From the NCBI RefSeq assembly GCF_000263735.1, contig NC_017946.1, positions 1,653,348-1,717,347 of the forward strand: 64,000 nt of DNA. Direction: 5' to 3'. The translations under genes were made by a program, and so were the position numbers. The notes below the pieces were generated by a model. The model did no database searches and had not been told where the DNA came from. It worked only from the letters and a program-made list of their open reading frames with translations. Below, in pieces: positions 1 to 64,000 of the stretch. Source of the DNA: Pyrococcus sp. ST04 (lineage in GTDB: Archaea > Methanobacteriota_B > Thermococci > Thermococcales > Thermococcaceae). Numbering within the stretch: position 1 is the first letter of the stretch; each line of letters opens with the position of its first letter.

Positions 1-121
1 TCCATTTAGGATCGTTCTTGAACTTTGGATACCTCCACCATTCCTGCCTAAGGAACCTTGGCTTTTTCCTCTTGAGTCTCGCCCTCACGCGAAGGAGCCT
101 CTTAAACTCTTTCTCGTCCAT
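1..121 (-). CDS. rpl32e: Ribosomal protein eL32, N-terminal part (cut by window edge)
   Basis: The first 40 codons read [20 protein letters not shown] and continue through a basic stretch with the motif [10 protein letters not shown], which is characteristic of archaeal eL32, a large-subunit protein. The ATG is at 121-119 and the gene runs off the left edge, so about two thirds of the protein is missing. It follows uL6 by 10 bases and is the most downstream visible gene of the ribosomal superoperon. Confidence 0.9.
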
Positions 122-131
122 ATATCCCACC

Positions 132-686
132 TCAGAACGTTATAGGCTTGCCAGCTTTCTCAACAATGTAGATACCATCCTGGAAAACTCTCCTATCCCA
201 CTTGGTTATTCTAGTTGCCTGCTCAATATTTGCAGCGGTTTGCCCAACTGCCTCCTTGTCTATTCCTTCAACAATTATCTCCTGGCCTCTAACTTTTACA
301 GTAACACCTGGGAGAATCTTGGCCTTTCTCGGAGCCTTCTCACCAAGGAAGTTTTCAATTATAACCTCATCACCCTGAACCTTAACGGTAATTGGGAAGT
401 GGCTGTAAACTACCTTAAGCTTGTAAGTGAAACCCTCTGTTACTCCCTTGATCATGTTCTTGATGTGTGCCTTGAATGTTCTTGCTATTGCCACATCCTT
501 CCTTCTTGGGAAATCCTTGTAAATGACAACTTTCCCATCCTCGACGAAAATCTTCACTCCTGGCCAAAAGAGCTCCCTTTCGACCTCTCCCTTTGGACCC
601 TTAACCTTGACCTTATAGCCCTCAACTGCAACTTCAACCCCCTCTGGGATCTCAACTTCCTCACGAACCCATGCATCGACTGGCAT
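132..686 (-). CDS. rpl6p: Ribosomal protein uL6 (L6P)
   Basis: Large-subunit protein near the sarcin-ricin region. The 184 residues carry the two-fold L6 repeat, with the C-terminal block [20 protein letters not shown]. An in-frame GTG lies at 695, but the ATG at 686 (MPVDAWV) has a GAGGTGA Shine-Dalgarno motif 6-8 bases upstream and matches the family start, so I chose it. It lies 10 bases downstream of uS8. Confidence 0.95.
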
Positions 687-696
687 TTCTCTCACC

Positions 697-1089
697 TCAG
701 TACACGTAGGCTATCAGTCTTCCACCAATTCCTTTCTCTATTGCCTCTTTGTGACTCATAACGCCTTGAGATGTTGAAACTATCAATATTCCAAACTCGA
801 ATGCTGGAAGGAATCTCTTCTCCCACTTTTCAAATTCTGAAACTTTAACTGGGAATCTAGGCTTTATTGCTCCTGCCCTGTTTATCCTGCCAAGTAGCTG
901 AACTCTGTAAACTCCTGCCCTCCCGTCGTCTATGAACTCAAACTCACCGATGTAACCATACTTCTGCATAACCCTGAGGACTTCGCCGATCAGCTTTGAT
1001 GCCGGCTTTATGTACACTTCTCTCTTTCCGACCCTCTCACTATTGGTTATATGGGAGAGAGCGTTAGCAAGTGGATCAAGTAGCGTCAT
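697..1089 (-). CDS. rps8p: Ribosomal protein uS8 (S8P)
   Basis: Small-subunit primary 16S rRNA-binding protein of 130 residues. It starts [18 protein letters not shown] and ends with the conserved block [19 protein letters not shown], which marks the family. It sits between uS14 and uL6 as in other archaeal spc-type operons. Confidence 0.95.
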
Positions 1090-1100
1090 CTCTTCTCACC

Positions 1101-1271
1101 TCACTCATATTTCCTAAAGCCAAGCTTTGGAGCTACCTCTCTAAAGCAGTGCCTACATAGCATTAGGCCGTGAATTCTAATTATTGGGCCATATTGCCCA
1201 CATCTAATACATCTTCTCGCTCCTTTTCCAAACTTTCTTGGCTTCCTCTTATTATAATCAGCCTTCGCCAT
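1101..1271 (-). CDS. rps14p: Ribosomal protein uS14 (S14P), zinc-binding form
   Basis: A 56-residue protein that is easily missed because of its size. The reading frame from ATG 1271 gives [17 protein letters not shown], then two zinc-ligand pairs, CIRC and CRHC, separated by 15 residues, and the stop is TGA at 1103-1101. The CxxC...CxxC arrangement is the zinc-containing S14 type. The gene starts 4 bases after uL5 and lies 11 bases before uS8. Confidence 0.95.
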
Positions 1272-1274
1272 CCA

Positions 1275-1835
1275 TCATCCCTCCACGATCTCAACTCCAA
1301 ACTCTTCCATCATATATAGCATTCCTTCCTCCTTTGTTAGCTTGTGTCTTGTGGGTATCTTTGCCCTCTTCCTTTTCCTCCTCGCAACCCTAAACCCTGG
1401 CCTCTCTAGGGTGACACACACGTCCATTCCAAATATTCCTATCTCTGGATCATATTCAACTCCTGGTATGTTTATGTGCTCCTCAATACCAAAGCACACA
1501 TTTCCATGTTCGTCAAAGCTTGATGCCTTAAGCTTGTTATCAACGGCTGCAAGTAGCCTTCTAAGCATTTCATAAGCTTTTGGGCCTCTTAAAGTCACTT
1601 TGACTGCTATAGGTTCTCCTCTTCTAATTCCAAAGTCTCTGTTTGTCTTCTTTGCCTTCCTCCTAATGGGTTTTTGACCAACTAGTTGCTCGAGCATCCT
1701 TTCAGCCTTGGTAAGTCTCTCACCGCTCTCTCCGACTCCAATGTTTATGGTAACCTTAGCCACTCTTGGCCTTCTCATCGGGTGAGCTTCCCAATCAGCA
1801 AGTATTTCCTCCCTGTTCGGTATTGCTACTGCCAT
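1275..1835 (-). CDS. rpl5p: Ribosomal protein uL5 (L5P)
   Basis: 5S rRNA-binding large-subunit protein of 186 residues. The family blocks are [14 protein letters not shown] near residue 30, [16 protein letters not shown] in the middle and [15 protein letters not shown] near the C-terminus. The ATG at 1835 lies 11 bases after eS4, with a GGTGA motif upstream. Confidence 0.95.
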
Positions 1836-1846
1836 TTGAACTCACC

Positions 1847-2578
1847 TCATGGGAGTGAAATCTTGGGCTTGTCTCTGCCCACAACAAATGCATACTCTTT
1901 TAAAGTGTCGAAGAGCTCTCCTTCTTCATCTTCAATGGTGACTACATCTGGCCAACCCATTGGGAACCTCTTTATGTCGACGATTCTACCCTTTCTTGCA
2001 ACGTTCTTACCCTGGGTAACGAAAACGTATGCTCCTTTCTCGAATGGAAGGACTTCAAGAATTTCCCTATCTGGAACTTTCATGAGAACCGTGTATGAGG
2101 TGAAGTAGTTGTCCTTCTCACTTAGTGGTATTAGATGGTTTGTTCCATCGTGGAAGTTCAACTGGATCTTTGCCCCTTTAACCATTCTCTTGTTCCTAAT
2201 TCTGAGTGGCTTTATATTGGCCTCCTCTTCACTTATTGGGTGGAGGATCAGCTTTCCAATGCTGTTTGGAAGAACTCTATAGTGCTCACCAGTTTCGGGT
2301 ATCGAAACAACATCCATTATACCAACTGGGAACTTGTAGTCTTTTCTAACCTTACCATCTACAAGGAACTTACCCTCATTGAGAATCTTCCTGGCCTCTC
2401 TAGCGGTTTTGGCATAGCCGAGGTAGTCTCTAACTATGTAAAGGAGCGGTATTGAAGTCTTCATGTTGTGTGGTCCAGGCCTTGGCCTAACGGCCCACTT
2501 GTATGCCTTCCTCTCAATATACCATGATGGTGGAGCAGCAAGTCTCTTAAGGTGCCTCTTAGGACCTTTTCTCGCCAT
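1847..2578 (-). CDS. rps4e: Ribosomal protein eS4 (S4e)
   Basis: Archaeal/eukaryotic small-subunit protein of 243 residues. It begins [16 protein letters not shown], followed by an S4-like RNA-binding segment around residues 45-110 and a KOW-like segment near the C-terminus ([17 protein letters not shown]). Its ATG overlaps the uL24 stop as TAATG, which suggests translational coupling. Confidence 0.95.
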
Positions 2579-2943
2579 TATCCAGCCCTCCTCTCAATTA
2601 TTTTCTTTCTTTTCTCGTCATCGAGATTAAGCTCAATTATCATAACGTTTGAGGGATGAATTGGATAGAATACCTCAGTGCCGTTTGTCTTTCTGATGGT
2701 GGCACCTTCGACGAAGATTCTATACCTCTTAAGATCTACCTCAACGACTTTCCCTTCGTGTCCCTTGAAGTCACCCCTCATTATCCTAACCTTATCTCCA
2801 ACCCTAACCGGGAGGTTTCTAACCTTGTACTTCTCCCTAAGCTCCTTGCTTAGGGGAGCTGACATCATCTTTTGCCTGAGATGAAGGGGAGCATTATAAA
2901 GGAACTTTCTCTGCTTTCTTGGTTGTTTTGAGTTTAGCTTCAT
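2578..2943 (-). CDS. rpl24p: Ribosomal protein uL24 (L24P)
   Basis: Large-subunit assembly protein of 121 residues with a KOW motif ([19 protein letters not shown]). A longer frame opens at 2961, but the ATG at 2943 ([14 protein letters not shown]) has a GGTGA motif 6 bases upstream and matches the family, so the upstream codons are excluded. It starts 10 bases after uL14. Confidence 0.93.
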
Positions 2944-2953
2944 ACCATTCACC

Positions 2954-3379
2954 TCACACAATTATACTCGCTATACTTCCAATTCTAACCCATCTCTCAG
3001 CTGCTTCTCTCGCAACTGGACCTCTAATTTCTGTCCCCCTTGGAACTCCTTCGGGTGTAACTATTACTGCTGCATTGTCTTCAAACTTGACTCTCATGCC
3101 ATCAAGTCTCCTGTACTCCTTTCTCTGCCTAATTATAACAGCTCTAACAACTTGGTGCCTCATATCAGGTCTTCCCTTCTTTACAGTTGCAACGACCATG
3201 TCGCCAACGCCTGCTGACGCGAGCCTCCTTCTCGTTCCGTGGTATTCAACTACACCTATTATCTGAATGACTTTTGCACCACTGTTATCTGCAACAGTTA
3301 GGTAAGCCCCTATGGGAAGAGCCCTAGTTGGCCTTACGGGGCTGACACCTCTCGTAGCACCTGCTCCCTTCTTTGCCAT
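2954..3379 (-). CDS. rpl14p: Ribosomal protein uL14 (L14P)
   Basis: Large-subunit protein at the subunit interface, 141 residues. The diagnostic motif is [17 protein letters not shown] near residue 30, followed by [13 protein letters not shown]. It is 5 bases downstream of uS17. Confidence 0.95.
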
Positions 3380-3384
3380 TTAGC

Positions 3385-3726
3385 TCACCTCCTCTCTTCC
3401 GCCCTCTCAAGGACAGCAACAACAACAAAGTGCTTGGTCTTGCTCAAGGGTCTTGTTTCTGCAATCAGTACTCTATCTCCAACCTTCGCGTTTATGCATG
3501 GTGGGTTGTGAGCATGTATTCTGCTCCTCCTGAGCTCATATCTCTCATATTTCTTGAGATAGTGATAGTACTGCCTCTCGACTGTGACAGTCTTCCTTGG
3601 CTTGTCGCTGACTACGATTCCCTCGAACACTCTACCATGGATTTTAAGGTGCCCATGCCAGGGACATTTTGGATCGTCACACTTTTCAGCAGGAGGTTGA
3701 ACCCTCAAACCTATGTCTCTCATCAT
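3385..3726 (-). CDS. rps17p: Ribosomal protein uS17 (S17P)
   Basis: 16S rRNA-binding small-subunit protein of 113 residues. It shows the archaeal N-terminal [10 protein letters not shown] segment and the core [23 protein letters not shown] at 3735 would extend the frame, but the ATG at 3726 overlaps the RNase P stop as ATGA and has AGGTGG 6 bases upstream, so I use it. Confidence 0.93.
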
Positions 3727-4103
3727 TTTCTCCACCTCTTCTTCAATCTCATCTCAGGTCTGCCCACCAATCTTTCACCAGATATTTTAATTTTTGTGCC
3801 ATCCTCGGTCTCAAACTCAAAGATGCAAACATCCTTAGGAACTCTCCAAACCTTCTCCCCTACTATCACCAAGGTATTTCTGGTCTCATCGACGACATAT
3901 CCCTCAATTCCTATAAACCCAGGATGCATAGAGCCAACTACCCTAGCCTTCAGTCCAATGAGCTCGTGCCAGATAATGTTTTTCCTGTTTACTCTACCTC
4001 TATGAGCTCCTCTGAAAATCCAAGTTCTGCCAACAATTTCTTGATACGGTCTCTGTGATCTCCCTGAAGCTCTATTCTTCCGTTCTTTGCTGTTCCTCCG
4101 CAT
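3723..4103 (-). CDS. rnp1: RNase P protein component 1 (Rpp29/p29)
   Basis: Protein subunit of archaeal RNase P, which helps the catalytic RNA remove tRNA 5' leaders. The 126 residues include an Sm-like core ([19 protein letters not shown], then [14 protein letters not shown]) and a basic C-terminus [12 protein letters not shown]. The ATG at 4103 lies 115 bases inside the 3' end of the eIF1 gene in another frame. Between it and the conserved core I see no ATG, GTG or TTG in frame, so the long overlap appears real. The N-terminal 30 residues are basic and poorly conserved in the family. Confidence 0.9.
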
Positions 4104-4288
4104 GCTAACTTCGCCTTCAGTTTCTTTGCGATCTCTTCGAGGTCAAACTCCTTTTCATCTATGCCCTCAATTATCGTCTTTATTTTTCCGTACCTTGCCC
4201 TTTCTGTGTAAACTCGGATTCTCTGCTGCTCCTTAAGGACCTCCTTAAAGAGCATTTCATCAAGGGGGTTTACTATCCTCGGCACCAA
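3989..4288 (-). CDS. Translation initiation factor aIF1 (SUI1 family)
   Basis: Start-codon selection factor of 99 residues. The SUI1 core is visible as [19 protein letters not shown] followed by [18 protein letters not shown]. The start is a TTG at 4288 (or the next codon, GTG at 4285) behind a GGTGGTG motif. The last 115 bases are shared with the start of the RNase P p29 gene. Placement between uL29 and p29 is normal for Thermococcales. Confidence 0.92.
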
Positions 4289-4297
4289 ACACCACCT

Positions 4298-4504
4298 TCA
4301 CTTTTTGCGCATTTCTCTAAGCTTCTCCTTTTTTATTGTTAAGAGGCGGGCAATATCCCTTCTCAAATTCCTAATAACCATCGGATTCTCTAAGGAAGTT
4401 CCCATCGTAAGCATTCCTCTCTCTTTAGCGAGTTGAAGCCTGAGCTCTCTAATTTTAGCATCGATCTCCTCAATACTCATCTCCCTGATTTCACTCGGCC
4501 TCAT
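4298..4504 (-). CDS. rpl29p: Ribosomal protein uL29 (L29P)
   Basis: Small helical large-subunit protein at the exit tunnel, 68 residues. It begins [18 protein letters not shown] and contains [17 protein letters not shown] and [12 protein letters not shown]. It overlaps the end of uS3 by 14 bases. Confidence 0.95.
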
Positions 4505-5123
4505 TTGGTGCCACCTCCTCTTCTACTGGCTTTTCAATGATTTCTATTTCATCGGGGAGCCTTGCATCTGGAGGCATTATGGCAACTTTAACTCCAATGA
4601 CTCCAAGCTTTAGAAGGGCCTGTGCATAGCCCTTGCTTACGAGGGTCTCCGCTGGGTTTCCAACCTTTGCCAAGTATCCCTGGTAGAACCTTATGCTCTT
4701 AGCTCTCTCACCAGTCAGCTTACCGCTTAGCCTTATCTCAACACCTCTTGCTCCGTTGTTCATTATTGCCCTCATAGCTGCGTAAGCTGCCCTCCTGAAG
4801 TGAATTCCCCTCTCAAGAGCCTGAGCCAATCTTACAGCCTGAACCTTGGCGTTAAGGTAAGGGTTCTTAATTTCTTCAACCTCAATCTGGGGGTTCTCAA
4901 GCCCAAATTGGCTCTCTAGGATTCTAGTTAACTGCCTTATCCTCCTACCACCCCTGCCTATGACGTAACCAGGATTTGCGGCAAATATTATAACCTTAGT
5001 TCCAAGGGGGGTCTTTTTAATATCAAGGCCCCCATATCCTGCTCTTCTTAGCTCCTTTTCGAGGAATTCATCGATGAGCATCTCCCTAACTGCCTCGCGG
5101 ATGAAGTACCTCTCAATTGCCAT
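4491..5123 (-). CDS. rps3p: Ribosomal protein uS3 (S3P)
   Basis: Small-subunit mRNA-entry protein of 210 residues with a KH type II domain ([15 protein letters not shown]). The frame is open to 5147, but ATG 5123 ([12 protein letters not shown]) is preceded by GGAGGTGAG and starts 4 bases after the uL22 stop, so I chose it. The acidic C-terminal tail ([10 protein letters not shown]) is normal for Thermococcales. Confidence 0.95.
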
Positions 5124-5127
5124 GAAC

Positions 5128-5595
5128 TCACCTCCTAATCTCCTCAACTACTACCTCAATGTGGGTGGTCTGCTCGTTAAAGGGGGTAGCCCTACCAAAT
5201 GCCCTCGGATACCATCCCCTAAGGACGGGACCTCTGTGGGCAGCGATATGGATTATCTTCAGCTTATCGGGGTCGAGACCTTTTTGCTGGGCATTATTCT
5301 TAACGTTAAGGAGGATCTTCTTAATTGCCTTTGCAACCTTAACTGGATACCTTCCTGGGCCAAATCCCTTTCCTGGCTTGTGTCCTTGACTATCGTTATA
5401 CCTTCTCAGTGGAACAGGCCTCTTAAGAGCAATAACATCGTCAAGATACTTTATTGCATCGTTGAGCATCATTCCCCTAAGTTCTCTGCATACCTCTACT
5501 GCGAGCTTTGGTGAAATTCTTAGGTCTCTTCCACTAGCCCTAGCCATTCTCTCTGGATCAAAATTTTGGAAAGAGTAGCCAAAGCGCTTGCCCAT
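5128..5595 (-). CDS. rpl22p: Ribosomal protein uL22 (L22P)
   Basis: Large-subunit exit-tunnel protein of 155 residues. It starts [20 protein letters not shown] and contains the family's C-terminal hook, [23 protein letters not shown] 5595 has GAGGTGGT upstream and is preferred over a non-ATG start 9 bases earlier. Confidence 0.95.
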
Positions 5596-5605
5596 CCCAA
5601 CCACC

Positions 5606-6004
5606 TCACTTTACTGCAACGAACATTGAAGACCTTGTAGCACCGATACCAGGAGCTCCGTGCTGAACTCTCTTCCTCGTTGGGGCAAACTCTCCAAGGT
5701 AGTGCCCAATCATTTCTGGCTTTATCTCAACCGGAACGAACTCCTTTCCGTTGTGAACATAAATTGTAAGACCGACCATTTCTGGAAGTACTATCATATC
5801 CCTGCAGTGGGTCCTTATTGGCTTCTTATACTTACCCTTCTTTGCCAGCCTTATTTTCCTGAGGAGCTTTTTCTGCTCTGGAGTTAGACCTCTCTTCAAG
5901 CTTCTCCTTTGTCTTGCTGGTAGCAATTTAGCCAATTCCTCAAGGGACATATTTAGGAGCTGCTCAAGCGTATAACCGCGATATCTAAACTCTTTCCTCG
6001 CCAT
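5606..6004 (-). CDS. rps19p: Ribosomal protein uS19 (S19P)
   Basis: Small-subunit head protein of 132 residues. The key block is [18 protein letters not shown] followed by [17 protein letters not shown]. It lies 10 bases downstream of uL2 and 10 bases upstream of the selected uL22 start. Confidence 0.95.
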
Positions 6005-6014
6005 TTACACCACC

Positions 6015-6734
6015 TCACTTCCTTCTACCAGTTCTTCTCGCAGCGATATGACCAACCTTCCTTCCTGGAGGAGCCCTTCTGGATGTTGTAGTTGGCTTAC
6101 CTGGGTGGTGCTCCTTACCACCGAATGGGTGGTTAACAGCGTTCATCTTAACACCTCTTGGAGTTGGCCAGAACTTGTTCCTTGCCTTGTACTTGTAATA
6201 AGCCTTACCAGCTTTAACCAGGGGCTTCTCTAACCTACCTCCACCAGCAACAACTCCAATCGTTGCCCTACAGTTTGGATTGAAGGCCTTAAGCTCACCG
6301 CTTGGAAGCTGAACGATAACCTTATCCTTCTCCCTGCTAACAACGAGAGCGTAAGTTCCTCCAGCCCTAACGTACTTCCCACCATCTCCCGGGATGCCTT
6401 CAATGTTGTAGACGTAGGTACCTTCCGGAATCTTTGCAAGTGGTAGTGTATTTCCAATTGCTATAGGAGCATCGGGTCCTATATAGATCTCCTGACCAAC
6501 AAGTAAACCTTCGGGGGCTATTATAAGCTTCTCCATTCCATTTTCAAACTTGACTCTTGCAACGGGAGCAGTTCTACCTGGGTCGTGCATTATCTCTTCA
6601 ACTACACCCCTAATAGTCTTATCTTGGGTGTAGTTGAGTGGAATATACTTCACAGCACCTCTAAACCTATGGGAGGGTGACTTGAATGTTGGGCTTCCTT
6701 TACCTCTCCTTTGTTGAATCAAACTCTTACCCAT
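6015..6734 (-). CDS. rpl2p: Ribosomal protein uL2 (L2P)
   Basis: Large-subunit protein next to the peptidyl-transferase centre, 239 residues. The C-terminal block [20 protein letters not shown] carries the conserved histidine-rich loop of L2. It starts [15 protein letters not shown], the usual archaeal start, and lies 11 bases after uL23. Confidence 0.96.
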
Positions 6735-6745
6735 ACCTCACCACC

Positions 6746-7006
6746 TCAGAATAATCCCAACCTTGCGGCAACTTCACTCGCACTATACTCAGGCTTGAGC
6801 TTTACGTATGCCTTCTTCTCCCCTTTCGGGGTAATTAGAGTGTTTACCTTTTCTACCTTAACATTGAAGATCTCTTCAACTGCTCTCTTTATGTCCTGCT
6901 TGGTAGCCCTTCTGTCCACTATGAACGTGAGCTTGTTTTCCTTTTCTATTAGTGAGATCGCTTTTTCAGTAACGACAGGTCTAATTATCACCTTATATGG
7001 ATCCAT
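6746..7006 (-). CDS. rpl23p: Ribosomal protein uL23 (L23P)
   Basis: Exit-site large-subunit protein of 86 residues that docks the signal-recognition particle. It reads [20 protein letters not shown] and later [19 protein letters not shown], both typical of the family. It starts 6 bases after uL4. Confidence 0.95.
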
Positions 7007-7012
7007 ACTCCA

Positions 7013-7780
7013 TCACCCGTATATCTCCCTAAGCCTCTCTATAGCACTAACGGTCCAGACAGTTAATCTACCTGGGTGGGTACCGGGGGCTAAGTGCTCA
7101 ACGCCAAGATTATCGACAATTACAACATCAACTCCTGGATGATTCCTTGCCCCAAGTACAATTCCCTCGTTCTTACCTACTACAATCAATGGCCCCTTAG
7201 CCTTCTTGTACCTTCTACCTCTCATCTTACCCTTTCCTGCTCTAACTCCAGTCTTCTCCTTGGCCCTTTCGATGTCATCCCAAATGCCAAGCTTCTTGAA
7301 TATCTCCCTTGTTTCTCTGGTCTTTTGAACTTTCTGAAGGTCATCAACAACTATCAGTGGGAGCTGAGGAACGTTATCAACAACATGGCCTCTGGCTTTA
7401 ACTATATCGTAATTTGCGGTTGCTGCAATTGCACTCATTATTGCAAGTCTTCTTTCTTTCTTGTTTATGTCTTCCCAGATTATCTTCTCGACCTTTGGTG
7501 GATGAGTTCTTCTTCCACCCCTTGCAAATGGAACAAAGGCAGCATACCTTGGTGGTGTTTTAAGTCTCTCTACTCTTGCCATTCCGTGACCCTTTCCGAT
7601 ATTCTCGGTAACTCTTCTCTTACCAGCCATTGGATCCCTACCTTGGGGCTGTATTCTATGTGTCCACGAGGCTATAACTGCTCTTCTTATGAGATCAGGC
7701 CTAAATGGAGTGAAAAATACCTTTGGCAACTCGATCTCATCGACAGGTTGACCGTTAAGATCGAAAACCTTAACCTTCAT
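7013..7780 (-). CDS. rpl4p: Ribosomal protein uL4 (L4P)
   Basis: Large-subunit protein of 255 residues with an extended tunnel loop rich in glycine and arginine around residues 60-95 ([19 protein letters not shown]). The C-terminal half has [19 protein letters not shown]. It starts 10 bases after uL3. Confidence 0.95.
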
Positions 7781-7790
7781 TTATCTCACC

Positions 7791-8876
7791 TCACTGCTTT
7801 GACTCAACACTAACGTAAGTTATTTGTGGCCTCTGAACAGGAGGCTTCTTCTTCGGAGGTCTAATTGCAGGCCTAACTCTAATTATCCTCTTGACCGGCC
7901 CAGGAACGCTACCAGCAATCATCATGAAGTCACTTCTTACGATTCCGTAGTGGGGGAACCCGCCCTTTGGAGTTATCTCAATTTCATTTCCGTTAAGCTC
8001 GAGTTTTCCGTTGTGGCCTATTGCTATTAACCTCTTGTTAAGCTCAGTCCTGTGGTGGAATCCCATTTGACCCGCCATTGGAACTGTCCACATAACCCTA
8101 GCCGGGTGCCATGGGCCTATTGAACCAACCTTCCTCCTACCTTTGCTATCCTTGTGAGCCCTAAGCTTAATTCCCCATCTCTTTACGGGCCCTTGGGTAC
8201 CCTTACCCTTTGTCACGGCAATTACGTCTAGGAGCTCTCCCTCTTTGAGAACCTCATCAACCCTAAGTTCCTTCCCTAATCTCTCCTTAATGTAGTTGAA
8301 CTTTTCTTCAACACTTGTTCCTCCAATCGCATACTCCATTACTTCAGGCTTCTTCTTGAGCTTGATTATCCAAGGTTGAGTGGACACTAAAGCTCTTACC
8401 TCAACGATCTCGCCCTCTTTTATCATGTCCTCAAGCTGACCAAGCTTCTGTTCAAACTGCTCTTGAGTGTAGTCCTTTGGCAGGGTTGCAATTCTTCTCC
8501 TGAGAAGCTTGTAGAAAGTCATTTCGACTTTCTTGTTTGGCTTAACTGGGTAGTTGTCAAGCTTGAAGTCTGGAACTATAACTTCAGTTGCTGTTTCTAG
8601 CCCGAGATAACCCTGTCTATATGCTCTGATTCCAAACACTCTAAGGGGTGGTGTCTCTATTATTGTCACAGGAACGAAAATCTCCTTTCCATTAGTCAAT
8701 CCCGGCTCATCGTCGATCATTAGTATATGAGTCATCCCTGCTTTGTAACCTGCAAAGCCCAGCATTCTAACCTCTGTCTCTTTTGGCCAGCTCCTAATCC
8801 TAGGAACTATGCTCTTAGCCCTCTTCCTTGGGCTAAATCCTAGTGAACCTCTTCTTGGCCTGTGAATCTTACCCAT
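7791..8876 (-). CDS. rpl3p: Ribosomal protein uL3 (L3P)
   Basis: Large-subunit assembly protein of 361 residues. The family block is [20 protein letters not shown] followed by [20 protein letters not shown]. The ATG at 8876 ([14 protein letters not shown]) has GGAGGGAT upstream and overlaps no other start. It begins 2 bases after the SPOUT methyltransferase stop, so the two genes are clearly co-transcribed. Confidence 0.95.
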
Positions 8877-8878
8877 TC

Positions 8879-9655
8879 TCAATCCCTCCTCATGAGATTA
8901 AATATAGCAAGTGTAGCCAACACGGCTTCTTCCGTTCTAACGGTCTTCGTTTTTTGACCAGGAATTGTGTTCACGATTAAATCGAACTCAAACTTCTCAT
9001 TATACTTCTCAAGTATCTCCATTATCCCCATCCTAGGGGAGCCAAACACGATACCAACCTCGCCCTCAAGGGGCACTTCGGCATCTCTCACATCGACACC
9101 CCTACGGGATGTCGCGATGACCACGTCAAGTTCAGCCTTTTTAAGTGTTTTTGCTAAAGTTTTTCTACTCCAGTGAACCTTATAGCCCCAATAGTCAGGA
9201 GGATCAGACGGGACTACTCTCAAGGGCTTTACTGAAATTATCTTAAACGTCCCTCGACCTTCCTCGGCAATTCCCTTTATCAAAGCTGGCCTATCAAGGC
9301 CAATATCTGCAAAGAGCTTCTTGCCCTTTCTGAATGCGTACCCCTCTCGTATTTCTCCAATTCTTGGGGTAGTCTTTGGCTTATGACTCGGTATTTGGAG
9401 AGGTGGCATTACTCCCGCATACTTAAGCTCAGGCATTAAGGGAAACAATCTCTTCCTAAGGTACTGGGGAGTCTCTGCATATTCCAGGAGTGTTTTTATT
9501 AGCTTTCCATCTTTTCCTCCTGCCCTGTATATCCATATGTGCTCAACGCCGAATATTGCACAGGCCCTTGCAATCTGCCCTACCTTGTATGCCTTGAGCT
9601 TTGGATCATTCGTTTCCTCAAGGAGGGAATCTGGGATGAATACATGCCACGCCAT
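8879..9655 (-). CDS. SPOUT-class RNA methyltransferase (C9orf114/SPOUT1-like), first gene of the ribosomal operon
   Basis: The 258-residue protein ends with a trefoil-knot-like segment ([17 protein letters not shown], then [20 protein letters not shown]), which is how SPOUT methyltransferases bind S-adenosylmethionine. It resembles the archaeal and eukaryotic putative RNA uridine methyltransferase group. A central beta-barrel-like insert (residues about 95-165) separates the two halves of the fold, as in that group. It heads the superoperon directly before uL3, which suggests an rRNA target, but the substrate is inferred only. The ATG at 9655 has GGAGG 7 bases upstream. Confidence 0.8.
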
Positions 9656-9710
9656 TTCTGTCCTCCAAGGGTTTCTCTTATCTTGAAAGCTGTTGTGGTG
9701 TTTTAGTATT

Positions 9711-9728
9711 TAATTTAAAAGGCTTTCG
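9711..9728 (-). promoter_or_regulatory. Promoter of the ribosomal superoperon (BRE/TATA)
   Basis: On the minus strand the order is CGAAAGCC (BRE-like, 9728-9721) and then TTTTAAATTA (TATA, 9720-9711). A start site about 25 bases downstream, near 9690, would give a leader of roughly 35 bases before the methyltransferase ATG. It is the best promoter match in the 139-base gap and would drive all 20 genes to the left edge. Inferred from motif and spacing only. Confidence 0.6.
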
Positions 9729-9794
9729 AAGGTTTCCACCCTCAGGCAACAAATTTTTTTGAAAAATTTTTGCAAAAACTTTAAGAAAAGAGAG

Positions 9795-10643
9795 CTAACA
9801 CTTTGACTTCACTAAAACCTTTATTAGGTCGAAATCTCTTATCAAACCCACTAATTCTCCTTCTCCTCTGATTACTGGCAACTGTTCAATATGGTACTTG
9901 GCCATCTTTTTGGCAACTTCATAGACGGTCATGTGAGGAGTTGCTATGATAACATCTCTTGTCATTATCTCTTCGACCGGCTTGTTGGGCAACTGTAGCT
10001 CAAACTTCTCAAACAGAAGTGTAGGATGACTCTCAAGTATCCAATCTTCCTCGCTAGATGCAGCAAGCTCAGTGGACTTCATTATCCTCACAATCTCACT
10101 ATCCCTTAGAAGGTCTGTTTCGTCGACTATTCCAATAAGCTCACCATTGTCATCAACCACAGGGAGGGCCATTGCATTTGATAAGAGAAGAGCCTTCAAC
10201 GCTGCTTTTAGAGGAGTTCCCTTCCAGACTATACTAACATGCCTCTGGTAATAAGGTTCTATCTCCACTTCCTTATATTTTTCAGATTTTGCCAAGTACC
10301 TCCTAATTATGTCTCCTACGGTCAGAATACCAACGGGTCTTCCTTCGTCATCAACAACAATAACCCTCCTATAATCATACTCAAGCATTTGCTTTGCTGC
10401 CTTCTTAAGGTCGTCATTGGCCTTAACTGTTGGGACATCTCTCTTAACAAGCATTGCTAACTGCTCCTCATCTGGATTCGTTAGTACTCTCTTTATGCTA
10501 ATGATTCCCACTAGCTTTCCATCCTTATTAACAACAGGAAAGCTCCTAACTTTGTGTTTCTTGAATAATTCGATTGCATAGTTCCTTGTTGCAGGCAATG
10601 TTATTGTCACTGGATCCTTAGTCATTATTGTTTTCACTTTCAC
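9795..10643 (-). CDS. Protein with four CBS domains
   Basis: The 282 residues consist almost entirely of four CBS repeats, usually sensors of adenine nucleotides or SAM. The repeats begin at VKTIMTKDPVTI (about 3), LVKRDVPTVKAN (about 67), YYQRHVSIVWKG (about 130) and VEEIMTRDVIIA (about 222). Each has the typical xPVVxxxGxLVGIIxxxD pattern. There is no attached enzymatic domain. The start is GTG at 10643 behind GGTGGTG. The gene is separate from the ribosomal operon. Its target is unknown. Confidence 0.85.
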   Translation of the reverse strand: MKVKTIMTKDPVTITLPATRNYAIELFKKHKVRSFPVVNKDGKLVGIISIKRVLTNPDEEQLAMLVKRDVPTVKANDDLKKAAKQMLEYDYRRVIVVDDEGRPVGILTVGDIIRRYLAKSEKYKEVEIEPYYQRHVSIVWKGTPLKAALKALLLSNAMALPVVDDNGELIGIVDETDLLRDSEIVRIMKSTELAASSEEDWILESHPTLLFEKFELQLPNKPVEEIMTRDVIIATPHMTVYEVAKKMAKYHIEQLPVIRGEGELVGLIRDFDLIKVLVKSKC

Positions 10644-10707
10644 GTAACACCACCAAATACCCCAGCTCTACCAATCATATTTAAATCTTATGAAAAGGGA
10701 GAGAGAA

Positions 10708-11121
10708 CTACTCCTTCATTATTTTTATGTCTGGAGGAGTTATCAGAATCTTTGGAGTCTCCCTGCAAAGGCTTGCTATTCCCCATCCGAAGGTATTTGC
10801 ACTCATTTGCAACTGTTCTGCCACTTTGGCTAGGATTTCTTGCTTTGACTCTAAAGGACTTAAATCAACGACTACTATATTCCCAGCACTCACCTCTTCT
10901 GAAACCCTCTTGAGGTCATTATAAGTGGACACAACGATTTTCTTGACATATATAACCTTTGGCTTAATGATCTCCTTAACTATAGTATCCTCTTCAACAG
11001 GAACTAAATCAACATCAGCACTCTTCGTTTCAACTACTTTATCCTTTACAGAAACTGGAAGCTTTGGCTTCTTCTTCTGAGATTCAGTTTTTTTAAGCAC
11101 ATCAAAGAGACCCACTTTCAT
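10708..11121 (-). CDS. sepF: Cell division protein SepF (archaeal)
   Basis: SepF anchors FtsZ to the membrane in archaea. The N-terminus MKVGLFDVLKK is a short amphipathic membrane-targeting helix. It is followed by a charged linker (residues about 12-55) and the SepF core, with NIVVVDLSPLESKQEILAKV and the glycine pair region TFGWGIASL. An in-frame non-ATG codon precedes ATG 11121, but GGGGTG sits immediately before the ATG. Length (137 residues) fits archaeal SepF. No ftsZ is in the window. Confidence 0.8.
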   Translation of the reverse strand: MKVGLFDVLKKTESQKKKPKLPVSVKDKVVETKSADVDLVPVEEDTIVKEIIKPKVIYVKKIVVSTYNDLKRVSEEVSAGNIVVVDLSPLESKQEILAKVAEQLQMSANTFGWGIASLCRETPKILITPPDIKIMKE

Positions 11122-11218
11122 CACCCCTATCCTCGTGATAAATTACCAACACATCTTTTCCTAACATGTTTATTAATGTTTTCTCAAGAGTTTCTCCTCC
11201 TCCATAGATTAAAGGGGA

Positions 11219-12466
11219 TCATGCAAATATAACGTCTCTCCACACCTTCCTAATCCTCTCGACATATTCAGATGGAGACGCTATAAGCAATATCCATCTA
11301 GGAGTTTGCCTCCTTTTAATTGCAGATGCAAGGGGAGTAACCTTCGCAATTGGTTCTATTTTGCCATTTTCCAATAGAACGTTAACCTCCACTTGTTTTA
11401 ATCTTGGTTCGCTCAATATTAATTCTGGGATTGAGAGTTCTACAATAACTTCTCCTTCCCTAGCCCCAACCAACTCCGAAAGCTCAGTTTCAATAGCCCT
11501 TCTTTTTCTGGCACTCCTATAAAGATATGCTAGAGATCTCCTCTCATCTCCCGATAGCGAGTCGGGACTCAAAATTACCGCCGCCTTAAAAAGCTTTCTC
11601 TGCCTTATCCTCTTTACTATCTCATGGGGATAACCTCTAAGATCTTCAAGCTCTACCAATAGTCTGTCATCAGTCATTTTCCAAAAATCTTTTAATTCTC
11701 CTTCATCCAAAGCGTATTCAACAGCTCGAACTAACATTCCTTCAGCTATTTTTACTGTCCTGTGAAAATAAACCCTAGAATACATTAAGGATCTCGCAAC
11801 TAGCATTCCTTCTACGGCTTCAATCCCCTTTTCATCAATAACAAGCTCACCATTGAAAGTTCTCATAACTGTCAAGAGTCTCTCAAGATCTATTATTCCA
11901 TGAGCAACCCCAGTATAGTGAGCATCTCTCGTTAGATAGTCTAACTGGTCTACGTCTATATCTCCATGAATTACCATTCTAAGATACTTCTTCTCATGAG
12001 TTCCAGTAATAAGCTTTCCAACCTCTGCAGGCTTATACCCCAGATCGGATATTATATCAGGAATTTCATTAACATCTTCACAAACTTCAACTTTACCTTC
12101 AACTATTTCCCTACTAATCTCCATGTGATCTTGAAGTTTTAACCTCTCCCTATATATCCTTTCGAATGTGTGACTAAAAGGACCATGACCTATATCGTGC
12201 AACAAAGCTGCCAGTTGAACTAATAGAGCCTCTTCTTCTGGAAGCTTTAGCTCCATAGAGAGCTTTCTAGCAAGGTACCATGTTCCTAGAGAGTGCTCAA
12301 ACCTAGTATGGTTCGCTCCAGGGTATACTAAATTAGCCAATCCAAGTTGCTTAACTCCCCTTAACCTCTGGAACTCCGGAGTCTCAACAATCTTCATAAT
12401 TTCCTCAGGAACTTTCATGCTTCCATGGACGGGGTCGTGAATTATTTTACCATCTTTCAAACCCAT
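11219..12466 (-). CDS. HD-domain phosphohydrolase (dNTPase/SAMHD1-like)
   Basis: The 415-residue protein has the metal-binding HD signature: HTRFEHSLGTWYLA near residue 53, HDIGHGPFSHTFE near 90, and a later conserved aspartate in GDIDVDQLDYLTRDA. This pattern belongs to HD proteins related to deoxynucleotide triphosphohydrolases. The C-terminal third lacks recognisable motifs. I prefer ATG 12466 over a TTG six bases upstream because a TATA-like GCTTAATTAG lies about 27 bases before it, but the choice is weak. Substrate not determinable from sequence. Confidence 0.8.
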   Translation of the reverse strand: MGLKDGKIIHDPVHGSMKVPEEIMKIVETPEFQRLRGVKQLGLANLVYPGANHTRFEHSLGTWYLARKLSMELKLPEEEALLVQLAALLHDIGHGPFSHTFERIYRERLKLQDHMEISREIVEGKVEVCEDVNEIPDIISDLGYKPAEVGKLITGTHEKKYLRMVIHGDIDVDQLDYLTRDAHYTGVAHGIIDLERLLTVMRTFNGELVIDEKGIEAVEGMLVARSLMYSRVYFHRTVKIAEGMLVRAVEYALDEGELKDFWKMTDDRLLVELEDLRGYPHEIVKRIRQRKLFKAAVILSPDSLSGDERRSLAYLYRSARKRRAIETELSELVGAREGEVIVELSIPELILSEPRLKQVEVNVLLENGKIEPIAKVTPLASAIKRRQTPRWILLIASPSEYVERIRKVWRDVIFA

Positions 12467-12520
12467 CCCCAAGGAAAGGTTATCAACTAGCTAATTAAGC
12501 TTTATTCCGGGGAATGCCCA

Positions 12521-12970
12521 GTGGTAAAATTAGGAGAAATAATTGAGCTAAACACAGGTCTCATAATTATGACCGGAAATCCAAGATGGTTACTTAAAAT
12601 TCTCGTCGATAAGTGGAGCGAAAAAGAAATTGTAGCAATGGAAAAACCAATAATAGTTCCCAAAAATCCAAATAGCATTATTTTCGGGGATCCCTCAAAG
12701 CTAGATTCCAGATACAGAATATTTACCAACATAATCGGAATGCACCGGAGAGATGTTATTCAAAAGATAGGATTCCTTCTAGAGAAAGCTGTCATAGTTG
12801 ACTACGAGGAGAAATATTTCCTGACCAAAGCAATAAATTCAAAACTTGGAAAAATAGCAGATTATCTCATAGCCTATAAGATGGAAACTCTTGGATTTGA
12901 GAAATTAGACATTATCAAGATAGAAAATGGAAAAATAACAGACAAAACATCTTACGTAAGAAAAAAGTAA
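12521..12970 (+). CDS. Uncharacterised protein, 149 residues
   Basis: I do not recognise the family. The protein is soluble, basic and mixed alpha/beta by eye, starts at GTG 12521 behind GGGGA, and is divergent from the HD phosphohydrolase. A pattern SRYRIFTNIIGMHRRDVIQK in the middle and a lysine-rich end (DKTSYVRKK) are visible. Codon use looks like its neighbours, so it is probably a real Thermococcales gene. No functional claim is possible. Confidence 0.6.
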   Translation: MVKLGEIIELNTGLIIMTGNPRWLLKILVDKWSEKEIVAMEKPIIVPKNPNSIIFGDPSKLDSRYRIFTNIIGMHRRDVIQKIGFLLEKAVIVDYEEKYFLTKAINSKLGKIADYLIAYKMETLGFEKLDIIKIENGKITDKTSYVRKK

Positions 12971-13104
12971 TTAAAGAACATATCAATATTGTAATTAACT
13001 CGAGTGGCCATGCAACAAATAAGGCCAATGAGAGAACGCTATTGCACGAGTTCATTAATTATAATATGCTAACTATTGCAACAAATTATGAGAAGGCTCC
13101 AAAT
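12971..13104. other. AT-rich gap upstream of histone; no gene seen
   Basis: The stretch contains an imperfect inverted pair (taattaactcg near 12993, cgagttcattaatta near 13048) and the word GCAACAAAT twice (13013 and 13078). I cannot assign a function; a small RNA or operator is possible but unsupported. Confidence 0.3.
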
Positions 13105-13120
13105 CCGAAAAGTTTATATA
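13105..13120 (+). promoter_or_regulatory. Strong promoter of the histone gene
   Basis: CCGAAAA (BRE, 13105-13111) directly precedes TTTATATA (13113-13120). This is a textbook strong archaeal BRE/TATA. The predicted start site is near 13143, giving a leader of about 40 bases that contains GGAGGTG at 13171-13177. Confidence 0.75.
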
Positions 13121-13183
13121 TTTCTATTTTCAAAAAACAAAATGCAAATCCCCCACAATTTAAGAAAATAGGAGGTGTGGATG

Positions 13184-13387
13184 ATGGGAGAGTTACCAAT
13201 TGCCCCAGTTGACAGGCTTATAAGGAAGGCAGGTGCCGAGAGAGTCAGCGAGGAAGCTGCAAAGATCCTCGCCGAGTACCTTGAGGAGTACGCAATTGAG
13301 GTTTCAAAGAAGGCCGTTGAGTTTGCAAGGCACGCTGGCAGAAAGACCGTCAAGGCTGAGGACATAAAGCTCGCAATTAAGAGCTGA
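13184..13387 (+). CDS. Archaeal histone (HPyA type)
   Basis: A 67-residue histone-fold protein that dimerises and wraps DNA. It starts [20 protein letters not shown] and ends with the loop and helix [18 protein letters not shown], as in Pyrococcus histones. Upstream in-frame GTG (13175) and ATG (13181) codons exist, but ATG 13184 gives the standard N-terminus and sits 6 bases after GGAGGTG. The T-rich stretch after the stop (TTCTTTTCTGACTTCTTT) may terminate transcription. Confidence 0.97.
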
Positions 13388-13464
13388 ACTTCTTTTCTGA
13401 CTTCTTTAATTTTAACCATTATATTTTAAAATAGCCCTTCTTTTCTGGCTCTTGGTGAGGGAAG

Positions 13465-14265
13465 TTGTATATTGAAACCCAAGAAGAAGAGCCCGAAATA
13501 AAGATACCCCTCCCCCGCGTTGGCATAACAAACCTCAAAACAATAGCAAAAATAAACTGGAAAGGAAGAGTGTATACATTCATTCCAACCTTTGAAGTTA
13601 CAATAGATCTAGCAGAAGAAAAGAAAGGAATTCACATGAGCAGATTAGTAGAAAGCATAACAGAAGCAATGAGTGAAGCAGTCGAAGAAGAGGTAAAGAG
13701 AATACACACATCACTAGAAGAGCTTGCCCTCTCAATCATTCAAAGGATCGAAAAGAAACATCCACACAGAAGAGCCGAAGTATGGATAAAGACGACACTA
13801 ATCTTAGAAAGAGAAACTCCATCAAGTAAAAAGATTAGCTACGAACCTTATGACGTTGAGGTTGGGGTTATAAAGGAAAAAAACTCCATAAAGAAGGTTT
13901 TGAAGGTTAGAGTTATAGGGAACACAGCGTGTCCTCACGCAATGGTAAATAACCAAGGAAAAACACATATTCAAAGGGCGATTGCAGAACTTGAAATAAT
14001 TACAAATTTTGAGGAAGATATTGCACTTGAGGATATGATAGATGTAGTTGAGTCCTCATTTTCCTCTCCAACGTATACCCTCCTCAAAACCTCCGACGAA
14101 AATGCAGTAGTGAGAAGAATGTACGAGAACCCCAAATTCGTGGAAGATGTTGCGAGGGAAATTTTCGCTAAAGCAATTGAAAAATTCAGAGGAAAAGTAC
14201 ACGTCAAGGTCATAAGCAATGAGAGCATACACAAACACGATGTTATAGCAGAAGCCTGGAACTAA
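13465..14265 (+). CDS. mptA: GTP cyclohydrolase MptA (type IV / FolE2 family)
   Basis: MptA converts GTP to 7,8-dihydroneopterin 2',3'-cyclic phosphate for pterin biosynthesis and needs Fe(II). The 266-residue protein has the FolE2-like features: an early PRVGITNLK block, a [10 protein letters not shown] motif near residue 52 that supplies the metal-site region, and [19 protein letters not shown] near 153 with the conserved Cys-His. The start is a TTG at 13465 behind GGTGAGG. The reading frame overlaps the convergent archaemetzincin gene by 4 bases. Confidence 0.9.
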
Positions 14266-14873
14266 AATTCAAGCTTGATATTTGCCCTCAGCTTTTTTAG
14301 GCATTCATTACAGTACGTGGGTGCCCTCCTGTCCCAATCCTCTATATTTTCCGGAGGATTCATCACACAATCACGTTTGCAGTGTGAGAGTCCATACAAG
14401 TGACCAAGCTCATGAAGAACACCCTTAAATACCCTTTCAACGAATATTTCTCGATTTTCAGAGTAAAAAGGCCTTATTGAGAGTGCCAGAACATGATAAT
14501 TTCCTATAGAGACTTGAAGACCCAAGTATTTCTTGTATATATCGAAGTACTCCTTTCTCGAACCTATGGGATACGTAGTTATTCCAAAAATCTTTGTGAC
14601 AGTTTCATCATGAATATTATTCCTCATCTCAATTAGCCTTCCATAGAGAGCCTCAACAACAGCTTCAAAAGAATACATATTAACAATTCCACTTTCTGTA
14701 CTAACCCTGACCAAAGTTCCAGGAGGAAGCCTAATTCTGCCTGCATAAAGTGGGTATATAGGAAGTCCCACATCCCTCAGATACTCCTTCACTCTTTCAT
14801 ACACTTCGAAAAAGAGCCACTCAAATTCATTACCACCCATGTAAACGAATGCAACTAACTCTCTATCTGACAT
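14262..14873 (-). CDS. Archaemetzincin-family metalloprotease (first of two)
   Basis: The 203-residue protein carries the archaemetzincin zinc motif [12 protein letters not shown] followed by KRDCVM, and then a C-terminal cysteine pair YCNECLKKL, which can bind a second zinc. The combination HExxHxxGxxH plus these four cysteines defines the family. The ATG at 14873 lies 25 bases from a TATA box (14893-14904), which suggests a leaderless transcript. A second family member is at 45165-45728. The N-terminal half is more divergent from the canonical AmzA than the second copy. Physiological substrate unknown. Confidence 0.85.
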
Positions 14874-14892
14874 CGAATTTGAAATTCAAAAA

Positions 14893-14904
14893 TTAATATA
14901 TAAG
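14893..14904. promoter_or_regulatory. Shared, bidirectional TATA box (archaemetzincin / DUF998 gene)
   Basis: TTAATATATAAG lies in the 62-base gap between divergent genes. On the minus strand it is centred 25 bases before the archaemetzincin ATG. On the plus strand it would start transcription near 14925, just before the GGGAG and ATG at 14936. Because the box is nearly palindromic it may serve both directions. Confidence 0.5.
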
Positions 14905-14935
14905 TATTGTTTTCCACAACCCAAAAGGGAGCACA

Positions 14936-15409
14936 ATGAAGATAGTCAAAAGATTCCTTCCAATATTGACTGCAATTTATTTCATAATTGGCCTCATCAT
15001 AGTTATCCATAAGAACCCTTGGTTTTCGTTCATGAGAAACGCTCTAAGCGATATGGGCTCTCTGAAAAACCCAAATGGCTGGATGTTCAACAGTTATATA
15101 ATTGGGCTCGGTTTTCTAGGCCTTATAACAGCTAAAGTACTAAATAGGAAAATTCTCCAGATTGCAATGCTTTTTCTAATCCTTGTAGGGGTATTCCCAG
15201 AAGAGAAGCCTCTCCACACCCCTTCGGCAGTTTTAACTTACCTCCTCTCCTTCCTCGACATGGCCCTTTACGGAATTAAATGGATAGCACTGGGGACATT
15301 TCTGGTAATGATAGGCCTTATAAAGGTTGGAGTAGGATTAGCCGTGCCAGAGATATTTGGAGCAGTCATCATCTTAGCATACATGATTTACCTAGGGTGG
15401 AAACAATGA
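14936..15409 (+). CDS. DUF998-type integral membrane protein
   Basis: The 157 residues contain about five hydrophobic helices. The motif NPWFSFMRNALSDMGSLKNP after the first helix is typical of DUF998 membrane proteins, whose function is unknown. The ATG has GGGAG upstream. It overlaps the next gene as ATGA, giving a three-gene cluster with the ThiI-like protein and another small membrane protein. Confidence 0.75.
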   Translation: MKIVKRFLPILTAIYFIIGLIIVIHKNPWFSFMRNALSDMGSLKNPNGWMFNSYIIGLGFLGLITAKVLNRKILQIAMLFLILVGVFPEEKPLHTPSAVLTYLLSFLDMALYGIKWIALGTFLVMIGLIKVGVGLAVPEIFGAVIILAYMIYLGWKQ

Positions 15410-16011
15410 AGGTTGTCGCGTTGTTAAGTTCAGGAATAGATTCCCCAGTTGCAATCCATCTGATGGCCAGCAGAGGGGCAGAGGTTTATCCCCTCCACTT
15501 TAGGCAAGACGAAATTAAAGAGGATAAAGTGAGGAGGATAGTTGATAAGTTGAGGGAAATTCATGGAGACAGAGTTAAGGATCCCTATATCGTTGATGCA
15601 TATGAAGTCCAGGGGCCGGTATTTGAGAAACTCAAAGAGATAGGAAAGGCAAAATGGACGTGTGTGTTCTGTAAGTATACAATGTATATAGTAGCAACAG
15701 AGTATGCAAAAAAGATTGGAGCAAAGGCCATAATTACGGGAGATTCCCTAGGTCAAGTAGCTTCTCAGACTCTTGATAACTTAATGGTGATAAGCACTGC
15801 AACTGACCTTCCAGTAATAAGACCGTTGATAGCCCTGGACAAAGAGGAAATTGTGAAGATAGCAAAGGAAATTGGAACGTTTGAGATAAGCATAGAAGAA
15901 GAACCCCCCTGCCCCTTCGTACCAAAGTTTCCCGTAGTTAGGGCTGGACTTGGTCAGTTCAAAAATATACTTGAAAAAGTTAAAGACAAGCTCCCAAGGG
16001 AGGTAATATGA
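15406..16011 (+). CDS. ThiI-like PP-loop ATPase without THUMP domain
   Basis: The 201-residue protein is the AMP-forming PP-loop half of the ThiI family, which adenylates tRNA or a carrier for sulfur transfer. The PP-loop SSGIDSPVA spans residues 8-16, and the motif TGDSLGQVASQTL (about 111-123) is diagnostic for ThiI. The N-terminal ferredoxin-like/THUMP tRNA-binding part is absent. Cysteines C86 and C89 (CVFC) and C169 (PPCPF) could bind zinc or iron-sulfur or carry persulfide. The start ATG 15406 overlaps the upstream stop; a longer frame exists but only over the membrane-protein gene. Confidence 0.8.
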   Translation: MKVVALLSSGIDSPVAIHLMASRGAEVYPLHFRQDEIKEDKVRRIVDKLREIHGDRVKDPYIVDAYEVQGPVFEKLKEIGKAKWTCVFCKYTMYIVATEYAKKIGAKAIITGDSLGQVASQTLDNLMVISTATDLPVIRPLIALDKEEIVKIAKEIGTFEISIEEEPPCPFVPKFPVVRAGLGQFKNILEKVKDKLPREVI

Positions 16012-16310
16012 AGCCCCTAAAGCTAGCTGGATATCTTCTGGCCCTTAATGCCATACTATTGTTGATTTACTCCAAACGCTCAAATTTATATCTTGGCTTT
16101 TCAGTATTCAGTCTTCTTTTAGCCATTGGTGTTATGAGAGAAGTAAAAATAGCGATAAAAGTGGCCCTCATATATGCAGGGATTGAATTTCTTTTCGCCC
16201 TTCTCTTCCTTATTGTGGGGAATCTCCTTTCGGCGGTAGATGCCGGCATAAGCCTACTTATAATCCATGACATAATCGGTTACATCCAGGAAAAATATAA
16301 AGAAGGTTAG
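16008..16310 (+). CDS. Small membrane protein, 100 residues
   Basis: Three or four hydrophobic helices (residues about 5-20, 28-45, 50-75, 78-92) and a short charged C-terminus. I know no family for it. It overlaps the ThiI-like gene by 4 bases (ATGA) and its 3' end overlaps the convergent acetyl-CoA synthetase gene by 4 bases, so it is translated with the upstream cluster. Confidence 0.6.
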   Translation: MKPLKLAGYLLALNAILLLIYSKRSNLYLGFSVFSLLLAIGVMREVKIAIKVALIYAGIEFLFALLFLIVGNLLSAVDAGISLLIIHDIIGYIQEKYKEG

Positions 16311-17065
16311 GCACACCTTTCCTCTCTGTACTCTCCTTCAGGCTTCTTTTCCTCCCCTGACTTTAGAATTATCCTTGCGTCCACTATAACCGCTCCTTCA
16401 CCTTTGTTGTACACAAAGACGGGGTTCAAATCCATCTCCTTTATGTAATCCCTGAGATCATCAACGAGCTTGGAAACCTTGAGAAGCATGTCAACGATGG
16501 CATCTATATCTGCAGGTTCCTCACCTCTTGCACCGGCCAAGATTGGATATGCTTTAATCTCTGTAATCATCTTCCTTGCATCCTTCTCTGTAATTGGGAC
16601 AAGTCTAAAGGTTACGTCTTTAAGAATCTCAACAAAGATTCCACCAAGACCAAACATTATTGCATGACCAAACTGTGGGTCCTCTGTAACTCCAATTATG
16701 ACTTCCCTGCCCGGCTTCAACATTGGGGCTATTAGCACTCCAAGAATTTCTGCGTTGGGGTTGTATTTTTTAGCATTTTCATGAATCTCCTCCCACTTCT
16801 TTTTGAGCTCTTCCTCATCCTTTATGTTGAGCATCACAACTCTAGCATCGCTCTTATGGAGTATCTGGGGGGACATAAGTTTCATTGCCACTGGGTAGCC
16901 AATTTCCTTAGCATAAACAAGGGCTTCATCCAGTGTTTTCGCAAGCTTCTCCTCGGGAACTGGAAGACCATAAGCCTTTAAAACCTGCTTTGCTTCGTAC
17001 TCTACCATGGCAGTCCTGCCCTGCTTCAAGACCTCTTCAATAACCTTAACGGCCTCCTCCCTCAT
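16307..17065 (-). CDS. acdB: Acetyl-CoA synthetase (ADP-forming), beta subunit
   Basis: The ATP-grasp subunit of the energy-conserving enzyme that makes ATP from acyl-CoA, ADP and phosphate. The 252 residues include YEAKQVLKAYGLPVPEE, HKSDARVVMLNI and the ATP-grasp core MFGLGGIFVEILKDVTFRL with MDLNPVFV. It starts with ATGA overlap on the alpha-subunit stop, so the two subunits are translationally coupled. Pyrococcus has several alpha/beta isoforms; substrate preference (acetyl or aryl) cannot be read from the sequence. Confidence 0.92.
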   Translation of the reverse strand: MREEAVKVIEEVLKQGRTAMVEYEAKQVLKAYGLPVPEEKLAKTLDEALVYAKEIGYPVAMKLMSPQILHKSDARVVMLNIKDEEELKKKWEEIHENAKKYNPNAEILGVLIAPMLKPGREVIIGVTEDPQFGHAIMFGLGGIFVEILKDVTFRLVPITEKDARKMITEIKAYPILAGARGEEPADIDAIVDMLLKVSKLVDDLRDYIKEMDLNPVFVYNKGEGAVIVDARIILKSGEEKKPEGEYREERCA

Positions 17066-18480
17066 TCTCCATTCCCCCTCAAATATTGAGCATATCTAAC
17101 CAAACCAGCTAAAGCTCTAACTCCCCTCTCAGGGGTTGGATAAACAGGAACTCCCTTTTCTTCAAGCATCCTGGCGTATTTGTCCGTCTTATATCCTCCC
17201 ATTGCTACGGCAACTATCGGCTTCTCACTCTTCTTTGCGTAGTCTGCTATAATATTTATGACTTCCTCTTCATCTAACAATGGAACCTGGAACAGGACAA
17301 TTACGAGTATTGCATCAACGTTAGGATCTTTAGTGAACGCTTCAAGTGCAAGTCTGTACCTCTCTGCATCTGTATCACCAACAACATCCGTTGGATTACC
17401 AACGACTGCATGGGGTGGAAATCTCTCCCTGAGGAACTTTATCGTGTCCTCGCTCAATTCAGCAAGCTTCAGACCAAACTTTGCCACAGCATCGCTAGCC
17501 ATTACTCCAGCTCCACCGCCATCGGTAATTATCCCTATCCTATCCCCCTTAGGAAGTTTGCACTTTGCAAATGCCTTAGCTAAATCGAACATATGCTCAA
17601 AGTCTTCAGCCCTTATTATTCCCGTCTGCTTAAAGACAGCGTCATAGATTACGTCCTGACCAGCTAGGCTACCCGTGTGAGAGGATGCAGCCCTCGCACC
17701 ATACTCTGTCCTTCCGCTCTTTAGTGCGATTATCGGTTTTATCTTGGTAACTCTCTTGGCAACTTCCATGAACCTCCTTCCGTCTTTAACACCTTCTATG
17801 TAAAAGGTCATGACTTTGATCTCGTCATCTTGGGCAAAGTACTCCATTAGATCTGCATCGTCTACATCAATCTTGTTTCCATAACTGACCATCTTTCCTA
17901 TTCCAATCCCCGCCATTGTAGCCCAGTCAAGCATTGCGGCAGCAAATGCTCCACTCTGGCTTATGAAAGCAATTGGCCCACTTTTTGGTCTGTCCATTTT
18001 TTCCTCAGGAAGGAAAACCGTATCTACTCCAGTATCGGGAGCGTAAACACCGACACAGTTTGGCCCAATAACCCTTATCCCGTGTGCCTTAGCTATCTCA
18101 AGAATCTCTCTTTCCATCCTCTTGCCCTCTTCTCCAAGCTCTCCAAAACCGCCAGTAATTATTATGACAGCCTTGATTCCCTTCTCTGCTATTTTTCTCA
18201 TTGTTTCTGGTACCGCCGGCGCGGGAATTGCAATGACGGCTAGATCCGTATCCTCGGGAAGTTCAGATACGTCATGGTAAACCTTGTACCCATCTATTTC
18301 GTCGAGCTTTGGATTAACGGGATATATATTGCCTTTGAATATTCCCTTCTCCTTGTTCCTCTTGAAGTTCTCAAAAATGACATTTCCAACTTTTCCCTTC
18401 TTGTTAGTTGCTCCAATTATTGCAACAGCCCTAGGCTCGAAAAAAGGCTTCAACTGCTCCTTAATATTTGCCTCGTTCAT
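17062..18480 (-). CDS. acdA: Acetyl-CoA synthetase (ADP-forming), alpha subunit
   Basis: The CoA-binding and phosphohistidine subunit, 472 residues. It has an N-terminal Rossmann CoA-binding domain (AVAIIGATNKKGKVGN), GPNCVGVYAPDTGV near residue 135, and the active-site histidine in RAASSHTGSLAGQD near 255. The glycine loop ITDGGGAGVMASDA follows. ATG 18480 has GGGTGAT upstream and is preferred to a TTG 15 bases earlier. A TATA-like ACTTTTAAG near 18545 on the minus strand could drive the acdAB operon. Confidence 0.92.
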   Translation of the reverse strand: MNEANIKEQLKPFFEPRAVAIIGATNKKGKVGNVIFENFKRNKEKGIFKGNIYPVNPKLDEIDGYKVYHDVSELPEDTDLAVIAIPAPAVPETMRKIAEKGIKAVIIITGGFGELGEEGKRMEREILEIAKAHGIRVIGPNCVGVYAPDTGVDTVFLPEEKMDRPKSGPIAFISQSGAFAAAMLDWATMAGIGIGKMVSYGNKIDVDDADLMEYFAQDDEIKVMTFYIEGVKDGRRFMEVAKRVTKIKPIIALKSGRTEYGARAASSHTGSLAGQDVIYDAVFKQTGIIRAEDFEHMFDLAKAFAKCKLPKGDRIGIITDGGGAGVMASDAVAKFGLKLAELSEDTIKFLRERFPPHAVVGNPTDVVGDTDAERYRLALEAFTKDPNVDAILVIVLFQVPLLDEEEVINIIADYAKKSEKPIVAVAMGGYKTDKYARMLEEKGVPVYPTPERGVRALAGLVRYAQYLRGNGE

Positions 18481-18577
18481 CTCTATCACCCGCAAAAAAG
18501 CTTTTTCTTTGAATTTCCGCTAGTATTTTGGAAACCCACACTTAAAAGTTTTATGAGAATAAAATTATCGAAAGAAC

Positions 18578-18591
18578 GAAAGGTTTTAAAT
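18578..18591 (+). promoter_or_regulatory. pyrG promoter; probable leaderless transcript
   Basis: CGAAAGG is followed by TTTTAAAT (18584-18591). The ATG of pyrG at 18613 lies about 25 bases downstream of the box centre, which is where an archaeal transcript begins, and there is no Shine-Dalgarno motif before the ATG. I infer a leaderless mRNA. Confidence 0.6.
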
Positions 18592-18612
18592 GAGGCATAC
18601 TAGCCCTCAACT

Positions 18613-20226
18613 ATGACGAAGTTTATCTTCGTAACTGGAGGAGTTGTTAGCGGGCTTGGTAAAGGGATCACCAGTGCCTCAATTGGACTTCTCATGAAAG
18701 CAAGAGGGTATAAAACAACAAATATCAAAATAGATCCATACCTGAACTATGATGCTGGGACAATGAATCCTTACCAGCATGGAGAAGTATTTGTTCTTGA
18801 AGATGGAGGGGAAGTTGATCTAGACCTGGGAAACTATGAGAGATTTCTCGACACAAATTTAACCTTCGATCACAACATAACCACGGGCAAAGTGTACTCC
18901 ACGGTCATAGAGAAAGAGAGAAAGGGAGAATACCTTGGAGCTACAGTTCAAGTGATCCCACACATAACTGACGAGATTAAAAGGAGAATAAGAGAGATCG
19001 CAAAGGATTACGATATTGTTGTCGTGGAGATCGGGGGAACCGTAGGGGACATAGAGAGCATGCCCTTCCTTGAGGCAGCAAGGCAGATGCAACTCGAAGA
19101 GGGTCGAGAGAACGTTGCGTTTGTCCACGTAACATACGTACCAAAGCTTAGGGTTGTTGGTGAACAGAAAACAAAGCCAACCCAACACAGCGTTAAAGAA
19201 CTGAGAAGCCTTGGAATACAGCCAGATGCCATAGTGGCAAGAAGCGAAGATCCTCTGGAGGAGGGAGCCAGAAAAAAGATAAGTCTGTTTACAAACGTTC
19301 CAGAAGAGGCTGTAATAAGCGCATATGACGTTGAGGATACATACGAAGTCCCACTACTGCTGGAAAGAGAGGGTCTAGGGAGGTACCTCGTCAAGAGACT
19401 AGGGCTAGAAGATAGACAGCCAGACCTTAGGGAATGGGAAAAGATGGTTGCCAAGTATAAGGCACTCCAGGAGACCGTTGAAATAGCAATAGTAGGGAAA
19501 TATGTAAAGTTGACGGATTCATACCTTAGCATTAAAGAAGCATTAAAGCACGCTAGCGTCAGCAATGAAGTAAAGGTAAAGATAAGATGGGTCGAAGCCG
19601 AGGACATAGAAGAGCATGGAACAAAGCTCCTGGATGGTGTTGACGGGATAATAGTCCCTGGAGGATTTGGAGCGAGGGGATCTGAAGGCAAGATAATGAC
19701 AATAAAATATGCAAGGGAAAATGATATACCATTCCTGGGAATATGCTTTGGCTTTCAGTTGACAGTTGTCGAATTCGCTAGGAACGTTCTGGGAATGAAA
19801 GGAGCGCACTCAACAGAGATAGATCCTCAGACTCCCTACCCAGTAGTCGATCTAATGCCAGAGCAGAGAAACCTAGATAAGCTAGGAGGAACTATGAGAC
19901 TTGGAGCATATCCTGTAAAGATAAAGAAGGGAACACTTGCTTACGAACTTTATAAGAAGGAGATTGCATATGAAAGGCACAGACACAGGTGGGAAGTCAA
20001 CCCAGACTACATAGAAGCACTTGAAAGGGCAGGCTTGGTGTTCAGCGGAATAGCTGGAGACGATGAGAGGAGAATGGAAATCTTGGAGCTTCCAGACAAG
20101 AGATACTTCATAGCAACTCAATTCCACCCAGAGTTTAAATCAAGGCCAATGAAGCCAGCCCCTGTCTTCCACGGACTTGTTAAAGCAGCAAAGGAGTACA
20201 AGCAGGAGAAAAATGCTACTAACTAA
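18613..20226 (+). CDS. pyrG: CTP synthase
   Basis: Makes CTP from UTP, ATP and glutamine. The 537-residue protein has the N-terminal synthetase domain ([20 protein letters not shown] at residue 5, then [15 protein letters not shown]) and a C-terminal class I glutamine amidotransferase domain with the nucleophile motif [10 protein letters not shown] near residue 380 and the His-Glu pair FHPEF near 510. Full length for the family. The downstream gene starts inside its last codons. Confidence 0.97.
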
Positions 20227-20647
20227 GCACGCAAAGGAGAGAATAATAAAAAGGCTAAGCAAGAAAAGGGATATAAGATCGGTCTATTCTGCCCTATTTT
20301 CTTTCCTTTCAAATTGTGTAAGAATAAACGTTGAGGATACAATCCTATTCACGGACGGAAGAAAAACAGCTGTAGCAACAAGGCTTGAATGCAAAAAACT
20401 GTCTATTGAAGAAATTAAGAAGATCGTGAAGGAAATAAACGCGGTATATGAGTGCATTTTCCTAGATGAGAAGACCGTCAGAATAACAAGACCAAGCAAG
20501 TTTTTAGAGGGGATTCCTCAGGGAGAATACTGTTTCTACATAAACAAAGAAAAGAAGGTTATGTATATAGGGTCAGAAGAGCCCTTACTCATCCTAACCC
20601 TTAGACCAGCGAAGAAATGGGAGAGAGCACTCTTCTACTTTAGCTAA
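20213..20647 (+). CDS. Uncharacterised protein, 144 residues, coupled to pyrG
   Basis: Starts at ATG 20213, overlapping pyrG by 14 bases, with AGGAG about 6 bases upstream. The N-terminal [16 protein letters not shown] resembles the His-Ala-x-x-Arg start of DUF4258-like small proteins, but the rest ([14 protein letters not shown], then [20 protein letters not shown]) is unfamiliar. It ends convergently with scpA, overlapping it by 8 bases. Function unknown. Confidence 0.6.
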
Positions 20648-21299
20648 CTTCAAGAGGGACAACTAGTATCTCTCCAAAGGGTTCCTCCTGAATCATTTCC
20701 ACCCTTCCCATGTTCTCTAGAAAGAGAAGATAAAGGAATGTCCTTGCTATTATTTTCGGATCCGTGTCAAACACAAGGTCCCAGAACCTTATGGGCCTCT
20801 TAGTTTCGCTATACAGCTTTTTGACTATTTCATAAAGCCTATTAACGTGTTTCTCGATATCTACTCTGAAATCATCAACTACAAAGATCTCCTCTTCGAT
20901 CTCTACCTTCTTTTTCTTTTTTGGCTTTCTCTTCTCGGCCTCCTCTAGGGCATCCATAAGCGCTTCTATCAGGTCATCAAGGGTGTAGTACCTCTCAACC
21001 CTACGGAGAGGAGGAACTAGGGGATCAACCTCAACCTTTATTCTCTCCTCCTCCTTTTCCTCGTCTTTCTCTTCATCCTCTTTCAAAAGTGCCTCACTTT
21101 TCATCCTTACGAGAATTGCAGCAGCAAGAATAGCCCTCGCGGAGATCCTGAGATCAAGCTCCTGCATTTCCCTCAACATCTTTATGTACTTCTCAGTCAA
21201 ATCAACGATATCTATATTCCATGGATCAACCTTTCCCATTTTCACCAGCTGAAGGAGAATATCCACGGGAGTAACTTCTGGCTCAAACCTCGACTCCAT
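20640..21299 (-). CDS. scpA: Segregation and condensation protein ScpA (kleisin)
   Basis: Kleisin that bridges the SMC heads. The 219 residues include the N-terminal SMC-binding helix region (VDILLQLVKMGKVDPWNIDI), the LAAAILVRMKSEALL helix typical of ScpA, a highly charged middle, and a C-terminal winged-helix region (RTFLYLLFLENMGRVEMIQEE). It follows smc by 18 bases in the same operon, as expected for partners. Confidence 0.92.
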   Translation of the reverse strand: MESRFEPEVTPVDILLQLVKMGKVDPWNIDIVDLTEKYIKMLREMQELDLRISARAILAAAILVRMKSEALLKEDEEKDEEKEEERIKVEVDPLVPPLRRVERYYTLDDLIEALMDALEEAEKRKPKKKKKVEIEEEIFVVDDFRVDIEKHVNRLYEIVKKLYSETKRPIRFWDLVFDTDPKIIARTFLYLLFLENMGRVEMIQEEPFGEILVVPLEVS

Positions 21300-21317
21300 T
21301 CCTTCTCACCTGCACCA

Positions 21318-24300
21318 TTAGTGAGGCAACTCCCCCTGCCTCCTTCTTATATCTTCCAATATCCTCATTGCCTTCTCAAGGCTTAAGGAAACAACCTTAC
21401 TAACACCATCTCTCATGCTTACTCCTATTATTTTGTCCGCATTGGCCATCATCACGTCCCTAAGTGTTATCACTATGAACTGGCTCTCTTTTGATGACTC
21501 CTTTATAAGATCAGCAACCCTTTTAACGTTTGCATCGTCCAGATGGGCATCTATCTCATCAAAGAGGTAGAAGGGAGCAGGTTTGAACTTCTGAATCGCA
21601 AATACAAAAGCTAAAGCAGTTAACGCTTTTTCTCCTCCACTCATAGCCTCTATCCTCTTCACATCCTTTCCAGCGGGCTTTGCTTCTATTTCCAAACCTC
21701 CAGAGAATGGATCCTCTGGGTTCTCAAGAATTAGCCTTGCACTACCTCCAGGAGAAAGCTTCGCAAACAACTCGGAGAAGTTCTTTGCTATTGCCTCGAA
21801 TGTCTTCATAAATACATTCTTCTTCTCCCTTTCAATTTCATTTATGAACTCTATTATGCTCTCCTTTTCAGCCTCGAGCTTCTCTCTCTTACTCTTAAGC
21901 TCAAGGTATCTCCTTTCTACAATTTCAAAATCCTCGATCGCTTTCATGTTAACGGGCTCTAAGGAACGTATTTCTTCCTCCATTCTTTCTATTTCTTTCT
22001 TCAATCCTTCTAGATCTAGTGGGATTTCTTTAATCGATTTTATAAGCTCCTTATCAAAATGCTTCAATCTCGAGCTCTTTTCCTCAAGCATAGCCCTTAA
22101 CTGTGCGTCCCTAACTCTAAGAGTGTTTGCCTCTATCCTAAGCTCCTGAGCCCTCTTTGAGAGTTCATCCTTTTCTCTTCTTAGGTTTGATATCTCCTCT
22201 TCCAAAGCCCTCCTCCTTTCCCTGTATTCCTCAATCCTTGAGTACACATCTTTCTCTTTCTCCCTGAGGTGGTTGAGTTCTTCTTCAAGTTCTTTAAGCT
22301 TCGCTTCATTTTCTGAAATGTTTGCCTTCAACGCATTTATCTTATTCACTAGTCCCTCAATTTCCTCCTCTAACGAAGCCTTCCTTGGAAGTAGCTCCTC
22401 GTTTAACCTCGAGTCTAGAGATTCTAGCCTACTTTCTATTCTACTCAGCTCTTCTCTGAGCTTTGCAATTTCTCCTTCAACTTCTCTAATTTTCTCGCTT
22501 AACTCCCTGGCTTCTGGATTTTCTAAGGCTTTTTTCAGCTTATCTCTCTTCTTTTCAAGTCTTTCTATTCTCCCTCTAAGCTTTGCTAGCTCTCCTTTTT
22601 TATCGTGTATTGCCTTTTCGATTTCCTTGATTCTTTCCTCAGAAAGTTTTATTTCTTCATTTATTGCTTTTTCTTCAGCTAGAAGTCTATCCAAGTCTTT
22701 TCTTGTAAGCTCTATTTCCTTCTCAACGTCACTAACTTTTATCCTAAGCTCAAATCCTTGACTCTCCAGAGCTCTCAACTCAACTTTTAGGGAGTTTATC
22801 TCTGCTTCTAAAGATTCTTTTTTTGCCCTGAGAGAATTAACTCTCTCCCGAAGCTCTCTTGTATCAATAGCTAAGCCTCTAGGTTTATAATGGCCACCGG
22901 TTATAGCCCCGCTCCTCTCATAAAGCTCTCCTTCTAAGGTTACCATTCTGACCTTTCCTATATGATCCCTTGCTTCTTCCATGGAGGATACTATTACAGT
23001 ATCCCCAACGGCAAACCTAACCGCAGCATCTATTCTTGGATCGTATTCTATGACATCCACAACTGGAGTTCCAACAGAATCATTTGGCGTTCTTGGCTTT
23101 ATCTTGTTGAGAGGTAGAAATGTCAATCTTCCGAGCTTATTTCTTTTTAGAAACTTAATTGCTTCTTCGGCAACCTTCTCATTCTCAACAACAACATTAT
23201 CCGCCCTATTACCCAAGGCAACTTCAACTGCTATTGAGTAATTTTTGTCCCTAACCTTTATCAACTCCGCTAGAGTCCCATAAATTCCAGATATTCCAGA
23301 TCTCTTAAGTTCTTCAACTGCCCTGTTCCCCCTGATTTCACTTTGAGCTTCAGCTTTAATTAGCTCTCTTTCAAACTTTTCTAGCTCTGCCTTGAGTTTC
23401 TCAAGATCATTAGCTTTTTTCTCGATTGTTTCCTCGACCTTCTTCCTCTTAGATGAAATCGAGGAAAGTTTACCTTCGAGATTGCTAAGCTCTGCTCTTT
23501 TTTCCTCAAGCAATGATTTTAGCTCGGTAATTTTCTCTCTTATTCCAGGAAGCTTTGCTTTAAGAACAAGAATATTTGAAGAAAGTTTTTCTTTCTCATT
23601 TTTAAGTCTTTTAATATCCGCCTCACCCTCATAAAGCTTTCTCTTTGCTTCTTCCAATTCTCTTACTACAGAATCAAACTCCTCTCTCGCTACTGAAAAC
23701 GTTCTGTCTATTTCTCCCAATCTTACAACGAGAATATTCCTCTCTTCTTCTTTTTTCTTGATTTCCTCTAGTAGCGATTCTCTCCTTTTACTCCACCTGT
23801 TTATTGCCCCTTTCGTCTTTTCAATTTCAGTCATAATCCTCTTAAGCTCCTCCTTTGCCCTTATCAGCCTGGTTTGAGATTCCTCAATTTCTCTCTTAGC
23901 AACTTCAATGTTCCTTTTGGCCAGCTCTACTTTTGATGTTATTTCTCCAATTCTCCTTGTAAGTTCCACTGCCTCTTCACTGCTTTCTTTTTCGAGCTCC
24001 TCTTCTATTCTTCTTAGCTCTCTTTCTTTTTCTACAATTAATCTAGCTATTTCTTCGAGTTTGGAAGTTATTTCTGATATCTCCTTTTCGATCCTTTTTC
24101 TCTTCTCCTCATTTTCATTAAGTTCAGATTCGAGTTTCTTTATTTCTCCCAAAATAAGAGCAACTCTCGCCTTCTCAACTCTCTCCTTTAAGTCCAAATA
24201 CCTCAAGGCATCATTTCTCTCCTTCTCTAACTTGTCTAATTGCTTCTTAACTTCCCTAATTAGCAGATCAACTCTTGCAAGATTTTCTTCAGCCTGCTTG

Positions 24301-24848
24301 AGCTCTTGAAGGGCTTTCTCTTTCTTGGCATCGTACTCAGCTATTCCGGAGATGTCATCTATTATTAGCCTCCTCTCGATTGGGGACATTTTAATAAACT
24401 TGGTAATATCACCCTGGAGGACTATGTTGTATCCCTCTGGAGATATCATTGCAGCACTCAACAAGTCCAAGATTTCACTTCTGGTTGCCCTCCTACCATT
24501 AAGCCAGTATGTACTTCTGCCATCTGGGTACACCCTTCTCTTAATCACGACTTCATCCTCATCTATAGGAAAGCCTCTGTCCTCATTATTGAAGTATATT
24601 GCAACTTCTGCATATTTCGCAGGAGGTTCACTTTTTGTGCCAGCAAATATTAGGTCGCTTATTCTGGTAGCTCTCATAGCCTTTGCAGAAAGCCCTCCTA
24701 AAACAAATAATATTGCATCCCCAATGTTACTCTTACCAGAACCATTGGCACCAACTATCGCTGTGAAACCCTTTGAGAATGGGATGACAACCTTTTTGTT
24801 ACCATAAGATTTGAACCCCTTAAGCTCAAGCTTCTCTATGTAGGGCAT
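21318..24848 (-). CDS. smc: Chromosome segregation ATPase SMC
   Basis: Condensin ATPase of 1176 residues. The N-terminal head has Walker A VGANGSGKSN (about 32-41). Two long coiled coils (about 165-500 and 670-1000) flank a hinge (about 515-660, with SGISGIYGTLAELIKV and RSGAITGGHYKPRG). The C-terminal head has the signature MSGGEKALTALAFVFAI and Walker B FYLFDEIDAHLDD. Full length for the family. Several long antisense open frames inside it are by-products of coiled-coil codon bias. The start is ATG 24848. Confidence 0.97.
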   Translation of the reverse strand: MPYIEKLELKGFKSYGNKKVVIPFSKGFTAIVGANGSGKSNIGDAILFVLGGLSAKAMRATRISDLIFAGTKSEPPAKYAEVAIYFNNEDRGFPIDEDEVVIKRRVYPDGRSTYWLNGRRATRSEILDLLSAAMISPEGYNIVLQGDITKFIKMSPIERRLIIDDISGIAEYDAKKEKALQELKQAEENLARVDLLIREVKKQLDKLEKERNDALRYLDLKERVEKARVALILGEIKKLESELNENEEKRKRIEKEISEITSKLEEIARLIVEKERELRRIEEELEKESSEEAVELTRRIGEITSKVELAKRNIEVAKREIEESQTRLIRAKEELKRIMTEIEKTKGAINRWSKRRESLLEEIKKKEEERNILVVRLGEIDRTFSVAREEFDSVVRELEEAKRKLYEGEADIKRLKNEKEKLSSNILVLKAKLPGIREKITELKSLLEEKRAELSNLEGKLSSISSKRKKVEETIEKKANDLEKLKAELEKFERELIKAEAQSEIRGNRAVEELKRSGISGIYGTLAELIKVRDKNYSIAVEVALGNRADNVVVENEKVAEEAIKFLKRNKLGRLTFLPLNKIKPRTPNDSVGTPVVDVIEYDPRIDAAVRFAVGDTVIVSSMEEARDHIGKVRMVTLEGELYERSGAITGGHYKPRGLAIDTRELRERVNSLRAKKESLEAEINSLKVELRALESQGFELRIKVSDVEKEIELTRKDLDRLLAEEKAINEEIKLSEERIKEIEKAIHDKKGELAKLRGRIERLEKKRDKLKKALENPEARELSEKIREVEGEIAKLREELSRIESRLESLDSRLNEELLPRKASLEEEIEGLVNKINALKANISENEAKLKELEEELNHLREKEKDVYSRIEEYRERRRALEEEISNLRREKDELSKRAQELRIEANTLRVRDAQLRAMLEEKSSRLKHFDKELIKSIKEIPLDLEGLKKEIERMEEEIRSLEPVNMKAIEDFEIVERRYLELKSKREKLEAEKESIIEFINEIEREKKNVFMKTFEAIAKNFSELFAKLSPGGSARLILENPEDPFSGGLEIEAKPAGKDVKRIEAMSGGEKALTALAFVFAIQKFKPAPFYLFDEIDAHLDDANVKRVADLIKESSKESQFIVITLRDVMMANADKIIGVSMRDGVSKVVSLSLEKAMRILEDIRRRQGELPH

Positions 24849-24873
24849 TATTTAACACCTATCAAAGTGGTGT

Positions 24874-24890
24874 CGAAAGAGTATATATAA
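24874..24890. promoter_or_regulatory. BRE/TATA between smc and lrgA, possibly bidirectional
   Basis: CGAAAGA (24874-24880) precedes GTATATATAA (24881-24890) on the plus strand, a strong promoter for lrgA with start near 24912. The same palindromic TATATATA lies 38 bases before the smc ATG on the other strand and could serve smc with a short leader containing AGGTGT. Confidence 0.55.
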
Positions 24891-24920
24891 CTTCTTTGCC
24901 TCAGATGGAAGGGTGGTGAG

Positions 24921-25250
24921 ATGTACAAGGGGCTAGCCATAATCTTTGGATTCTTGTTTCTTGGAGAGATAGTTGAGAACTTGGGAGTCCCAGTACCCGG
25001 AAGCGTTCTTGGAATGCTTTTCCTGACTTTCGCACTGATCACAGGAATTGTTAAAGTGAAAGACGTCGAGAAGGAGGGAGAGTTTTTGGTTAGGAATATG
25101 AGCGTGATGTTTATTCCCCCCGGAGTTGGAATAATTCTCTACCTAAACCTACTAAGACAGAACCTGATTCCAATAACTGTTGCTTTAGTACTAAGTTTTC
25201 TGATAACACTTTTTATAACAGGAAAAACAGTGGAGGTGCTCAGAAAATGA
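24921..25250 (+). CDS. LrgA/CidA-family membrane protein
   Basis: Holin-like small membrane protein of 109 residues with four hydrophobic helices. The motif GVPVPGSVLGMLFLTFAL is diagnostic for LrgA/CidA. In bacteria LrgAB affects murein hydrolase export or pyruvate transport; archaea lack murein, so a solute-transport role is more likely here, by inference. GGTGGTGAG precedes the ATG. It overlaps lrgB by 4 bases. Confidence 0.85.
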   Translation: MYKGLAIIFGFLFLGEIVENLGVPVPGSVLGMLFLTFALITGIVKVKDVEKEGEFLVRNMSVMFIPPGVGIILYLNLLRQNLIPITVALVLSFLITLFITGKTVEVLRK

Positions 25251-25921
25251 ACGTCTTTGGAATATTTCTCACTCTCGCTTTGTATTCTACATTCTCTTGG
25301 ATATACTCTAAAAGAAGGACTCCCCTTCTCAACCCCGTTCTCCTTTCCATTCTCACAATTTCAATAATTCTTAAGGTAGGAGACATAAGCTATGAGAGAT
25401 ACATGGAGTCCGCTCGATTCTTGAGCTTTCTCTTAGGCCCTGCAGTTGTTAGCTTGGCGATTCCTTTGTACAAGCAAATTAGAATAATAAAAGAATACAG
25501 CAAAGAGATAGCTATTGGGATCATTGTTGGTGGAAGTGTCGCAATTCTTTCTGCAGTTTACATTCTCAAAGCGTTTCATGCTCCCGAGATCCTTCAAAGA
25601 AGCTTTGCACCAAAAAGCATAACAACTGCAATAGCCATGGGTGTCAGCGAAAAAATAGGAGGAATTCCCGCTCTAACAGCAGTTCTTGTGATACTTACTG
25701 GAATTCTCGGGAATGCTTTTGCTCCAGAACTTCTCAACCTGTTTGGAATAAAAGACAGAGTAGCCAGAGGGCTTGCAACTGGAGTTTCTTCGCATGGTCT
25801 TGGAACGGCTAGGATAATTCTTGAAGATGAGTTGTCTGGGGCCGTTAGTGGGCTTGCAATGGCTTTAAACGGGGTATATACTGCGTTCGTTCTACCTGCG
25901 GTGATAAACTTCCTAGTCTAG
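25247..25921 (+). CDS. LrgB/CidB-family membrane protein
   Basis: The 224-residue partner of the LrgA protein. It has about six hydrophobic helices and the LrgB motifs FAPKSITTAIAMGVSEKIGG and GLATGVSSHGLGTARI. ATGA overlap with lrgA shows coupling. Membrane-located. Confidence 0.87.
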   Translation: MNVFGIFLTLALYSTFSWIYSKRRTPLLNPVLLSILTISIILKVGDISYERYMESARFLSFLLGPAVVSLAIPLYKQIRIIKEYSKEIAIGIIVGGSVAILSAVYILKAFHAPEILQRSFAPKSITTAIAMGVSEKIGGIPALTAVLVILTGILGNAFAPELLNLFGIKDRVARGLATGVSSHGLGTARIILEDELSGAVSGLAMALNGVYTAFVLPAVINFLV

Positions 25922-25932
25922 AGGTTAGAATA

Positions 25933-26520
25933 ATGAGGAGAGAACTCCTATTTGCATTAATACTACTCCCCCTCTCATTCATTCCAATGTCAACAAGTTT
26001 ACCCTTCTATCCCTGGGCCAGCTTAGTTTTTCTTGTATACTTTCTTGTTCCGTTAACACTAGTGCTGGCTTTAGGTCTAAACCCAAAAGACGTTGGGATT
26101 AAGAAACCTAAAAGTTGGAAAACAACTGCTATTCTTCTCGGAATAGCGGCGATTTTAAGTTTTATTGGCCTATTAGATGAGAGTATGAAAAGCTATTATC
26201 CAAGATTCTCATATTCGAACTGGCTTGACTTTATTTGGAAAGAGATCGTTTTTGGAATTGTCATGTTCTCACATGAGGCCTTCTTTAGAGGATTTCTTTT
26301 ATTCCCTATGGCCAAGAAGAATCCTAGGATTGCAATTCTTTATCAAGATATCCCCTACACACTCATTCATATCGGAAAACCATCAATAGAAATTCCATAT
26401 GCCTTTCTAGCGGGAATTATATTCGCAAAAATAGATTTAAAGGAAGAAAGCATTCTACCGAGCTTTCTAATTCACTGGCTTGGCTCAGTTTTCTTTGATT
26501 TCCTATGCGCAATCACTTAA
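25933..26520 (+). CDS. CPBP-family intramembrane metalloprotease
   Basis: The 195-residue protein with about five to six membrane segments has the CPBP (Abi/CAAX protease-like) motifs: HEAFFRGFLLFP near residue 115 (a variant of EExxxR with His-Glu), PYTLIHIGKPS near 140 and a final HWLGSVFFD near 186. The conserved Glu, Arg and His residues fit a metal-dependent membrane protease. It follows lrgB by 11 bases, so it may act with LrgAB. The 3' end overlaps the convergent TIP49 gene by 8 bases. Confidence 0.7.
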   Translation: MRRELLFALILLPLSFIPMSTSLPFYPWASLVFLVYFLVPLTLVLALGLNPKDVGIKKPKSWKTTAILLGIAAILSFIGLLDESMKSYYPRFSYSNWLDFIWKEIVFGIVMFSHEAFFRGFLLFPMAKKNPRIAILYQDIPYTLIHIGKPSIEIPYAFLAGIIFAKIDLKEESILPSFLIHWLGSVFFDFLCAIT

Positions 26521-27838
26521 GCATCCCTTCAAGCTTTTCAACGAAGGCTATGCTTCTCTTTACATCAGCAAAGTATTCCTTGGCTTTCTCGATATGCTCC
26601 TTTTCAACTCTCTTTCCGCCCGCAAGTATACTGGCAGGAGCCAAGAGCTGGACAGCGTAACGTAAGCTTGTTTTCTCACCAAGCTCGGCCAAGTATTCTA
26701 GAGCCTCTTCACTAAGTTCTATACCCTCCTCTCTTGCCCTTATCTTGACTATCTCCCTTATCTCGTCCTTCTTATATGGCTCAGTGTTTATTATCAGCAA
26801 TCTGTCAAGCATGTCCAATGGAATTCCATGAGGTGCCTCTATGTCAGTTCCCCTTATTTTTGTCATTCCTCTGTTGGTTGCAAGAATTAGGATCGGCGCT
26901 AGCTCATTCTCCATGGCCCTGGCCAGGAAGGAAAAGGCCTCAATGTCTAACATATGACACTCATCTATGAACAGGACTCCAGGAACAAGTGTAGCTTTAC
27001 CTTCCTCTATCCACTGTTTGACAGTTTGATCTACCCTTTCCCTTATCTCGTCATTTATCTCCATTCCTCCTCCAAATATTAGGCTAAATATTCCTCCAGC
27101 CCTAGCATTTACAATGTCAAGATCGTGTAATGTAACTGTGTACGTAAACTCCTTTATCTTCAGCACAGGGCCAGTCGGGAGCTCAACCTTTCTCCTGAAG
27201 AATAATCCCTCTTCTTCCTTTGTCGTCCCAACCCTCGAAACTCTACCTGTCTCAGCGTCTATCTGAATAACATCCCCCTCTTCAATTCCGAGCTCCAGCA
27301 ACTGGTAAGCTATTTCCCTTCCAGCCCTTATTGTCTTCTTATCATCCTTAGTCTTGAGAGTTATTATAACGCTCTCCGGGATCTCTATGTATGGATTGAA
27401 TGGGTGCCTTGTCTTTCTGACTTCCATTTTCTCTACCATTCCCTCGTACACTTTCCTTTCTTCACTTATTCTAACACCTATAGCCCTTCTCAGGGCTTGC
27501 TTTAGAAATTCGGTTTTCTTCATCTCAGCGGAATATATTTCGCTTCCGCTTATTTGAACAAATGGAACATCTTCTCCAAGTTCTTTTGCGATTCCCATAG
27601 CTATTGCGGTTTTACCACTTCCTGTCGGCCCAACCAGCAGAATTCCCTTTCCAGCGAGTTTTCCCTGCTTTATAAGTTTAACAGCTATTCCAGCGGCCTC
27701 TCTAGCCTTTACCTGCCCAACCATTCCATCTCCTATGAACTTGGCTTTCCCATTCTCATCTAGGCCAAGACCCTTTATGTGGGAGTGCATTCCAACTCTT
27801 TCGAACTTAACCGCTGGAAGCTCCTCTATAACAGCCAT
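26513..27838 (-). CDS. TIP49/RuvB-like AAA+ ATPase (pontin/reptin homologue)
   Basis: Archaeal single homologue of eukaryotic RuvBL1/2, 441 residues. Walker A GPTGSGKT is at 70-77 and Walker B LFIDECHMLD near 290. The inserted OB-like domain (about 125-240, with GREIAYQLLELGIEEGDV) is characteristic of TIP49 and absent from bacterial RuvB. Sensor motif ATNRGM and an arginine-finger region GIPLDMLDRLL follow. Very strong GGAGGTGAT ribosome site. Cellular role in archaea is poorly known. Confidence 0.92.
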   Translation of the reverse strand: MAVIEELPAVKFERVGMHSHIKGLGLDENGKAKFIGDGMVGQVKAREAAGIAVKLIKQGKLAGKGILLVGPTGSGKTAIAMGIAKELGEDVPFVQISGSEIYSAEMKKTEFLKQALRRAIGVRISEERKVYEGMVEKMEVRKTRHPFNPYIEIPESVIITLKTKDDKKTIRAGREIAYQLLELGIEEGDVIQIDAETGRVSRVGTTKEEEGLFFRRKVELPTGPVLKIKEFTYTVTLHDLDIVNARAGGIFSLIFGGGMEINDEIRERVDQTVKQWIEEGKATLVPGVLFIDECHMLDIEAFSFLARAMENELAPILILATNRGMTKIRGTDIEAPHGIPLDMLDRLLIINTEPYKKDEIREIVKIRAREEGIELSEEALEYLAELGEKTSLRYAVQLLAPASILAGGKRVEKEHIEKAKEYFADVKRSIAFVEKLEGMLK

Positions 27839-27992
27839 TTCATCACCTCCAGCGGTTTTTCTACCTATTGGTTATTAAAAGTTGTTGCCTTAAAAACCTT
27901 ACTTTCCCAGCGGATCTCTCCCGCTCTGAAGGGCGAGGCTTTCAAAAGAAGAAGTAACGAGAGTAAGGAGAGGAAATATAACAAAGAAAGAA
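27839..27992. repeat. Orphan IS605-type right-end hairpin in the TIP49/HMG-CoA reductase gap
   Basis: The gap holds a sequence at 27915-27950 reading CTCTCCCGCTCTGAAGGGCG and then AGGCTTTC, with stem CGCTC/GGGCG around TGAA. The same element, with small changes, is at 50516-50547 and 53304-53340. It resembles the conserved 3' hairpin of IS200/IS605 tnpB elements. No transposase sequence is left beside it, so it is a solo remnant or a dispersed repeat. Confidence 0.55.
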
Positions 27993-29219
27993 CTATCTAC
28001 CTAGCATTTTATGAGCCCTAGCCAAGTGTTTCGCCGCTATTGCAGCTAGTAATGAGAGTTCCCCAGCTAAAACAGCTCCAGCAACTATCTCGGCAAATTT
28101 CTTCGCGTTAACCCCGGGGGGATCTCCTCCTCCAGCTACGCCCATTATCTCCAGGGCCTCTCTCTGGGTTGGAACCCTCGTTCCTCCACCAACTGTCCCT
28201 ATTTCAAGACTTGGCATGGTTATGCTGATGTACAAATCACCTTCGGGAGTAACCTCTGCCAGGGTGATTCCATGAGAACCCTCAGTAATTTGAGCCTCAT
28301 CCTGACCAGTTGCTAAGAATATTGCTCCAACGATATTTCCAAAGTGGGCGTTGAAGCCATAACTTCCAGCTTGAGCCGAGCCAACGAGATTCTTAAGGTA
28401 ATTTACTTCCGCTATAAGCTCTGGTGTCGTCTTTAATTTCTTCTCAACGATTTTCCTGGGTACAACGGCCTCTGCTATGACCGTCTTTCCTCTTCCGAGA
28501 ATAAAGTTTACAGCATTTGGTTTCTTATCCACACAAAGATTACCGGAGAGAGCTAGATATTTAACATCTGGAAACTCTTCCTCTATGACTTTCATTATCT
28601 CTTCACTCGCTATCGTCACCATGTTCATTCCCATGGCATCCCCAGTCTCGAACTCAAACCTAAGGAAAAGGTTCCTTCCCACTATAAAGGGTTTGACTCC
28701 TCTAAGCTTGCCATGTCGAGTTACCTTACTAACGGCTTTCTCCTGGAGGTAGTCTATGTTTTTCTTAACCCACTCTGCAACTTCTCTAGCCCTTCTAGCA
28801 TTGGGGCACTTAATTAAAGGAGCCCTAGTCATTTTGTCATCTAAGAGCGTTGTTACAACCCCACCAGCCTCAGTCAGAGCTGAACATCCCCTATTGACTG
28901 AGGCAACCAACGCTCCTTCAGTGGTGGCCAAGGGAATATAAAACTCACCCTTCGCATACTCACCATTTATCCTTAGAGGTCCCGCAACCCCCATTGGAAT
29001 CTGGACAACACCTATCATGTTCTCTATGTTCCTACCAATAAGCTGGTTAGGATCAATGCTGTAATGACCTATATGTTCAAGCTTTATACCAAGCTTTCTT
29101 TCTAAGGCTTTTCGCCTTATTTCAGTTGCAAGCCTCTTATCCCCATTAACAAAGTTCTCAACTTGGTGTAACTTAATCTCTCCCCTAGCAACCTTCTCAA
29201 TGATTTCTTCAACGTTCAT
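27993..29219 (-). CDS. hmgA: HMG-CoA reductase (class I)
   Basis: Produces mevalonate for archaeal isoprenoid lipids, using NADPH. The 408 residues contain the substrate motif ENMIGVVQIPMGVAGPL near 60, TTEGALVASVNRG near 98, and the cofactor motif DAMGMNMV near 195. The catalytic histidine region LAAKHLARAHKML is near the end. It starts 11 bases after the MinD-like ATPase, with which it is co-transcribed. Confidence 0.95.
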   Translation of the reverse strand: MNVEEIIEKVARGEIKLHQVENFVNGDKRLATEIRRKALERKLGIKLEHIGHYSIDPNQLIGRNIENMIGVVQIPMGVAGPLRINGEYAKGEFYIPLATTEGALVASVNRGCSALTEAGGVVTTLLDDKMTRAPLIKCPNARRAREVAEWVKKNIDYLQEKAVSKVTRHGKLRGVKPFIVGRNLFLRFEFETGDAMGMNMVTIASEEIMKVIEEEFPDVKYLALSGNLCVDKKPNAVNFILGRGKTVIAEAVVPRKIVEKKLKTTPELIAEVNYLKNLVGSAQAGSYGFNAHFGNIVGAIFLATGQDEAQITEGSHGITLAEVTPEGDLYISITMPSLEIGTVGGGTRVPTQREALEIMGVAGGGDPPGVNAKKFAEIVAGAVLAGELSLLAAIAAKHLARAHKMLGR

Positions 29220-29230
29220 CCCAAATCACC

Positions 29231-29989
29231 TCAAGTTTGAGTAGAAGAGCCAAATATCCATTCCTCCGTTAGTTGGCCAGCCTCCTTAAATGCTATGGCT
29301 GCATCGCTGTGAGGTCTATAAACTAAAACTGGAATACCGGCGTTAACTGACTCAGGAACTGCATCATCAAACGGGATCACGCCTAATACAGGAACACCAA
29401 TCTCCGTTTCAATTATCTCAACTATCTTATCTATGACATCTGAAGCCTCTCTAACTTTGTTTATTACCACCCCAACTTCAAGACCGAACCTATCCCCTAA
29501 CGCCTTAAGCTTCAAAACCTCATTTTCCACCATCGTCTCGAAGGAATATATGGGAGATCGCTCGATCTCTACAACTATGATCTGGTAGTCAAACACTTCA
29601 AAAGCAGGAAGAGTATCAAAGGGAACACCCGTAGGAGAATCAACAAATATTAGGGGGTATTTGTACTTCAGATTCTCAATTATCTCTCTTAGTCTTTGTC
29701 CTGATATCCCTAGAACGTCTTCAAGCCTTGAGCTTCCCGGCATTACATAAACTCCTGTCTCTTTATGCTTATATATTGCCCACTCCGGATCCATGTTTGG
29801 GTCTTTTACAACTGAGTGAAGAGTGTATTTGACATTATCGAGAGCGAAATGAAGTCCAAGATTTGGCAAATAAAGATCACCATCCACGGCAAGAACTCTA
29901 TAGTCTGCTTGGGCAAAATATGTACTCAAATTTGCAGTTGTTGTAGTCTTTCCAGCGCCACCCCTCCCAGTAACAACGATCACTGCCAT
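29231..29989 (-). CDS. MinD/ParA-family P-loop ATPase
   Basis: The 252 residues have the deviant Walker A GRGGAGKTTT (residues 8-17), AVDGDLYLPNLGLHF (switch I region), and FVDSPTGVPFDTLPAF as the Walker B/switch II segment. The C-terminus lacks a clear amphipathic membrane-targeting helix as found in bacterial MinD, so the target is uncertain. Located immediately upstream of hmgA, 11 bases apart. Archaea usually have several MinD paralogues. Confidence 0.85.
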   Translation of the reverse strand: MAVIVVTGRGGAGKTTTTANLSTYFAQADYRVLAVDGDLYLPNLGLHFALDNVKYTLHSVVKDPNMDPEWAIYKHKETGVYVMPGSSRLEDVLGISGQRLREIIENLKYKYPLIFVDSPTGVPFDTLPAFEVFDYQIIVVEIERSPIYSFETMVENEVLKLKALGDRFGLEVGVVINKVREASDVIDKIVEIIETEIGVPVLGVIPFDDAVPESVNAGIPVLVYRPHSDAAIAFKEAGQLTEEWIFGSSTQT

Positions 29990-30059
29990 ATTAGTTCCGC
30001 CCCTGGAACTTTAACAAAAGCTAAACTATCATCGGATTGGAGTAGATATAAGGTTTTTG

Positions 30060-30587
30060 CTATTTTTTCGGATTTCTTTCAATACATTTCTTTAACTCCC
30101 TTGTAAAAGATTCCTTATCCAAACACTTGCCTCCTCTTTTTAGTAAAACTGCCGCAACTTTGTAGTCTCCTTTTCCAATATATCTACATTCCCTCTCTGG
30201 TTCATCTACATACCTTGCAACGGCAAACACTAAGTCTCCACACCAAATATAGTCAATAACAGTGTCCCTAAATCCAGTGAACTTAACAACGCACTTCCGA
30301 TAAGGATTATACATCTCGAGTGTATTATCAATTGGCGGAAGATTCTTAACAATACAAGACTCTGGATAAACTCCACTCTTGATTTTCCTTATAATCTCTG
30401 GCAGAGTCCCCATCCTTTCAAATTCGATTATTTCGGAAATCTCTATATTAAGTGGATTAATAGAATAGCACAGAATATTTTCATCATGGTACATTAGGTA
30501 CACTCCCTCGCGCCTGAACAAAAATGCTATCCTTTCTCTTGGAAGGTCAAAGATATATCCTGCCTGACTTTTCTTAACCTCATACAT
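30060..30587 (-). CDS. Uncharacterised protein, 175 residues
   Basis: Soluble protein starting MYEVKKSQAGYIFDLP, with several cysteines (CYSIN, CIVK, CVVKF, CGD, CRYIG, CLD and CIERN). I recognise no family. A single gene with its own short upstream region, 70 bases before the MinD operon. Codon use is unremarkable. Confidence 0.6.
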   Translation of the reverse strand: MYEVKKSQAGYIFDLPRERIAFLFRREGVYLMYHDENILCYSINPLNIEISEIIEFERMGTLPEIIRKIKSGVYPESCIVKNLPPIDNTLEMYNPYRKCVVKFTGFRDTVIDYIWCGDLVFAVARYVDEPERECRYIGKGDYKVAAVLLKRGGKCLDKESFTRELKKCIERNPKK

Positions 30588-30617
30588 AGTAATGACCTCT
30601 TGACCTTTAATTGTGAT

Positions 30618-30632
30618 AAGGTTTTTAAATTC
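30618..30632 (+). promoter_or_regulatory. Probable promoter of the MATE gene
   Basis: AAGGTTTTTAAATTC is a BRE/TATA-like element on the plus strand. A start near 30652 would leave a short leader with GCGTGAT before the ATG at 30680. A second TATA-like sequence, TTTTATAA, at 30661-30668 is too close to the ATG. Confidence 0.4.
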
Positions 30633-30679
30633 TACTATATTTGAACCGCTTAGATATACATTTTATAAGCGTGATTTGA

Positions 30680-32071
30680 ATGAGCGAAATCAGAAAAAGG
30701 CTTTGGAAACTTGCATGGCCAGCAATAATGGGAAACATAAGCCAAACACTCCTCAACCTAGTGGATACTATGATTGTTGGCCACGTAAGCGCCGTGGCTT
30801 TGGGAGCTGTAGGACTTGGAGGGATGGTAAGCTGGTTCATGTTCCCAATAATGATGGCCGTTGCGACGGGGACATTAGCAGTGGTCGCAAGAAGGGTTGG
30901 AGAAGGAAACTATGAAGAGGCCTCAAGAGTCGCAGAGCAGAGCATGTATATAGCGTTTCTGCTGGGAATCCCTGTAATGCTCTTCGGGATTTTCTTCGGG
31001 GATGAGATATTGAGAATAATGGGAGCGAAGGGAGAAGTATTTGAGATAGCATATTCATATCTCAAAGTTCTGTTTCTATTTTATCCAATAAGGTTTGTCA
31101 GCTTTGCGTTCTTTGCCTCTCTGAGAGGGGCCGGAGACACGAAGACACCAATGAAACTTAACATATTGATGAACGTCGTAAACGCAGTCTTAGACTACCT
31201 TCTGGTATTTGGAAAACTCGGTTTTCCAAAGCTCGGGCCAGTTGGGGCAGCATGGGCCTCGGGAATAGGAATAACAACGGCGTTTCTCGTCGGAATCTAT
31301 CTCTTCCTCGCTCATAGGCTGGTCTTAAAGCCAGTGCTAGAGCTAAGGATCAGATGGAATATAGTTGAAAAGATTCTCAGAGTTGGAACGCCAACAATGC
31401 TTGAAAGAGGGTTATTCAGCTTCTACAACTTCCTCTACATGAGCATAGTTACTAGATTCGGAAAAATAGCACTATCAGCCCACCAAATAGGGTTAAGAAT
31501 AGAAAGTATAGCGTACATGCCAGCCTTCGGATTCAGCATAGCTACGTCAGCCCTTGTAGGGCAGAGTTTAGGTGCTAAAAAGCCAGAACAGGCAGAACAG
31601 GTAGTCAAAGAGGCAATAAAGATGACAACCCTTTTCATGACAGCAATGGCCTTTGTTCTCGTTGTATTTCCAGGGATTCTCGTCGACCCCTTTCTCTCAA
31701 GAAATGATCCAAACTATGAAGTTGTTAAGAGACTGGCCTCGATATACCTAATAATAGTCGGCATTAGCGAGATTCCATTGGGAATAACGTTTGTCCTGAG
31801 CGGCGCACTGAGAGGTGCAGGAGATACAAAAAGCCCCTTATATGTGACGGCAATAAGTAAACTACTATTCAGAATCATACCGTCCTACCTCCTTGGCTTT
31901 GGGTTCTCCATACCAAGCTTTACAATTCTCGGAATTACATTCCCAGGATTTACGTTTAAAGGTCTAGGAGTGATAGCGGCGTGGATAGGAATGAGCCTGG
32001 AAACCTTCATTACGGCAGGGCTATTTTGGATAGTATATAGGAGAGGCAAATGGAAGAAAATCAAACTTTAG
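30680..32071 (+). CDS. MATE-family multidrug/organic cation efflux transporter
   Basis: Membrane antiporter of 463 residues with about twelve helices in two related halves. The family motifs are visible in each half: LRGAGDTKTPMKLNI near residue 150 and LRGAGDTKSPLYVT near 375. The N-terminus WKLAWPAIMGNISQTLLNLV is typical. It overlaps the convergent HTH gene by 4 bases. Confidence 0.92.
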   Translation: MSEIRKRLWKLAWPAIMGNISQTLLNLVDTMIVGHVSAVALGAVGLGGMVSWFMFPIMMAVATGTLAVVARRVGEGNYEEASRVAEQSMYIAFLLGIPVMLFGIFFGDEILRIMGAKGEVFEIAYSYLKVLFLFYPIRFVSFAFFASLRGAGDTKTPMKLNILMNVVNAVLDYLLVFGKLGFPKLGPVGAAWASGIGITTAFLVGIYLFLAHRLVLKPVLELRIRWNIVEKILRVGTPTMLERGLFSFYNFLYMSIVTRFGKIALSAHQIGLRIESIAYMPAFGFSIATSALVGQSLGAKKPEQAEQVVKEAIKMTTLFMTAMAFVLVVFPGILVDPFLSRNDPNYEVVKRLASIYLIIVGISEIPLGITFVLSGALRGAGDTKSPLYVTAISKLLFRIIPSYLLGFGFSIPSFTILGITFPGFTFKGLGVIAAWIGMSLETFITAGLFWIVYRRGKWKKIKL

Positions 32072-33015
32072 TGATGAGACTTTGAGCTCCTTAGCTCTTT
32101 AATGATCTCTATAAGCTCATCAACATCTCTAACTTCTTCTAGAACCTTCTTTGGGAGAATTGGGACATGGCTAACTACTTCAGCCTTTGTCTTCTTAAGA
32201 ACGAACATTCCCTCCGTGCCAACGAACTCCGTTATTTGACCAACTATTCTAGCCCTTCTAACCGTAGTCTCAGTTTTCTTCTCATCTATCCCAGTTAGAA
32301 CCCTAATCTTCTCCTCTTCCTCCTTACCAACAGCGTTGAATGGGGCCCTCTTTATCTTCACAACATTCATACCTATCCTATGTAGCCTCTCAAAAACCTC
32401 CTTCTCAAGCTCATTCTCAGGTTGCGAGGTAAGTTCAACGCCTTCCAGCTTAGCCCTTAAGATATCAACAGGCTTTGCTATGGGTTCATCGAATATCTCC
32501 TCAAGCCTTATCGCAACATCCAAGCTTACGAGAGCCTCCCCCTTCTCGTACCTTTGGAGGCTCTTTCTAGAAACGCCCACATAACTGGCAAGCTCAGCTA
32601 AGGTATATCCGTATTTCTCCCTGAGCTCCTTAAGTTTTTCCCCATCTATTTTAACGTAAAAGCCTCCCCTCTCCGCAACGATCATCGGAGGTTCCCCTTC
32701 AGCAAATAGAGAGTATAACGTTCCCGGAGTTATCGCATAAATGCCGAACCTCTCATAAACGACACCATCTTCAAGCTCTATGTTCTTCGTTCTAAGGCCA
32801 ACTAGAAGGGGAGAAGCCTGGAACAGTTTAGCTAACTTCTTTAAATCCTCTGCCTGATCCTCAGTAAATTTATCAATGTTTGTCAGGGTTTTTATGAAGA
32901 GTAGAAGTAGTTGCCTAGTAGCGACTAAGTCAAAACACCCTCCCCTAAACGTGAACCTAGCGGTTCTAAATCCAATTCTATTAAGTATTTTCTCAACTAT
33001 GGCCGCTAACTCCAT
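32068..33015 (-). CDS. Archaeal HTH (XRE-type) transcription regulator
   Basis: The 315-residue protein belongs to the putative HTH-type regulator family conserved in archaea. A helix-turn-helix lies at residues about 125-180 (KLKELREKYGYTLAELASYV, then GVSRKSLQRYEKGE). The N-terminal 110 residues resemble a nuclease-like fold of this family, and the C-terminal third is charged. ATG 33015 is 28 bases from a TATA box centre at 33043, indicating a leaderless mRNA; the longer TTG-started frame would begin upstream of the transcript. Regulated genes unknown. Confidence 0.85.
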   Translation of the reverse strand: MELAAIVEKILNRIGFRTARFTFRGGCFDLVATRQLLLLFIKTLTNIDKFTEDQAEDLKKLAKLFQASPLLVGLRTKNIELEDGVVYERFGIYAITPGTLYSLFAEGEPPMIVAERGGFYVKIDGEKLKELREKYGYTLAELASYVGVSRKSLQRYEKGEALVSLDVAIRLEEIFDEPIAKPVDILRAKLEGVELTSQPENELEKEVFERLHRIGMNVVKIKRAPFNAVGKEEEEKIRVLTGIDEKKTETTVRRARIVGQITEFVGTEGMFVLKKTKAEVVSHVPILPKKVLEEVRDVDELIEIIKELRSSKSHH

Positions 33016-33039
33016 CGATTGATAGTTTGACAAAAAAGT

Positions 33040-33047
33040 TTATAAAG
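33040..33047 (-). promoter_or_regulatory. TATA box of the HTH regulator gene
   Basis: CTTTATAA on the minus strand sits in the 32-base gap after the GltD-like gene. Its spacing to ATG 33015 predicts transcription starting at or within a few bases of the ATG. This gives the regulator its own promoter although the gene follows another in the same direction. Confidence 0.55.
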
Positions 33048-34094
33048 TTAGCATTTCCCCTCAATGACTTCAGCTATTAATCTCCCCGCAAGTGTTGGAG
33101 GCAACAATCTTCTCGGAGCGTGAGTCATCAGCCACTCCTCTATAGCCCTTGCAACCCTCCTTCCTTCAAGTATTGCCGTTCCTATGTTCCTTGGACTGAT
33201 TACATCACCAGCAAAGAATATACCAGAGTCCCTAAGAATCTCCTCATTTGCACATGTTATCTCCCTAATGGGGTTCGTCGGTATTTGCCCTATTGCAAAT
33301 ATCAGCGAATCTGCAGGGAGAGTTACTCTCTCCTCAGTTTTCACAACGCTACCATTGACTATCTTAGTCCTAGCAAACTCCACTTCCCTGACTCTCTCGT
33401 CTCCAATTATTTTCTCGGGTGTCACATACTCTACAAGCTTAGCCCCCTCCTTTATAAGCTTCTTTATTTCAGCCTTTGCATAGCTATGTTCAAGGGAACG
33501 TCTGTAGGCTATCACAACTTCCCTGGCACCGAGCATCATCGCTTCCTTAGTCATATCAACCGCAGTATATCCTGCCCCAACAATTATAACTCTCTGGCCC
33601 TCAAAGGAAGGCATTTCACTTTTTGGAAGATATCCGATTCTCACAAGCTTTATCCTGAACAAGGTGCTTAGAGCATCTCTAACCCCCTCCAAGTCATACC
33701 CAGGGATCTTCAAGATCTTTGGCCTCCATGCGCCCGTTGCAATTAGGATCGCATCAAACTCATTCATCAGCTTCTCAAGGGAAACAAACCTCTCAGCCCA
33801 TTCATCCCCCAGCTCCTTTGGAGAGTCGTACACCACCTTAGTTCTCATGTGGAATATGACTCCCAGCTCTTCTATCTCCTTTACTCCTTCCCTAACACTC
33901 CTTATTGGTATCCTCCACTCTGGAATCCCAAACGCAACCATGCCCCCTGGTTCTGGCATTTTGTCGTAAACATGAACTTCAAACCCCCTACAGGCTAGGT
34001 TACACGCTGCCGAAAGGCCAGCGGGCCCTGCCCCAATGATCGCGATCTTAAACGGCTTGGTTTTATCCCTCTCACCACATGTGCAGAACTTCAT
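33048..34094 (-). CDS. GltD-like FAD/NAD(P)-dependent oxidoreductase
   Basis: The 348 residues form a two-dinucleotide-binding flavoprotein like the small subunit of glutamate synthase. The FAD motif is IAIIGAGPAGLSAACNLACR (about 18-37), followed by EPGGMVAFGIPEWRIP. The NADPH motif is VIIVGAGYTAVDMTKEAM, and the second FAD motif is FFAGDVISPRNIGTA. The N-terminus has only CTCGE, so the usual double iron-sulfur-cluster domain of GltD is absent. ATG 34094 has GGTGAT upstream. Electron acceptor unknown. Confidence 0.85.
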   Translation of the reverse strand: MKFCTCGERDKTKPFKIAIIGAGPAGLSAACNLACRGFEVHVYDKMPEPGGMVAFGIPEWRIPIRSVREGVKEIEELGVIFHMRTKVVYDSPKELGDEWAERFVSLEKLMNEFDAILIATGAWRPKILKIPGYDLEGVRDALSTLFRIKLVRIGYLPKSEMPSFEGQRVIIVGAGYTAVDMTKEAMMLGAREVVIAYRRSLEHSYAKAEIKKLIKEGAKLVEYVTPEKIIGDERVREVEFARTKIVNGSVVKTEERVTLPADSLIFAIGQIPTNPIREITCANEEILRDSGIFFAGDVISPRNIGTAILEGRRVARAIEEWLMTHAPRRLLPPTLAGRLIAEVIEGKC

Positions 34095-34319
34095 GTTTAT
34101 CACCAAGAGTGAATAAATAATTCCACTTATCTTCCTTCCTCAATGCCACTTGTCATATCCACAAAAATTTTAAGGTTGTCATATCTTCAAAGATGAAGAA
34201 CATTCGAGCAGAGTTTAAGCTTCTAAAATATTTTTAGACAAGAGGACATTTATGGGGAACCAAACTTATACCAGCATGCCAGAACATTTTTAATCAATTA
34301 AAACTCCTAAATCTATGTT

Positions 34320-35093
34320 ATGAACATCTTAATAACTGCATCATCAAGGGGGATAGGCTTCAACCTAGCTAGAGAACTTCTAAAAAGGGGACACAGAGTT
34401 GTGATATCATCGAGCAACATAGACAATTTAAGAAAGGCTTATCAGGAATTGGAGAGGTTTGGAAAGGTAGACTACTTTAAAGCTGACGTTCTCGTTAAGG
34501 ATGACCTAGAATTACTGGTCAAAAATGCTTGGGAATCCATGAACGGAATAGATGCTTTAATATGGAATGCTCCGAACATTAAATGTGAGCCTTGCATGGT
34601 TCATGAAGCCAGATACATGGACTGGGCCGAAGCAGCACTTCTTCATATAGCTTCTCCGGGATATTTAACAACACTCCTTATCCAGGCATGGCTAGAGAAG
34701 AAAATGAAGGGGGTAGTAATTTACCTAAGCTCAGTATCAGTAAGAGAACCAATGCCCCCACTGTTACTAGCGGACACTGCAAGGGCAGGGCTAATACAGC
34801 TTGCAAAAGGTATTTCTAGGACATATGGGGGGAAAGGAATTAGGGCATACACCGTTTTGCTCGGAAGCTTTGACACTCCCGGAGCACGAGAAAACCTAAC
34901 AAAGCTCGCAGAAGAGAAAGGAATAGATCCACAAGAATTCTGGAAGAGAGAGGTACTAGAAAGAACACCACTAAAGAGAACGGGAAAATGGGAAGAGCTA
35001 GGTGCACTCATAGACTTTTTACTAAGCGAAAACGCTGAATACATGCTCGGATCCACAATAGTATTCGACGGAGCAATGACAAAGGCCATATAA
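34320..35093 (+). CDS. Short-chain dehydrogenase/reductase-like protein with altered active site
   Basis: The 257-residue protein keeps the SDR cofactor motif TASSRGIGFNLARELLKRG at residue 6 and the serine-strand YLSSVSVREPMPP. The place of the YxxxK pair reads ADTARAGL, so the catalytic tyrosine appears replaced by alanine and the lysine by arginine. Some other SDRs of archaea and bacteria also lack this pair. The C-terminus ends LGSTIVFDGAMTKAI in SDR fashion. A TATA-like CATTTTTAATC lies about 35 bases before the ATG. Confidence 0.8.
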   Translation: MNILITASSRGIGFNLARELLKRGHRVVISSSNIDNLRKAYQELERFGKVDYFKADVLVKDDLELLVKNAWESMNGIDALIWNAPNIKCEPCMVHEARYMDWAEAALLHIASPGYLTTLLIQAWLEKKMKGVVIYLSSVSVREPMPPLLLADTARAGLIQLAKGISRTYGGKGIRAYTVLLGSFDTPGARENLTKLAEEKGIDPQEFWKREVLERTPLKRTGKWEELGALIDFLLSENAEYMLGSTIVFDGAMTKAI

Positions 35094-35101
35094 CAAAGGA
35101 G

Positions 35102-35602
35102 TTGATAAAAGTGGGTTTGCTAGAGAAAATATTAAAGCCAGAATTTAAGGGGAAAAGAATCAAAATAAAGGGAGAAAACAGCGAAATTGAGGATATTAAA
35201 ACATTAAGAAACATGGGCTTTTACATCATAGAACTTGTAGGGGAAGGATACGAACTGGAGAGCCTAATCGATCAGTTTCTATTTTCAAGTTTTGGAGAAT
35301 ACATCTATATATTTGAGAAAAATAACAGAAAATTTCTAGCTAGAGGATTTCAAAAACTTGGGAATCCTGAGTACCTCATAAGAGACAAGAAGGGAATAAT
35401 AAGACTGATAAAGGCAAACATCAAAAAATCCTGGAAAATTATTGGGATATTGATTGACCTTGCCCTTGCTATAGGACTCGGGACAATCTTTGGAATTATT
35501 CATCCCCAGTTCACTCTGATAGGAGCAATGCTTGGAGCGTATTCTGGGACAATTATAACGAAGATAATCCAATATTATCTAGTCGGTTACTGCAAAATTT
35601 AA
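35102..35602 (+). CDS. Uncharacterised protein with C-terminal membrane helices
   Basis: The 166-residue protein has a soluble N-terminal two thirds and two hydrophobic helices near residues 110-128 and 135-155 ([19 protein letters not shown]). The start is TTG at 35102, 8 bases after the SDR stop with GGAG upstream; GTG 35111 is an alternative. It is probably co-transcribed with the SDR. I know no family. Its end overlaps convergent moaC by 4 bases. Confidence 0.55.
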
Positions 35603-36072
35603 ACCTTCTTCACCTTTTCAACAACTCTCACATCCTCTATTCTAGTAAAGGGATATTGGCCCTTCTCGTCCTTTTCCACAGCCTTCACCATATCCCATAT
35701 CGTCAAGAGAGCCACTGTAACTCCTGTAAGCGCTTCCATTTCAACACCAGTCTTATAGTAAGCTCTTACCTCGCATGTAACCTCTATATAGTCATCCCCA
35801 AATTCGAAGCTAATGTCAACACCAGTTAAAGGGATTGGATGGCAAAGAGGTATCAGTTCTGAGGTCTTTTTCACCGCAAGAATCCCAGCTATTTGAGAAG
35901 TCGCAAGAACGTTGCCCTTTTCGATCCTACCCTCCCTAATCAACTTAACTGTCTCTGGCCTGAGCCTTATCCTGCCCTTTGCAACGGCTTTTCTGAATAC
36001 AACGTCCTTGTGTCCTATCTCCACCATCTTTACTCCCTTTTCATCAACATGAGTTAACTTTCCTGCGGACAT
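35599..36072 (-). CDS. moaC: Cyclic pyranopterin monophosphate synthase MoaC
   Basis: Second step of molybdenum/tungsten pterin cofactor synthesis. The 157 residues include the [17 protein letters not shown] start, [17 protein letters not shown] with the catalytic histidine region, and [20 protein letters not shown]-type helix. The frame is open further, but ATG 36072 lies 27 bases from a TATA-like TTTATTTTAT (36095-36104), so a leaderless start is likely. Confidence 0.93.
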
Positions 36073-36109
36073 CAAGCGTATAAAGGGAAGCACGATAAAA
36101 TAAATCTTT

Positions 36110-36602
36110 AGGCCACTCTCGAATTTTTTTCGATTTTTGGTGTTTTGGGCTGTTTTTGGTTTTACTCTTCTCTAAGCCCTTCATTTCAGAAGTAATTTCT
36201 CAAGAGGGGGATTGGAGGCTTTTAGTAATTGGTTGTTATTATATGACTTTGTGTGATATTTGGGTTGGTTTGTTGTTGCGAAAGTTTTTCGAAATCTGAG
36301 AAAGAATGAATACATGATTGAAATATCGTGTGTTGGAGAGTAAAATTGTCCTTTTTCCTGGTTTAATAGTTTTCGAGTTTTTCCATTAGAATACAGGCTT
36401 CTGAGAGCATTGGAACCAAATCACATGAACTCAATTTCAACAGTTTTTAAGCATCTTTAGGGGCTCATTCTCCTCCCACAGCTTTTTTATTATCGCTTAT
36501 CGAAGACTCCAAACCCCTCAAAAACAACCCCCTTGCCAAAAACCTTATAAAAAACAAGACAAAAGAACAACGTAAAAACAAAAAACACCAAAAAAGCCCC
36601 CA
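36110..36602 (+). promoter_or_regulatory. CRISPR leader with promoter (no coding sequence)
   Basis: About 490 bases without any credible gene lie on the GTTCC side of the first repeat, where Pyrococcus leaders are found. The stretch has long T- and A-runs, becoming purine-rich near the array. CCTTATAAAA at 36543-36552 is a TATA box that would start transcription near 36573, about 30 bases before the first repeat. This fits pre-crRNA transcription to the right and insertion of new spacers at this end. Confidence 0.75.
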
Positions 36603-37314
36603 GTTCCAATAAGACTAAAAAAAGAATTGAAAGTTTGGCTGAAACTCTTCTGAGAGAGCCGCTATTTTTGTTCCAATAAGACTAAAAAAAGAATTGAAAG
36701 ATGTAGAACTTAGGGCACCAGCTACAGGGTTTTTTGAAGTAGAGTTCCAATAAGACTAAAAAAGAATTGAAAGTGGCTAAATGGTGGTCCGCTTGTGATG
36801 ATCATTAGTGTTCCAATAAGACTAAAAAAGAATTGAAAGGTATATGGGAGTGTTATTTCTTGCCCACTTTCTATTTGTTCCAATAAGACTAAAAAAGAAT
36901 TGAAAGCCGATGACGCCTGCCTTCTCAGCCTCGTCCTGCTTGAGTTCCAATAAGACTAAAAAAGAATTGAAAGGAACTTTATCTTGTCAATCAGCCAGCC
37001 TATTGCTCCTGTTCCAATAAGACTAAAAAAGAATTGAAAGCTGCATTCAGCGAAGCAATATCTCCTGACTTCCAGTGTTCCAATAAGACTAAAAAAGAAT
37101 TGAAAGGGGACTTTAAGCGGAAGGTTGATCCCAGGCTCTACATGTTCCAATAAGACTAAAAAAAGAATTGAAAGACGGGGGCAATTCTGGTAATAGCAAT
37201 AGTAATATGAGGTCCAATAAGACTAAAAAAGAATTGAAAGCCTTTTCCAATGTGAAGTCTCTTGATGAAGTAGTAAAATCTCTAGTTCTGATAAGACTAA
37301 ACATTGAGAGATAA
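36603..37314 (+). CRISPR. CRISPR array, ten repeats plus one degenerate terminal repeat
   Basis: Repeats of 30 bases begin GTTCCAATAAGACTA and end GAATTGAAAG. They start at 36603, 36670, 36744, 36810, 36877, 36944, 37011, 37077, 37144 and 37211; a degenerate eleventh starts at 37285. Repeats 1, 2 and 9 have one extra A (31 bases), and repeat 10 starts GGTCC. The ten spacers are 36, 43, 36, 37, 37, 37, 36, 37, 36 and 44 bases and are all different. The decay at the right end and the leader at the left agree on polarity. The repeat is the type I remember from P. furiosus. No cas genes are in the window, so processing must depend on genes elsewhere. Confidence 0.97.
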
Positions 37315-37345
37315 GACTATAAATTAAGACTGTAAGAGGATTGAC

Positions 37346-38629
37346 GTGCTTGTCCATATAGGGATTGATGATACTGACTCACCAAACGGCATGTGCACAA
37401 CTTATCTAGGCGCAGTCCTCTTTAAAGAACTTTCTAGGTTAGGAGACCCTTTAGATCTCCCAAAATTAATTCGTCTTAATCCGAATATTCCTTATAAGAC
37501 GAGAGGAAATGGAGCAGTGGCCTTAACTTTTAACATTGAAGAGGAAGATTTCAAGGAGGTCAAAGAGGTCGTCATTGAGAGGGTTAAGGAATTAGCTGAC
37601 TTCTCCCACGAGAACACAAATCCCGGTATTGCGTTCCTCATTGGAGATGTACCAGAAAAGCTCAGAGAATTTTCCATCAAGGCCTTAAGGGAGCATGTTA
37701 GCATAGAAGAAGCGGAGAGAGTTGCAAAAGATGTGAAGGCTGAGGTTATAAAGTTCAAACTTGGAAGAGGAATAATTGGGGCCCTAGCTGCAATTGGATA
37801 CCCGCTTAGAAAGTTCACCTATGAGTTGCTGGCATATAGAAAGATTGAAAATAGGGAAAAAGAGAGGAAGATCGTGAAGGAAAGTGTGTTTCTAATGGAC
37901 AGCAGGTTCTACCCGTTCACATATGATAATGTAGACAGAGACAAGGGAAGTGTCTTAATAACTCCCCACGGAAAGGATCCCGTTCTCGTTGGGATTAGAG
38001 GGGTTGATAGGGGCAGGGTTCTTCAGGCATTCGAAGAGGTCTTAATTGAGGAAGATGTTGTGATGGTTCAGCTGTACAAGACAAATCAAAGTACTGACGA
38101 TCATCTTGTCCCAAAGAAGATTAAGGACGTTAAGCTGTACGATAGTGTTATCATAAGGGGAAAGGTGTCAAGCCCCTACTGGGAGAGGGGAAGGCACGTT
38201 TTCTTTGAGGTTGAGGATGAAACGGGGAAAATAAGGGTTGCCGCCTTTGAACCTACAAAGAAGTTCAGAAAATACGTAAGAATGCTAATCCCAGGAGATG
38301 AGGTCATCATAGCAGGGGGAGTGAAGGAGCATGAGGGAGTTCTAACAGTCAATTTAGAAAAGTTCTATCCAGTAAAGCTTGCCCCCAATATAGAGTATGT
38401 GAAGCCAAGATGTCCTAAATGTGGGGGTACTATGAAGAGCAAAGGTGAGTACCTCAAGTGCAAGAGGTGCGGGTATAAGATGCCAAAGATATTAATGGCC
38501 GTGGAAAGGCCCAGGGGGTTGAAGAGGAAAATATACGAAGTTCCTCCAGACGCGAGAAAGCATCTTTCAAGGCCTCTCGTTCTTCCTGGAGGAGAGGACA
38601 AGCTACTGGAGTTGCTCTGGAGACTCTGA
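37346..38629 (+). CDS. tiaS: tRNA(Ile2) 2-agmatinylcytidine synthetase TiaS
   Basis: Modifies C34 of tRNA-Ile(CAU) with agmatine so that it reads AUA codons, an essential archaeal function. The 427-residue protein begins [20 protein letters not shown] (DDTD catalytic region). It has an OB-fold domain near residues 270-345 ([20 protein letters not shown]) and a zinc ribbon [21 protein letters not shown] near 350. Start is GTG 37346. The last repeat remnant of the CRISPR array ends only about 30 bases upstream, so its promoter must lie in or over the array end. Confidence 0.93.
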
Positions 38630-39052
38630 CCTTCTCTCTGCCTTGGAGGGCGAGGGTTCCAGCGATTTAACCCCTCGCCATTGACGGGGAGGTTTGAGGG
38701 GCTTCATGATTCTCCCATTCAAGTGGCGTTGGCCACAGAGAGGGCAGGTTTGAGAAGCGAAAGCCTCATCCACTAAGACAACTTGAATACCATACTCCTC
38801 AACCACATCAATCAAACGTCTAATAACGTAATTAAACCTCCACACGTGGGAGAGAATGAAGTTTTGTTTCTTACCCTTACCAGAGTTTCTTGCTATGCCC
38901 TTAAGATAGCCGACGAAACTGGCTTTAGCACTTCCACAGTTAACTCACCTTTAGCTCCTAAGAGAAGCAAGGCGTGATGAACTGCGATAATATGCTTCCA
39001 TCACTCCCACGTAATCATTCTTTATCCCCCTCAAACCCTTACTGGCAAAATC
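38603..39052 (-). pseudogene. Decayed IS605-family tnpB
   Basis: Minus-strand pieces of a TnpB-like protein are recognisable: GIARNSGKGKKQNFILSHVW, VIRRLIDVVEEYGIQVVLVDE and the zinc-finger start AFASQTCPLCGQRHLNG. The remaining finger cysteines and the C-terminal catalytic block are missing; the frame continues as an unrelated basic tail into the end of tiaS. Upstream of about 38945 the frame is broken by stops, with another fragment starting MDFASKGLRGIKNDYVG near 39052. The element is therefore inactive. Confidence 0.75.
38649..38679. repeat. Inverted repeat at the end of the decayed tnpB
   Basis: GGCGAGGG (38649-38656) and CCCTCGCC (38672-38679) form a perfect 8-base stem with a 15-base loop, just beyond the tiaS stop. 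It resembles the hairpins at ends of IS605-type elements. Confidence 0.5.
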
Positions 39053-39118
39053 CATTTGATTGAGTTTTTACATCTAAATTATTCAAAGCTCTGAGCAGGG
39101 GCTCCATAGGGCGTTTCC

Positions 39119-39358
39119 TTATTCAAAAGCGCTAATTTTAGCGAGCTTAACTTCTCCAGAACTTTCGACAAAGTTCCAATCGTTTTTGACCCCAAATGCT
39201 CTCACAGCGTTCAGCGTTGCAAGTGTATCGGTGCAGATTAGCGGATTCTCTATTTTTATTTCTCCTTCCGAAAGTAATCCCAAAACATGATACCCTATGG
39301 GTGTAGTTCTTTGAGGAGAAGCTTTAATTTTTTTTCCATCTAAAGTTTTTATCAGCAT
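39119..39358 (-). pseudogene. Fragment resembling the N-terminus of EPSP synthase (AroA)
   Basis: The 79-residue frame contains LLSEGEIKIENPLICTDTLA followed by TLNAVRAFGV. This matches the family pattern in which LAEGxSxIxNPLxSDDTLATLxAxxxLG follows the SKSxxHR motif. The SKS/HR residues themselves are altered (TTPIGYHVLG), and everything after residue 80 of a roughly 400-residue enzyme is absent. It is best read as a truncated, decayed duplicate; the full aro genes are not in this window. Confidence 0.55.
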
Positions 39359-39519
39359 GATTTCCCCATGTTCAGAATGTTCAGATGTTTAGATTTTTGG
39401 TAAATTCATGGTTTTGACTATTGATGGATCTAGCTACTGATTATGGTTTATTCATGAAGGCCAGTCTAACTTCTCTCCCTCTCCGTCTTGAAAGGTTGAA
39501 CTTTGGGGTAGGTAACTTG

Positions 39520-40533
39520 TTATCCAACTACAGTCTCCTGCGTTATTATTACTATGCTTTTGGTTGGGTGTATATTTATTCTCGCTAATGTTGTGTTTTT
39601 GATTAAAGTTGATCTTATAATCACTTTTGGTTCACATGTTCCATTTGCTGTAAATGATAAGGAACCTTTTTCATCTTCAAAAACATTTACGTAGTATTCG
39701 CCACTTGTGTAATAACCAAAAGCTCCTAAATAACCCATCCAGTCCTTTGAATAAATTTCTTCACCTTCCGCTTTTTGTGTTAGACAGTAATCGTTTGGAG
39801 GTTCAATGTCCTCATAACCTTCAAACCTTCTCAGAGCTCTCTCAACTTCTTTACCTACAATCAAAATGCCGTATTCACTTTTTATCTCTTCAAAGGTCTC
39901 TTTAATTCTGTTCTTGTATTCGTTCACTTTCTTTCCGTACTCCTCACTATACCCGACCTTTTTAGGAATCCAGATTTCTACGGTGCAGTTTTCTTCAGCC
40001 ATATAGCCCAGTATATACCTTGAATCATCAAGCTTTGTTATCTTTGCACTAACCAATTTGCCAAATGGGTAACTTGGCCATTCCTTAAATACAACACTCA
40101 TCGGAATTATGATATAACTTTTTGGAGGTATACTAAGGTTAAACTTTAGAGTGTCTCCTTCCAGACAGACTATTTCATTACTCCAATTTACTTCAATAAA
40201 CGTTGCATTTGGTGCCATAGAAAATGTCCTCAAAACTATAAAGCTGTTATCAATGAAAAATACTTCGGCATTCCCTTTAATTTCCTTTGGAAGGTTTACG
40301 GAGAGTATCCAGTTAAGTGTTTCATTGTTTTTGTTAAAAACAATGACATTTAACGTGTAGCTTTTTTCATCTACAATCTCCAGAGTTCTAACATCAGGAA
40401 AAGCCAGCGCAGGTCTTAGGTTTTCATAGGGATGTTTGTCCTTGTGGGGTGAAATTATGAACATGAGTGCACTGACTACTAGAAAAATAAAGATAAGAGA
40501 TGCAAAAATCAGTTGCTTCTTTTTAATCTCCAT
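39520..40533 (-). CDS. Membrane-anchored extracellular protein of unknown function
   Basis: The 337 residues start with MEIKKKQLIF and a hydrophobic anchor (about 8-27), followed by an extracytoplasmic domain with many Asn-x-Thr/Ser sites (for example NETLNW, NATFIEV, NKNNE). No enzyme motif is seen. The early part (residues about 40-150) reads like a beta-sandwich. ATG 40533 has GGGGGAG upstream; a longer frame enters the preceding gene. It starts 17 bases after the caspase-like gene, so the two are one operon and may act together outside the cell. Confidence 0.65.
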   Translation of the reverse strand: MEIKKKQLIFASLIFIFLVVSALMFIISPHKDKHPYENLRPALAFPDVRTLEIVDEKSYTLNVIVFNKNNETLNWILSVNLPKEIKGNAEVFFIDNSFIVLRTFSMAPNATFIEVNWSNEIVCLEGDTLKFNLSIPPKSYIIIPMSVVFKEWPSYPFGKLVSAKITKLDDSRYILGYMAEENCTVEIWIPKKVGYSEEYGKKVNEYKNRIKETFEEIKSEYGILIVGKEVERALRRFEGYEDIEPPNDYCLTQKAEGEEIYSKDWMGYLGAFGYYTSGEYYVNVFEDEKGSLSFTANGTCEPKVIIRSTLIKNTTLARINIHPTKSIVIITQETVVG

Positions 40534-40550
40534 AAATCTCCCCCACTTAT

Positions 40551-41315
40551 TTATAACTTCCATGACTTGTTCCCATCAAGACCAAACCTTGGACATCCCC
40601 ACTCCCACCAGTGAGGTTGAATGGCGTCTACAGCTTGCTTAACAGTTTTCCCTCTTGAAAGTTCACTCCAAAATTTTTTACCTTTTGGCTTTATATATTT
40701 TAAAGCAATCAAATCCTTTGTGCCAACATAGGTCACAGAGTAGTGTTTTTTGATCCCATACCTTAATTTATATGAATCACATCCAAGGACAAACACTAAA
40801 GCATCATTCAAATTTGCTCCCATTGCTTTAAAATTACCTGCATATGTGTCAGGCTTCACACCATACACATCATCTAAAATAAGCCCCCAAATTCCTTTTT
40901 TCTTATTCCCTGCAGTGTGACCATAGTAGTAAATAACCCTAATGTTCCTATTTAAACCTTGTTTGAAATAATTGGTACACGCTGAATCGCTACACTTATC
41001 TCTACCTGCGTTCCAAGTAATAACAGAATATCCTTTATTCCCTAATATTCCAGACACATAATTTGTGTGATAATAGTTATAGTCATCATCTGGGACATAG
41101 TGAATAATTGCGTATTTTCCATAGCTCCTTGCTAGAGGTGTGTATCCCTTGGCTGGAATTGGTACTACTGCTTTTTCTCTCTCTTCCATTGCGAATTTGA
41201 GGTCTCTGATTAGTTCTGTTAGGGGTAAAGTCATTTCTTTTGCACTTGCTAAAGCTGGGCTAACCATTAAGCCCAGCATTAACCCTAACAGTACGAGGCT
41301 CAAAAGCCTCTTCAT
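40551..41315 (-). CDS. Secreted caspase-like (clan CD) cysteine peptidase candidate
   Basis: The 254-residue protein has a signal peptide (MKRLLSLVLLGLMLGLMVSP, cleavage near residue 25). It then shows the two-block clan CD signature: hydrophobic residues plus His-containing RVIYYYGHTAG (H133) and hydrophobic residues plus Gly-Cys in ALVFVLGCDS (C179). The His-Cys spacing of 46 residues and the following FWSELSRGKTVKQAVDAI helix match the gingipain/CHAT/caspase layout. Three more cysteines (C108, C113, C241) may form a disulfide or bind metal. No propeptide family is recognised. It is followed by an anchored partner gene. Catalytic activity is inferred. Confidence 0.6.
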   Translation of the reverse strand: MKRLLSLVLLGLMLGLMVSPALASAKEMTLPLTELIRDLKFAMEEREKAVVPIPAKGYTPLARSYGKYAIIHYVPDDDYNYYHTNYVSGILGNKGYSVITWNAGRDKCSDSACTNYFKQGLNRNIRVIYYYGHTAGNKKKGIWGLILDDVYGVKPDTYAGNFKAMGANLNDALVFVLGCDSYKLRYGIKKHYSVTYVGTKDLIALKYIKPKGKKFWSELSRGKTVKQAVDAIQPHWWEWGCPRFGLDGNKSWKL

Positions 41316-41416
41316 AGAACACCCTCAAAATTTATGAACGAAAATTCATATTTGAGTTTTACGCTTTGCTATAGGAAACAAAAACCTTTTTATTGAAGTG
41401 GAACCACTTCAAGCCG

Positions 41417-42898
41417 ATGGCTAAACTAAGGAGATTTATAAACATCTCCGAGGATATTTTCGTAATTAGAAATCTTATAGGGGCGATCCTCCAAGGTATA
41501 GGGTTAGCCTATCTGGTTCCTGTTCTTCTGGCATGGTTTTATCCAGATGAAATAAACCTTACCATATATTTTGCCGCTCCTGGGGCTGCGAGTATAATAC
41601 TTGGATGGATTTTGTCAAGGCATATAGAGCAGGTTGAAGATGTAAATTTAAGACAGGCCATGATGGCATCGGCATTTGTATGGCTTTTTGCCTCCTTAGT
41701 CAGTGTTGTTCCGTTCATGGCTATAGCGAAAATGAGCTTTATAGATTCATATTTTGAAACTATGAGCGCATGGACCGGAACCGGGCTAACCATGATGAGC
41801 AATCTTGAGACTTACCCTAGGATTCTTCTCTTCTGGAGAGCCTGGATGCAGTGGCTCGGTGGCATTGGAATAGTTCTCGTCGCGTTAACGGTGCTCATAA
41901 GGCCTGGAGTTGCGGCGGCGAGGCTCTATAGGGCGGAAGCAAGAAGTGAAAGGATCCTCCCCAACTTTGTAAACACTGCAAAGATAATAGTGCAGATATA
42001 CACCCTCCTAACTTTGCTCGGCATTTACCTATACTATGTGAATGGGATGAACTTGTTTGACGCAGTTGTGCACTCAATGACGGGCTTAGGAACAGGTGGT
42101 ATGAGTAGTCATGACCTTAGCATAGGTTACTTCCATTCCCTCGCGATAGAAACTATAACGGTTTTCCTGATGATACTCGGTGCAACGAATTTCACCGTCC
42201 ACTACAAGATGTTCGTTAACAGGTCATTAAAGGAGTTCTTTAGGGACATACAGGTTAAAACAATGCTCATATTCTTGGCAATAATAATCCCCCTGATGAC
42301 TTATTCCTTGATATTTTACGGCCACTTGGGTCCAATAAGGGCGCTGAGGGAGTCAATATTCCATGCAGTATCCGCGGTCACGTGTACTGGATTTGGCATC
42401 TCTGACCTGTCCAAGTATCCAGAGGCTGATAAGGTTCTTCTAACCATTCTGATGGTCGTTGGTGGAAGTGCCGGAAGTACCGCTGGTGGAATTAAGCTTA
42501 TAAGGGTAGCATTAACTTTTGAGAGCCTTAAGTGGACAATTGAACAAGCTATACTGCCAAAAGGAGCTATAATAAGAAAAAAGGTTGCAAACTATGAGTT
42601 CTCGGAGGAGGAAATTCAAGAGGTGCTGGGCTTTACGATGACGTATTTTGCCTTTCTATTGGTTGGGGCAATGTACATAATGCTTAGACTTGGAAGGAGT
42701 TTTGTCGACTCTCTGTTTGAAAGCGCATCTGCAATAGGAAATGTCGGACTAAGCGTTGGCATAACGTCTCCTCAACTCCCTCCAGACATAAAGGTAATTC
42801 TTATTCTGCTAATGTGGGTGGGCAGGCTTGAAATATTCTCAACCCTCGTGTTCATCGTTGGAGTTGCAATGATGCTACCTAGGAGGGCCGAGAGGTGA
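41417..42898 (+). CDS. TrkH-type potassium transporter
   Basis: Membrane K+ uptake protein of 493 residues built of four pore-loop repeats. The selectivity-filter glycines are visible in WTGTGLTMMS, MTGLGTGGMSS, TCTGFGISDL and AIGNVGLSVG. Ten or so hydrophobic helices surround them. A TTG 24 bases upstream also opens the frame, but a T-rich TATA-like element near 41384 fits ATG 41417. No TrkA subunit lies nearby. It overlaps the ABC ATPase gene by 4 bases. Confidence 0.9.
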   Translation: MAKLRRFINISEDIFVIRNLIGAILQGIGLAYLVPVLLAWFYPDEINLTIYFAAPGAASIILGWILSRHIEQVEDVNLRQAMMASAFVWLFASLVSVVPFMAIAKMSFIDSYFETMSAWTGTGLTMMSNLETYPRILLFWRAWMQWLGGIGIVLVALTVLIRPGVAAARLYRAEARSERILPNFVNTAKIIVQIYTLLTLLGIYLYYVNGMNLFDAVVHSMTGLGTGGMSSHDLSIGYFHSLAIETITVFLMILGATNFTVHYKMFVNRSLKEFFRDIQVKTMLIFLAIIIPLMTYSLIFYGHLGPIRALRESIFHAVSAVTCTGFGISDLSKYPEADKVLLTILMVVGGSAGSTAGGIKLIRVALTFESLKWTIEQAILPKGAIIRKKVANYEFSEEEIQEVLGFTMTYFAFLLVGAMYIMLRLGRSFVDSLFESASAIGNVGLSVGITSPQLPPDIKVILILLMWVGRLEIFSTLVFIVGVAMMLPRRAER

Positions 42899-43746
42899 AT
42901 ATAATAGAAACGATGAACCTCTCCTTTAGGTATGGGGGAAGCGCAACCTACTCGCTCAAAGATGTGACGCTCTCAATTAAGAGGGGGGAGTTTGTGGGTA
43001 TAGTTGGGAGTAGTGGAAGCGGAAAATCAACATTCTGCCTGACTTTGAACGGTATAATTCCGCATTCAATCCATGGAGAATTTTCTGGAGACGTTTGGGT
43101 GGACGGGATGAACACAAAAGAACATTCAGTTGCCGAGCTTTCAAAGGTTGTAGGCCTTGTGTTTCAAAATCCGGACTCACAGCTTTTTAACATGACGGTT
43201 CTGGAGGAGGTAGCATTTGCCCTGGAGAATCTAGGAGTGGAAAGGGAAGAGATGTGGAGGAGAATAAAGTGGGCTTTAAAGCTTGTAGGACTTTGGGAGA
43301 AAAGGGAGGAGTTTCCTCCCAACCTGAGCGGAGGTGAAAAGCAGAGGCTTGCGATAGCGAGTGTTCTCGTTATGAAGCCTAAGGTTCTTGTGTTGGACGA
43401 ACCCACCTCCCAGCTTGACCCTGTTGGTAAGGAGAGTGTTCTCGGCTTGGTCAAGTTGCTTAACAAAGAAGAGAAGATAACGGTGTTACTCGTTGAGCAC
43501 AACACAGAGTTTCTACTGGAGAATGCGGATAGGATAGTTGTGTTTGACAAAGGGAGGGTTGTGATGGAGGGGAAGCCAGAGGAAGTGTTTGAGGAAGTGG
43601 AGAGACTTGAAGAAGTGGGAGTTAGGATTCCAGCAAGGGTTAAACTTGGATATGAGCTTAAAAGGAGAGGGCTTGCGGATAGAGCTGTTCTTAGTAGTGA
43701 GGAGATAGTTAAGATTCTTAGGATTGCCGGAAACGTAAGGACTTAA
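42895..43746 (+). CDS. ABC transporter ATPase of the ECF/Cbi type (orphan)
   Basis: The 283-residue ATPase has Walker A GSSGSGKST (about 37-45), Q-loop FQNPDSQLFNMTVLEEVAF, signature LSGGEKQRLA and Walker B VLVLDEPTSQLDP. The PDSQLF Q-loop is typical of EcfA/CbiO ATPases of vitamin and metal importers. The partner ATPase and the T component are not adjacent. GTG 42895 overlaps the trkH stop. The only S-component candidate in the window is at 61.0-61.6 kb. Confidence 0.85.
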   Translation: MNIIETMNLSFRYGGSATYSLKDVTLSIKRGEFVGIVGSSGSGKSTFCLTLNGIIPHSIHGEFSGDVWVDGMNTKEHSVAELSKVVGLVFQNPDSQLFNMTVLEEVAFALENLGVEREEMWRRIKWALKLVGLWEKREEFPPNLSGGEKQRLAIASVLVMKPKVLVLDEPTSQLDPVGKESVLGLVKLLNKEEKITVLLVEHNTEFLLENADRIVVFDKGRVVMEGKPEEVFEEVERLEEVGVRIPARVKLGYELKRRGLADRAVLSSEEIVKILRIAGNVRT

Positions 43747-43778
43747 TTTTCCCCTCCCCTCTATCCAGTGGTGGTAAT

Positions 43779-44712
43779 ATGAACGTGTTCTCAAGTACTA
43801 GGGAGATGTTCGAGAAGTACAAGCCAACCCCCCTCGTCAAGCTCAGTCTGAGGGGGGATGTTTTTTGCCAAGCTTGAGTTCTTCAATCCCTTTAGCAGGA
43901 GCATAAAGGACAGGGCAGTGTACAATATGATGGTGAGGGCTTTCGAGGAAGGAGTGTTTAACGGAACCAGGGAGCACTATGAGGCAACGTCGGGAAATGT
44001 AGGTATTGCAATGGCCGCTCTTTCCGCAGTTTTTGATTTGAAGTTTAGGGCATACATTCCAAGGAATACTCCAAAATCAACTGAGATTATAATCAGATTG
44101 TTTGGGGCTGATGTAGTAAGGACAAATTTTGAGACGATAGATTGGAGCTTTATAGATTTTGTAAAGAAGGAAGCAAGGAAGGACAGAGCAGTAAATCTGA
44201 ACCAGTTTGAAAACGATGCAAACTTTGAAGCCCACTATTATGGGACAGCAAGAGAGCTTGAGAAACAGCTCGAGAGCATTGGGAAGAAAGCTGACGTGAT
44301 AGTTGCTGGAATTGGAACTTCAGGGCATATAGCGGGACTTGCCAAATATTTTAAAGAGAAGCATAAAACGAAAATAGTTGGTGTTGTTCCTGCCAAAGGG
44401 GAAGTAATACCTGGGATAAAGAGGTTAGAGACGAGACCCAAGTGGTTGTCTCAGGTTAAGGTTGATGAGGTCATTGAAGTAACTGCCAAGGAAGCCTTTG
44501 ATGGCATAGTCAAGGTAGCCAGAAAAGATGGCCTCCTAATAGGAATGAGCTCCGGGGCAGTGGTTGCGGCTTATGAAAAGATAAAATCAGAGGGAACTAC
44601 AGTCCTGATATTCCCAGATGATGGCTTCAAGTACGTTGAGTTGTTTGAGAGGTTTCTAGGAGGAGTTCCAAGTAGGACTTCCTCTCAAACTTCTCAACTC
44701 CAATATCTCTGA
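43779..44712 (+). pseudogene. Cysteine-synthase-like PLP enzyme with a frameshift
   Basis: Fold-type II PLP enzyme (cysteine synthase family). ATG 43779, with GGTGG upstream, gives MNVFSSTREMFEKYKPTPLV, then hits a stop at about 43877. After a T6 run at 43861-43866 the next frame continues AKLEFFNPFSRSIKDRAVYN, with the PLP lysine in SIKDRA, and EATSGNVGIAMAAL, GIGTSGHIAGLA and GMSSGAVVAA to the end. Deleting one T joins the two frames exactly. The joined length is about 310 residues, normal for the family. Either a natural frameshift, a slippage site or a sequencing error. Confidence 0.8.
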
Positions 44713-45178
44713 GTATTTTCTCTAGCCTCTCAACGGCTTTTGGGATTTCTTCCTTTTCTTTTACGAGGGTCTCTATCTCAACAAACTTTCCAAGTCCTTC
44801 AACTTCATCAAGGGTTATCGTAATACCTTTGTCCACGTAGTACTTCTCTCTCGTCTTAACTATTGTCAAAACTTCCCTAAAGCCGAGAGCTTCTAGAAGT
44901 TGAGAATACTTGTCCACATCGTCTATCTCTACCTCAATCTCAAACCTTGTCTTTGATTTTTCATCTATCTTTGGCCCTTTATATGTTAGAAAGGCCTCGA
45001 AGTGCCCGTTAAACCTTTTTATTCTAATTCTTAGTGCTTCATCTGTTCTTGAGAAGTCTCTGCAGGGATGCTGATAGTAAATATCTTCATGAATTTCCTT
45101 TCTCATAAATTCAAATTTCTCCCTAACTTTCTCAAATATCTCATCATCAGCATAACCTTTTAGTTCAACCTCGTACAT
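44627..45178 (-). CDS. CYTH-domain protein (class IV adenylate cyclase CyaB / thiamine-triphosphatase fold)
   Basis: The 183 residues have the CYTH ExExK motif at the start (MYEVELKGYA), RIRIKRFNGHFEAFLTYKGP, IEVEIDDVDKY and ITLDEVEGLGKFVEIET, all charged residues lining the tunnel that binds triphosphates and metal. ATG 45178 has GAGGAG upstream, and the gene overlaps the AmzA end by 14 bases. Its 3' end runs convergently 86 bases into the PLP enzyme gene. Archaeal members are often called CyaB but may be triphosphatases. Confidence 0.85.
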   Translation of the reverse strand: MYEVELKGYADDEIFEKVREKFEFMRKEIHEDIYYQHPCRDFSRTDEALRIRIKRFNGHFEAFLTYKGPKIDEKSKTRFEIEVEIDDVDKYSQLLEALGFREVLTIVKTREKYYVDKGITITLDEVEGLGKFVEIETLVKEKEEIPKAVERLEKILRDIGVEKFERKSYLELLLETSQTTQRT

Positions 45179-45728
45179 GGCTCCTCGAGATATTCTTTTC
45201 AAGCTTCCTTAAACAGCTTTCGCAGTACATCCACGATTTAATGTCGGTATCTATTATTGAGTTCGAGAAGTGCATCACGCACTTTGGGTTCGGGCAGTGC
45301 TCAAGACCAAAGACGTGCCCAAGTTCATGCATTGCCTCCTTCAACGCCCTCTCCTTCAGCAGTTTTCTATCTGGAGGTTCTCCATAGAATTCCGGATAAA
45401 GCCTGTGTAGAGAGATCAAGGCAACGCCAAAACCGGGATGAGCTATCCCGAATATAAAGTTCAATCCAGGCTCGTAAAGATCCACATTAACGACTCCGAG
45501 AACAGCCAAAGCCCTAAAATCTCTCTTAACTAAGGACAATGCTGGAAGGAAAGCTCTTCCCAAAAACTGCCCTCTATACATATCAAAGGCATGTGAGAAT
45601 GCTGAGATTGAGAGACCACCGATGACCCTAACCTCTATCCCAAACCTAGCATAGAACGCTGAGAGATTTGAGTGAAGAAAAGAAAGGACATCCCCAGGGA
45701 TATCCCCTATTGGAACTATGATTATCAT
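45165..45728 (-). CDS. amzA: Archaemetzincin AmzA
   Basis: Zinc metalloprotease of 187 residues with HELGHVFGLEHC followed by NPKCVM and then YCESCLRKL: the complete zinc motif and the four-cysteine second site. The N-terminal domain (IIIVPIGDIPGDVLSFL) is the usual archaemetzincin fold. Second family member in the window (other at 14262-14873). Directly follows the M42 peptidase gene, 6 bases apart. Confidence 0.9.
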   Translation of the reverse strand: MIIIVPIGDIPGDVLSFLHSNLSAFYARFGIEVRVIGGLSISAFSHAFDMYRGQFLGRAFLPALSLVKRDFRALAVLGVVNVDLYEPGLNFIFGIAHPGFGVALISLHRLYPEFYGEPPDRKLLKERALKEAMHELGHVFGLEHCPNPKCVMHFSNSIIDTDIKSWMYCESCLRKLEKNISRSHVRG

Positions 45729-45734
45729 ATCCCA

Positions 45735-46811
<1,077 letters not shown>

Positions 46812-46849
46812 TCAGGGATATTTAAACACTTCGGGATGCCGAACAAAAG

Positions 46850-46857
46850 TATAAAAA
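46850..46857 (+). promoter_or_regulatory. TATA box of the DUF655/rsmA operon
   Basis: TATAAAAA preceded by CAAAAG, with a predicted start near 46878 and ATG at 46890. It is 30 bases from the divergent promoter of the M42 gene. Confidence 0.5.
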
Positions 46858-46889
46858 CTAAGCATTCATAGAATTCTGGGGGGTCGACT

Positions 46890-47507
46890 ATGGATTACTA
46901 TCGCAGACATCCCTATCATCATAGTATTAAGAAGAAAAGGAATGTTGAGTATGAGGAATACGCTTACGTGCTTGATTACCTCCCGAATGGTTACCCAGAT
47001 CTAAAGACCGGGCACTACCTCGGGAAGCCCGTTGCCCAGGTTATTGGTGAAAAGGCATTCACGCTACTCGAAGTAACCCCAAAAACAGATCTAATGCTAT
47101 ATGAGAGGATCTTTATTGGAAAGGGGAACAGAGACAAGATCTTGACAATCAATAAGAAACTGTCTTATGAAGAGCTTACTGATACGGCAAAGGCAGAACT
47201 CCCCTATGTCATCGAGGAGATCGTCAAAAACAACGAAGATAGATTCATAAAGTTCTTTAACGTTGCCCCTCCAATCACGAACAGGCTTCACAGCCTCGAA
47301 CTCTTACCCGGGATAGGAAAGAAGCATATGTGGGACATTATAGAGGAAAGAGAGAAAAAACCCTTCGAAAGCTTTGAAGACTTGAAGAAGAGGGTTAGAG
47401 GATTACCAGATCCAGTAAAAATGATAGCCAAGAGAATACTCGACGAGCTACAGGGAAAAGACAAGTACAAAATATTCGTGGGACATAACAGGATATTCCG
47501 TGAGTAG
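46890..47507 (+). CDS. DUF655 protein with OB-like and helix-hairpin-helix regions
   Basis: The 205-residue protein is an archaeal DUF655 member. A basic N-terminus (YRRHPYHHSIKKKRN) is followed by an OB-like part (residues about 25-80) and a C-terminal helix-hairpin-helix region LELLPGIGKKHMWDIIEERE, with RVRGLPDPVKMIAKRILDEL. These suggest nucleic-acid binding. It is 3 bases upstream of rsmA, a common archaeal pairing, so a ribosome-maturation role is plausible but inferred. Confidence 0.85.
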   Translation: MDYYRRHPYHHSIKKKRNVEYEEYAYVLDYLPNGYPDLKTGHYLGKPVAQVIGEKAFTLLEVTPKTDLMLYERIFIGKGNRDKILTINKKLSYEELTDTAKAELPYVIEEIVKNNEDRFIKFFNVAPPITNRLHSLELLPGIGKKHMWDIIEEREKKPFESFEDLKKRVRGLPDPVKMIAKRILDELQGKDKYKIFVGHNRIFRE

Positions 47508-48335
<828 letters not shown>

Positions 48336-48355
48336 TATTTAATGGGCGTGATATA

Positions 48356-49135
48356 ATGCCCGATACCTTCCAAAGTGTCAAGATGGTTAGCGAATTCGGT
48401 ATGGTCATAGTCACTTCATTTTGGCTTTACTTCATGCTAAAACATCGTAAAGAGTTGCCATATTCTATAGGAAAGCTCGGAAAAATCCTCATCTTTGGTG
48501 TAATTCTCGTATGGACTGGCTTTATTGCAAACTTCCTTAATGAATTCATTCCAAGAATGACAACTTCCGCTGGCATAATAAGGATATCAAAGGTCATTGA
48601 TGACATTTTCATAATAATTGGAGCCTCTATAATAACATACTATCTATACAAAGTATTCGAAAAGGAAATAATCAAAGTAGAACCAGCCCATATTACAATT
48701 AGCAAAGAAAAAGAAACACTTAAACCAGGGGCATATCTAGCCCTTTCTCAATCTCCCAGGGATATAGTCAAGGTTCTGAAGGATAAAAGGGTCCTAGCGA
48801 TAACGCGTCATCCAGAGGTATATAACAACCTAGGAATTCCGTATATCTGGATAACGAAGATGGAGGGAGACAACACAATATATCCGACGAACCTCCCAAA
48901 GCTTCTCCATACCATGGTTACGAAAGCAGATAAGGATACAGCCTTTATCCTGGATGGACTTGAATACCTAATCCTAGAGAATGGTTTTGACAGTGTCATG
49001 AAGTTTCTCTCAAGTGCCAAGGATTATATGAGCATGAAAAATTCCACACTCATTGTAACCATTGGAAGGGGAACTCTTGACGAACACCAGCTGGCTATAT
49101 TAAAAAGAGAATTGGAGGAACTGGAAATAATTTAG
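48356..49135 (+). CDS. DUF835-type membrane protein
   Basis: The 259 residues have three hydrophobic helices in the first 105 residues and a cytoplasmic DUF835 domain (residues about 135-255) recognisable from [20 protein letters not shown] and [22 protein letters not shown]835 is common in Thermococcales and of unknown function. ATG 48356 (GGGCGTGAT upstream) is preferred to GTG 48332, which overlaps rsmA. It overlaps the convergent MAT gene by 4 bases. Confidence 0.75.
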
Positions 49136-50337
49136 AATACGCTGACTTTATCCTCTAGTATCATCTTTTGTATCTTAGTTATGTTTGCGAGCCACTCATC
49201 GGCAATTGAGTAGGCATCCTTTTCAAACTCCTTTACTGAGTGACCCTTCTTAGGAATCACCTGAATGCTGGCAACTAGCGGCTGATCAATTGGCTTCCCA
49301 ATCTGGCTGAGGATCCTCACGTAAACTTCTTCAACGGGGAGCGTCTTAGCGATGTCATTAGCTATGAACATTGCAAGGATGTTGTATATCTTCCCAACGT
49401 GGCTGACAGGATTCTTCCCAGCAGCAGCTTCCATACTCATGTGCCTGTTCGGGGTTATTAAACCATTGACCCTATTACCCCTACCCACGGAACCATCGTC
49501 ACCAGCTTCAGCACTTGTCCCAGTGACTGTTATATAGTAGATGTCCCTCTCCGGATCATCTGCCGTATTAACGTAAATATTGACCTTCCTTGAGGTTATA
49601 TCCTTGGCGAGTTCTTCAACAGCTTCTTTGATCTTCTCCTTGACCTCTAAATACTCCGCAGGGTTAGCAACCTCACTATCAACTATTGCTGCAGCTATTG
49701 TGAGATCTATCTCATCCCCCTTCCTTAGCCCCATAACCTTAATGTCCTCACCAACAGCTGGATACTCCTTCTTAAACTTCTCGCTGTTTAGTAGCTTTTC
49801 AGTTTCAAGAACGAGCCTCTCAGTTTCCGTTAGTGGGGCAAAGCCAACTCCAAAAGACGTGTCATTAGCGAGGGGTATTGGGTTCTCCTTTGCCTTGTTA
49901 AAGACGCTAACTAGATCAACACTACCCTGCCCGATCCTTGAATCTATGACGACATGATTCTCAACGTCCAAGTGCCTTATGTTCTTCTTCAGGTATTCCT
50001 TGGCAGCCTTTATTGCAACCTCATGAACTGGAAATAGTTCTTGGTCAACAAGCTCAACTGCTCTTCCAGAGAGGAGTATGTAAATTGGTTTAATTACCTC
50101 TCCTCCTCCAAACTTTGGATATGCTCTCCCTCCAACCACCTCAACTTGGTCGGTATTGTGGTGAAGAATAACGCCATACCTCTTAATGTATTCCCTGCAG
50201 AGAGCCCTGCTCACTGCTTCGGCTATTCCGTCAGCTATGCTATCGGGATGACCAATTCCTTTCCTCTCAACAAGTTCAACCTGTTGCATTTCAACGGGGG
50301 TTCTTATAATTTCCTCAACAACGATGTTCCTCGCCAT
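49132..50337 (-). CDS. mat: S-adenosylmethionine synthetase, archaeal type (MAT)
   Basis: Makes SAM from methionine and ATP. The 401-residue protein is the archaeal MAT, unrelated in most of its length to bacterial MetK. The blocks are [20 protein letters not shown] near 25, [40 protein letters not shown] and [21 protein letters not shown] 50337 ([10 protein letters not shown]) is chosen over an ATG-less extension; GGGGTGA lies upstream. Confidence 0.95.
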
Positions 50338-50654
50338 GATCGTCACCCCGCTAACCCAACGCCCAACTAAACTTATATAATTTTCGGCATATAAAATACG
50401 TTTCGATTATTACCATCAGTTATGATTGAAGTTTGGGAAAACAGAAGAAAACTCAGATCACTAGGTTCTCCGAGCTGAAAAGAAGAATTTTTAGGAGCTT
50501 TTTGAATCCGCATTACCTCCTCCCTGTCCTAAAGGGCTAGGCTTGAAGAATAAAAGAACATCAAGGTATACTGTTTCATAAACTTGCCCAATGTTCTGAT
50601 TAAAATGCTGTAGAAAGATTATTATACTTTGGCTACATCATTTTTTGTGGCGAT
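50338..50654. repeat. Gap with an IS605-type right-end remnant
   Basis: No gene is seen. At 50516-50547 the plus strand reads CCTCCTCCCTGTCCTAAAGG and then GCTAGGCTTGAAG, a degenerate copy of the hairpin at 53304-53340. It marks the left side of the island with the ATPase gene. ATTATTATACTTT near 50620 is a candidate TATA box for the next gene. Confidence 0.5.
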
Positions 50655-51980
50655 ATGATGTTTGTGAACAGAAAACGGGAGCTTGAGTTTCTCGAAAGAA
50701 AGTGGAAAGAAAAGGGTGCACAGCTTATAATCATCTACGGGCGCAGAAGAATTGGTAAAACAATGCTCCTCAAGGAGTTCTTAAAAGGCAAAAAGGGAGT
50801 GTACTTCCTCGCCACCGCCGATTCCATGGGTGAGAACGTTAAAGAGCTAGCTGAGAAGTTCAGCGAGCTGGCTGGAAAGGAGTACTTCAGGGAAGTAAGG
50901 GACTTTGGGAGGCTCTTCCGCTACCTTGCGGAAGAAATAGGGAATGAAAAGGTTGCCATCGTTCTGGATGAGTTCCAGTATTTGATGAGCCTTGAGCCGG
51001 GAATTTTGAGCGCCCTCCAGAAGGTTTGGGACGAGCACCTTAAAGGCACAGAAATTTTCCTCGTGCTCTGCGGCTCCTCAATAGGAATGATGGAACGGAT
51101 CATGGAGTATAAAAGCCCCCTCTACGGGAGGAGAACCGGGCAGTGGAAGGTTGAGCCCTTCGACATCAAAGCTATAGCCGAAATGTTCCCAGAGAGGAGC
51201 ATGGAAGAGGTTGTAAAGATCTATGCCGTCTTTGGGGGCGTTCCGTTCTACCTTGACCTCGTGAAAAACCTCAGCGTTGAAAAAGCCATAAGGGAGAAGG
51301 TTTTGAGGAAGGGCGAAGTCCTCTACGAGGAGCCGGAATTTCTGCTCAGGGAAGAACTCAGGGAACCGAGAGTCTATAAGCTTATTCTCAAGGGATTAGC
51401 TCTAGGCTATGAAACGCTCGGGGAGCTCATGAGCTTTACGGGCCTTGAAAGGGGCAACATCTCAAAGTACCTTGATGTTCTTGAGAGGCTTGACTTGGTC
51501 GGTTACGAGCTTCCCTACGGGAAGAGGAAGAGAGGACGCTACTACATAAAAGACAACTTCTTCGCCTTCTGGTTCCGCTTCGTCTACCCAAACCTAGGAG
51601 ATTTGGAGCTCGGCCTAGTTGATGAGGTTTGGGAGAGGGTTGAGCGCGACCTGAACGCCTACTACGGTAAGATGTTCGAGAAACTGATAAGGGAAATGTT
51701 AAGACTTAGAATCCTTGACTTCGGGCAGAAAAAAGTCGCAAGATGGTGGCACAAAGGGGAAGAAATAGATGCCATAGTCGAGCTTAAGGATAGCCTTCTC
51801 TTCGTCGAGATCAAATGGAGCGAGCTGAAGAGGAAGGATGCGGAAAGAATACTGGAGAAGCTGAAGGAAAAGGCGGAGCGCTTCGAGGGCAAGAAAAGAT
51901 TTCTGCTTATAGCCAAGAAAATCAAGAAAAAAGACGAAGATATGATGGATTTGGATGACATTGAAGGACTTGTACGTTAG
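50655..51980 (+). CDS. Archaeal AAA-type ATPase with C-terminal DUF234 nuclease-like domain
   Basis: The 441-residue protein begins with an ATPase domain: Walker A IYGRRRIGKTMLLKEFL near 30, Walker B VAIVLDEFQYLMSLE near 100 and sensor LVLCGSSIGMMERI. A winged-helix part follows (ELMSFTGLERGNISKYLDVL). The C-terminal DUF234 region has EEIDAIVELKDSLLFVEIKW, which is the D-(x)n-ExK pattern of PD-(D/E)XK nucleases. The family is abundant and variable in hyperthermophilic archaea and may be a mobile or defence component. Its GC-richer codons differ from flanking core genes. Confidence 0.85.
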   Translation: MMFVNRKRELEFLERKWKEKGAQLIIIYGRRRIGKTMLLKEFLKGKKGVYFLATADSMGENVKELAEKFSELAGKEYFREVRDFGRLFRYLAEEIGNEKVAIVLDEFQYLMSLEPGILSALQKVWDEHLKGTEIFLVLCGSSIGMMERIMEYKSPLYGRRTGQWKVEPFDIKAIAEMFPERSMEEVVKIYAVFGGVPFYLDLVKNLSVEKAIREKVLRKGEVLYEEPEFLLREELREPRVYKLILKGLALGYETLGELMSFTGLERGNISKYLDVLERLDLVGYELPYGKRKRGRYYIKDNFFAFWFRFVYPNLGDLELGLVDEVWERVERDLNAYYGKMFEKLIREMLRLRILDFGQKKVARWWHKGEEIDAIVELKDSLLFVEIKWSELKRKDAERILEKLKEKAERFEGKKRFLLIAKKIKKKDEDMMDLDDIEGLVR

Positions 51981-52064
51981 CATCTTCGGGTGGAAGAGGT
52001 CAGCTTCTTCGAACCTTTTTATCCCTCTCTGGTTATCTCCCCCACTACATTCCGATATACCACC

Positions 52065-52922
52065 CTAAAGTCTCTTGAAAACCTCCTCAGCCTTCTTGAA
52101 CTCTTTTTTCTTGATATAGACCAAGGCCAGGTGGTAAATCCCGAGCCTGCACACATCCTCAAGCCAGGGAGCATCAAGCCCCTCTATCTCCCTTATCCTT
52201 CCCTCCAGCTCCTTTACGGTTTTGTTCATTGCCTCCTCGCTGTAGTCAAGCATCTTCAAGGCCTGAAGCATGGAGAGAACCTCCAGCTTGACCTCTTCGA
52301 TGGAACCAGAACCCCTCTGAGAGCTTGAGCTCAGGGTCTTCTTGAGCTCCGTCTCCTTCCTTTTAAGGCCCGCATAAGCTTCGAGGTATTTCAGGTATTT
52401 CTGGAACTCCGGCAGTCCGAGGAGGAACTTCTCATCGATGTGCGATCCCTTGTTTCTTAAGGATGGGTCCCATTCCTGTTCCAGCCTTTTACTGAGGTCC
52501 TTGGCGATCGGGAACACCTGAAGAAGGACCTTTTCCACCTCCCCGCTGTCCACATTCATGCCAATCCTTCGCAGTTCCCGTGAAAGGGCCCGGGCAAACT
52601 TCTTCCTCTTTGTTTCATCTCTCATAACCTCGTCGACGGTCGGCACGTAGAATCCGTCGTCAAGGAACTCTGGCTTCTTTACGTCTTCATATCCATATGT
52701 GACCTTTGTTTCCCCCACCTTCAGGTCCAGCAGGGCTCTCTTTACTGCTTCACCGAGGTGCTTATCGAACAGAGCTGCGGGTCTGCCCTTTTTATACTTG
52801 ATAACGATGGGTGTGAGTGAGAGATGCAGCAACTGCCTCCAGAGGTGCGCCTCCTTCACGTCCCGTTCCCTGCTCCCTGTGGTTTTGAGTATGGGTATCG
52901 GGGGATAGCCCACTACGGGCAT
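52065..52922 (-). CDS. Unknown protein, 285 residues, with TPR-like C-terminus
   Basis: I recognise no family. Features: an N-terminal segment VVGYPPIPILKTTGSRERD, a basic charged middle, a long helical part with a serine patch (TLSSSSQRGSGS near 197), and a final RLGIYHLALVYIKKKEFKKA followed by EEVFKRL, which looks like one TPR-type helix pair. The ATG at 52922 lacks a good ribosome site and overlaps the preceding small gene by 10 bases, so coupling is probable. GC-rich codons suggest transfer. Confidence 0.65.
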   Translation of the reverse strand: MPVVGYPPIPILKTTGSRERDVKEAHLWRQLLHLSLTPIVIKYKKGRPAALFDKHLGEAVKRALLDLKVGETKVTYGYEDVKKPEFLDDGFYVPTVDEVMRDETKRKKFARALSRELRRIGMNVDSGEVEKVLLQVFPIAKDLSKRLEQEWDPSLRNKGSHIDEKFLLGLPEFQKYLKYLEAYAGLKRKETELKKTLSSSSQRGSGSIEEVKLEVLSMLQALKMLDYSEEAMNKTVKELEGRIREIEGLDAPWLEDVCRLGIYHLALVYIKKKEFKKAEEVFKRL

Positions 52923-53137
52923 GGTGTGTGTGTCATGGCATCTCCTATCTTCCGTAGTGTGATGTCGTCGAGGTCGAAGACTTCCTTGATCGCATTTATT
53001 ATGTCTGGGGCGTGCGTTTCTCCTACCCCCAGTTGTTCGAATTTCTTATACTTCAGTCTCTTCTTCTCCTTCCCAAACCACCCCTTCGGCACCTCGTATT
53101 CTATGACGCCCTCTCCGATCTCGTAGTTGGGAGCCAT
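52913..53137 (-). CDS. Unknown small protein, 74 residues
   Basis: Starts MAPNYEIGEGVIEYEVPKGW behind a strong GGGGTGA site. It has a charged middle (FGKEKKRLKYKKFEQLG) and a helical C-terminal half (HAPDIINAIKEVFDLDDITL). No family recognised. It is the first gene of a two-gene unit with the 285-residue protein. A TATA-like TTTTTATATACTC lies near 53260 on the minus strand, leaving a leader of about 100 bases. Confidence 0.55.
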   Translation of the reverse strand: MAPNYEIGEGVIEYEVPKGWFGKEKKRLKYKKFEQLGVGETHAPDIINAIKEVFDLDDITLRKIGDAMTHTPCP

Positions 53138-53602
53138 TCTTCACCCCTCACAGATAACGTTCCCACATCTTCAGGCTTTTGACAGTCCTAATTCGGGCTT
53201 ACAAACCCCATATACTGAGGACTACACTACCACTAACAATAAGAACCTCAGAGTATATAAAAATTATACAGAACAAAAACCACTAGACTTTTTCTTTTTC
53301 TTTTGAAAGCCTCGCCCTTCAGGGCGGGGAGGAGGTCAGGCTTTTAACTCTCTATGAAACAGCTCATCATCTCACACTAAGCATCAGACATCTTGTTCTT
53401 GAATTCCCTCTCTGGAGATGGAGGTTGGGAGTGAACTTCCAGGTCTCCTCAACACGGCATTTCCGGCTTCATCGACGGCTATCTTCATCTTCTTGCTGTC
53501 TTGTATTCTATATTTATCTCCTGAGCTACTGGTAGAGGCAATAAAAACATGAGAAAACCATGAGCAACTTCTTCATCCCCACTATCCCAACCTGAAAAGA
53601 TG
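53138..53602. repeat. Gap with a well-preserved IS605-type right-end hairpin
   Basis: On the minus strand 53340-53304 reads CCTGACCTCCTCCCCGCCCT, then GAAGGGCGAGGCTTTC, with a perfect CGCCC-TGAA-GGGCG stem, as at the right end of tnpB elements. About 45 bases upstream of it (53520-53385, minus) an open stretch reads KMKIAVDEAGNAVLRRPGSS and ends in a stop; it may be the last codons of a lost tnpB, but this is a guess. Nothing else is recognised. Confidence 0.5.
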
Positions 53603-55045
53603 CTACCCGAACAGCAGGTATGCAAAGGGGAACCTCGTGTTATGGTTCGCGTTCTTTACACGATACCTCAACTCTGCATATTTGACAGTGGTCTCAACAT
53701 CGCTGGACTGATCCACGATGGTGAAGGCGCCAAAGGCCTTTTCGTGTTCCTCGTTGGTGATGTAAACACCTCCAACCGCGCTCAAACCTATCATAAAAGC
53801 CGGCCACGCCTCGGGCTGGAGGGCAACGGCAACAGCAAGCAACGGAACGTACGAGTTCGAGTAGGTATCGTACTCGTCCAGGAAAATCTCCATGTGGGAG
53901 GATCTGCCGGCTTGGTTTTCCCCGTAGAGTGTCGTTAGCGTCTTCATCTCCGCGTTCTCTTTAACGAGCCGTTCAAAGTTGTCCGCAGGATAAACGCTCT
54001 TCGGGGGGTTCACGAAGGAGAAAGTTTTGATAAAGTAGACTTTCCTTCCGGGGTCGTAGACCCGTTCAACATCTGAAACCGTTATGAGCACCCTCTCCTG
54101 GTCAGTGTCAAAGCAGTGCGTCTTCCTGAATTCATCCACGTAACACCTCTGGAGAACCTGGAGGGCTATGTAGGGCTTCCCCTTGATGGCTATTACTCCA
54201 ACTTGACCAGGTTTGACGTTTTTAACCTCCCCGTCGATGATTGACCTAATAAACTCGTTGCCCTTTTTCACCTCGATCCGTATCTCCCCGCTCTCCAGAC
54301 CACGCTCAACGCTCGACTCACTCTTACTGCTCAACCGCGATCCCCTGATCACGGTGGTCGAGAAACCAATGGAAAGCCCCGAGGAGCCCGACGAGCTTTT
54401 CTGAACCTCCACTTTGTAGGCCCCAAGAACCGTTGCCCTGCCTTTTCTGTTGTCCAGTATCAGAACCGGGAGATACATACCCCGTGGATAGTCGTCCTCT
54501 CTGAGATATTCCTTCTTGGTCCTCCAGCGGTAGCCCGCAAAAAACCCTCTAGTTGGAGTAATGGTGGGAATCCCCTCTGACTCCTCCCTTGAAAAAACAC
54601 GAAGATCATCTCTGGAAAAGTTTGGAGCGAAGCGCTGAAAGCCCTCAATCGAGTTCTCAGTAAGTCTCGTGCTGAAGGTACCCACCTCGTACGCTTCCCC
54701 GGTTTCGGGTTCAACGATCCACACGTCAACGAGAACCGCTGGGTTTACGTCCTTCCAGGCACTCCGGATCTTGGAGAGCTTTGAACTCGGAATAAACACT
54801 TTTCCATGAGAGCTACCAAGGTAAATGGTTCTGAAGCCCTCCCGTGTCATCACCTGAACCTGGACGTAGTACTCGTACTTTGGAAGAAGCCAGCTGACGA
54901 AAGCGTTCCGGCCCATTACTTTATCTGGATTTGGAAGTTCAATCAACAGACCTCGCTTGGGCTTGCTAAAGAAATGATGTCCCCAAACACTACCCGTCAA
55001 TAGCACTATCAGGACGATTACAAGCGTTATTCTTCTCTTTTTCAT
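53603..55045 (-). CDS. Large secreted protein of unknown function
   Basis: The protein of 480 residues begins MKKRRITLVIVLIVLLTGSV, a signal peptide or anchor (ATG 55045; ATG 55051 is two codons earlier). The remainder is beta-rich by eye with an SSSGSSGLSIGFSTT segment near 230, a cysteine pair (CYVDEFRKTHC) near 315, and a late hydrophobic stretch SYVPLLAVAVALQPEAWPAF near 405 that may insert in the membrane. I know no homologue. The base composition is clearly GC-richer than neighbouring core genes. It is a single-gene unit with a TATA-like AATTTAAAATAAATT near 55073. Confidence 0.65.
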   Translation of the reverse strand: MKKRRITLVIVLIVLLTGSVWGHHFFSKPKRGLLIELPNPDKVMGRNAFVSWLLPKYEYYVQVQVMTREGFRTIYLGSSHGKVFIPSSKLSKIRSAWKDVNPAVLVDVWIVEPETGEAYEVGTFSTRLTENSIEGFQRFAPNFSRDDLRVFSREESEGIPTITPTRGFFAGYRWRTKKEYLREDDYPRGMYLPVLILDNRKGRATVLGAYKVEVQKSSSGSSGLSIGFSTTVIRGSRLSSKSESSVERGLESGEIRIEVKKGNEFIRSIIDGEVKNVKPGQVGVIAIKGKPYIALQVLQRCYVDEFRKTHCFDTDQERVLITVSDVERVYDPGRKVYFIKTFSFVNPPKSVYPADNFERLVKENAEMKTLTTLYGENQAGRSSHMEIFLDEYDTYSNSYVPLLAVAVALQPEAWPAFMIGLSAVGGVYITNEEHEKAFGAFTIVDQSSDVETTVKYAELRYRVKNANHNTRFPFAYLLFG

Positions 55046-55187
55046 ATGCATTATGCTCTGATTAATTTATTTTAAATTTTTCCTTGTTTGAGTAATTCCA
55101 ACATCATTGCACAACGTTATGAGATGGAGCAACTTTTAATTAACGCACTGCCAAGATTTCCTTGAAGGGAAAACCGGGGTGATTGGA

Positions 55188-56063
55188 ATGACAATTGTTG
55201 ATGTGAGAATCCTCGTTGAAGGGGCAAGTGACGTTGAAGTTGTTAGCAAAGCACTTCAGGGCTTAGCACTTGGAAGCGAATACAACATAACAATCTCCTC
55301 GATAATTCCAACAACGAATATTGAGATTGCAAAAAGCGCCGCTGCTGGCGCAGATTTGCTGATAATAGCCACAGACGCTGACAGAGTTGGAAGGGAGCTA
55401 GCAGAAAAACTGTTCAACGAACTCAGCGAGATGGTTGGACATATTGAAAGAATGAAACTACCTCTCGGACACGACCTCGAGCATATAGACGTGGAACTTG
55501 TGAGAAAAGAGTTGAAGAACGCCCTAGTCAGGGCTGGGCTAAAAACCTTACAGAGGCTTCCAGAATACATGGAACTCAGAAAAGACTATCTCGACCTAAA
55601 AGGAAAATTTGAGGTATTGCAAAAGGAAAATGAAGAGCTAAAAAAGAAAATCGAAGAGCTTGAAAAGAAGTACCAAGAAGCCCAAGAATCTCTAAAAAGT
55701 GTAGAAGCTGAGAATTCAAGGTTAATGGAGCTGGTTAAGAAGAGGGCAAAGGTCTACAGCTTAAGGGACAAGTGGAACGAGATGTTCCCAGGAGTAGAAG
55801 TTCCGGCCGAGGAGATGTTCAGCAAAGCCGTGCAAACGCTTGGATTCGCAGGGAAGGTAATCGTTGGCCAAGGGTTCATATACGCTGAAGATGAAAAACT
55901 ACTCGAGGAGCTTCTAAGAACTGTGTATCTAGCCCTGAAGCTAACTGAGAGTAGGGAGGAAGTCATCGAAGAGGAAACCGAAATTCTAGAAGAAGGGGAA
56001 AAGATAGAAGAAGCAACAGAAATAATCGAGGAGAGAGGAGGAGAGGAAGGAAGTGGAGAGTGA
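55188..56063 (+). CDS. Toprim-domain protein with long coiled coil
   Basis: The 291 residues begin with a Toprim-like domain: [20 protein letters not shown] has the conserved glutamate, and [20 protein letters not shown] has the DxD pair. A coiled coil follows (about 135-190, [20 protein letters not shown]), then a globular part and an extremely acidic tail rich in glutamate. ATG 55188 has GGGGTGAT upstream. It overlaps xerA by 11 bases. Toprim proteins act on DNA or RNA phosphodiesters, so with xerA next to it a role in DNA maintenance is likely but inferred. Confidence 0.8.
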
Positions 56064-56889
56064 TCTCGAAGAATTCGCAACGTACTTGGAGCTTGAAGGA
56101 AAGAGCCAGAACACCATAAGGATGTACACCTATTTCCTTTCAAAATTTTTTGAAGAGGGTTATTCTCCCACTGCCAGGGACGCCCTCAAGTTTCTAGCAA
56201 AGCTGAGAAAAAAAGGTTATTCAATGAGGAGCATAAACCTGGCAATTCAGGCCTTGAAAGCATACCTCAGGTTTGAGGGACTTGAAGGAGAAGCAGAAAG
56301 GCTGAAAAATCCGAAAGTACCAAGGACACTCCCAAAAAGTCTGACAAGGGATGAGATCAAGAAGCTGATAAGTGTTATCGACAGTTCTAGGGATAAAATA
56401 ATAGTACTCCTCATGTATACAGCTGGCCTTAGAATTTCAGAGGTATGCAACTTAAGGATAGAGGATGTGGACTTTGAAAATTCCGTAATAAGGGTCAGAG
56501 GAGGAAAAGGTGGAAAAGACAGAATAATTCCAATACCCAGGGAGCTACTGGAAGAAATAAAGAACTATCTAAGAGCAAGAAAGGATTCAAGCCCTTATCT
56601 CTTCGTCGAAAAAAGAAGAAAAAACAAGGATAAGCTATCTACAAAAGCTGTTTGGAGGTTAATCAAGAAGTATGGAGAGAAAGCGGGAATAAACTTGACA
56701 CCTCACCAGCTGAGGCATAGCTTTGCAACTCACATGCTCGAGAGGGGGATAGATATTAGGATAATTCAGGAACTTTTGGGACACGCAAACTTGTCAACTA
56801 CACAGATATATACGAAAGTCACCGCCAAGCATTTGAGAGAGGCGGTTGAAAAGGCTAAACTCATTGAAGATCTTATGGAGGGTAGATAA
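56053..56889 (+). CDS. xerA: Tyrosine recombinase XerA
   Basis: Resolves chromosome dimers at the archaeal dif site. The 278-residue protein has an N-terminal SAM-like domain and a C-terminal catalytic domain with R127 (AGLRISEVC), K152 region (GGKGGKDRI), H218-R221 (HQLRH), H244 (LGHANL) and the nucleophile Y253 (TTQIYTKV). All catalytic residues are present. Start is GTG 56053. No dif-like site was identified in the window. Confidence 0.93.
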
Positions 56890-57794
56890 TGCTGATTAGG
56901 GCATTTGTTCCAGCCCATGTCACGGCATTTTTTGTTCCAGTAATAAGAGAAGATCCCCAACTATCCGGCTCCCTTGGAGCAGGGATAAATTTGGACAAAG
57001 GAACGAATGTGTTTCTAAACATTGAAAACGGATTAGAAAAGCATATCCATGTTGCATTCAATGGAGAGCCTGTAAAGAAGGAAGATGCAAAAATAACGTA
57101 TCACGTTGCGGAGAAGATAATTCCCAAAAACTTCGTTGGAGATATAGAAATCTGGCAATATTTCGATTTTCCCAATGGTTATGGTTTTGGGAACAGTGCA
57201 GGGGGAGCTCTAGGAACTGCCTTGGTACTAGCCTACAGATTTGGGCTAACTCTTCTTGAAGCAGCGAAAATAGCACATGAGGCAGAAGTTACCCACGGTG
57301 GAGGCCTAGGAGATGTTGTCTCGCAACTCGTTGGAGGTGTTGAGATTAGAGTCAAAGCGGGAGGGCCAGGGATAGCAGTTGTAGATAACATTCTAACCGA
57401 AGGATATAAGGTCTTTGTAATCCCACTTGGAAGATTGAGAACAAAGGAAATCCTTGACAGCGAGGTTATTGCAAATATTAGAAGGGCGGGCGAAGAGGCT
57501 CTTAAGAACCTATTAAGAAACCCAACTCCTGAGAACTTAATGAAGACTGCAAAAAACTTTGCGATAGGCACAGGGTTAATGGACGAAGAGCTCTTAGAGA
57601 TAGCGAGGGAAATCGAAAAGGTAAATTCCCTGCCCGCATCAATGATAATGCTTGGGAAAGGTGTGTTCACTCTCGTAAAGGGTGAAGATGTTGAAAAAGT
57701 TAAAGGAGTTGTCCAGGAGTTAAACCTCCCCTACGATGTGGCCAACATATACTGGGGTAAGCCAATAGTTGGGAGGTGGATAGAGAGTGAATAG
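56889..57794 (+). CDS. Pantoate kinase (GHMP family)
   Basis: Archaeal enzyme that phosphorylates pantoate for coenzyme A synthesis. The 301-residue GHMP kinase begins FVPAHVTAFFVPVIREDPQL and has the phosphate loop YGFGNSAGGALGTALV near 98 and VTHGGGLGDVVSQLVGGV near 135, typical of COG1829. Its ATG overlaps the xerA stop (TAATG). It is in a tight operon with the Toprim gene, xerA and a small membrane protein. Confidence 0.9.
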   Translation: MLIRAFVPAHVTAFFVPVIREDPQLSGSLGAGINLDKGTNVFLNIENGLEKHIHVAFNGEPVKKEDAKITYHVAEKIIPKNFVGDIEIWQYFDFPNGYGFGNSAGGALGTALVLAYRFGLTLLEAAKIAHEAEVTHGGGLGDVVSQLVGGVEIRVKAGGPGIAVVDNILTEGYKVFVIPLGRLRTKEILDSEVIANIRRAGEEALKNLLRNPTPENLMKTAKNFAIGTGLMDEELLEIAREIEKVNSLPASMIMLGKGVFTLVKGEDVEKVKGVVQELNLPYDVANIYWGKPIVGRWIESE

Positions 57795-58002
57795 GGATAT
57801 ATTCTTTTGGCTAGCTTTAGTTTTTGTTTTTATTTCGGGATATTTTGGATATAAAAAGAGAAAAGTTGAGGCAACAATAACTGCTGGAATCGCCGGAGGA
57901 TCGGCGTTAGCATTTGGACTATATGAAAAAATTCCCTGGATTATAGCGTTTGTATTTGGGCTGATAGCAACAATGGCATTTGAATGGTATAGAAAACGCT
58001 AG
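57787..58002 (+). CDS. Small membrane protein, 71 residues
   Basis: Two to three hydrophobic helices ([17 protein letters not shown], then [16 protein letters not shown] and [14 protein letters not shown]) with a basic C-terminus WYRKR. GTG 57787 overlaps the pantoate kinase stop. Unknown function. It ends convergently with trm1, overlapping by 4 bases. Confidence 0.6.
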
Positions 58003-59138
58003 ATCTTTTTCATAACTTCTACAAATACCTCATAGGGAGCATCTGTTTTTATACCCGTTGGAGAAAAGTGGGTTCTACTTGCTCTATAACCCATCTGCCA
58101 GAGGGCCTTTATTATCTCCCCCAACTTCTTGGTTTCAGTTTTTATCCTCTTTCCAATGGCATGGGTATCGTAAAATAGGGGGATGTCAAGTTCTTCATGG
58201 AGCATGTGAAGTAACTTCAAGGCTGCCCTGGACTTAGCCAACGGAAAGCCCTCCCTTACTAACTCAAACATCTGAGCTACGATTTCCTCGTTCTTAAGAG
58301 GACCAAGCCAAACTGGACCATAAGCGTTTGGCTTAGTTGGCAGAAAACCCCTCTCTATTTCAAACTTTCCTGTTTTTTCGTCGAAGTATATGTAGCCGAG
58401 ATTTTCCAAGCTTTCATCTCCTTTCTTCGCCCCATCTCTAAGCCTGACAAAAGCTCTGAAGTAGTGGTCTTTATAGTATGCGAGAAGAACTTCAATACCT
58501 AGGTCATACTTTGCGGCATATCTTGCTATAACGCCAACCAGTATTCTCGTCCCGACTTCATGGCAGAGCTCACCCCTGAGTGGAACCGCCAGGTACTTTC
58601 TGAGACATGCCTTAGGATGAGCTCCACAGAGGGGAGCGCCATCCGTCGCTGTCACTCCCAGAATGCCCTTCCTCTTAACGCTTCTCAGAGCCGTATCCAA
58701 GAACTCCATTGGGGAACCGAATGGATCCAAGTCTATGAAATGGAAGTACCTGTGCTTTTCAGCCATAAGCCTGTTGGCGTCATCATGGTTTATCACTATC
58801 TTTTTTTCGTTTTCGAGGATAGCCCTACCATTCTCTTCCAACAGTCTTCCAGAAAAGTTTAGGAGAACGTTCTTTTTCATTAAGTTATATGCCTCCTCAC
58901 TTATATCATTAAGCCAGATTTCCTCGGCCGGCGTTTCCAGTGCAAATCTTATTCCTCTAACTCCAGTCGCCGAAAGGGCATCAAGCACGATTTTCGGCTT
59001 TAAAACGTTTAAAAGCAATACCACTATATCTCTATTTAGGGCCATCCTTGGATTATAAAATACTGGAGAGTCATATATGCTTTCAGCTTTTGGGACAAGA
59101 ATCCTTGCCTTTCCTTCAACAACTTCAAAAAGCTCCAT
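57999..59138 (-). CDS. trm1: tRNA (guanine-26-N2)-dimethyltransferase Trm1
   Basis: Methylates G26 of tRNAs using SAM. The 379 residues include [38 protein letters not shown] (SAM motif), [19 protein letters not shown] (catalytic DPFG) and [17 protein letters not shown]. The C-terminal domain is full length. The gene runs opposite to the pantoate kinase operon. It follows eL33 by 24 bases. Confidence 0.95.
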
Positions 59139-59162
59139 CTTCTCACCAAAAATAGATTAAGT

Positions 59163-59426
59163 TTAAAGAATCTCAACATAATCTCCGAGAGCCTGGCCTG
59201 GAAGGCCTTTTTCGAATCTCGCCCTTACGGCTCCCCTAGTTCCGTGAACTCTAACTATCTTCCCCTTGAGTACCTTTCCGCTTGGACTCTTCCATATCAC
59301 GAGCCTTCCGATTAGTTGAGAAGCTTCTTCTCTGCTGTTAATGTTGAGGGGCTTAATTATCATTACATTAGTGTGCTGGTTCTCTTTGCTTCTTCTATAG
59401 CTTAAAACAACTCCCTTTATTCTCAT
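59163..59426 (-). CDS. rpl35ae: Ribosomal protein eL33 (L35Ae)
   Basis: 87-residue large-subunit protein of archaea and eukaryotes. It reads [20 protein letters not shown] and ends with [20 protein letters not shown], both family hallmarks. It is upstream of trm1 in one transcription unit. Confidence 0.92.
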
Positions 59427-59562
59427 CCCTACTCACCGGCCATACATATTGTTGAGGAGTTTTAAATCTTATTCTTACTTAAACGAAAGACTGTGACCAC
59501 CTTTTAGATTAACGCTATACGTGAAGCTTTCCTCAATTTTAAAATCAGGGAAGAGCTTAAAA

Positions 59563-59579
59563 TCTCACCGGGAGTGAGT
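59563..59579. promoter_or_regulatory. Candidate TrmBL1/Tgr operator upstream of GAPDH
   Basis: TCTCAC-CGGGA-GTGAGT is a near-palindrome close to the Thermococcales glycolytic motif TATCAC-N5-GTGATA. It lies just upstream of the AT-rich TATA candidate GTAAATAAC (59578-59586), which would start transcription about 20 bases before the ATG at 59628. Operators upstream of the promoter are activating sites for gluconeogenic genes in this regulon, as GAPDH would require. Motif similarity only. Confidence 0.45.
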
Positions 59580-59627
59580 AAATAACACTTAAGAAGACGT
59601 GAAAAGAGGAAAAATCGGGTGAGAAAA

Positions 59628-60632
59628 ATGAAAGTCAAGGTGGGGGTTAATGGTTACGGAACCATAGGGAAAAGGGTTGCCTATGCCGTTATGAAACAGG
59701 ACGATATGGAGCTTATAGGGGTCACAAAAACAAAGCCAGACTTTGAAGCTTATAGAGCTAAAGAACTAGGAATTCCAGTCTATGCAGCTAGTGAGGAATT
59801 CCTTCCACGCTTCGAGAAGGCTGGGTTCGAAGTAGAGGGGACACTAAACGACCTCCTTGAAAAAGTTGACGTCATAGTTGATGCAACTCCAGGAGGTATG
59901 GGAGCGAAGAACAAACCACTATACGAAAAAGCCGGTGTTAAGGCTGTTTTTCAAGGAGGAGAGAAGGCTGATGTGGCAGAAGTATCCTTCGTTGCCCAAG
60001 CCAACTATGAAAAGGCTTTGGGAAAGGACTACGTTAGGGTAGTTTCATGCAATACTACTGGACTTGTGAGAACTCTGAGTGCAATCCAAGAATACATAGA
60101 CTACGTATACGCTGTTATGATCAGGAGGGCTGCAGATCCAAACGATATAAAGAGAGGCCCAATAAATGCTATAAAGCCCTCGGTAACAGTTCCTTCCCAC
60201 CACGGACCAGACGTTCAAACTGTTATTCCAATAAACATAGAAACATCTGCATTCGTTGTTCCAACAACTATAATGCATGTGCACTCTATAATGGTTGAAC
60301 TCAAGAAGCCAATAGAGGCTAAAGACGTTATCAACATTTTCGAAAGCACAACTAGAGTTCTCCTCTTTGAAAAGGAGAAAGGCTTCGAGAGCACGGCTCA
60401 GCTTATAGAGTTTGCAAGGGATCTCCACAGGGAATGGAACAACCTGTATGAGATAGCCGTATGGAAAGAAAGCGTAAGCGTTAGGAATGGAAGGTTATTC
60501 TACATTCAGGCAGTTCATCAGGAGAGCGATGTTATTCCCGAGAACATAGATGCTATAAGGGCAATGTTCGAGCTCGCGGATAAGTGGGAAAGCATCAGAA
60601 AGACCAACAAGAGTCTTGGAATTCTCAAGTGA
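59628..60632 (+). CDS. gap: Glyceraldehyde-3-phosphate dehydrogenase, archaeal type
   Basis: Gluconeogenic archaeal GAPDH of 334 residues. The NAD(P) motif is [17 protein letters not shown] at the start. The catalytic cysteine is near residue 141 ([12 protein letters not shown]) and the histidine motif is [18 protein letters not shown] 59628 with GGGTGAG upstream is preferred over GTG 59619. In Pyrococcus, glycolysis uses ferredoxin-dependent GAPOR, so this enzyme works toward sugars. A family 4 encapsulin-like gene follows directly. Confidence 0.95.
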
Positions 60633-60669
60633 TACCTCCTCTGGGATACATATTTTTTGTATTTTTCAT

Positions 60670-60680
60670 AAATTATTTTA
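60670..60680 (+). promoter_or_regulatory. TATA box before the encapsulin-like gene
   Basis: AAATTATTTTA lies in the 85-base gap after gap, behind a T-rich stretch (60651-60666) that could end the gap transcript. The predicted start near 60701 gives a leader of about 17 bases before ATG 60718. The encapsulin-like gene may therefore be transcribed both alone and by read-through. Confidence 0.45.
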
Positions 60681-60717
60681 AGGTCTCAATGATAATCTAT
60701 TTTTGCGAGTGAGGGAG

Positions 60718-61041
60718 ATGGGGAACTTACCAAAAGGTCTCAGCAACCAGCTTATAGATCTCATTACCGCAGCAATAAACGAACTTAAAGAAGATGGACT
60801 CGAGCCAGACATAATGCTAGTCGGACCGGAGTTTAAGAATTATATAACGCCGGATATACTGGCAATAATAAACCTCAAAATATACGAGATCAAAGAACTT
60901 GGGGCAGATGCTGTTATTGCAGACTCCAAATATCTTGGGCAACTTAAGAAAGCTTCGAAGAGAATTTCAATAGAGCCGCTTCTTCAAGAGGAAGAATGGG
61001 AAGAAATAATAAAGCAACTTCCAGAGATCACTGAAGAGTGA
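60718..61041 (+). CDS. Family 4 encapsulin-like protein (HK97 A-domain only)
   Basis: The 107-residue protein has the signature of the truncated HK97-type A-domain proteins called family 4 encapsulins: [18 protein letters not shown], then [20 protein letters not shown] and [18 protein letters not shown] recall the P. furiosus homologue PF0899 with a solved structure (2PK8) showing the same pattern (LEELGGDAVVIDSKVLG). The genes are described in two-gene pairs with metabolic enzymes, including GAPDH, which is exactly the upstream neighbour here. ATG 60718 is used; TTG 60703 and GTG 60709 are in frame. Whether it forms a shell or a smaller ring is unknown. Confidence 0.8.
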
Positions 61042-61627
61042 GGATATTTTCAAGCCTCCTTCTTAAGATATATCCAAGTCCTCCTCCTATTATTATCCCT
61101 GAAACTGCTTGCACAGTATCGTTGTATAATTCTCCAAGGGCTCCAGCAGGTCCATACAGTAGATATGCAACGCTAACGTAGCCAACAACCATAACGAGTC
61201 CTCCGAGTGTAGTTGCAAGCAATACTCTGGCATAGCTCGCATTGTCCTTCGTAATGTATCCGACGACGATTCCTTCAGTACCCTTGATTATCAGTGTAAA
61301 CAAGGCCCAAGAAGGATACCCTATAAGATCAGCCATTGCTGACCCTACTCCGCCTGCGAATCCTCCAACTAGTGGGCCGAAGAGAACTGCTGTCAGCATT
61401 ATCATTATGTCGCCAAAGTTTAGATAGCCCTGCGAAGCAGGGATTGGTATTCTGATTATCATCGTTGTTACAGTAACCAAAGCCGCCATTATAGCCGATA
61501 CTGCAAGAGTTTTTACAACTCTGAACTTCTCCCTATTTACGAATATGTAGCCAAAATAAACTATAGCCACCATCACCACTATCGCCTTAAAGTACGGAAC
61601 ATAAGCCTCAAGCGTGGCCTCATCCAT
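61028..61627 (-). CDS. ECF transporter S component (substrate-binding membrane protein)
   Basis: Membrane protein of 199 residues with about six helices. The blocks [37 protein letters not shown] and [19 protein letters not shown] are typical of ECF S components that bind vitamins or nucleobase-like substrates. ATG 61627 has AGGTGAG upstream. No ATPase or T subunit is adjacent, so it likely shares modules encoded elsewhere. Its 3' end overlaps the encapsulin-like gene by 14 bases, convergently. Confidence 0.8.
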
Positions 61628-61694
61628 CGGGCTCACCTAATGAACTAAAGCCTTGAGCATAAATATAAAGGTTAAGCTTGATAAGGTGACCGAG

Positions 61695-62621
61695 ATGAAA
61701 GAGGAAGAGATAATATTGCTATTCAAATCAGAATTCTCTAAAGTTGGAAACATCCTTGGAGATGATGCTGGTTATACAAGAATTGGGGATAAGTGGCTTA
61801 TCATAACGGCAGACATGCTCGTTTGGAGAACAGACATTCCAGACTTCATGACTCCAAGAGAGGCCGGGAAAAAAGTTGTAACTATGAACATGAGCGACAT
61901 TGCCGCGATGGGGGCTAGGCCAATAGGATTCTTTTTTTCCCTAGGAATCCCTAAGGACACCGATGATAAAACCCTCAGAGGTATAGCAAGAGGAATAAGA
62001 GAAGGTGTGGAGGAGTATGGAGTAGAAATACTTAGTGGGGACACTAATGACTCTCTCGAGATTATAATAGATGGAGGTGCCATAGGTATCGGGGAGAGGT
62101 TATTACTAAGGAGCGGAGCAAAGCCAGGAGATCTTGTCTGCGTTACCGGAGATTTAGGAAGACCCCTTCTTGCCCTAGCACTTTGGCTTAAAGGGGAGAA
62201 AATCCCAAAGGAAGTCGCCGAGAAAGTTAAGAATCCAAAGGCTAGGGTGAAGGAAGGCCTCAAACTCGCAAAGTATGCTACATCAGCTATTGACATAAGC
62301 GATGGCCTATCAAAAGAATTATGGGAGATATCAAGAAAAAGTAACGTAAAGATCATAATAGATCCCGCTAACCTCCCCATTCATCCAAGGGTTCTTGAAA
62401 TCGCTAAAGATCCCGTAAGAATGGCACTTGCAAGTGGTGAAGAGTTCGAGCTTGTGTTCACAGTACCAAAAGACGAAGTTGAAAGCATAGATCTGGACTT
62501 CACTATAATAGGGGAAGTAAAGGAGGGGCAAGGGGTTTATATAAAGGAGAAAGGCAAGATTAAAGAGCTCCCAATTCTTGGGTGGGAGCATTTCACACAT
62601 CATTCGGAACTCTATATTTAG
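61695..62621 (+). CDS. thiL: Thiamine-monophosphate kinase ThiL
   Basis: Phosphorylates thiamine monophosphate to the diphosphate. The 308 residues have the metal-binding GDDAGYTRIGDKWLIITADM, MNMSDIAAMGARPIGFFFSL, LSGDTNDSLEI and AIDISDGLSKELWEI motifs of the PurM/ThiL fold. ATG 61695 (GGTGACC upstream) is preferred to the longer frame; a TATA box TAAATATAAA lies at 61660-61669. The divergent ECF S component could be related by thiamine use, but that is speculative. Confidence 0.93.
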   Translation: MKEEEIILLFKSEFSKVGNILGDDAGYTRIGDKWLIITADMLVWRTDIPDFMTPREAGKKVVTMNMSDIAAMGARPIGFFFSLGIPKDTDDKTLRGIARGIREGVEEYGVEILSGDTNDSLEIIIDGGAIGIGERLLLRSGAKPGDLVCVTGDLGRPLLALALWLKGEKIPKEVAEKVKNPKARVKEGLKLAKYATSAIDISDGLSKELWEISRKSNVKIIIDPANLPIHPRVLEIAKDPVRMALASGEEFELVFTVPKDEVESIDLDFTIIGEVKEGQGVYIKEKGKIKELPILGWEHFTHHSELYI

Positions 62622-62633
62622 GAGAGGGTTAAG

Positions 62634-63152
62634 ATGCTCACAATAAGAGAGTTTACAGTAAAAGCGAAAAAGATATACATAGGGACAATATGGGATAAAA
62701 GGATACTCGGAATAGCGTTCTCCCTTGATGGTCGAAAATTCTTAGAGGACAGGATTCAAAATCTAGCGGAATTCTTGAGAAAGAGGGGTGTGAGAGTAAA
62801 GTTAAACACGAAAGACTCAGAATATCCAGAGTTAGTATACCAAACACTCGTAGGTAGAATTGAAAACCACGAAATGCTAGATAAACTCTCATTTTTGGGA
62901 GTGACACCCTTTGAGAGAAGGGTTTACGAGTGGCTTGTGAAAAACGTTAAAAGGGGACAGGTTGTAACGTATGGCGAGCTTGCTAAAGCTCTTGAGACCT
63001 CCCCAAGGGCCATAGGAAACGCAATGAAAAGAAACCCATACCCAATTGTAGTTCCCTGCCATAGAGTCATAAGTAGGAAGAACCCTTTCATGTATACCCC
63101 AAAGCCAGAATACAAAAAGTTCCTGCTGGAGGTGGAAGGATGGATAAATTAA
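62634..63152 (+). CDS. ogt: Methylated-DNA-protein cysteine methyltransferase (OGT/AGT)
   Basis: Repairs O6-alkylguanine by suicidal transfer to a cysteine. The 172-residue protein has the HTH region VTYGELAKALETSPRAIGNA and the active-site PCHRVI with C142. The N-terminal domain is as long as in other archaeal AGTs. It follows thiL by 12 bases and overlaps the next gene by 13. Confidence 0.94.
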   Translation: MLTIREFTVKAKKIYIGTIWDKRILGIAFSLDGRKFLEDRIQNLAEFLRKRGVRVKLNTKDSEYPELVYQTLVGRIENHEMLDKLSFLGVTPFERRVYEWLVKNVKRGQVVTYGELAKALETSPRAIGNAMKRNPYPIVVPCHRVISRKNPFMYTPKPEYKKFLLEVEGWIN

Positions 63153-64000
63153 AACTTTACATTGCACTATTTATTGCGATTATCTTGGGAATAGCGGGAT
63201 TTATAGTATGGAAGTGGGGATTCTGGATGCTGATAAGAATAATCCTCAGTCTAGGATTTCTAGGATTGACACTGATGCTAGGATTCTTTTTGGCATTGAC
63301 GATATATGCTGAAAGCTGGAAGTACGCCTTAATGCTGCTACCCTTCACCGCAATATCTGCCTACGGAACATACCTTTCATTCACATGGCAGAAGCTCAAG
63401 ATAGTCGGAGGAATTATAGCATTCTTCATAATAGCCGTTGCATTTGGAATATGGTACATCAGCGAGCCTGATTTAAGCTTAGCCGACAGATTTAGATCCG
63501 CAGAGAAACTTGAAAAGATGGGAAGGTATAAGCAGGCGGCTAGAAAATACGAAAAGGCAGGAAATTACAAAAAGGCAGCAGAAATGTATCTAAAACTTGG
63601 ATGGATGGAGAGCGCGGCTTGGGCCTATGAAAAAGCTGGAGAATATGCAAAGGCTGCAGAGCTCTATGAGCAACTCTACGAGAAGGAGAAGGACACTTAC
63701 TATCTCAAAGAAGCCCATGAGTACTGGAAGAAGGCCGGAAACATGGAGAGAGCTGCCAGGGCATTAGAAAGATATGCAGAGGAAGAACCTTGGTTCTGGG
63801 AGGATGTGGCAAAGTTATACGAGGAACTCGGCAATGAAGAAAAGGCAAGAGAGGCATGGGAGAAGGCCCTAGAATACTACATGAAAGAGGCACAAGAAGA
63901 AGGAGTCTTCTGGGAAGATGTTGGAAATATAGCTAGAAAACTTGGAAAAGAAGATCTAGCAAGGGAAGCTTATCAAAAGTTCCTAGAATACTGCCTTAAG
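63140..64000 (+). CDS. Membrane protein with TPR-like repeats, C-terminus cut by window edge
   Basis: The frame opens at ATG 63140 behind a strong GGAGGTGG and stays open to the window end, at least 287 codons. Residues about 5-110 contain four hydrophobic helices. From about 120 onward come TPR-like repeats with the unit KAGxYxKAAxxYxK (KAGNYKKAAEMYLKLG, KAGEYAKAAELYEQLY, KKAGNMERAARALERYA and others). It may tether a protein-interaction scaffold to the membrane. Function unknown. Confidence 0.75.
   Translation, partial: MDKLKLYIALFIAIILGIAGFIVWKWGFWMLIRIILSLGFLGLTLMLGFFLALTIYAESWKYALMLLPFTAISAYGTYLSFTWQKLKIVGGIIAFFIIAVAFGIWYISEPDLSLADRFRSAEKLEKMGRYKQAARKYEKAGNYKKAAEMYLKLGWMESAAWAYEKAGEYAKAAELYEQLYEKEKDTYYLKEAHEYWKKAGNMERAARALERYAEEEPWFWEDVAKLYEELGNEEKAREAWEKALEYYMKEAQEEGVFWEDVGNIARKLGKEDLAREAYQKFLEYCLK

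What the first reader, a model, noticed from the sequence alone, without database searches (positions are those of the whole stretch)
39520..41315. Secreted caspase-like peptidase with a membrane-anchored partner
The 254-residue product has a signal peptide and both clan CD blocks (YYYGHTAG with H133, ALVFVLGCDS with C179), followed by the helix FWSELSRGKTVKQAVDAI that is usual in gingipain/CHAT-like folds. The gene downstream encodes an anchored extracellular domain of unknown fold, 17 bases away. Extracellular caspase-like proteins in a hyperthermophile, beside mobile-element debris and a CRISPR array, could be a toxin, a processing enzyme or a surface-remodelling pair.
Basis: partly seen in the sequence, partly recalled or inferred. 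Interest (0 to 1): 0.8.

Follow-up and report, generated by a model that had tools for sequence, protein, structure and literature searches.

The report
Secreted caspase-like protease with anchored partner
A heat-loving archaeon carries a small two-gene unit that appears to make a secreted protein-cutting enzyme and a membrane-tethered partner; the unit comes and goes between related genomes in a way that suggests a weapon and its antidote, a kind of archaeal system that is barely known.

Summary
Window 40551-41315(-) encodes a 254-aa exported protein; 39520-40533(-) encodes a signal-anchored ectodomain protein 17 bp downstream. Neither matches Pfam, NCBIfam, PHROGs or PDB sequences. Relatives of the first occur in 6 of 94 Thermococcaceae genomes and nowhere else searched; all five complete copies sit beside the partner gene, at four different chromosomal sites. 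His133 and Cys179 are invariant down to about 36% identity. Profile comparison places the protein nearest CHAT peptidases (clan CD), both catalytic residues in register (hhalign score 41.6; best of 200 permutations 21.6), but bacterial CHAT alone is not significant. AlphaFold without an alignment failed (pLDDT 37), so the fold is unproven. New: two intact partner genes survive where the peptidase gene was deleted, while no peptidase is found without a partner; and the window gene's promoter plus signal peptide (to codon 25) is about 88% identical in DNA to that of an unrelated secreted Cys-rich protein in another genus. Best reading: a mobile effector-immunity-like cassette, a secreted protease with a membrane-anchored protector. 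Fold likely, function tentative. The mobile-element debris is real; the CRISPR array is only a neighbour.

The parts
40551..41315 (-). Gene of the secreted caspase/CHAT-like cysteine peptidase candidate, 254 aa
   Evidence: ORF; homologues in five other genomes, four of them complete; invariant dyad
41241..41374 (-). Leader module: about 59 nt upstream plus codons 1-25 (signal peptide), shared in DNA with an unrelated secreted gene in genus g5
   Evidence: 87-90% identity over about 100 nt in G088, G090, G091; alignment ends at codon 25
40917..40919 (-). Codon of His133, candidate catalytic His
   Evidence: Invariant; aligned with the CHAT catalytic His
40779..40781 (-). Codon of Cys179, candidate catalytic Cys, the only Cys shared by all family members
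   Evidence: Invariant; aligned with the CHAT catalytic Cys
39520..40533 (-). Partner gene, 337 aa: N-terminal membrane anchor plus ectodomain with two invariant Cys (250, 300)
   Evidence: ORF; homologues beside the peptidase gene in G010, G015, G021, G023 and alone in G017; alignment
40453..40509 (-). Signal anchor of the partner (residues 9-27)
   Evidence: Hydropathy peak 3.02, no second segment

Best explanation
The two genes form a mobile operon of Thermococcaceae. The first product is exported through Sec, loses its signal peptide and becomes a small single-domain cysteine peptidase with a His133-Cys179 dyad on a caspase/CHAT-type (clan CD) sheet. The second product stays in the membrane with its ectodomain outside and binds the peptidase, keeping the producer's own surface safe. 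The cassette most likely acts in competition between archaea: the released protease damages surface proteins of neighbours that lack the partner, and lineages that lose the protease can keep the partner as protection. Shown: gene pair, export and anchor signals, invariant dyad, presence at several sites, loss pattern, shared leader. Supported by profile comparison: CHAT-like relationship. Inferred: proteolysis, inhibition by the partner, use as a toxin.
For: Pair adjacent in all five complete copies. Dyad invariant in all five. hhalign A1 against CHAT: score 41.6, P 2.3e-5, none of 200 permutations above 21.6; both catalytic residues in register with three CHAT sets. Four different chromosomal sites; ribE and ribBA are adjacent in 23 of 30 genomes viewed and split by the cassette in G015 and G023. 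Two intact partner genes in G017 with the peptidase gene deleted down to its last codons, each left just behind a TATA-like stretch; no peptidase without a partner. The leader, ending at the signal-peptide cleavage site, is shared with an unrelated Cys-rich secreted protein. The rib site in G021 instead holds an exported 483-aa protein with three tandem paralogues, the layout of an effector with an immunity array. Partner diverges faster than peptidase (49% against 70% between G015 and G023).
Against: No activity or binding data. No usable structure model. Bacterial CHAT alone does not score above an unrelated profile (19.6 against 19.7). Orphan partners rest on one genome; three other lone partners (G072, G055, G004) are decaying, as expected if the partner is useless without the peptidase. 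No known target. No match to known immunity proteins.
Confidence: 0.42

Rival explanations
1. Surface-processing pair: the partner is the substrate, anchor or activator of the peptidase (sheddase, maturation or remodelling of an envelope protein), with no role in competition.
For: Tightly linked or overlapping genes; partner anchored at the surface where the peptidase would arrive; decay of lone partners in G072, G055 and G004.
Against: Sparse distribution (6 of 94 genomes) argues against a general envelope function; two intact lone partners with promoters in G017.
Confidence: 0.32
2. Regulated cell death or stress response: a caspase-like executioner of the producing cell.
For: Caspase-like activity has been described in the archaeon Haloferax volcanii (PMC3615174).
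Against: An export signal places it outside the cell; no sensor or regulatory domain; cassette-like distribution.
Confidence: 0.08
3. Not a peptidase: the GH and GCDS motifs are conserved for another reason (another hydrolase, or a binding protein) on a different fold.
For: No family or PDB sequence match; low-confidence models; invariant H83 and D76 allow other arrangements.
Against: Strand-GH and strand-GC motifs at clan CD spacing, invariant; dyad in register with CHAT in three profile comparisons; score far above permutations for archaeal and combined CHAT.
Confidence: 0.18

Closest known systems
CHAT domain peptidases (Pfam PF12770; e.g. the TPR-CHAT protease Csx29, PMC10028731)
   Same: Order and register of the His and Cys motifs; C-terminal motif (f..l..GkT..qA) aligned with the CHAT (fy..l..g.s...A) region
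   Different: Exported single domain without TPR or other domains; below detection by the Pfam model; paired with an anchored ectodomain protein
Gingipains (peptidase family C25)
   Same: Secreted clan CD cysteine peptidases
   Different: No profile similarity beyond permutations; much smaller; C25 members exist separately in other Thermococci
Polymorphic toxin and VARTIG modules of Thermococcales (PMC8416519)
   Same: Exported protein followed by a membrane protein; variable presence; proposed role in conflicts
   Different: No Ig-domain leading protein and no gene arrays in the window; short two-gene cassette at other sites; the paper text does not mention caspases or peptidases
Orphan immunity genes of bacterial toxin systems (e.g. 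PMC12247911, PMC5361080)
   Same: Protector-like gene retained after loss of its toxin gene
   Different: Archaeal; partner is an extracellular membrane-anchored protein; protection not tested
Protease-dependent antagonism in haloarchaea (HlyR4 and HapP, PMC12893001)
   Same: An extracellular protease takes part in archaeal antagonism
   Different: There a serine protease activates a precursor protein; here the candidate is a cysteine peptidase with an anchored partner

Membership tests
Clan CD peptidase | Catalytic His then Cys, each after a hydrophobic strand | tested here: met
   VIYYYGHTA and ALVFVLGCDS, invariant in five members
Clan CD peptidase | Caspase/haemoglobinase sheet | tested here: inconclusive
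   AlphaFold on the single sequence, mean pLDDT 37
Clan CD peptidase | Cysteine peptidase activity | not testable with these tools
   Needs expression and an assay
CHAT peptidase (PF12770) | Match to the Pfam CHAT model above its cut-off | tested here: not met
   No match for any of five members up to E 10
CHAT peptidase (PF12770) | Profile similarity over the catalytic core with the dyad in register | tested here: inconclusive
   Significant with archaeal and combined CHAT, not with bacterial CHAT alone; register correct in all three
Gingipain C25, caspase C14, clostripain C11 | Profile similarity above permutations | tested here: not met
   Scores 19.1, 15.5 and 12.4, within permuted scores
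Toxin-immunity system | Adjacent effector and protector genes, protector never missing when the effector is present | tested here: met
   Five of five complete copies paired; small sample
Toxin-immunity system | Intact orphan protector genes | tested here: met
   Two loci in one genome, G017; others decayed
Toxin-immunity system | Partner neutralises the toxin; toxin harms cells without it | not testable with these tools
   Needs expression and co-culture
VARTIG module | Large Ig-domain protein (arCOG07710) at the 5' end of the locus | tested here: not met
   No large exported ORF upstream of the pair in the window or in L027-L030

The most novel reading that the evidence does not exclude
A new class of archaeal secreted protease weapon with a membrane-tethered extracellular antidote, carried as an exchangeable cassette whose promoter and signal peptide form a constant leader reused in front of unrelated secreted effectors across Thermococcaceae genera.
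Probability: 0.27. Interest if true: 0.8.

Novelty: new variant of a known kind. Interest (0 to 1): 0.58.

Why it matters
Weapons and self-protection in hyperthermophilic archaea are almost unknown. If true, this gives a two-gene system in a group with transformable laboratory species, in which an extracellular caspase-like enzyme, its anchored inhibitor, and the reuse of one leader by different effector genes can each be tested directly.

Tried and rejected
Sequence searches in Pfam, NCBIfam, PADLOC, PHROGs, PDB, viral contigs, genome contigs, plasmids and phages found nothing. Two AlphaFold runs on window proteins alone gave unusable models, so no fold search was run. A first hhalign run was flawed by wrong-strand sequences and was redone. 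A column-mapping script gave a wrong register and was replaced by parsing the alignments. Weak hits (NsnC, Aga2, Pox_A32, Phe_tRNA-synt_N, an immunoglobulin chain; E 0.02-1.5) were treated as noise. A functional link to the CRISPR array was set aside: an unrelated gene lies between, and the relatives' loci were not scanned for arrays. The resemblance of the leader-sharing Cys-rich protein to halocin C8 is from memory; NCBIfam, Pfam and plasmid searches did not confirm it. Likewise, nuclease-toxin families were not found in the 483-aa protein at the G021 rib site.

Full report
What is there. The window lies in a single-contig 1,736,885-bp Thermococcaceae genome. The genes are at the stated coordinates. 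The peptidase candidate has a cleavable-type signal peptide (ALASA), a segment of about 40 residues that varies between relatives, and a conserved core from about residue 66. Its partner has one N-terminal hydrophobic anchor after lysines and no second membrane segment, hence an ectodomain. The gap is 17 bp when the partner starts at the second in-frame ATG; in relatives the genes abut or overlap.

Conservation. Among 94 Thermococcaceae genomes the peptidase occurs in six: G000 (window), G010, G015, G021, G023 and, cut by a contig end, G066. Searching 115 genomes of the phylum with the profile added only a C-terminal remnant in G017. All five complete copies are followed by the partner gene. 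Invariant residues include D76, H83, Y129-A135 (YYYGHTA), F175-S181 (FVLGCDS), G198, G222-T224 and A228. Cys179 is the only Cys shared by all. The partner keeps two invariant Cys (250, 300), compatible with a disulfide. The partner diverges faster: between G015 and G023 it is 49% identical, the peptidase 70%.

Fold. No library recognises the family. I built profiles from clan CD families found in Thermococci and compared them with alignment A1 by hhalign. CHAT: score 41.6, probability 76%, 169 columns; 200 column permutations reach at most 21.6 and the reversed profile 15.1. C25, C14 and C11 stay within their permutations. Ten CHAT domains from bacterial plasmids score 19.6, just above their permutations (maximum 19.1) but level with an unrelated ribBA profile (19.7); all CHAT domains together give 31.9 against a permutation maximum of 18.0. 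In all three CHAT alignments H133 falls on the catalytic His and C179 on the catalytic Cys. I read this as a probable but unproven distant CHAT relationship. AlphaFold on the single sequence failed.

Mobility and loss. In the window the pair sits between a TiaS-like and a TrkH-like gene (names from reading the sequence), in G010 at another place, in G015 and G023 between ribE and ribBA, and in G021 and G066 beside TldD-like genes. The ribE|ribBA junction is closed in 23 of 30 genomes viewed. G017 carries an intact partner at both the rib and the Tld site with the peptidase deleted: at the rib site only GACTGGAGGTTGTGA (DWRL-stop) remains, at the other about 27 residues, each just behind a TATA-like stretch. 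G072 holds a frameshifted partner, G055 and G004 fragments. Partner genes group by site (79% between G021 and G017 at the Tld site), which suggests that both cassettes are old and that the peptidase was lost twice. No peptidase without a partner was seen, but the sample is small.

Leader. A DNA search with the 5' region of the window gene found 87-90% identity over about 100 nt in G088, G090 and G091, in front of an unrelated 274-aa secreted protein. The similarity runs from about -59 to codon 25 and stops at the expected signal-peptide cleavage site. The 274-aa protein has a C-terminal domain with eight Cys and is followed by genes for a small membrane protein and a lipoprotein-like protein. 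It reminds me of halocin C8 precursors; this was not confirmed. One leader before two different exported proteins suggests swapping of effectors behind a constant export module.

Neighbouring evidence. In G021 the ribE|ribBA junction holds instead an exported 483-aa protein followed by three tandem paralogues of 209-232 aa. This is the layout of an effector with an immunity array; no family model supports it.

Comparison with the known. Toxin-like variable modules (VARTIG) are described in Thermococcales (PMC8416519) but are led by large Ig-domain proteins and do not contain this pair as far as the text shows. Orphan immunity genes are well known in bacteria. Protease-dependent antagonism has been reported in haloarchaea with a serine protease (PMC12893001). 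I found no description of the present family.

Conclusion. A secreted clan CD-like peptidase with an anchored partner, carried as a cassette, is well supported as anatomy. The effector-immunity function is the best single reading at about 0.4, with a surface-processing pair as the main rival.

Noticed in passing
L034 933-1757(-), L035 7177-8001(+), L036 2002-2826(-): 274-aa secreted protein with a Cys-rich C-terminal domain in three genomes of another genus, using the same promoter and signal-peptide DNA as the window gene; resembles halocin C8 precursors from memory only.
   Followed up: partly
L158 2399-6205(+): At the ribE|ribBA junction of G021, an exported 483-aa protein followed by three tandem paralogues (224, 232 and 209 aa): looks like another effector with an immunity array; the junction may be an insertion hotspot.
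   Followed up: partly
window 38603-38845 and 39119-39358 (-): Fragments of a TnpB-type protein and of EPSP synthase next to the pair: remains of mobile or lost genes.
   Followed up: partly
window 36603-37240: CRISPR array with CRISPR-DR6 repeats.
   Followed up: no
L080-L088: Several Thermococcaceae carry a nearly identical C14-type caspase domain (FSGHG and DSCYSGG blocks), a separate family from the window protein.
   Followed up: no

Follow-up and report, generated by a model that had tools for sequence, protein, structure and literature searches.

What is the ~4.7 kb of DNA that lies between MAT and Toprim-xerA in Pyrococcus sp. ST04, and why is one of its genes divided between two reading frames at a short repeat? 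(Positions below are in the window, which is the whole stretch of 64,000 nucleotides that we analyzed.) Among nine Pyrococcus genomes, only ST04 has DNA at this site: in the other eight (G001-G008), MAT and Toprim-xerA are direct neighbors. This empty site places the inserted island at 50,419-55,122, with no strand assigned. The GC content is 0.47-0.51 over 50.5-55 kb versus about 0.42-0.44 around it. As the first-pass annotation had suspected, the codons of the island genes are also GC-richer: GC3 is 0.627 for the ATPase, 0.675 for o285, 0.653 for o74, and 0.623 for sec482, versus 0.394-0.472 for eight flanking genes. The closest DNA relatives of the ATPase and of the o74/o285 gene are in Thermococcus-type loci (L161, L189, and L058). 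The empty site, the raised GC3, and these relatives all agree with the earlier description of a foreign island, and it was probably acquired horizontally from a Thermococcus-type donor. A possible 7-bp target duplication (GTTATGA at 50,419-50,425 and 55,116-55,122) is suggestive only: its p value of 0.026 is weak alone, but GTTAT is kept at this spot in all eight of the aligned relatives. No Rfam families were found over 50-56 kb.

The island was also reported to contain two IS605-type hairpins. Both are there, one exact and one degenerate, but as orphan ends that lie within the insert, and neither of them bounds it. The hairpin at 53,304-53,340 (+ strand; MFE -18.5 kcal/mol, z = -0.89) contains GCCCTTYAGGGCGGGGAGGAGGTC as an exact copy, with 0 mismatches. 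This motif has 21 copies in the genome at up to 3 mismatches, versus 0 for a reversed-pattern control, and one of these copies is ~170 bp 3' of a TnpB gene, so we read the motif as a TnpB-linked right end. The other hairpin (50,516-50,547, within a right-end-like feature of the IS605/TnpB type at 50,514-50,555 on the - strand) has 3 mismatches to the motif, is in the opposite orientation, and folds no better than shuffled sequences (z = +0.69). No ORF for TnpA or TnpB was found among the four island proteins that we scanned. The island has in common with IS200/IS605-type TnpB elements a right-end motif that is found beside TnpB in the same genome, but it has no transposase or TnpB of its own and its ends are mutually inverted and internal, which rules out an IS605 composite element.

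The gene at 50,655-51,980 (+ strand, 441 amino acids) is an AAA/DUF234 ATPase, as it was first annotated: both Pfam domains are above their cutoffs (ATPase_2 or PF01637, E = 1.6e-31, 110.3 bits, cutoff 33.2; DUF234 or PF03008, E = 1.4e-27, 96.4 bits, cutoff 22.5). It also matches the HMM for the PADLOC candidate PDC-S27 over nearly its full length (E = 5.4e-50, profile positions 3-437 of 474), which makes the suggested role in defense or competition plausible for this gene. DNA similarity to L161, L189, L169, and L054-L057 begins at 50,602-50,618 (at 50,602-50,606 except in L057) and stops at or before the stop codon, and the flanks are unrelated. We describe this unit, a conserved ~50-bp upstream block plus the coding sequence, as an ATPase cassette (50,603-51,980, + strand). 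Archaeal ATPases of the DUF234/ATPase_2 type are very numerous (up to 27 matches per Pyrococcus genome), and the island's copy resembles them in its Pfam and PDC-S27 matches, but it differs in being a stand-alone block-plus-gene cassette that is tail-to-tail with an interrupted gene. In phage records, the ATPase had 8 distant matches (25-36%), of which seven came from human fecal samples.

An accessory gene, sec482 (53,603-55,051, - strand), encodes a predicted secreted protein. The first-pass annotation also called it secreted; the protein has 482 amino acids rather than 480. Relatives of sec482 with 59-73% identity are found at other places in four of the eight other Pyrococcus genomes, and distant relatives are found in Thermococcaceae, so joint action of the island's three genes is without support. 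A single-sequence model of sec482 was unusable (pLDDT 33).

The third gene is the divided one. It consists of o74 (52,913-53,137, 74 amino acids) and o285 (52,065-52,922, 285 amino acids), which are on the - strand in different frames. These had been described as an overlapping pair of unknown genes, but because of their paired homologs and the tracts across the family, they are better read as the N-terminal and C-terminal parts of one gene that is interrupted at an (AC)5 tract (52,924-52,933, - strand). This tract is the sole occurrence of ACACACACAC, on either strand, in the 1.74-Mb genome; for tracts of the (AC)5 type, we found 1 in the window versus 0.01 expected. The paired homologs are L058a, which is split at (AC)5, and L161a, which has (AC)5.5; DNA identity to these is 80-81% over 53,048-53,154. 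The ATPase that is canonically upstream of this type of gene is missing in ST04.

The o285 part is recognized by the family HMM as the conserved, all-helical domain of the family, and its AlphaFold2 model has 14 helices (pLDDT 67.5). A fold search of this model against PDB gave no match at E ≤ 0.001. A profile search against PDB sequences found mostly designed helical proteins (best E = 0.0006), which we read as an effect of composition. Sub-threshold similarities of o74 to RusA (Pfam E = 0.055) and of o285 to RecX or TPR proteins were not used. No match to o285 was found in plasmids. We also considered a remnant of a second o285-type tail at 51,981-52,064, but the alignment is weak (p = 0.013 against L161 and 0.275 against L058), and we do not claim it.

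The o74/o285 family is confined to Thermococcaceae and, by its HMM, is present in 52 of 94 genomes. We defined a strong tract as a single-nucleotide run of at least 7 or a dinucleotide repeat of at least 4 units that lies within the frame overlap, and we computed the expectation from stretches of the same length in the same loci. An unselected survey covered 88 unique C-domain frames, of which 78 were testable. Of these 78, 48 had a strong tract at the frame overlap and 30 did not, versus 2.4 expected with one (P = 3e-63); nearby DNA has strong tracts ~20 times less often. The result of this survey is the figure to trust, because our first set was selected by hand: we picked 44 of 57 listed frames by eye and left out 13 that were open, were without a clear ORF upstream, or had their break elsewhere. 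Two of the 44 had no ORF in another frame, and 34 of the other 42 had a strong tract (1.1 expected). Among twenty loci that were fetched later, 18 frames were testable and 10 of them had a strong tract (0.7 expected, P = 5e-12). The tract lies at the border between an N-part of 70-100 amino acids and the helical C-part, and its type varies by subfamily: (AC)n, (TA)n, A7-8, or (AG)n. The codons at this one junction also differ (THT, YIY, or KK), and such a mix of tract types speaks against the idea that a single conserved peptide motif produced them. In 18 of 40 loci that are centered on the family (L145-L184), the same strand carries a DUF234-type ATPase that ends less than 1 kb upstream.

Alleles that are otherwise conserved differ in tract length and frame, in comparisons that are between species only. 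With closely similar flanks, L161b has (AC)6 and is open, while L058b with (AC)4 and L059 with (AC)5 are broken. In another such series, L174 has (AT)3 and is in frame at the tract, L154 and L159 have (AT)4, and L148 has (AT)5; in a third, L155, L162, and L163 have A7 and L153 has A8. On either side of the tract, dN/dS is 0.10-0.62 in the ten comparisons that gave a usable value above zero, with 0.21-0.42 for C-parts. These ratios indicate that the N-part and the C-part are both under purifying selection, even in interrupted copies.

We think it probable that the island is a horizontally transferred unit with a DUF234 AAA+/PD-(D/E)XK ATPase cassette and a repeat-switched (phase-variable) gene from a family that is found only in Thermococcaceae. 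Slipped-strand changes in tract length would decide whether the C-part is in frame or not. The sequenced clone would be in the OFF state, in which the gene would have been transferred into this genome, and it would make the 74-amino-acid N-part and possibly also a separately started C-part. We infer that tract switching occurs within the population and is selected. The full-length protein would regulate or feed a DUF234 ATPase with a defense-like role; the gene sits tail-to-tail with such a cassette, and its family is often linked to these ATPases. The tracts are short (4-6 units) compared to those of many bacterial contingency loci, so switching rates may be low. Slippage hot spots would gather random frameshifts too, which is a point against phase variation. 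So are the 30 testable frames that have no strong tract and, in ST04, the missing upstream ATPase.

The frameshifts could instead have piled up at repeat hot spots in decaying genes. Open copies are few (8 of 48 with a recognized N-part, including a trivial call, L177; in another 17 of the 65 C-domains, our motif list recognized no N-part), some copies have additional breaks (L122, L136, L114b, and L174), and the family is patchy. However, the low dN/dS values, which hold between interrupted copies as well, and the concentration of breaks and strong tracts at one border make decay improbable. We consider sequencing or assembly errors at the repeats to be very improbable: many family members are from draft genomes, but in a hand-listed subset of loci that we took to be from near-complete genomes, 16 of 22 frames still have a strong tract (0.4 expected), and L058a and L161a have the interruption in common although they are from different genomes. 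Also, sequencing rarely miscalls dinucleotide tracts that are 8-10 nt long.

In another explanation, the ribosome or RNA polymerase might slip on the tract at a set rate and yield a full-length protein as well as a short one, with the gene unchanged. RNA polymerase and ribosomes may also find A7-8, (TA)n, and (AC)n slippery, and the conserved junction and the purifying selection on both sides would fit. But the shift that is needed is not constant (in the hand-listed set, shift 1 in 16 of 42 frames and shift 2 in 26, and it varies even among A7 tracts), it follows tract length among relatives, and uninterrupted copies exist (L161b, L132a, L114a, L147, and L158). Programmed recoding therefore seems unlikely to us, but transcriptional slippage in either direction may still fit the variable shift. 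Alternatively, o74 and o285 could be overlapping, translationally coupled genes, such as a small regulator and an effector, with the tract being incidental. The window's copy has an ATG for o285 just 1 nt past the tract, the stop codon of o74 is 7 nt from that ATG, and by eye, a purine-rich stretch that resembles a ribosome-binding site is upstream of o74; o285 may be made separately from this ATG. This is not the rule for the family: in 34 loci with tracts, a start codon lies within 30 nt past the tract in 13 and is ATG in 8, and just 4, including the window's copy, have an ATG that is 10 nt or less from the stop codon upstream. Furthermore, the similarity of the L058b protein to L059 and L161b reaches the tract, which is upstream of any start codon in L058b. 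We consider coupled genes to be quite improbable.

If the gene is phase-variable, then it resembles the simple-sequence-repeat (SSR) contingency loci of bacteria (see PMC3711429 for a classification and PMC11868660 for a review). In both cases a short mono- or dinucleotide tract within the coding region sets the frame, both halves are conserved, and there is often linkage to defense or surface genes. The o74/o285 family differs in that it is archaeal, has just 4-6 units and several tract chemistries at one junction, and has its tract after an N-part of 70-100 amino acids instead of near the start; its switching, too, is a prediction from sequences. Within Thermococcales, the VARTIG islands (PMC8416519) are likewise hypervariable, modular, and confined to this group, but they are built on secreted Ig-domain proteins, and the terms "frameshift", "ATPase", and "DUF234" are absent from that text.

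Most known cases of repeat-driven phase variation are bacterial, and the 2025 review names archaea as a future direction only (PMC11868660). An on/off switch at a repeat is rarely considered in archaea, and the splits at stuttering repeats across this family suggest one. More tentatively, we propose that many repeat-switched ON/OFF loci in Thermococcaceae might toggle partners of DUF234 AAA+/nuclease defense ATPases and move between genera as islands, with one family keeping several unrelated slippery tract types at one protein junction. Control by tracts would explain why genes of this family look split or like pseudogenes, and it would offer a way into the function of DUF234 ATPases. The finding also bears on how tracts mutate in organisms with replicative polymerases that slip in vitro, as the abstract of PMC4134008 describes for PolB and PolD of P. 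abyssi. If the tentative proposal is true, then SSR phase variation would be a general bet-hedging device in hyperthermophilic archaea. With frames that are controlled by tracts in a large archaeal family, archaeal bet-hedging would become directly testable in the tractable Thermococcales.

In all eight of the other Pyrococcus genomes (G001-G008), Toprim and xerA lie directly after MAT, with a gap of ~120-160 bp. In Pyrococcus sp. ST04, whose genome is one contig of 1,736,885 bp (the window is 1653348-1717347), these flanks are ~4.7 kb apart. In alignments with the relatives, the left flank matches up to CAGTTAT and the right flank from GCAACTTTTAATTA. GTTATGA is found on both sides of the insert (at 50419 and 55116) and is a possible 7-bp duplication; the chance of a common 7-mer in zones of that size is p = 0.026. 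The four genes in between have GC3 of 0.62-0.68, versus 0.39-0.47 in the eight flanking genes that we measured. The first-pass annotation had described these genes as a foreign-looking island. Because the site is empty in G001-G008 rather than filled in every Pyrococcus, and GC3 is raised rather than ordinary, the island stands. We consider the observation confirmed and its interpretation partly supported. We also note a 267-aa gene (48332-49135) between KsgA and MAT, of which G003 and G004 have full-length copies and G006 and G008 just a fragment. It was not found in the examined stretches of G001, G002, G005, and G007.

Two hairpins in the island (50516-50547 and 53304-53340) had been read as IS605-type ends. 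Right-end motifs are indeed present, the left one as a degenerate copy, but they lack a TnpB and are internal to the insert. The ST04 genome has 21 such motifs with at most 3 mismatches (a reversed-pattern control gave 0) and only five matches to the TnpB C-terminal domain, so most of the ends are orphans. The match at 1553647-1553847 of the genome (- strand) has a right-end motif ~170 bp 3' of it.

The island's ATPase (441 aa) has ATPase_2 and DUF234 domains, a PD-(D/E)XK-like end (judged by eye), and a PADLOC match to PDC-S27. Its family is multi-copy: ST04 has 3 matches, and the number in each of the other eight Pyrococcus genomes ranges from 2 to 27. DNA similarity to seven relatives' loci (L161, L189, L169, and L054-L057) begins at 50602-50606 (50618 for L057), ~50 bp ahead of the ATG, and does not extend past the stop; the flanks are unrelated. 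In the close ATPase clade, this unit of ~50 bp plus the gene (50603-51980) behaves as a cassette in unrelated surroundings, which may mean single-gene mobility. The cassette is tail-to-tail with an o285-family gene in L161 and L189, as in the window, and L058 has just a ~105-bp 5' remnant of it at the corresponding place; these similarities connect the island with loci of Thermococcus type. A possible defence role is suggested only by genomic linkage and by the match of the ATPase in PADLOC. The 482-aa protein (sec482) is predicted to be secreted, from an N-terminal hydrophobic stretch (by eye). It has relatives (59-73%) a few kb past GAPDH in G001 and G002 and elsewhere in G003 and G006; we regard sec482 as an accessory gene.

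The remaining two ORFs, o74 and o285 (74 and 285 aa), appear to be the N-part and C-part of one gene. Relatives of o285 occur in 52 of 94 Thermococcaceae genomes (E ≤ 0.001), and the named records are Thermococcus or Thermococcaceae. A phylum sample of 115 genomes contained 51 with a match at 1e-5, every one of them from Thermococcaceae; within the genus (nine genomes), the gene family is confined to ST04, and no match was found in plasmid records. In 18 of the 40 loci centred on the gene family (L145-L184, a few of which are truncated by contig ends), the ORF of a DUF234-type ATPase lies upstream on the same strand and ends within 1 kb; ST04 has no same-strand ATPase upstream of this gene. 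The predicted structure of o285 is all-helical (pLDDT 67.5, pTM 0.49, nine sequences), with no PDB fold match at E ≤ 0.001. Family members have the hinge IEPELEEFRQFLAEISGKK in common, after which alternative modules form the C-terminal end. In L185-L196 and the A2 members, this near-invariant hinge links variable middles to at least two C-terminal modules. A hinge with exchangeable parts suggests modular shuffling.

Most family members are interrupted where the N-part meets the C-part. The N-part often starts with LSLLPLxGMFIFGGKKK or xGLFGxxK (KGWFGKEKK in the window copy). Of 65 unique C-domains, 48 had an N-part that could be recognised with a list of motifs: it lay in a different frame in 34 cases, there was a stop in 6, and the reading frame was open in 8 (one of them, L177, trivially). 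There are two or more breaks in L122, L136, L114 (13407-14049), and L174, as if these copies were decaying or switching at several tracts.

The o74/o285 junction is the sole site of ACACACACAC in the ST04 genome (both strands). Where the two frames overlap, (AC)4-5 is found in the window gene, L058a/b, L059, L155, L180, and others; (TA) or (AT)4-5 in L143, L145, L148-L151, L154, L159, and L166; A7-8 in L131, L141, L153, L155, L157, L162, L163, and L168; and (AG)4-5 in L167, L206, L209, and L210. Strong tracts (a mononucleotide run of ≥7 or a dinucleotide repeated ≥4 times) were present in 34 of 42 members of a hand-listed set (1.1 expected). For twenty loci added later, the count was 10 of 18 testable frames (0.7 expected, P = 5e-12), and for an unselected rerun with 88 unique frames, 48 of the 78 testable ones (2.4 expected, P = 3e-63); the latter P is indicative, as control windows overlap and related loci are counted apart.

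Phase variation is our best reading of this repeat-interrupted gene, as judged from sequence comparisons. Within each series of loci with similar flanks, the frame tracks tract length. L161b, with (AC)6, is open (402 codons), and L058b with (AC)4 and L059 with (AC)5 are both broken. The other series are (AT)3 in L174 (frame kept at the tract, broken at another place), (AT)4 in L154 and L159, and (AT)5 in L148; and A7 in L155, L162, and L163, and A8 in L153. Also, L132a has an interrupted tract and an open frame, whereas L169 and L183 have an unbroken (CA)4C and a broken frame. A fixed programmed frameshift predicts one direction of shift, and the needed shifts split 16 versus 26 (of 42). Translational coupling predicts that start and stop are close, which is so in 4 of 34 loci, including the window copy. 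Transcriptional slippage at the tract is possible. Mutational hot spots in dying genes would account for breaks that fall at tracts, yet they would leave unexplained that tracts of differing chemistry lie at one border. Of twelve pairwise comparisons of dN/dS, covering both sides of the tract, ten yielded usable values above zero, in the range 0.10-0.62 (the other two gave zero or no ratio), so simple decay does not account for the interrupted copies.

In the titles and abstract openings that searches of one open-access library listed, we did not find repeat-switched genes described in Thermococcales. Homopolymer tracts were surveyed across 18 archaeal genomes in PMC2831843, which puts forward a general role in silencing; tracts in archaea are therefore not a new idea. 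We also consulted PMC11868660, PMC3711429, PMC8416519, PMC8371274, and PMC4134008. What is notable in this island is the repeat-interrupted gene, whose family has slippery tracts at one junction.

What the first reader, a model, noticed from the sequence alone, without database searches (positions are those of the whole stretch)
59563..61041. GAPDH next to a family 4 encapsulin-like A-domain protein
The gene after gluconeogenic GAPDH encodes a 107-residue protein with the family 4 encapsulin pattern ([28 protein letters not shown]). From the literature as I remember it, these truncated HK97-fold proteins occur beside specific enzymes in hyperthermophiles, GAPDH among them. A viral capsid fold retained next to a heat-labile metabolic enzyme would be a compartment or a stabilising ring. 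Whether it assembles at all is open.
Basis: partly seen in the sequence, partly recalled or inferred. Interest (0 to 1): 0.85.

Follow-up and report, generated by a model that had tools for sequence, protein, structure and literature searches.

The report
GAPDH beside family 4B encapsulin A-domain
The small gene after GAPDH is a real, already catalogued relative of one piece of a virus-shell protein, but it sits beside GAPDH only in the genus Pyrococcus; in every other related genus surveyed it sits in an operon with a different sugar-phosphate enzyme (DeoC), so the GAPDH pairing looks like a later rearrangement and a compartment around GAPDH is unlikely.

Summary
Window 60718-61041 encodes a 107-aa family 4B A-domain protein (NCBIfam encap_f4b E 9e-41; Pfam ENCP4 E 4e-30), 85 nt after archaeal type II GAPDH (59628-60632). 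The predicted fold matches PF0899 (2PK8) and then mostly HK97-fold capsids and encapsulins, weakly but consistently. Family 4 and its 'GAPDH operon' type are published (PMC8346489), so the object is already known. The survey adds that the GAPDH pairing is restricted to Pyrococcus. All 8 Pyrococcus 4B loci lie downstream of gapdh; all 69 from other Thermococcales genera lie directly behind deoC, overlapping it in all 46 loci measured. Pyrococcus has lost deoC. In P. yayanosii an inverted permease separates gapdh from 4B, and the same permease sits inverted after gapdh in several other genera, so direct adjacency probably arose when the permease was deleted. A convergent ECF transporter gene follows 4B almost everywhere. 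A classical closed compartment is very unlikely: the shell-closing parts are absent. Best reading: a small oligomeric accessory protein, ancestrally coupled to DeoC, possibly re-partnered with GAPDH in Pyrococcus. Binding to GAPDH rests on a cited P. furiosus proteomics report that I could not read.

The parts
60718..61041 (+). Family 4B A-domain encapsulin-like protein (ENCP4), 107 aa; helix 6-25, four-strand sheet, C-terminal helix 86-99, Pyrococcus-specific tail with LPE(I/V) at 101-104
59628..60632 (+). Archaeal type II (phosphorylating) GAPDH, 334 aa
   Evidence: ATG behind GGTGA at about 59617-59621
60633..60717 (+). 85-nt spacer with T-runs and an AT-rich TATA-like box (AAATTATTTTAAGG, about 60670-60683) shared with three other Pyrococcus spacers; possible own promoter (suggestive only)
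   Evidence: matrix test not significant
59563..59579 (+). TGM-like palindrome TCTCACCGGGAGTGAGT upstream of gapdh (candidate TrmBL1 site)
   Evidence: TrmBL1 binding upstream of P. furiosus gapdh reported in PMC4706686
61028..61636 (-). Convergent ECF riboflavin-type transporter S component; its end overlaps the 4B gene by 14 nt; the conserved downstream neighbour of 4B in all genera

Best explanation
The gene encodes a family 4B A-domain protein: a free-standing domain with the fold of the HK97 A-domain, too small to build a closed shell of the classical kind. It probably acts as a small homo-oligomer (dimer or ring) that attaches to a sugar-phosphate enzyme and stabilises or organises it. 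Its ancestral partner gene is deoC (deoxyribose-phosphate aldolase), with which it overlaps in an operon in the other Thermococcales genera. In the Pyrococcus lineage deoC was lost, the 4B-transporter block came to lie behind the gapdh-permease pair, and after P. yayanosii branched off the permease was deleted, leaving 4B next to gapdh. There it may associate with GAPDH, which like DeoC handles glyceraldehyde 3-phosphate. Shown here: family, fold resemblance, neighbourhoods, absence of deoC, permease retention in P. yayanosii, purifying selection. Inferred: order of events, oligomer, binding to GAPDH, any effect on the enzyme.
For: Family. Fold: AlphaFold2 mean pLDDT 84.5; Foldseek best hit 2PK8 (E 1.4e-7), then mostly HK97-fold capsids and encapsulins, e.g. 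M. tuberculosis encapsulin TM 0.51, and phage major capsid proteins in the viral library. Neighbourhood: DeoC directly upstream in 53 of 53 non-Pyrococcus loci fetched, in 7 more and in 9 more by coordinates; GAPDH in 0 of the 53; overlap of 4-41 nt in all 46 measured, 4 nt in 24; GAPDH upstream in 8 of 8 Pyrococcus loci. PF01791: only the long (about 284-codon, FBP-aldolase-type) hit in 9 of 9 Pyrococcus genomes, a second, DeoC-sized hit in nearly all others. P. yayanosii carries an inverted permease between gapdh and 4B; the same permease (68-82% identical) lies inverted behind gapdh in six non-Pyrococcus loci and its orthologue is missing from the other Pyrococcus genomes. P. yayanosii 4B is the Pyrococcus sequence nearest the other genera. 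PMC8346489 cites a P. furiosus proteomics study for a stable GAPDH:A-domain complex.
Against: No interaction or oligomer was tested here, and the cited proteomics paper (Menon 2009) was not held. 2PK8 was described as a crystal dimer, not a ring. GAPDH shows only one fixed difference between Pyrococcus and 17 relatives, so no sign of a new binding surface on it. Four genomes checked keep deoC and the transporter side by side with 4B missing between them, so DeoC does not need it either. Foldseek E-values to capsids are weak (0.02-0.4), and V-ATPase stalk subunits score in the same range.
Confidence: 0.5

Rival explanations
1. Bystander: the protein has a housekeeping role of its own, unrelated to GAPDH; adjacency in Pyrococcus is an accident of gene loss, and the gene is transcribed from its own promoter.
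For: GAPDH pairing in one genus only; permease between them in P. yayanosii, where co-transcription would have to run through an inverted gene; 85-nt spacer with T-runs and TATA-like boxes in the Pyrococcus spacers; PF1874 listed as 'singleton', not operon, in the TrmBL1 study PMC4706686; GAPDH essentially unchanged.
Against: A reported stable GAPDH:A-domain complex in P. furiosus, cited in PMC8346489; adjacency kept in the 7 other Pyrococcus loci; the promoter matrix test was not significant.
Confidence: 0.35
2. A stabilising ring: A-domain pentamers (facets) cap or brace GAPDH tetramers, as proposed for family 4 in PMC8346489.
For: A-domains line the five-fold vertex in HK97-type shells (PMC8346489); fold resemblance; cited complex.
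Against: No oligomer data; 2PK8 described as a dimer; GAPDH is a 222-symmetric tetramer with no evident match to five-fold rings (general knowledge); pairing confined to one genus.
Confidence: 0.12
3. A closed nanocompartment that encloses GAPDH.
For: Analogy to encapsulins of families 1-3 only.
Against: The protein is 107 aa and lacks the P-domain, E-loop and N-arm (PMC8346489); GAPDH has no specific targeting tag: its SLGILK end is shared with GAPDHs not next to a 4B gene and with Sulfolobus 1B7G.
Confidence: 0.03

Closest known systems
Family 4B A-domain encapsulins, GAPDH operon type (Andreas and Giessen 2021, PMC8346489)
   Same: Same protein family, same gene order (gapdh, then A-domain gene), same lineage; the published class covers this locus.
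   Different: Here the GAPDH type is found in Pyrococcus only and is better described as a derived neighbourhood with a spacer than as a conserved two-gene operon.
Family 4B A-domain encapsulins, DeoC operon type
   Same: Orthologous protein, same convergent ECF transporter gene downstream.
   Different: deoC instead of gapdh upstream, genes overlapping; the protein lacks the Pyrococcus C-terminal LPE(I/V) tail.
PF0899 / PDB 2PK8 (family 4A, hydrogenase type)
   Same: Same Pfam family and fold; 38% identity in the structural alignment.
   Different: 4A has a longer loop between the helices and lacks the 4B C-terminal helix; the same genome's own 4A gene is elsewhere, behind the sulfhydrogenase (L095).
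Classical encapsulins and HK97-type capsids (families 1-3, PF04454, PF05065)
   Same: A-domain fold.
   Different: Full-length shell proteins with P-domain and E-loop; none of family 1 in this genome.

Membership tests
Family 4B A-domain encapsulin-like protein | Match to the curated 4B model above cut-off and better than to 4A | tested here: met
   NF041191 138.1 bits (cut-off 90) against NF041190 44.9 bits; PF08967 104 bits
Family 4B A-domain encapsulin-like protein | About 100 aa with the HK97 A-domain fold only | tested here: met
   107 aa; AF2 pLDDT 84.5; Foldseek to 2PK8 E 1.4e-7, then mostly HK97 capsids and encapsulins with weak E-values
Family 4B A-domain encapsulin-like protein | Gene downstream of gapdh or deoC | tested here: met
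   gapdh here; deoC outside Pyrococcus
GAPDH-type two-gene operon | Pairing of gapdh and 4B conserved across Thermococcales | tested here: not met
   Pairing only in Pyrococcus; inverted permease between the genes in P. yayanosii
GAPDH-type two-gene operon | Co-transcription of the two genes | not testable with these tools
   no transcript data held; spacer features suggest an own promoter but the matrix test was inconclusive
Encapsulin nanocompartment (functional sense) | Self-assembly into a closed shell | not testable with these tools
   needs biochemistry or electron microscopy; the domains that close HK97 shells are absent
Encapsulin nanocompartment (functional sense) | Dedicated targeting sequence on the cargo | tested here: not met
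   SLGILK at the GAPDH C-terminus is general to these archaeal GAPDHs, including Sulfolobus 1B7G

The most novel reading that the evidence does not exclude
The 4B A-domain protein is a transferable accessory subunit that follows enzymes releasing the heat-labile metabolite glyceraldehyde 3-phosphate: DeoC ancestrally, and after DeoC was lost in Pyrococcus, GAPDH, through the new C-terminal LPE(I/V) tail.
Probability: 0.15. Interest if true: 0.65.

Novelty: already known. Interest (0 to 1): 0.35.

Why it matters
The function of family 4 'encapsulins' is unknown and has been argued from which enzyme gene lies next door. The survey shows that for 4B this neighbour is gapdh only in Pyrococcus and deoC wherever 4B was found in the other Thermococcales genera, so experiments on the ancestral function should start from the DeoC pair in a tractable Thermococcus, and the Pyrococcus GAPDH pair becomes a natural test of partner switching against chance adjacency.

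Tried and rejected
1) GAPDH C-terminus SLGILK as an encapsulin targeting peptide: rejected, it is shared with GAPDHs not next to a 4B gene and with Sulfolobus. 2) Family 1 encapsulin in the same genome: none. 3) Viral relatives by sequence: none in viral contigs or PHROGs. 4) Own-promoter test with a matrix trained on the window: inconclusive, low-information matrix, AT-rich shuffles score as high. 5) GAPDH change specific to Pyrococcus: only residue 147. 6) GAPDH tree to place P. yayanosii: poorly resolved; the 4B tree was used instead. 7) Menon 2009 proteomics paper: not held; the T. kodakarensis interactome paper mentions neither the family nor this GAPDH. 8) First scan of genome contigs with the single protein found nothing; with the alignment it found only Thermococci, though the patterns used could not reach distant 4C members.

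Full report
Observation. The ORF at 60718-61041 (+) encodes 107 aa and contains both quoted motifs. It scores 138 bits against the curated NCBIfam model for family 4B encapsulin shell proteins and 104 bits against Pfam ENCP4; the closest solved structure by sequence is PF0899, 2PK8. The gene before it, 59628-60632, is archaeal type II GAPDH. Across the whole window such motif matches are no more common than chance, so the palindrome rests on position and the literature.

Fold. An AlphaFold2 model built on 47 aligned family 4 proteins has mean pLDDT 84.5. Foldseek finds 2PK8 first (E 1.4e-7) and then mostly HK97-fold capsids and classical encapsulins, individually weak (E 0.02-0.4, TM up to about 0.5 over the query) but consistent; the viral library gives phage major capsid proteins among its best hits. 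V-ATPase stalk subunits score in the same range, so the match should not be overstated. The A-domain reading stands. Whether it is a shrunken capsid or an older small fold is not decided by this.

Already known. Andreas and Giessen (PMC8346489) described family 4, its 4A, 4B and 4C groups and its GAPDH and DeoC operon types, and cite a P. furiosus proteomics study for a stable GAPDH:A-domain complex. That study was not held, so the complex is second-hand here. No later experimental paper on the family was found in the library searched.

Survey. Among 94 Thermococcales genomes, all 74 of high quality carry a GAPDH and at least one ENCP4 protein. The 4B gene lies downstream of gapdh in all 8 Pyrococcus genomes where it was found, and in no locus examined outside Pyrococcus. 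In 53 of 53 fetched loci from other genera, in 7 more (L144, L146-L151) and in 9 more by coordinates (G035, G051, G053, G059, G063, G064, G065, G067, G071), the gene directly upstream is deoC. In all 46 loci where the gene caller placed DeoC directly upstream the two genes overlap, by 4 nt in 24 of them (some starts uncertain). The convergent ECF transporter gene follows in 52 of 53 and in all Pyrococcus. PF01791 gives only the longer, FBP-aldolase-type hit in 9 of 9 Pyrococcus genomes; nearly all other genomes have in addition a DeoC-sized hit. Four genomes from three other genera (G073, G076, G087, G093) have deoC and the transporter side by side with 4B missing between them.

How the GAPDH neighbourhood arose. 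In P. yayanosii the order is gapdh, inverted permease, 4B, inverted transporter. The same permease (68-82% identical) lies inverted directly behind gapdh in six of the non-Pyrococcus gapdh loci examined, and the other Pyrococcus genomes lack its orthologue. In the 4B tree P. yayanosii is the Pyrococcus sequence nearest the other genera (few columns, so moderate weight). The simplest order is: ancestral gapdh-permease and deoC-4B-transporter; in the Pyrococcus stem deoC was lost and the 4B-transporter block came to lie behind gapdh-permease; later the permease was lost. This is inference from gene order. It means that direct gapdh-4B contact is secondary, and in P. yayanosii the two could be co-transcribed only through an inverted gene.

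Transcription. The gapdh-4B spacers of seven Pyrococcus species (85 nt here to the ATG) contain T-runs and an AT-rich box starting about 40-50 nt before the start codon, AAATTATTTTAA in four of them and TATATAA or TATAAAG forms in the others. The TrmBL1 study lists P. furiosus gapdh as a singleton. This suggests an own promoter, but a matrix trained on this window did not separate the boxes from AT-rich shuffles, so it is suggestive only. The DeoC-linked genes have no spacer.

Sequence change. 4B is under purifying selection in Pyrococcus (mean pN/pS 0.25; GAPDH 0.065). All 8 Pyrococcus 4B proteins have a C-terminal LPE(I/V) tail that is absent from the DeoC-linked ones, whereas GAPDH has a single fixed difference from 17 relatives. 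If there was a switch of partner, the change is on the 4B side.

Mechanism. A classical closed shell is very unlikely: only the A-domain is present. A small oligomer attached to an enzyme is the most economical functional reading, given the gene overlap with deoC and the cited GAPDH complex; but the pairing with GAPDH in one genus, the losses of 4B beside retained deoC, and the nearly unchanged GAPDH leave the bystander reading almost as likely. Both DeoC and gluconeogenic GAPDH release glyceraldehyde 3-phosphate, described as thermolabile in PMC5503249. That shared metabolite is an attractive but untested link.

Same pattern in the paralogue. The 4A gene of this genome lies behind the sulfhydrogenase genes (L095), as in four other Pyrococcus, but not in Pyrococcus G008 and G011; in the other genera its upstream neighbour varies and its convergent downstream neighbour is constant. 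In both groups, then, the upstream enzyme is the variable element and the downstream neighbour the more stable one, which weakens the argument from enzyme neighbours in general, DeoC excepted.

Names. The window's genome is one 1,736,885-base contig in the genus that includes contigs of 1,765,118, 1,738,505 and 1,716,818 bases, which from memory are P. abyssi, P. horikoshii and P. yayanosii; species and genus names for the G-handles in this report rest on those lengths and are not database results.

Noticed in passing
   Followed up: partly
L095:2982-3269 (G000:C1:905690-905962): The same genome's 4A paralogue lies directly behind the [NiFe] sulfhydrogenase genes, but this link is missing in two other Pyrococcus genomes (L100, L101).
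   Followed up: partly
L181-L184: Four genomes of three other genera keep deoC and the convergent ECF transporter side by side with the 4B gene missing between them: apparent losses with DeoC retained.
   Followed up: yes
60718-61041 and 7 Pyrococcus orthologues, residues 101-104: Pyrococcus-only C-terminal LPE(I/V) tail after the 4B core.
   Followed up: partly
61028-61636: The convergent ECF riboflavin-type S component gene overlaps the 3' end of the 4B gene by 14 nt and is its most stable neighbour across genera; why is unexplained.
   Followed up: no
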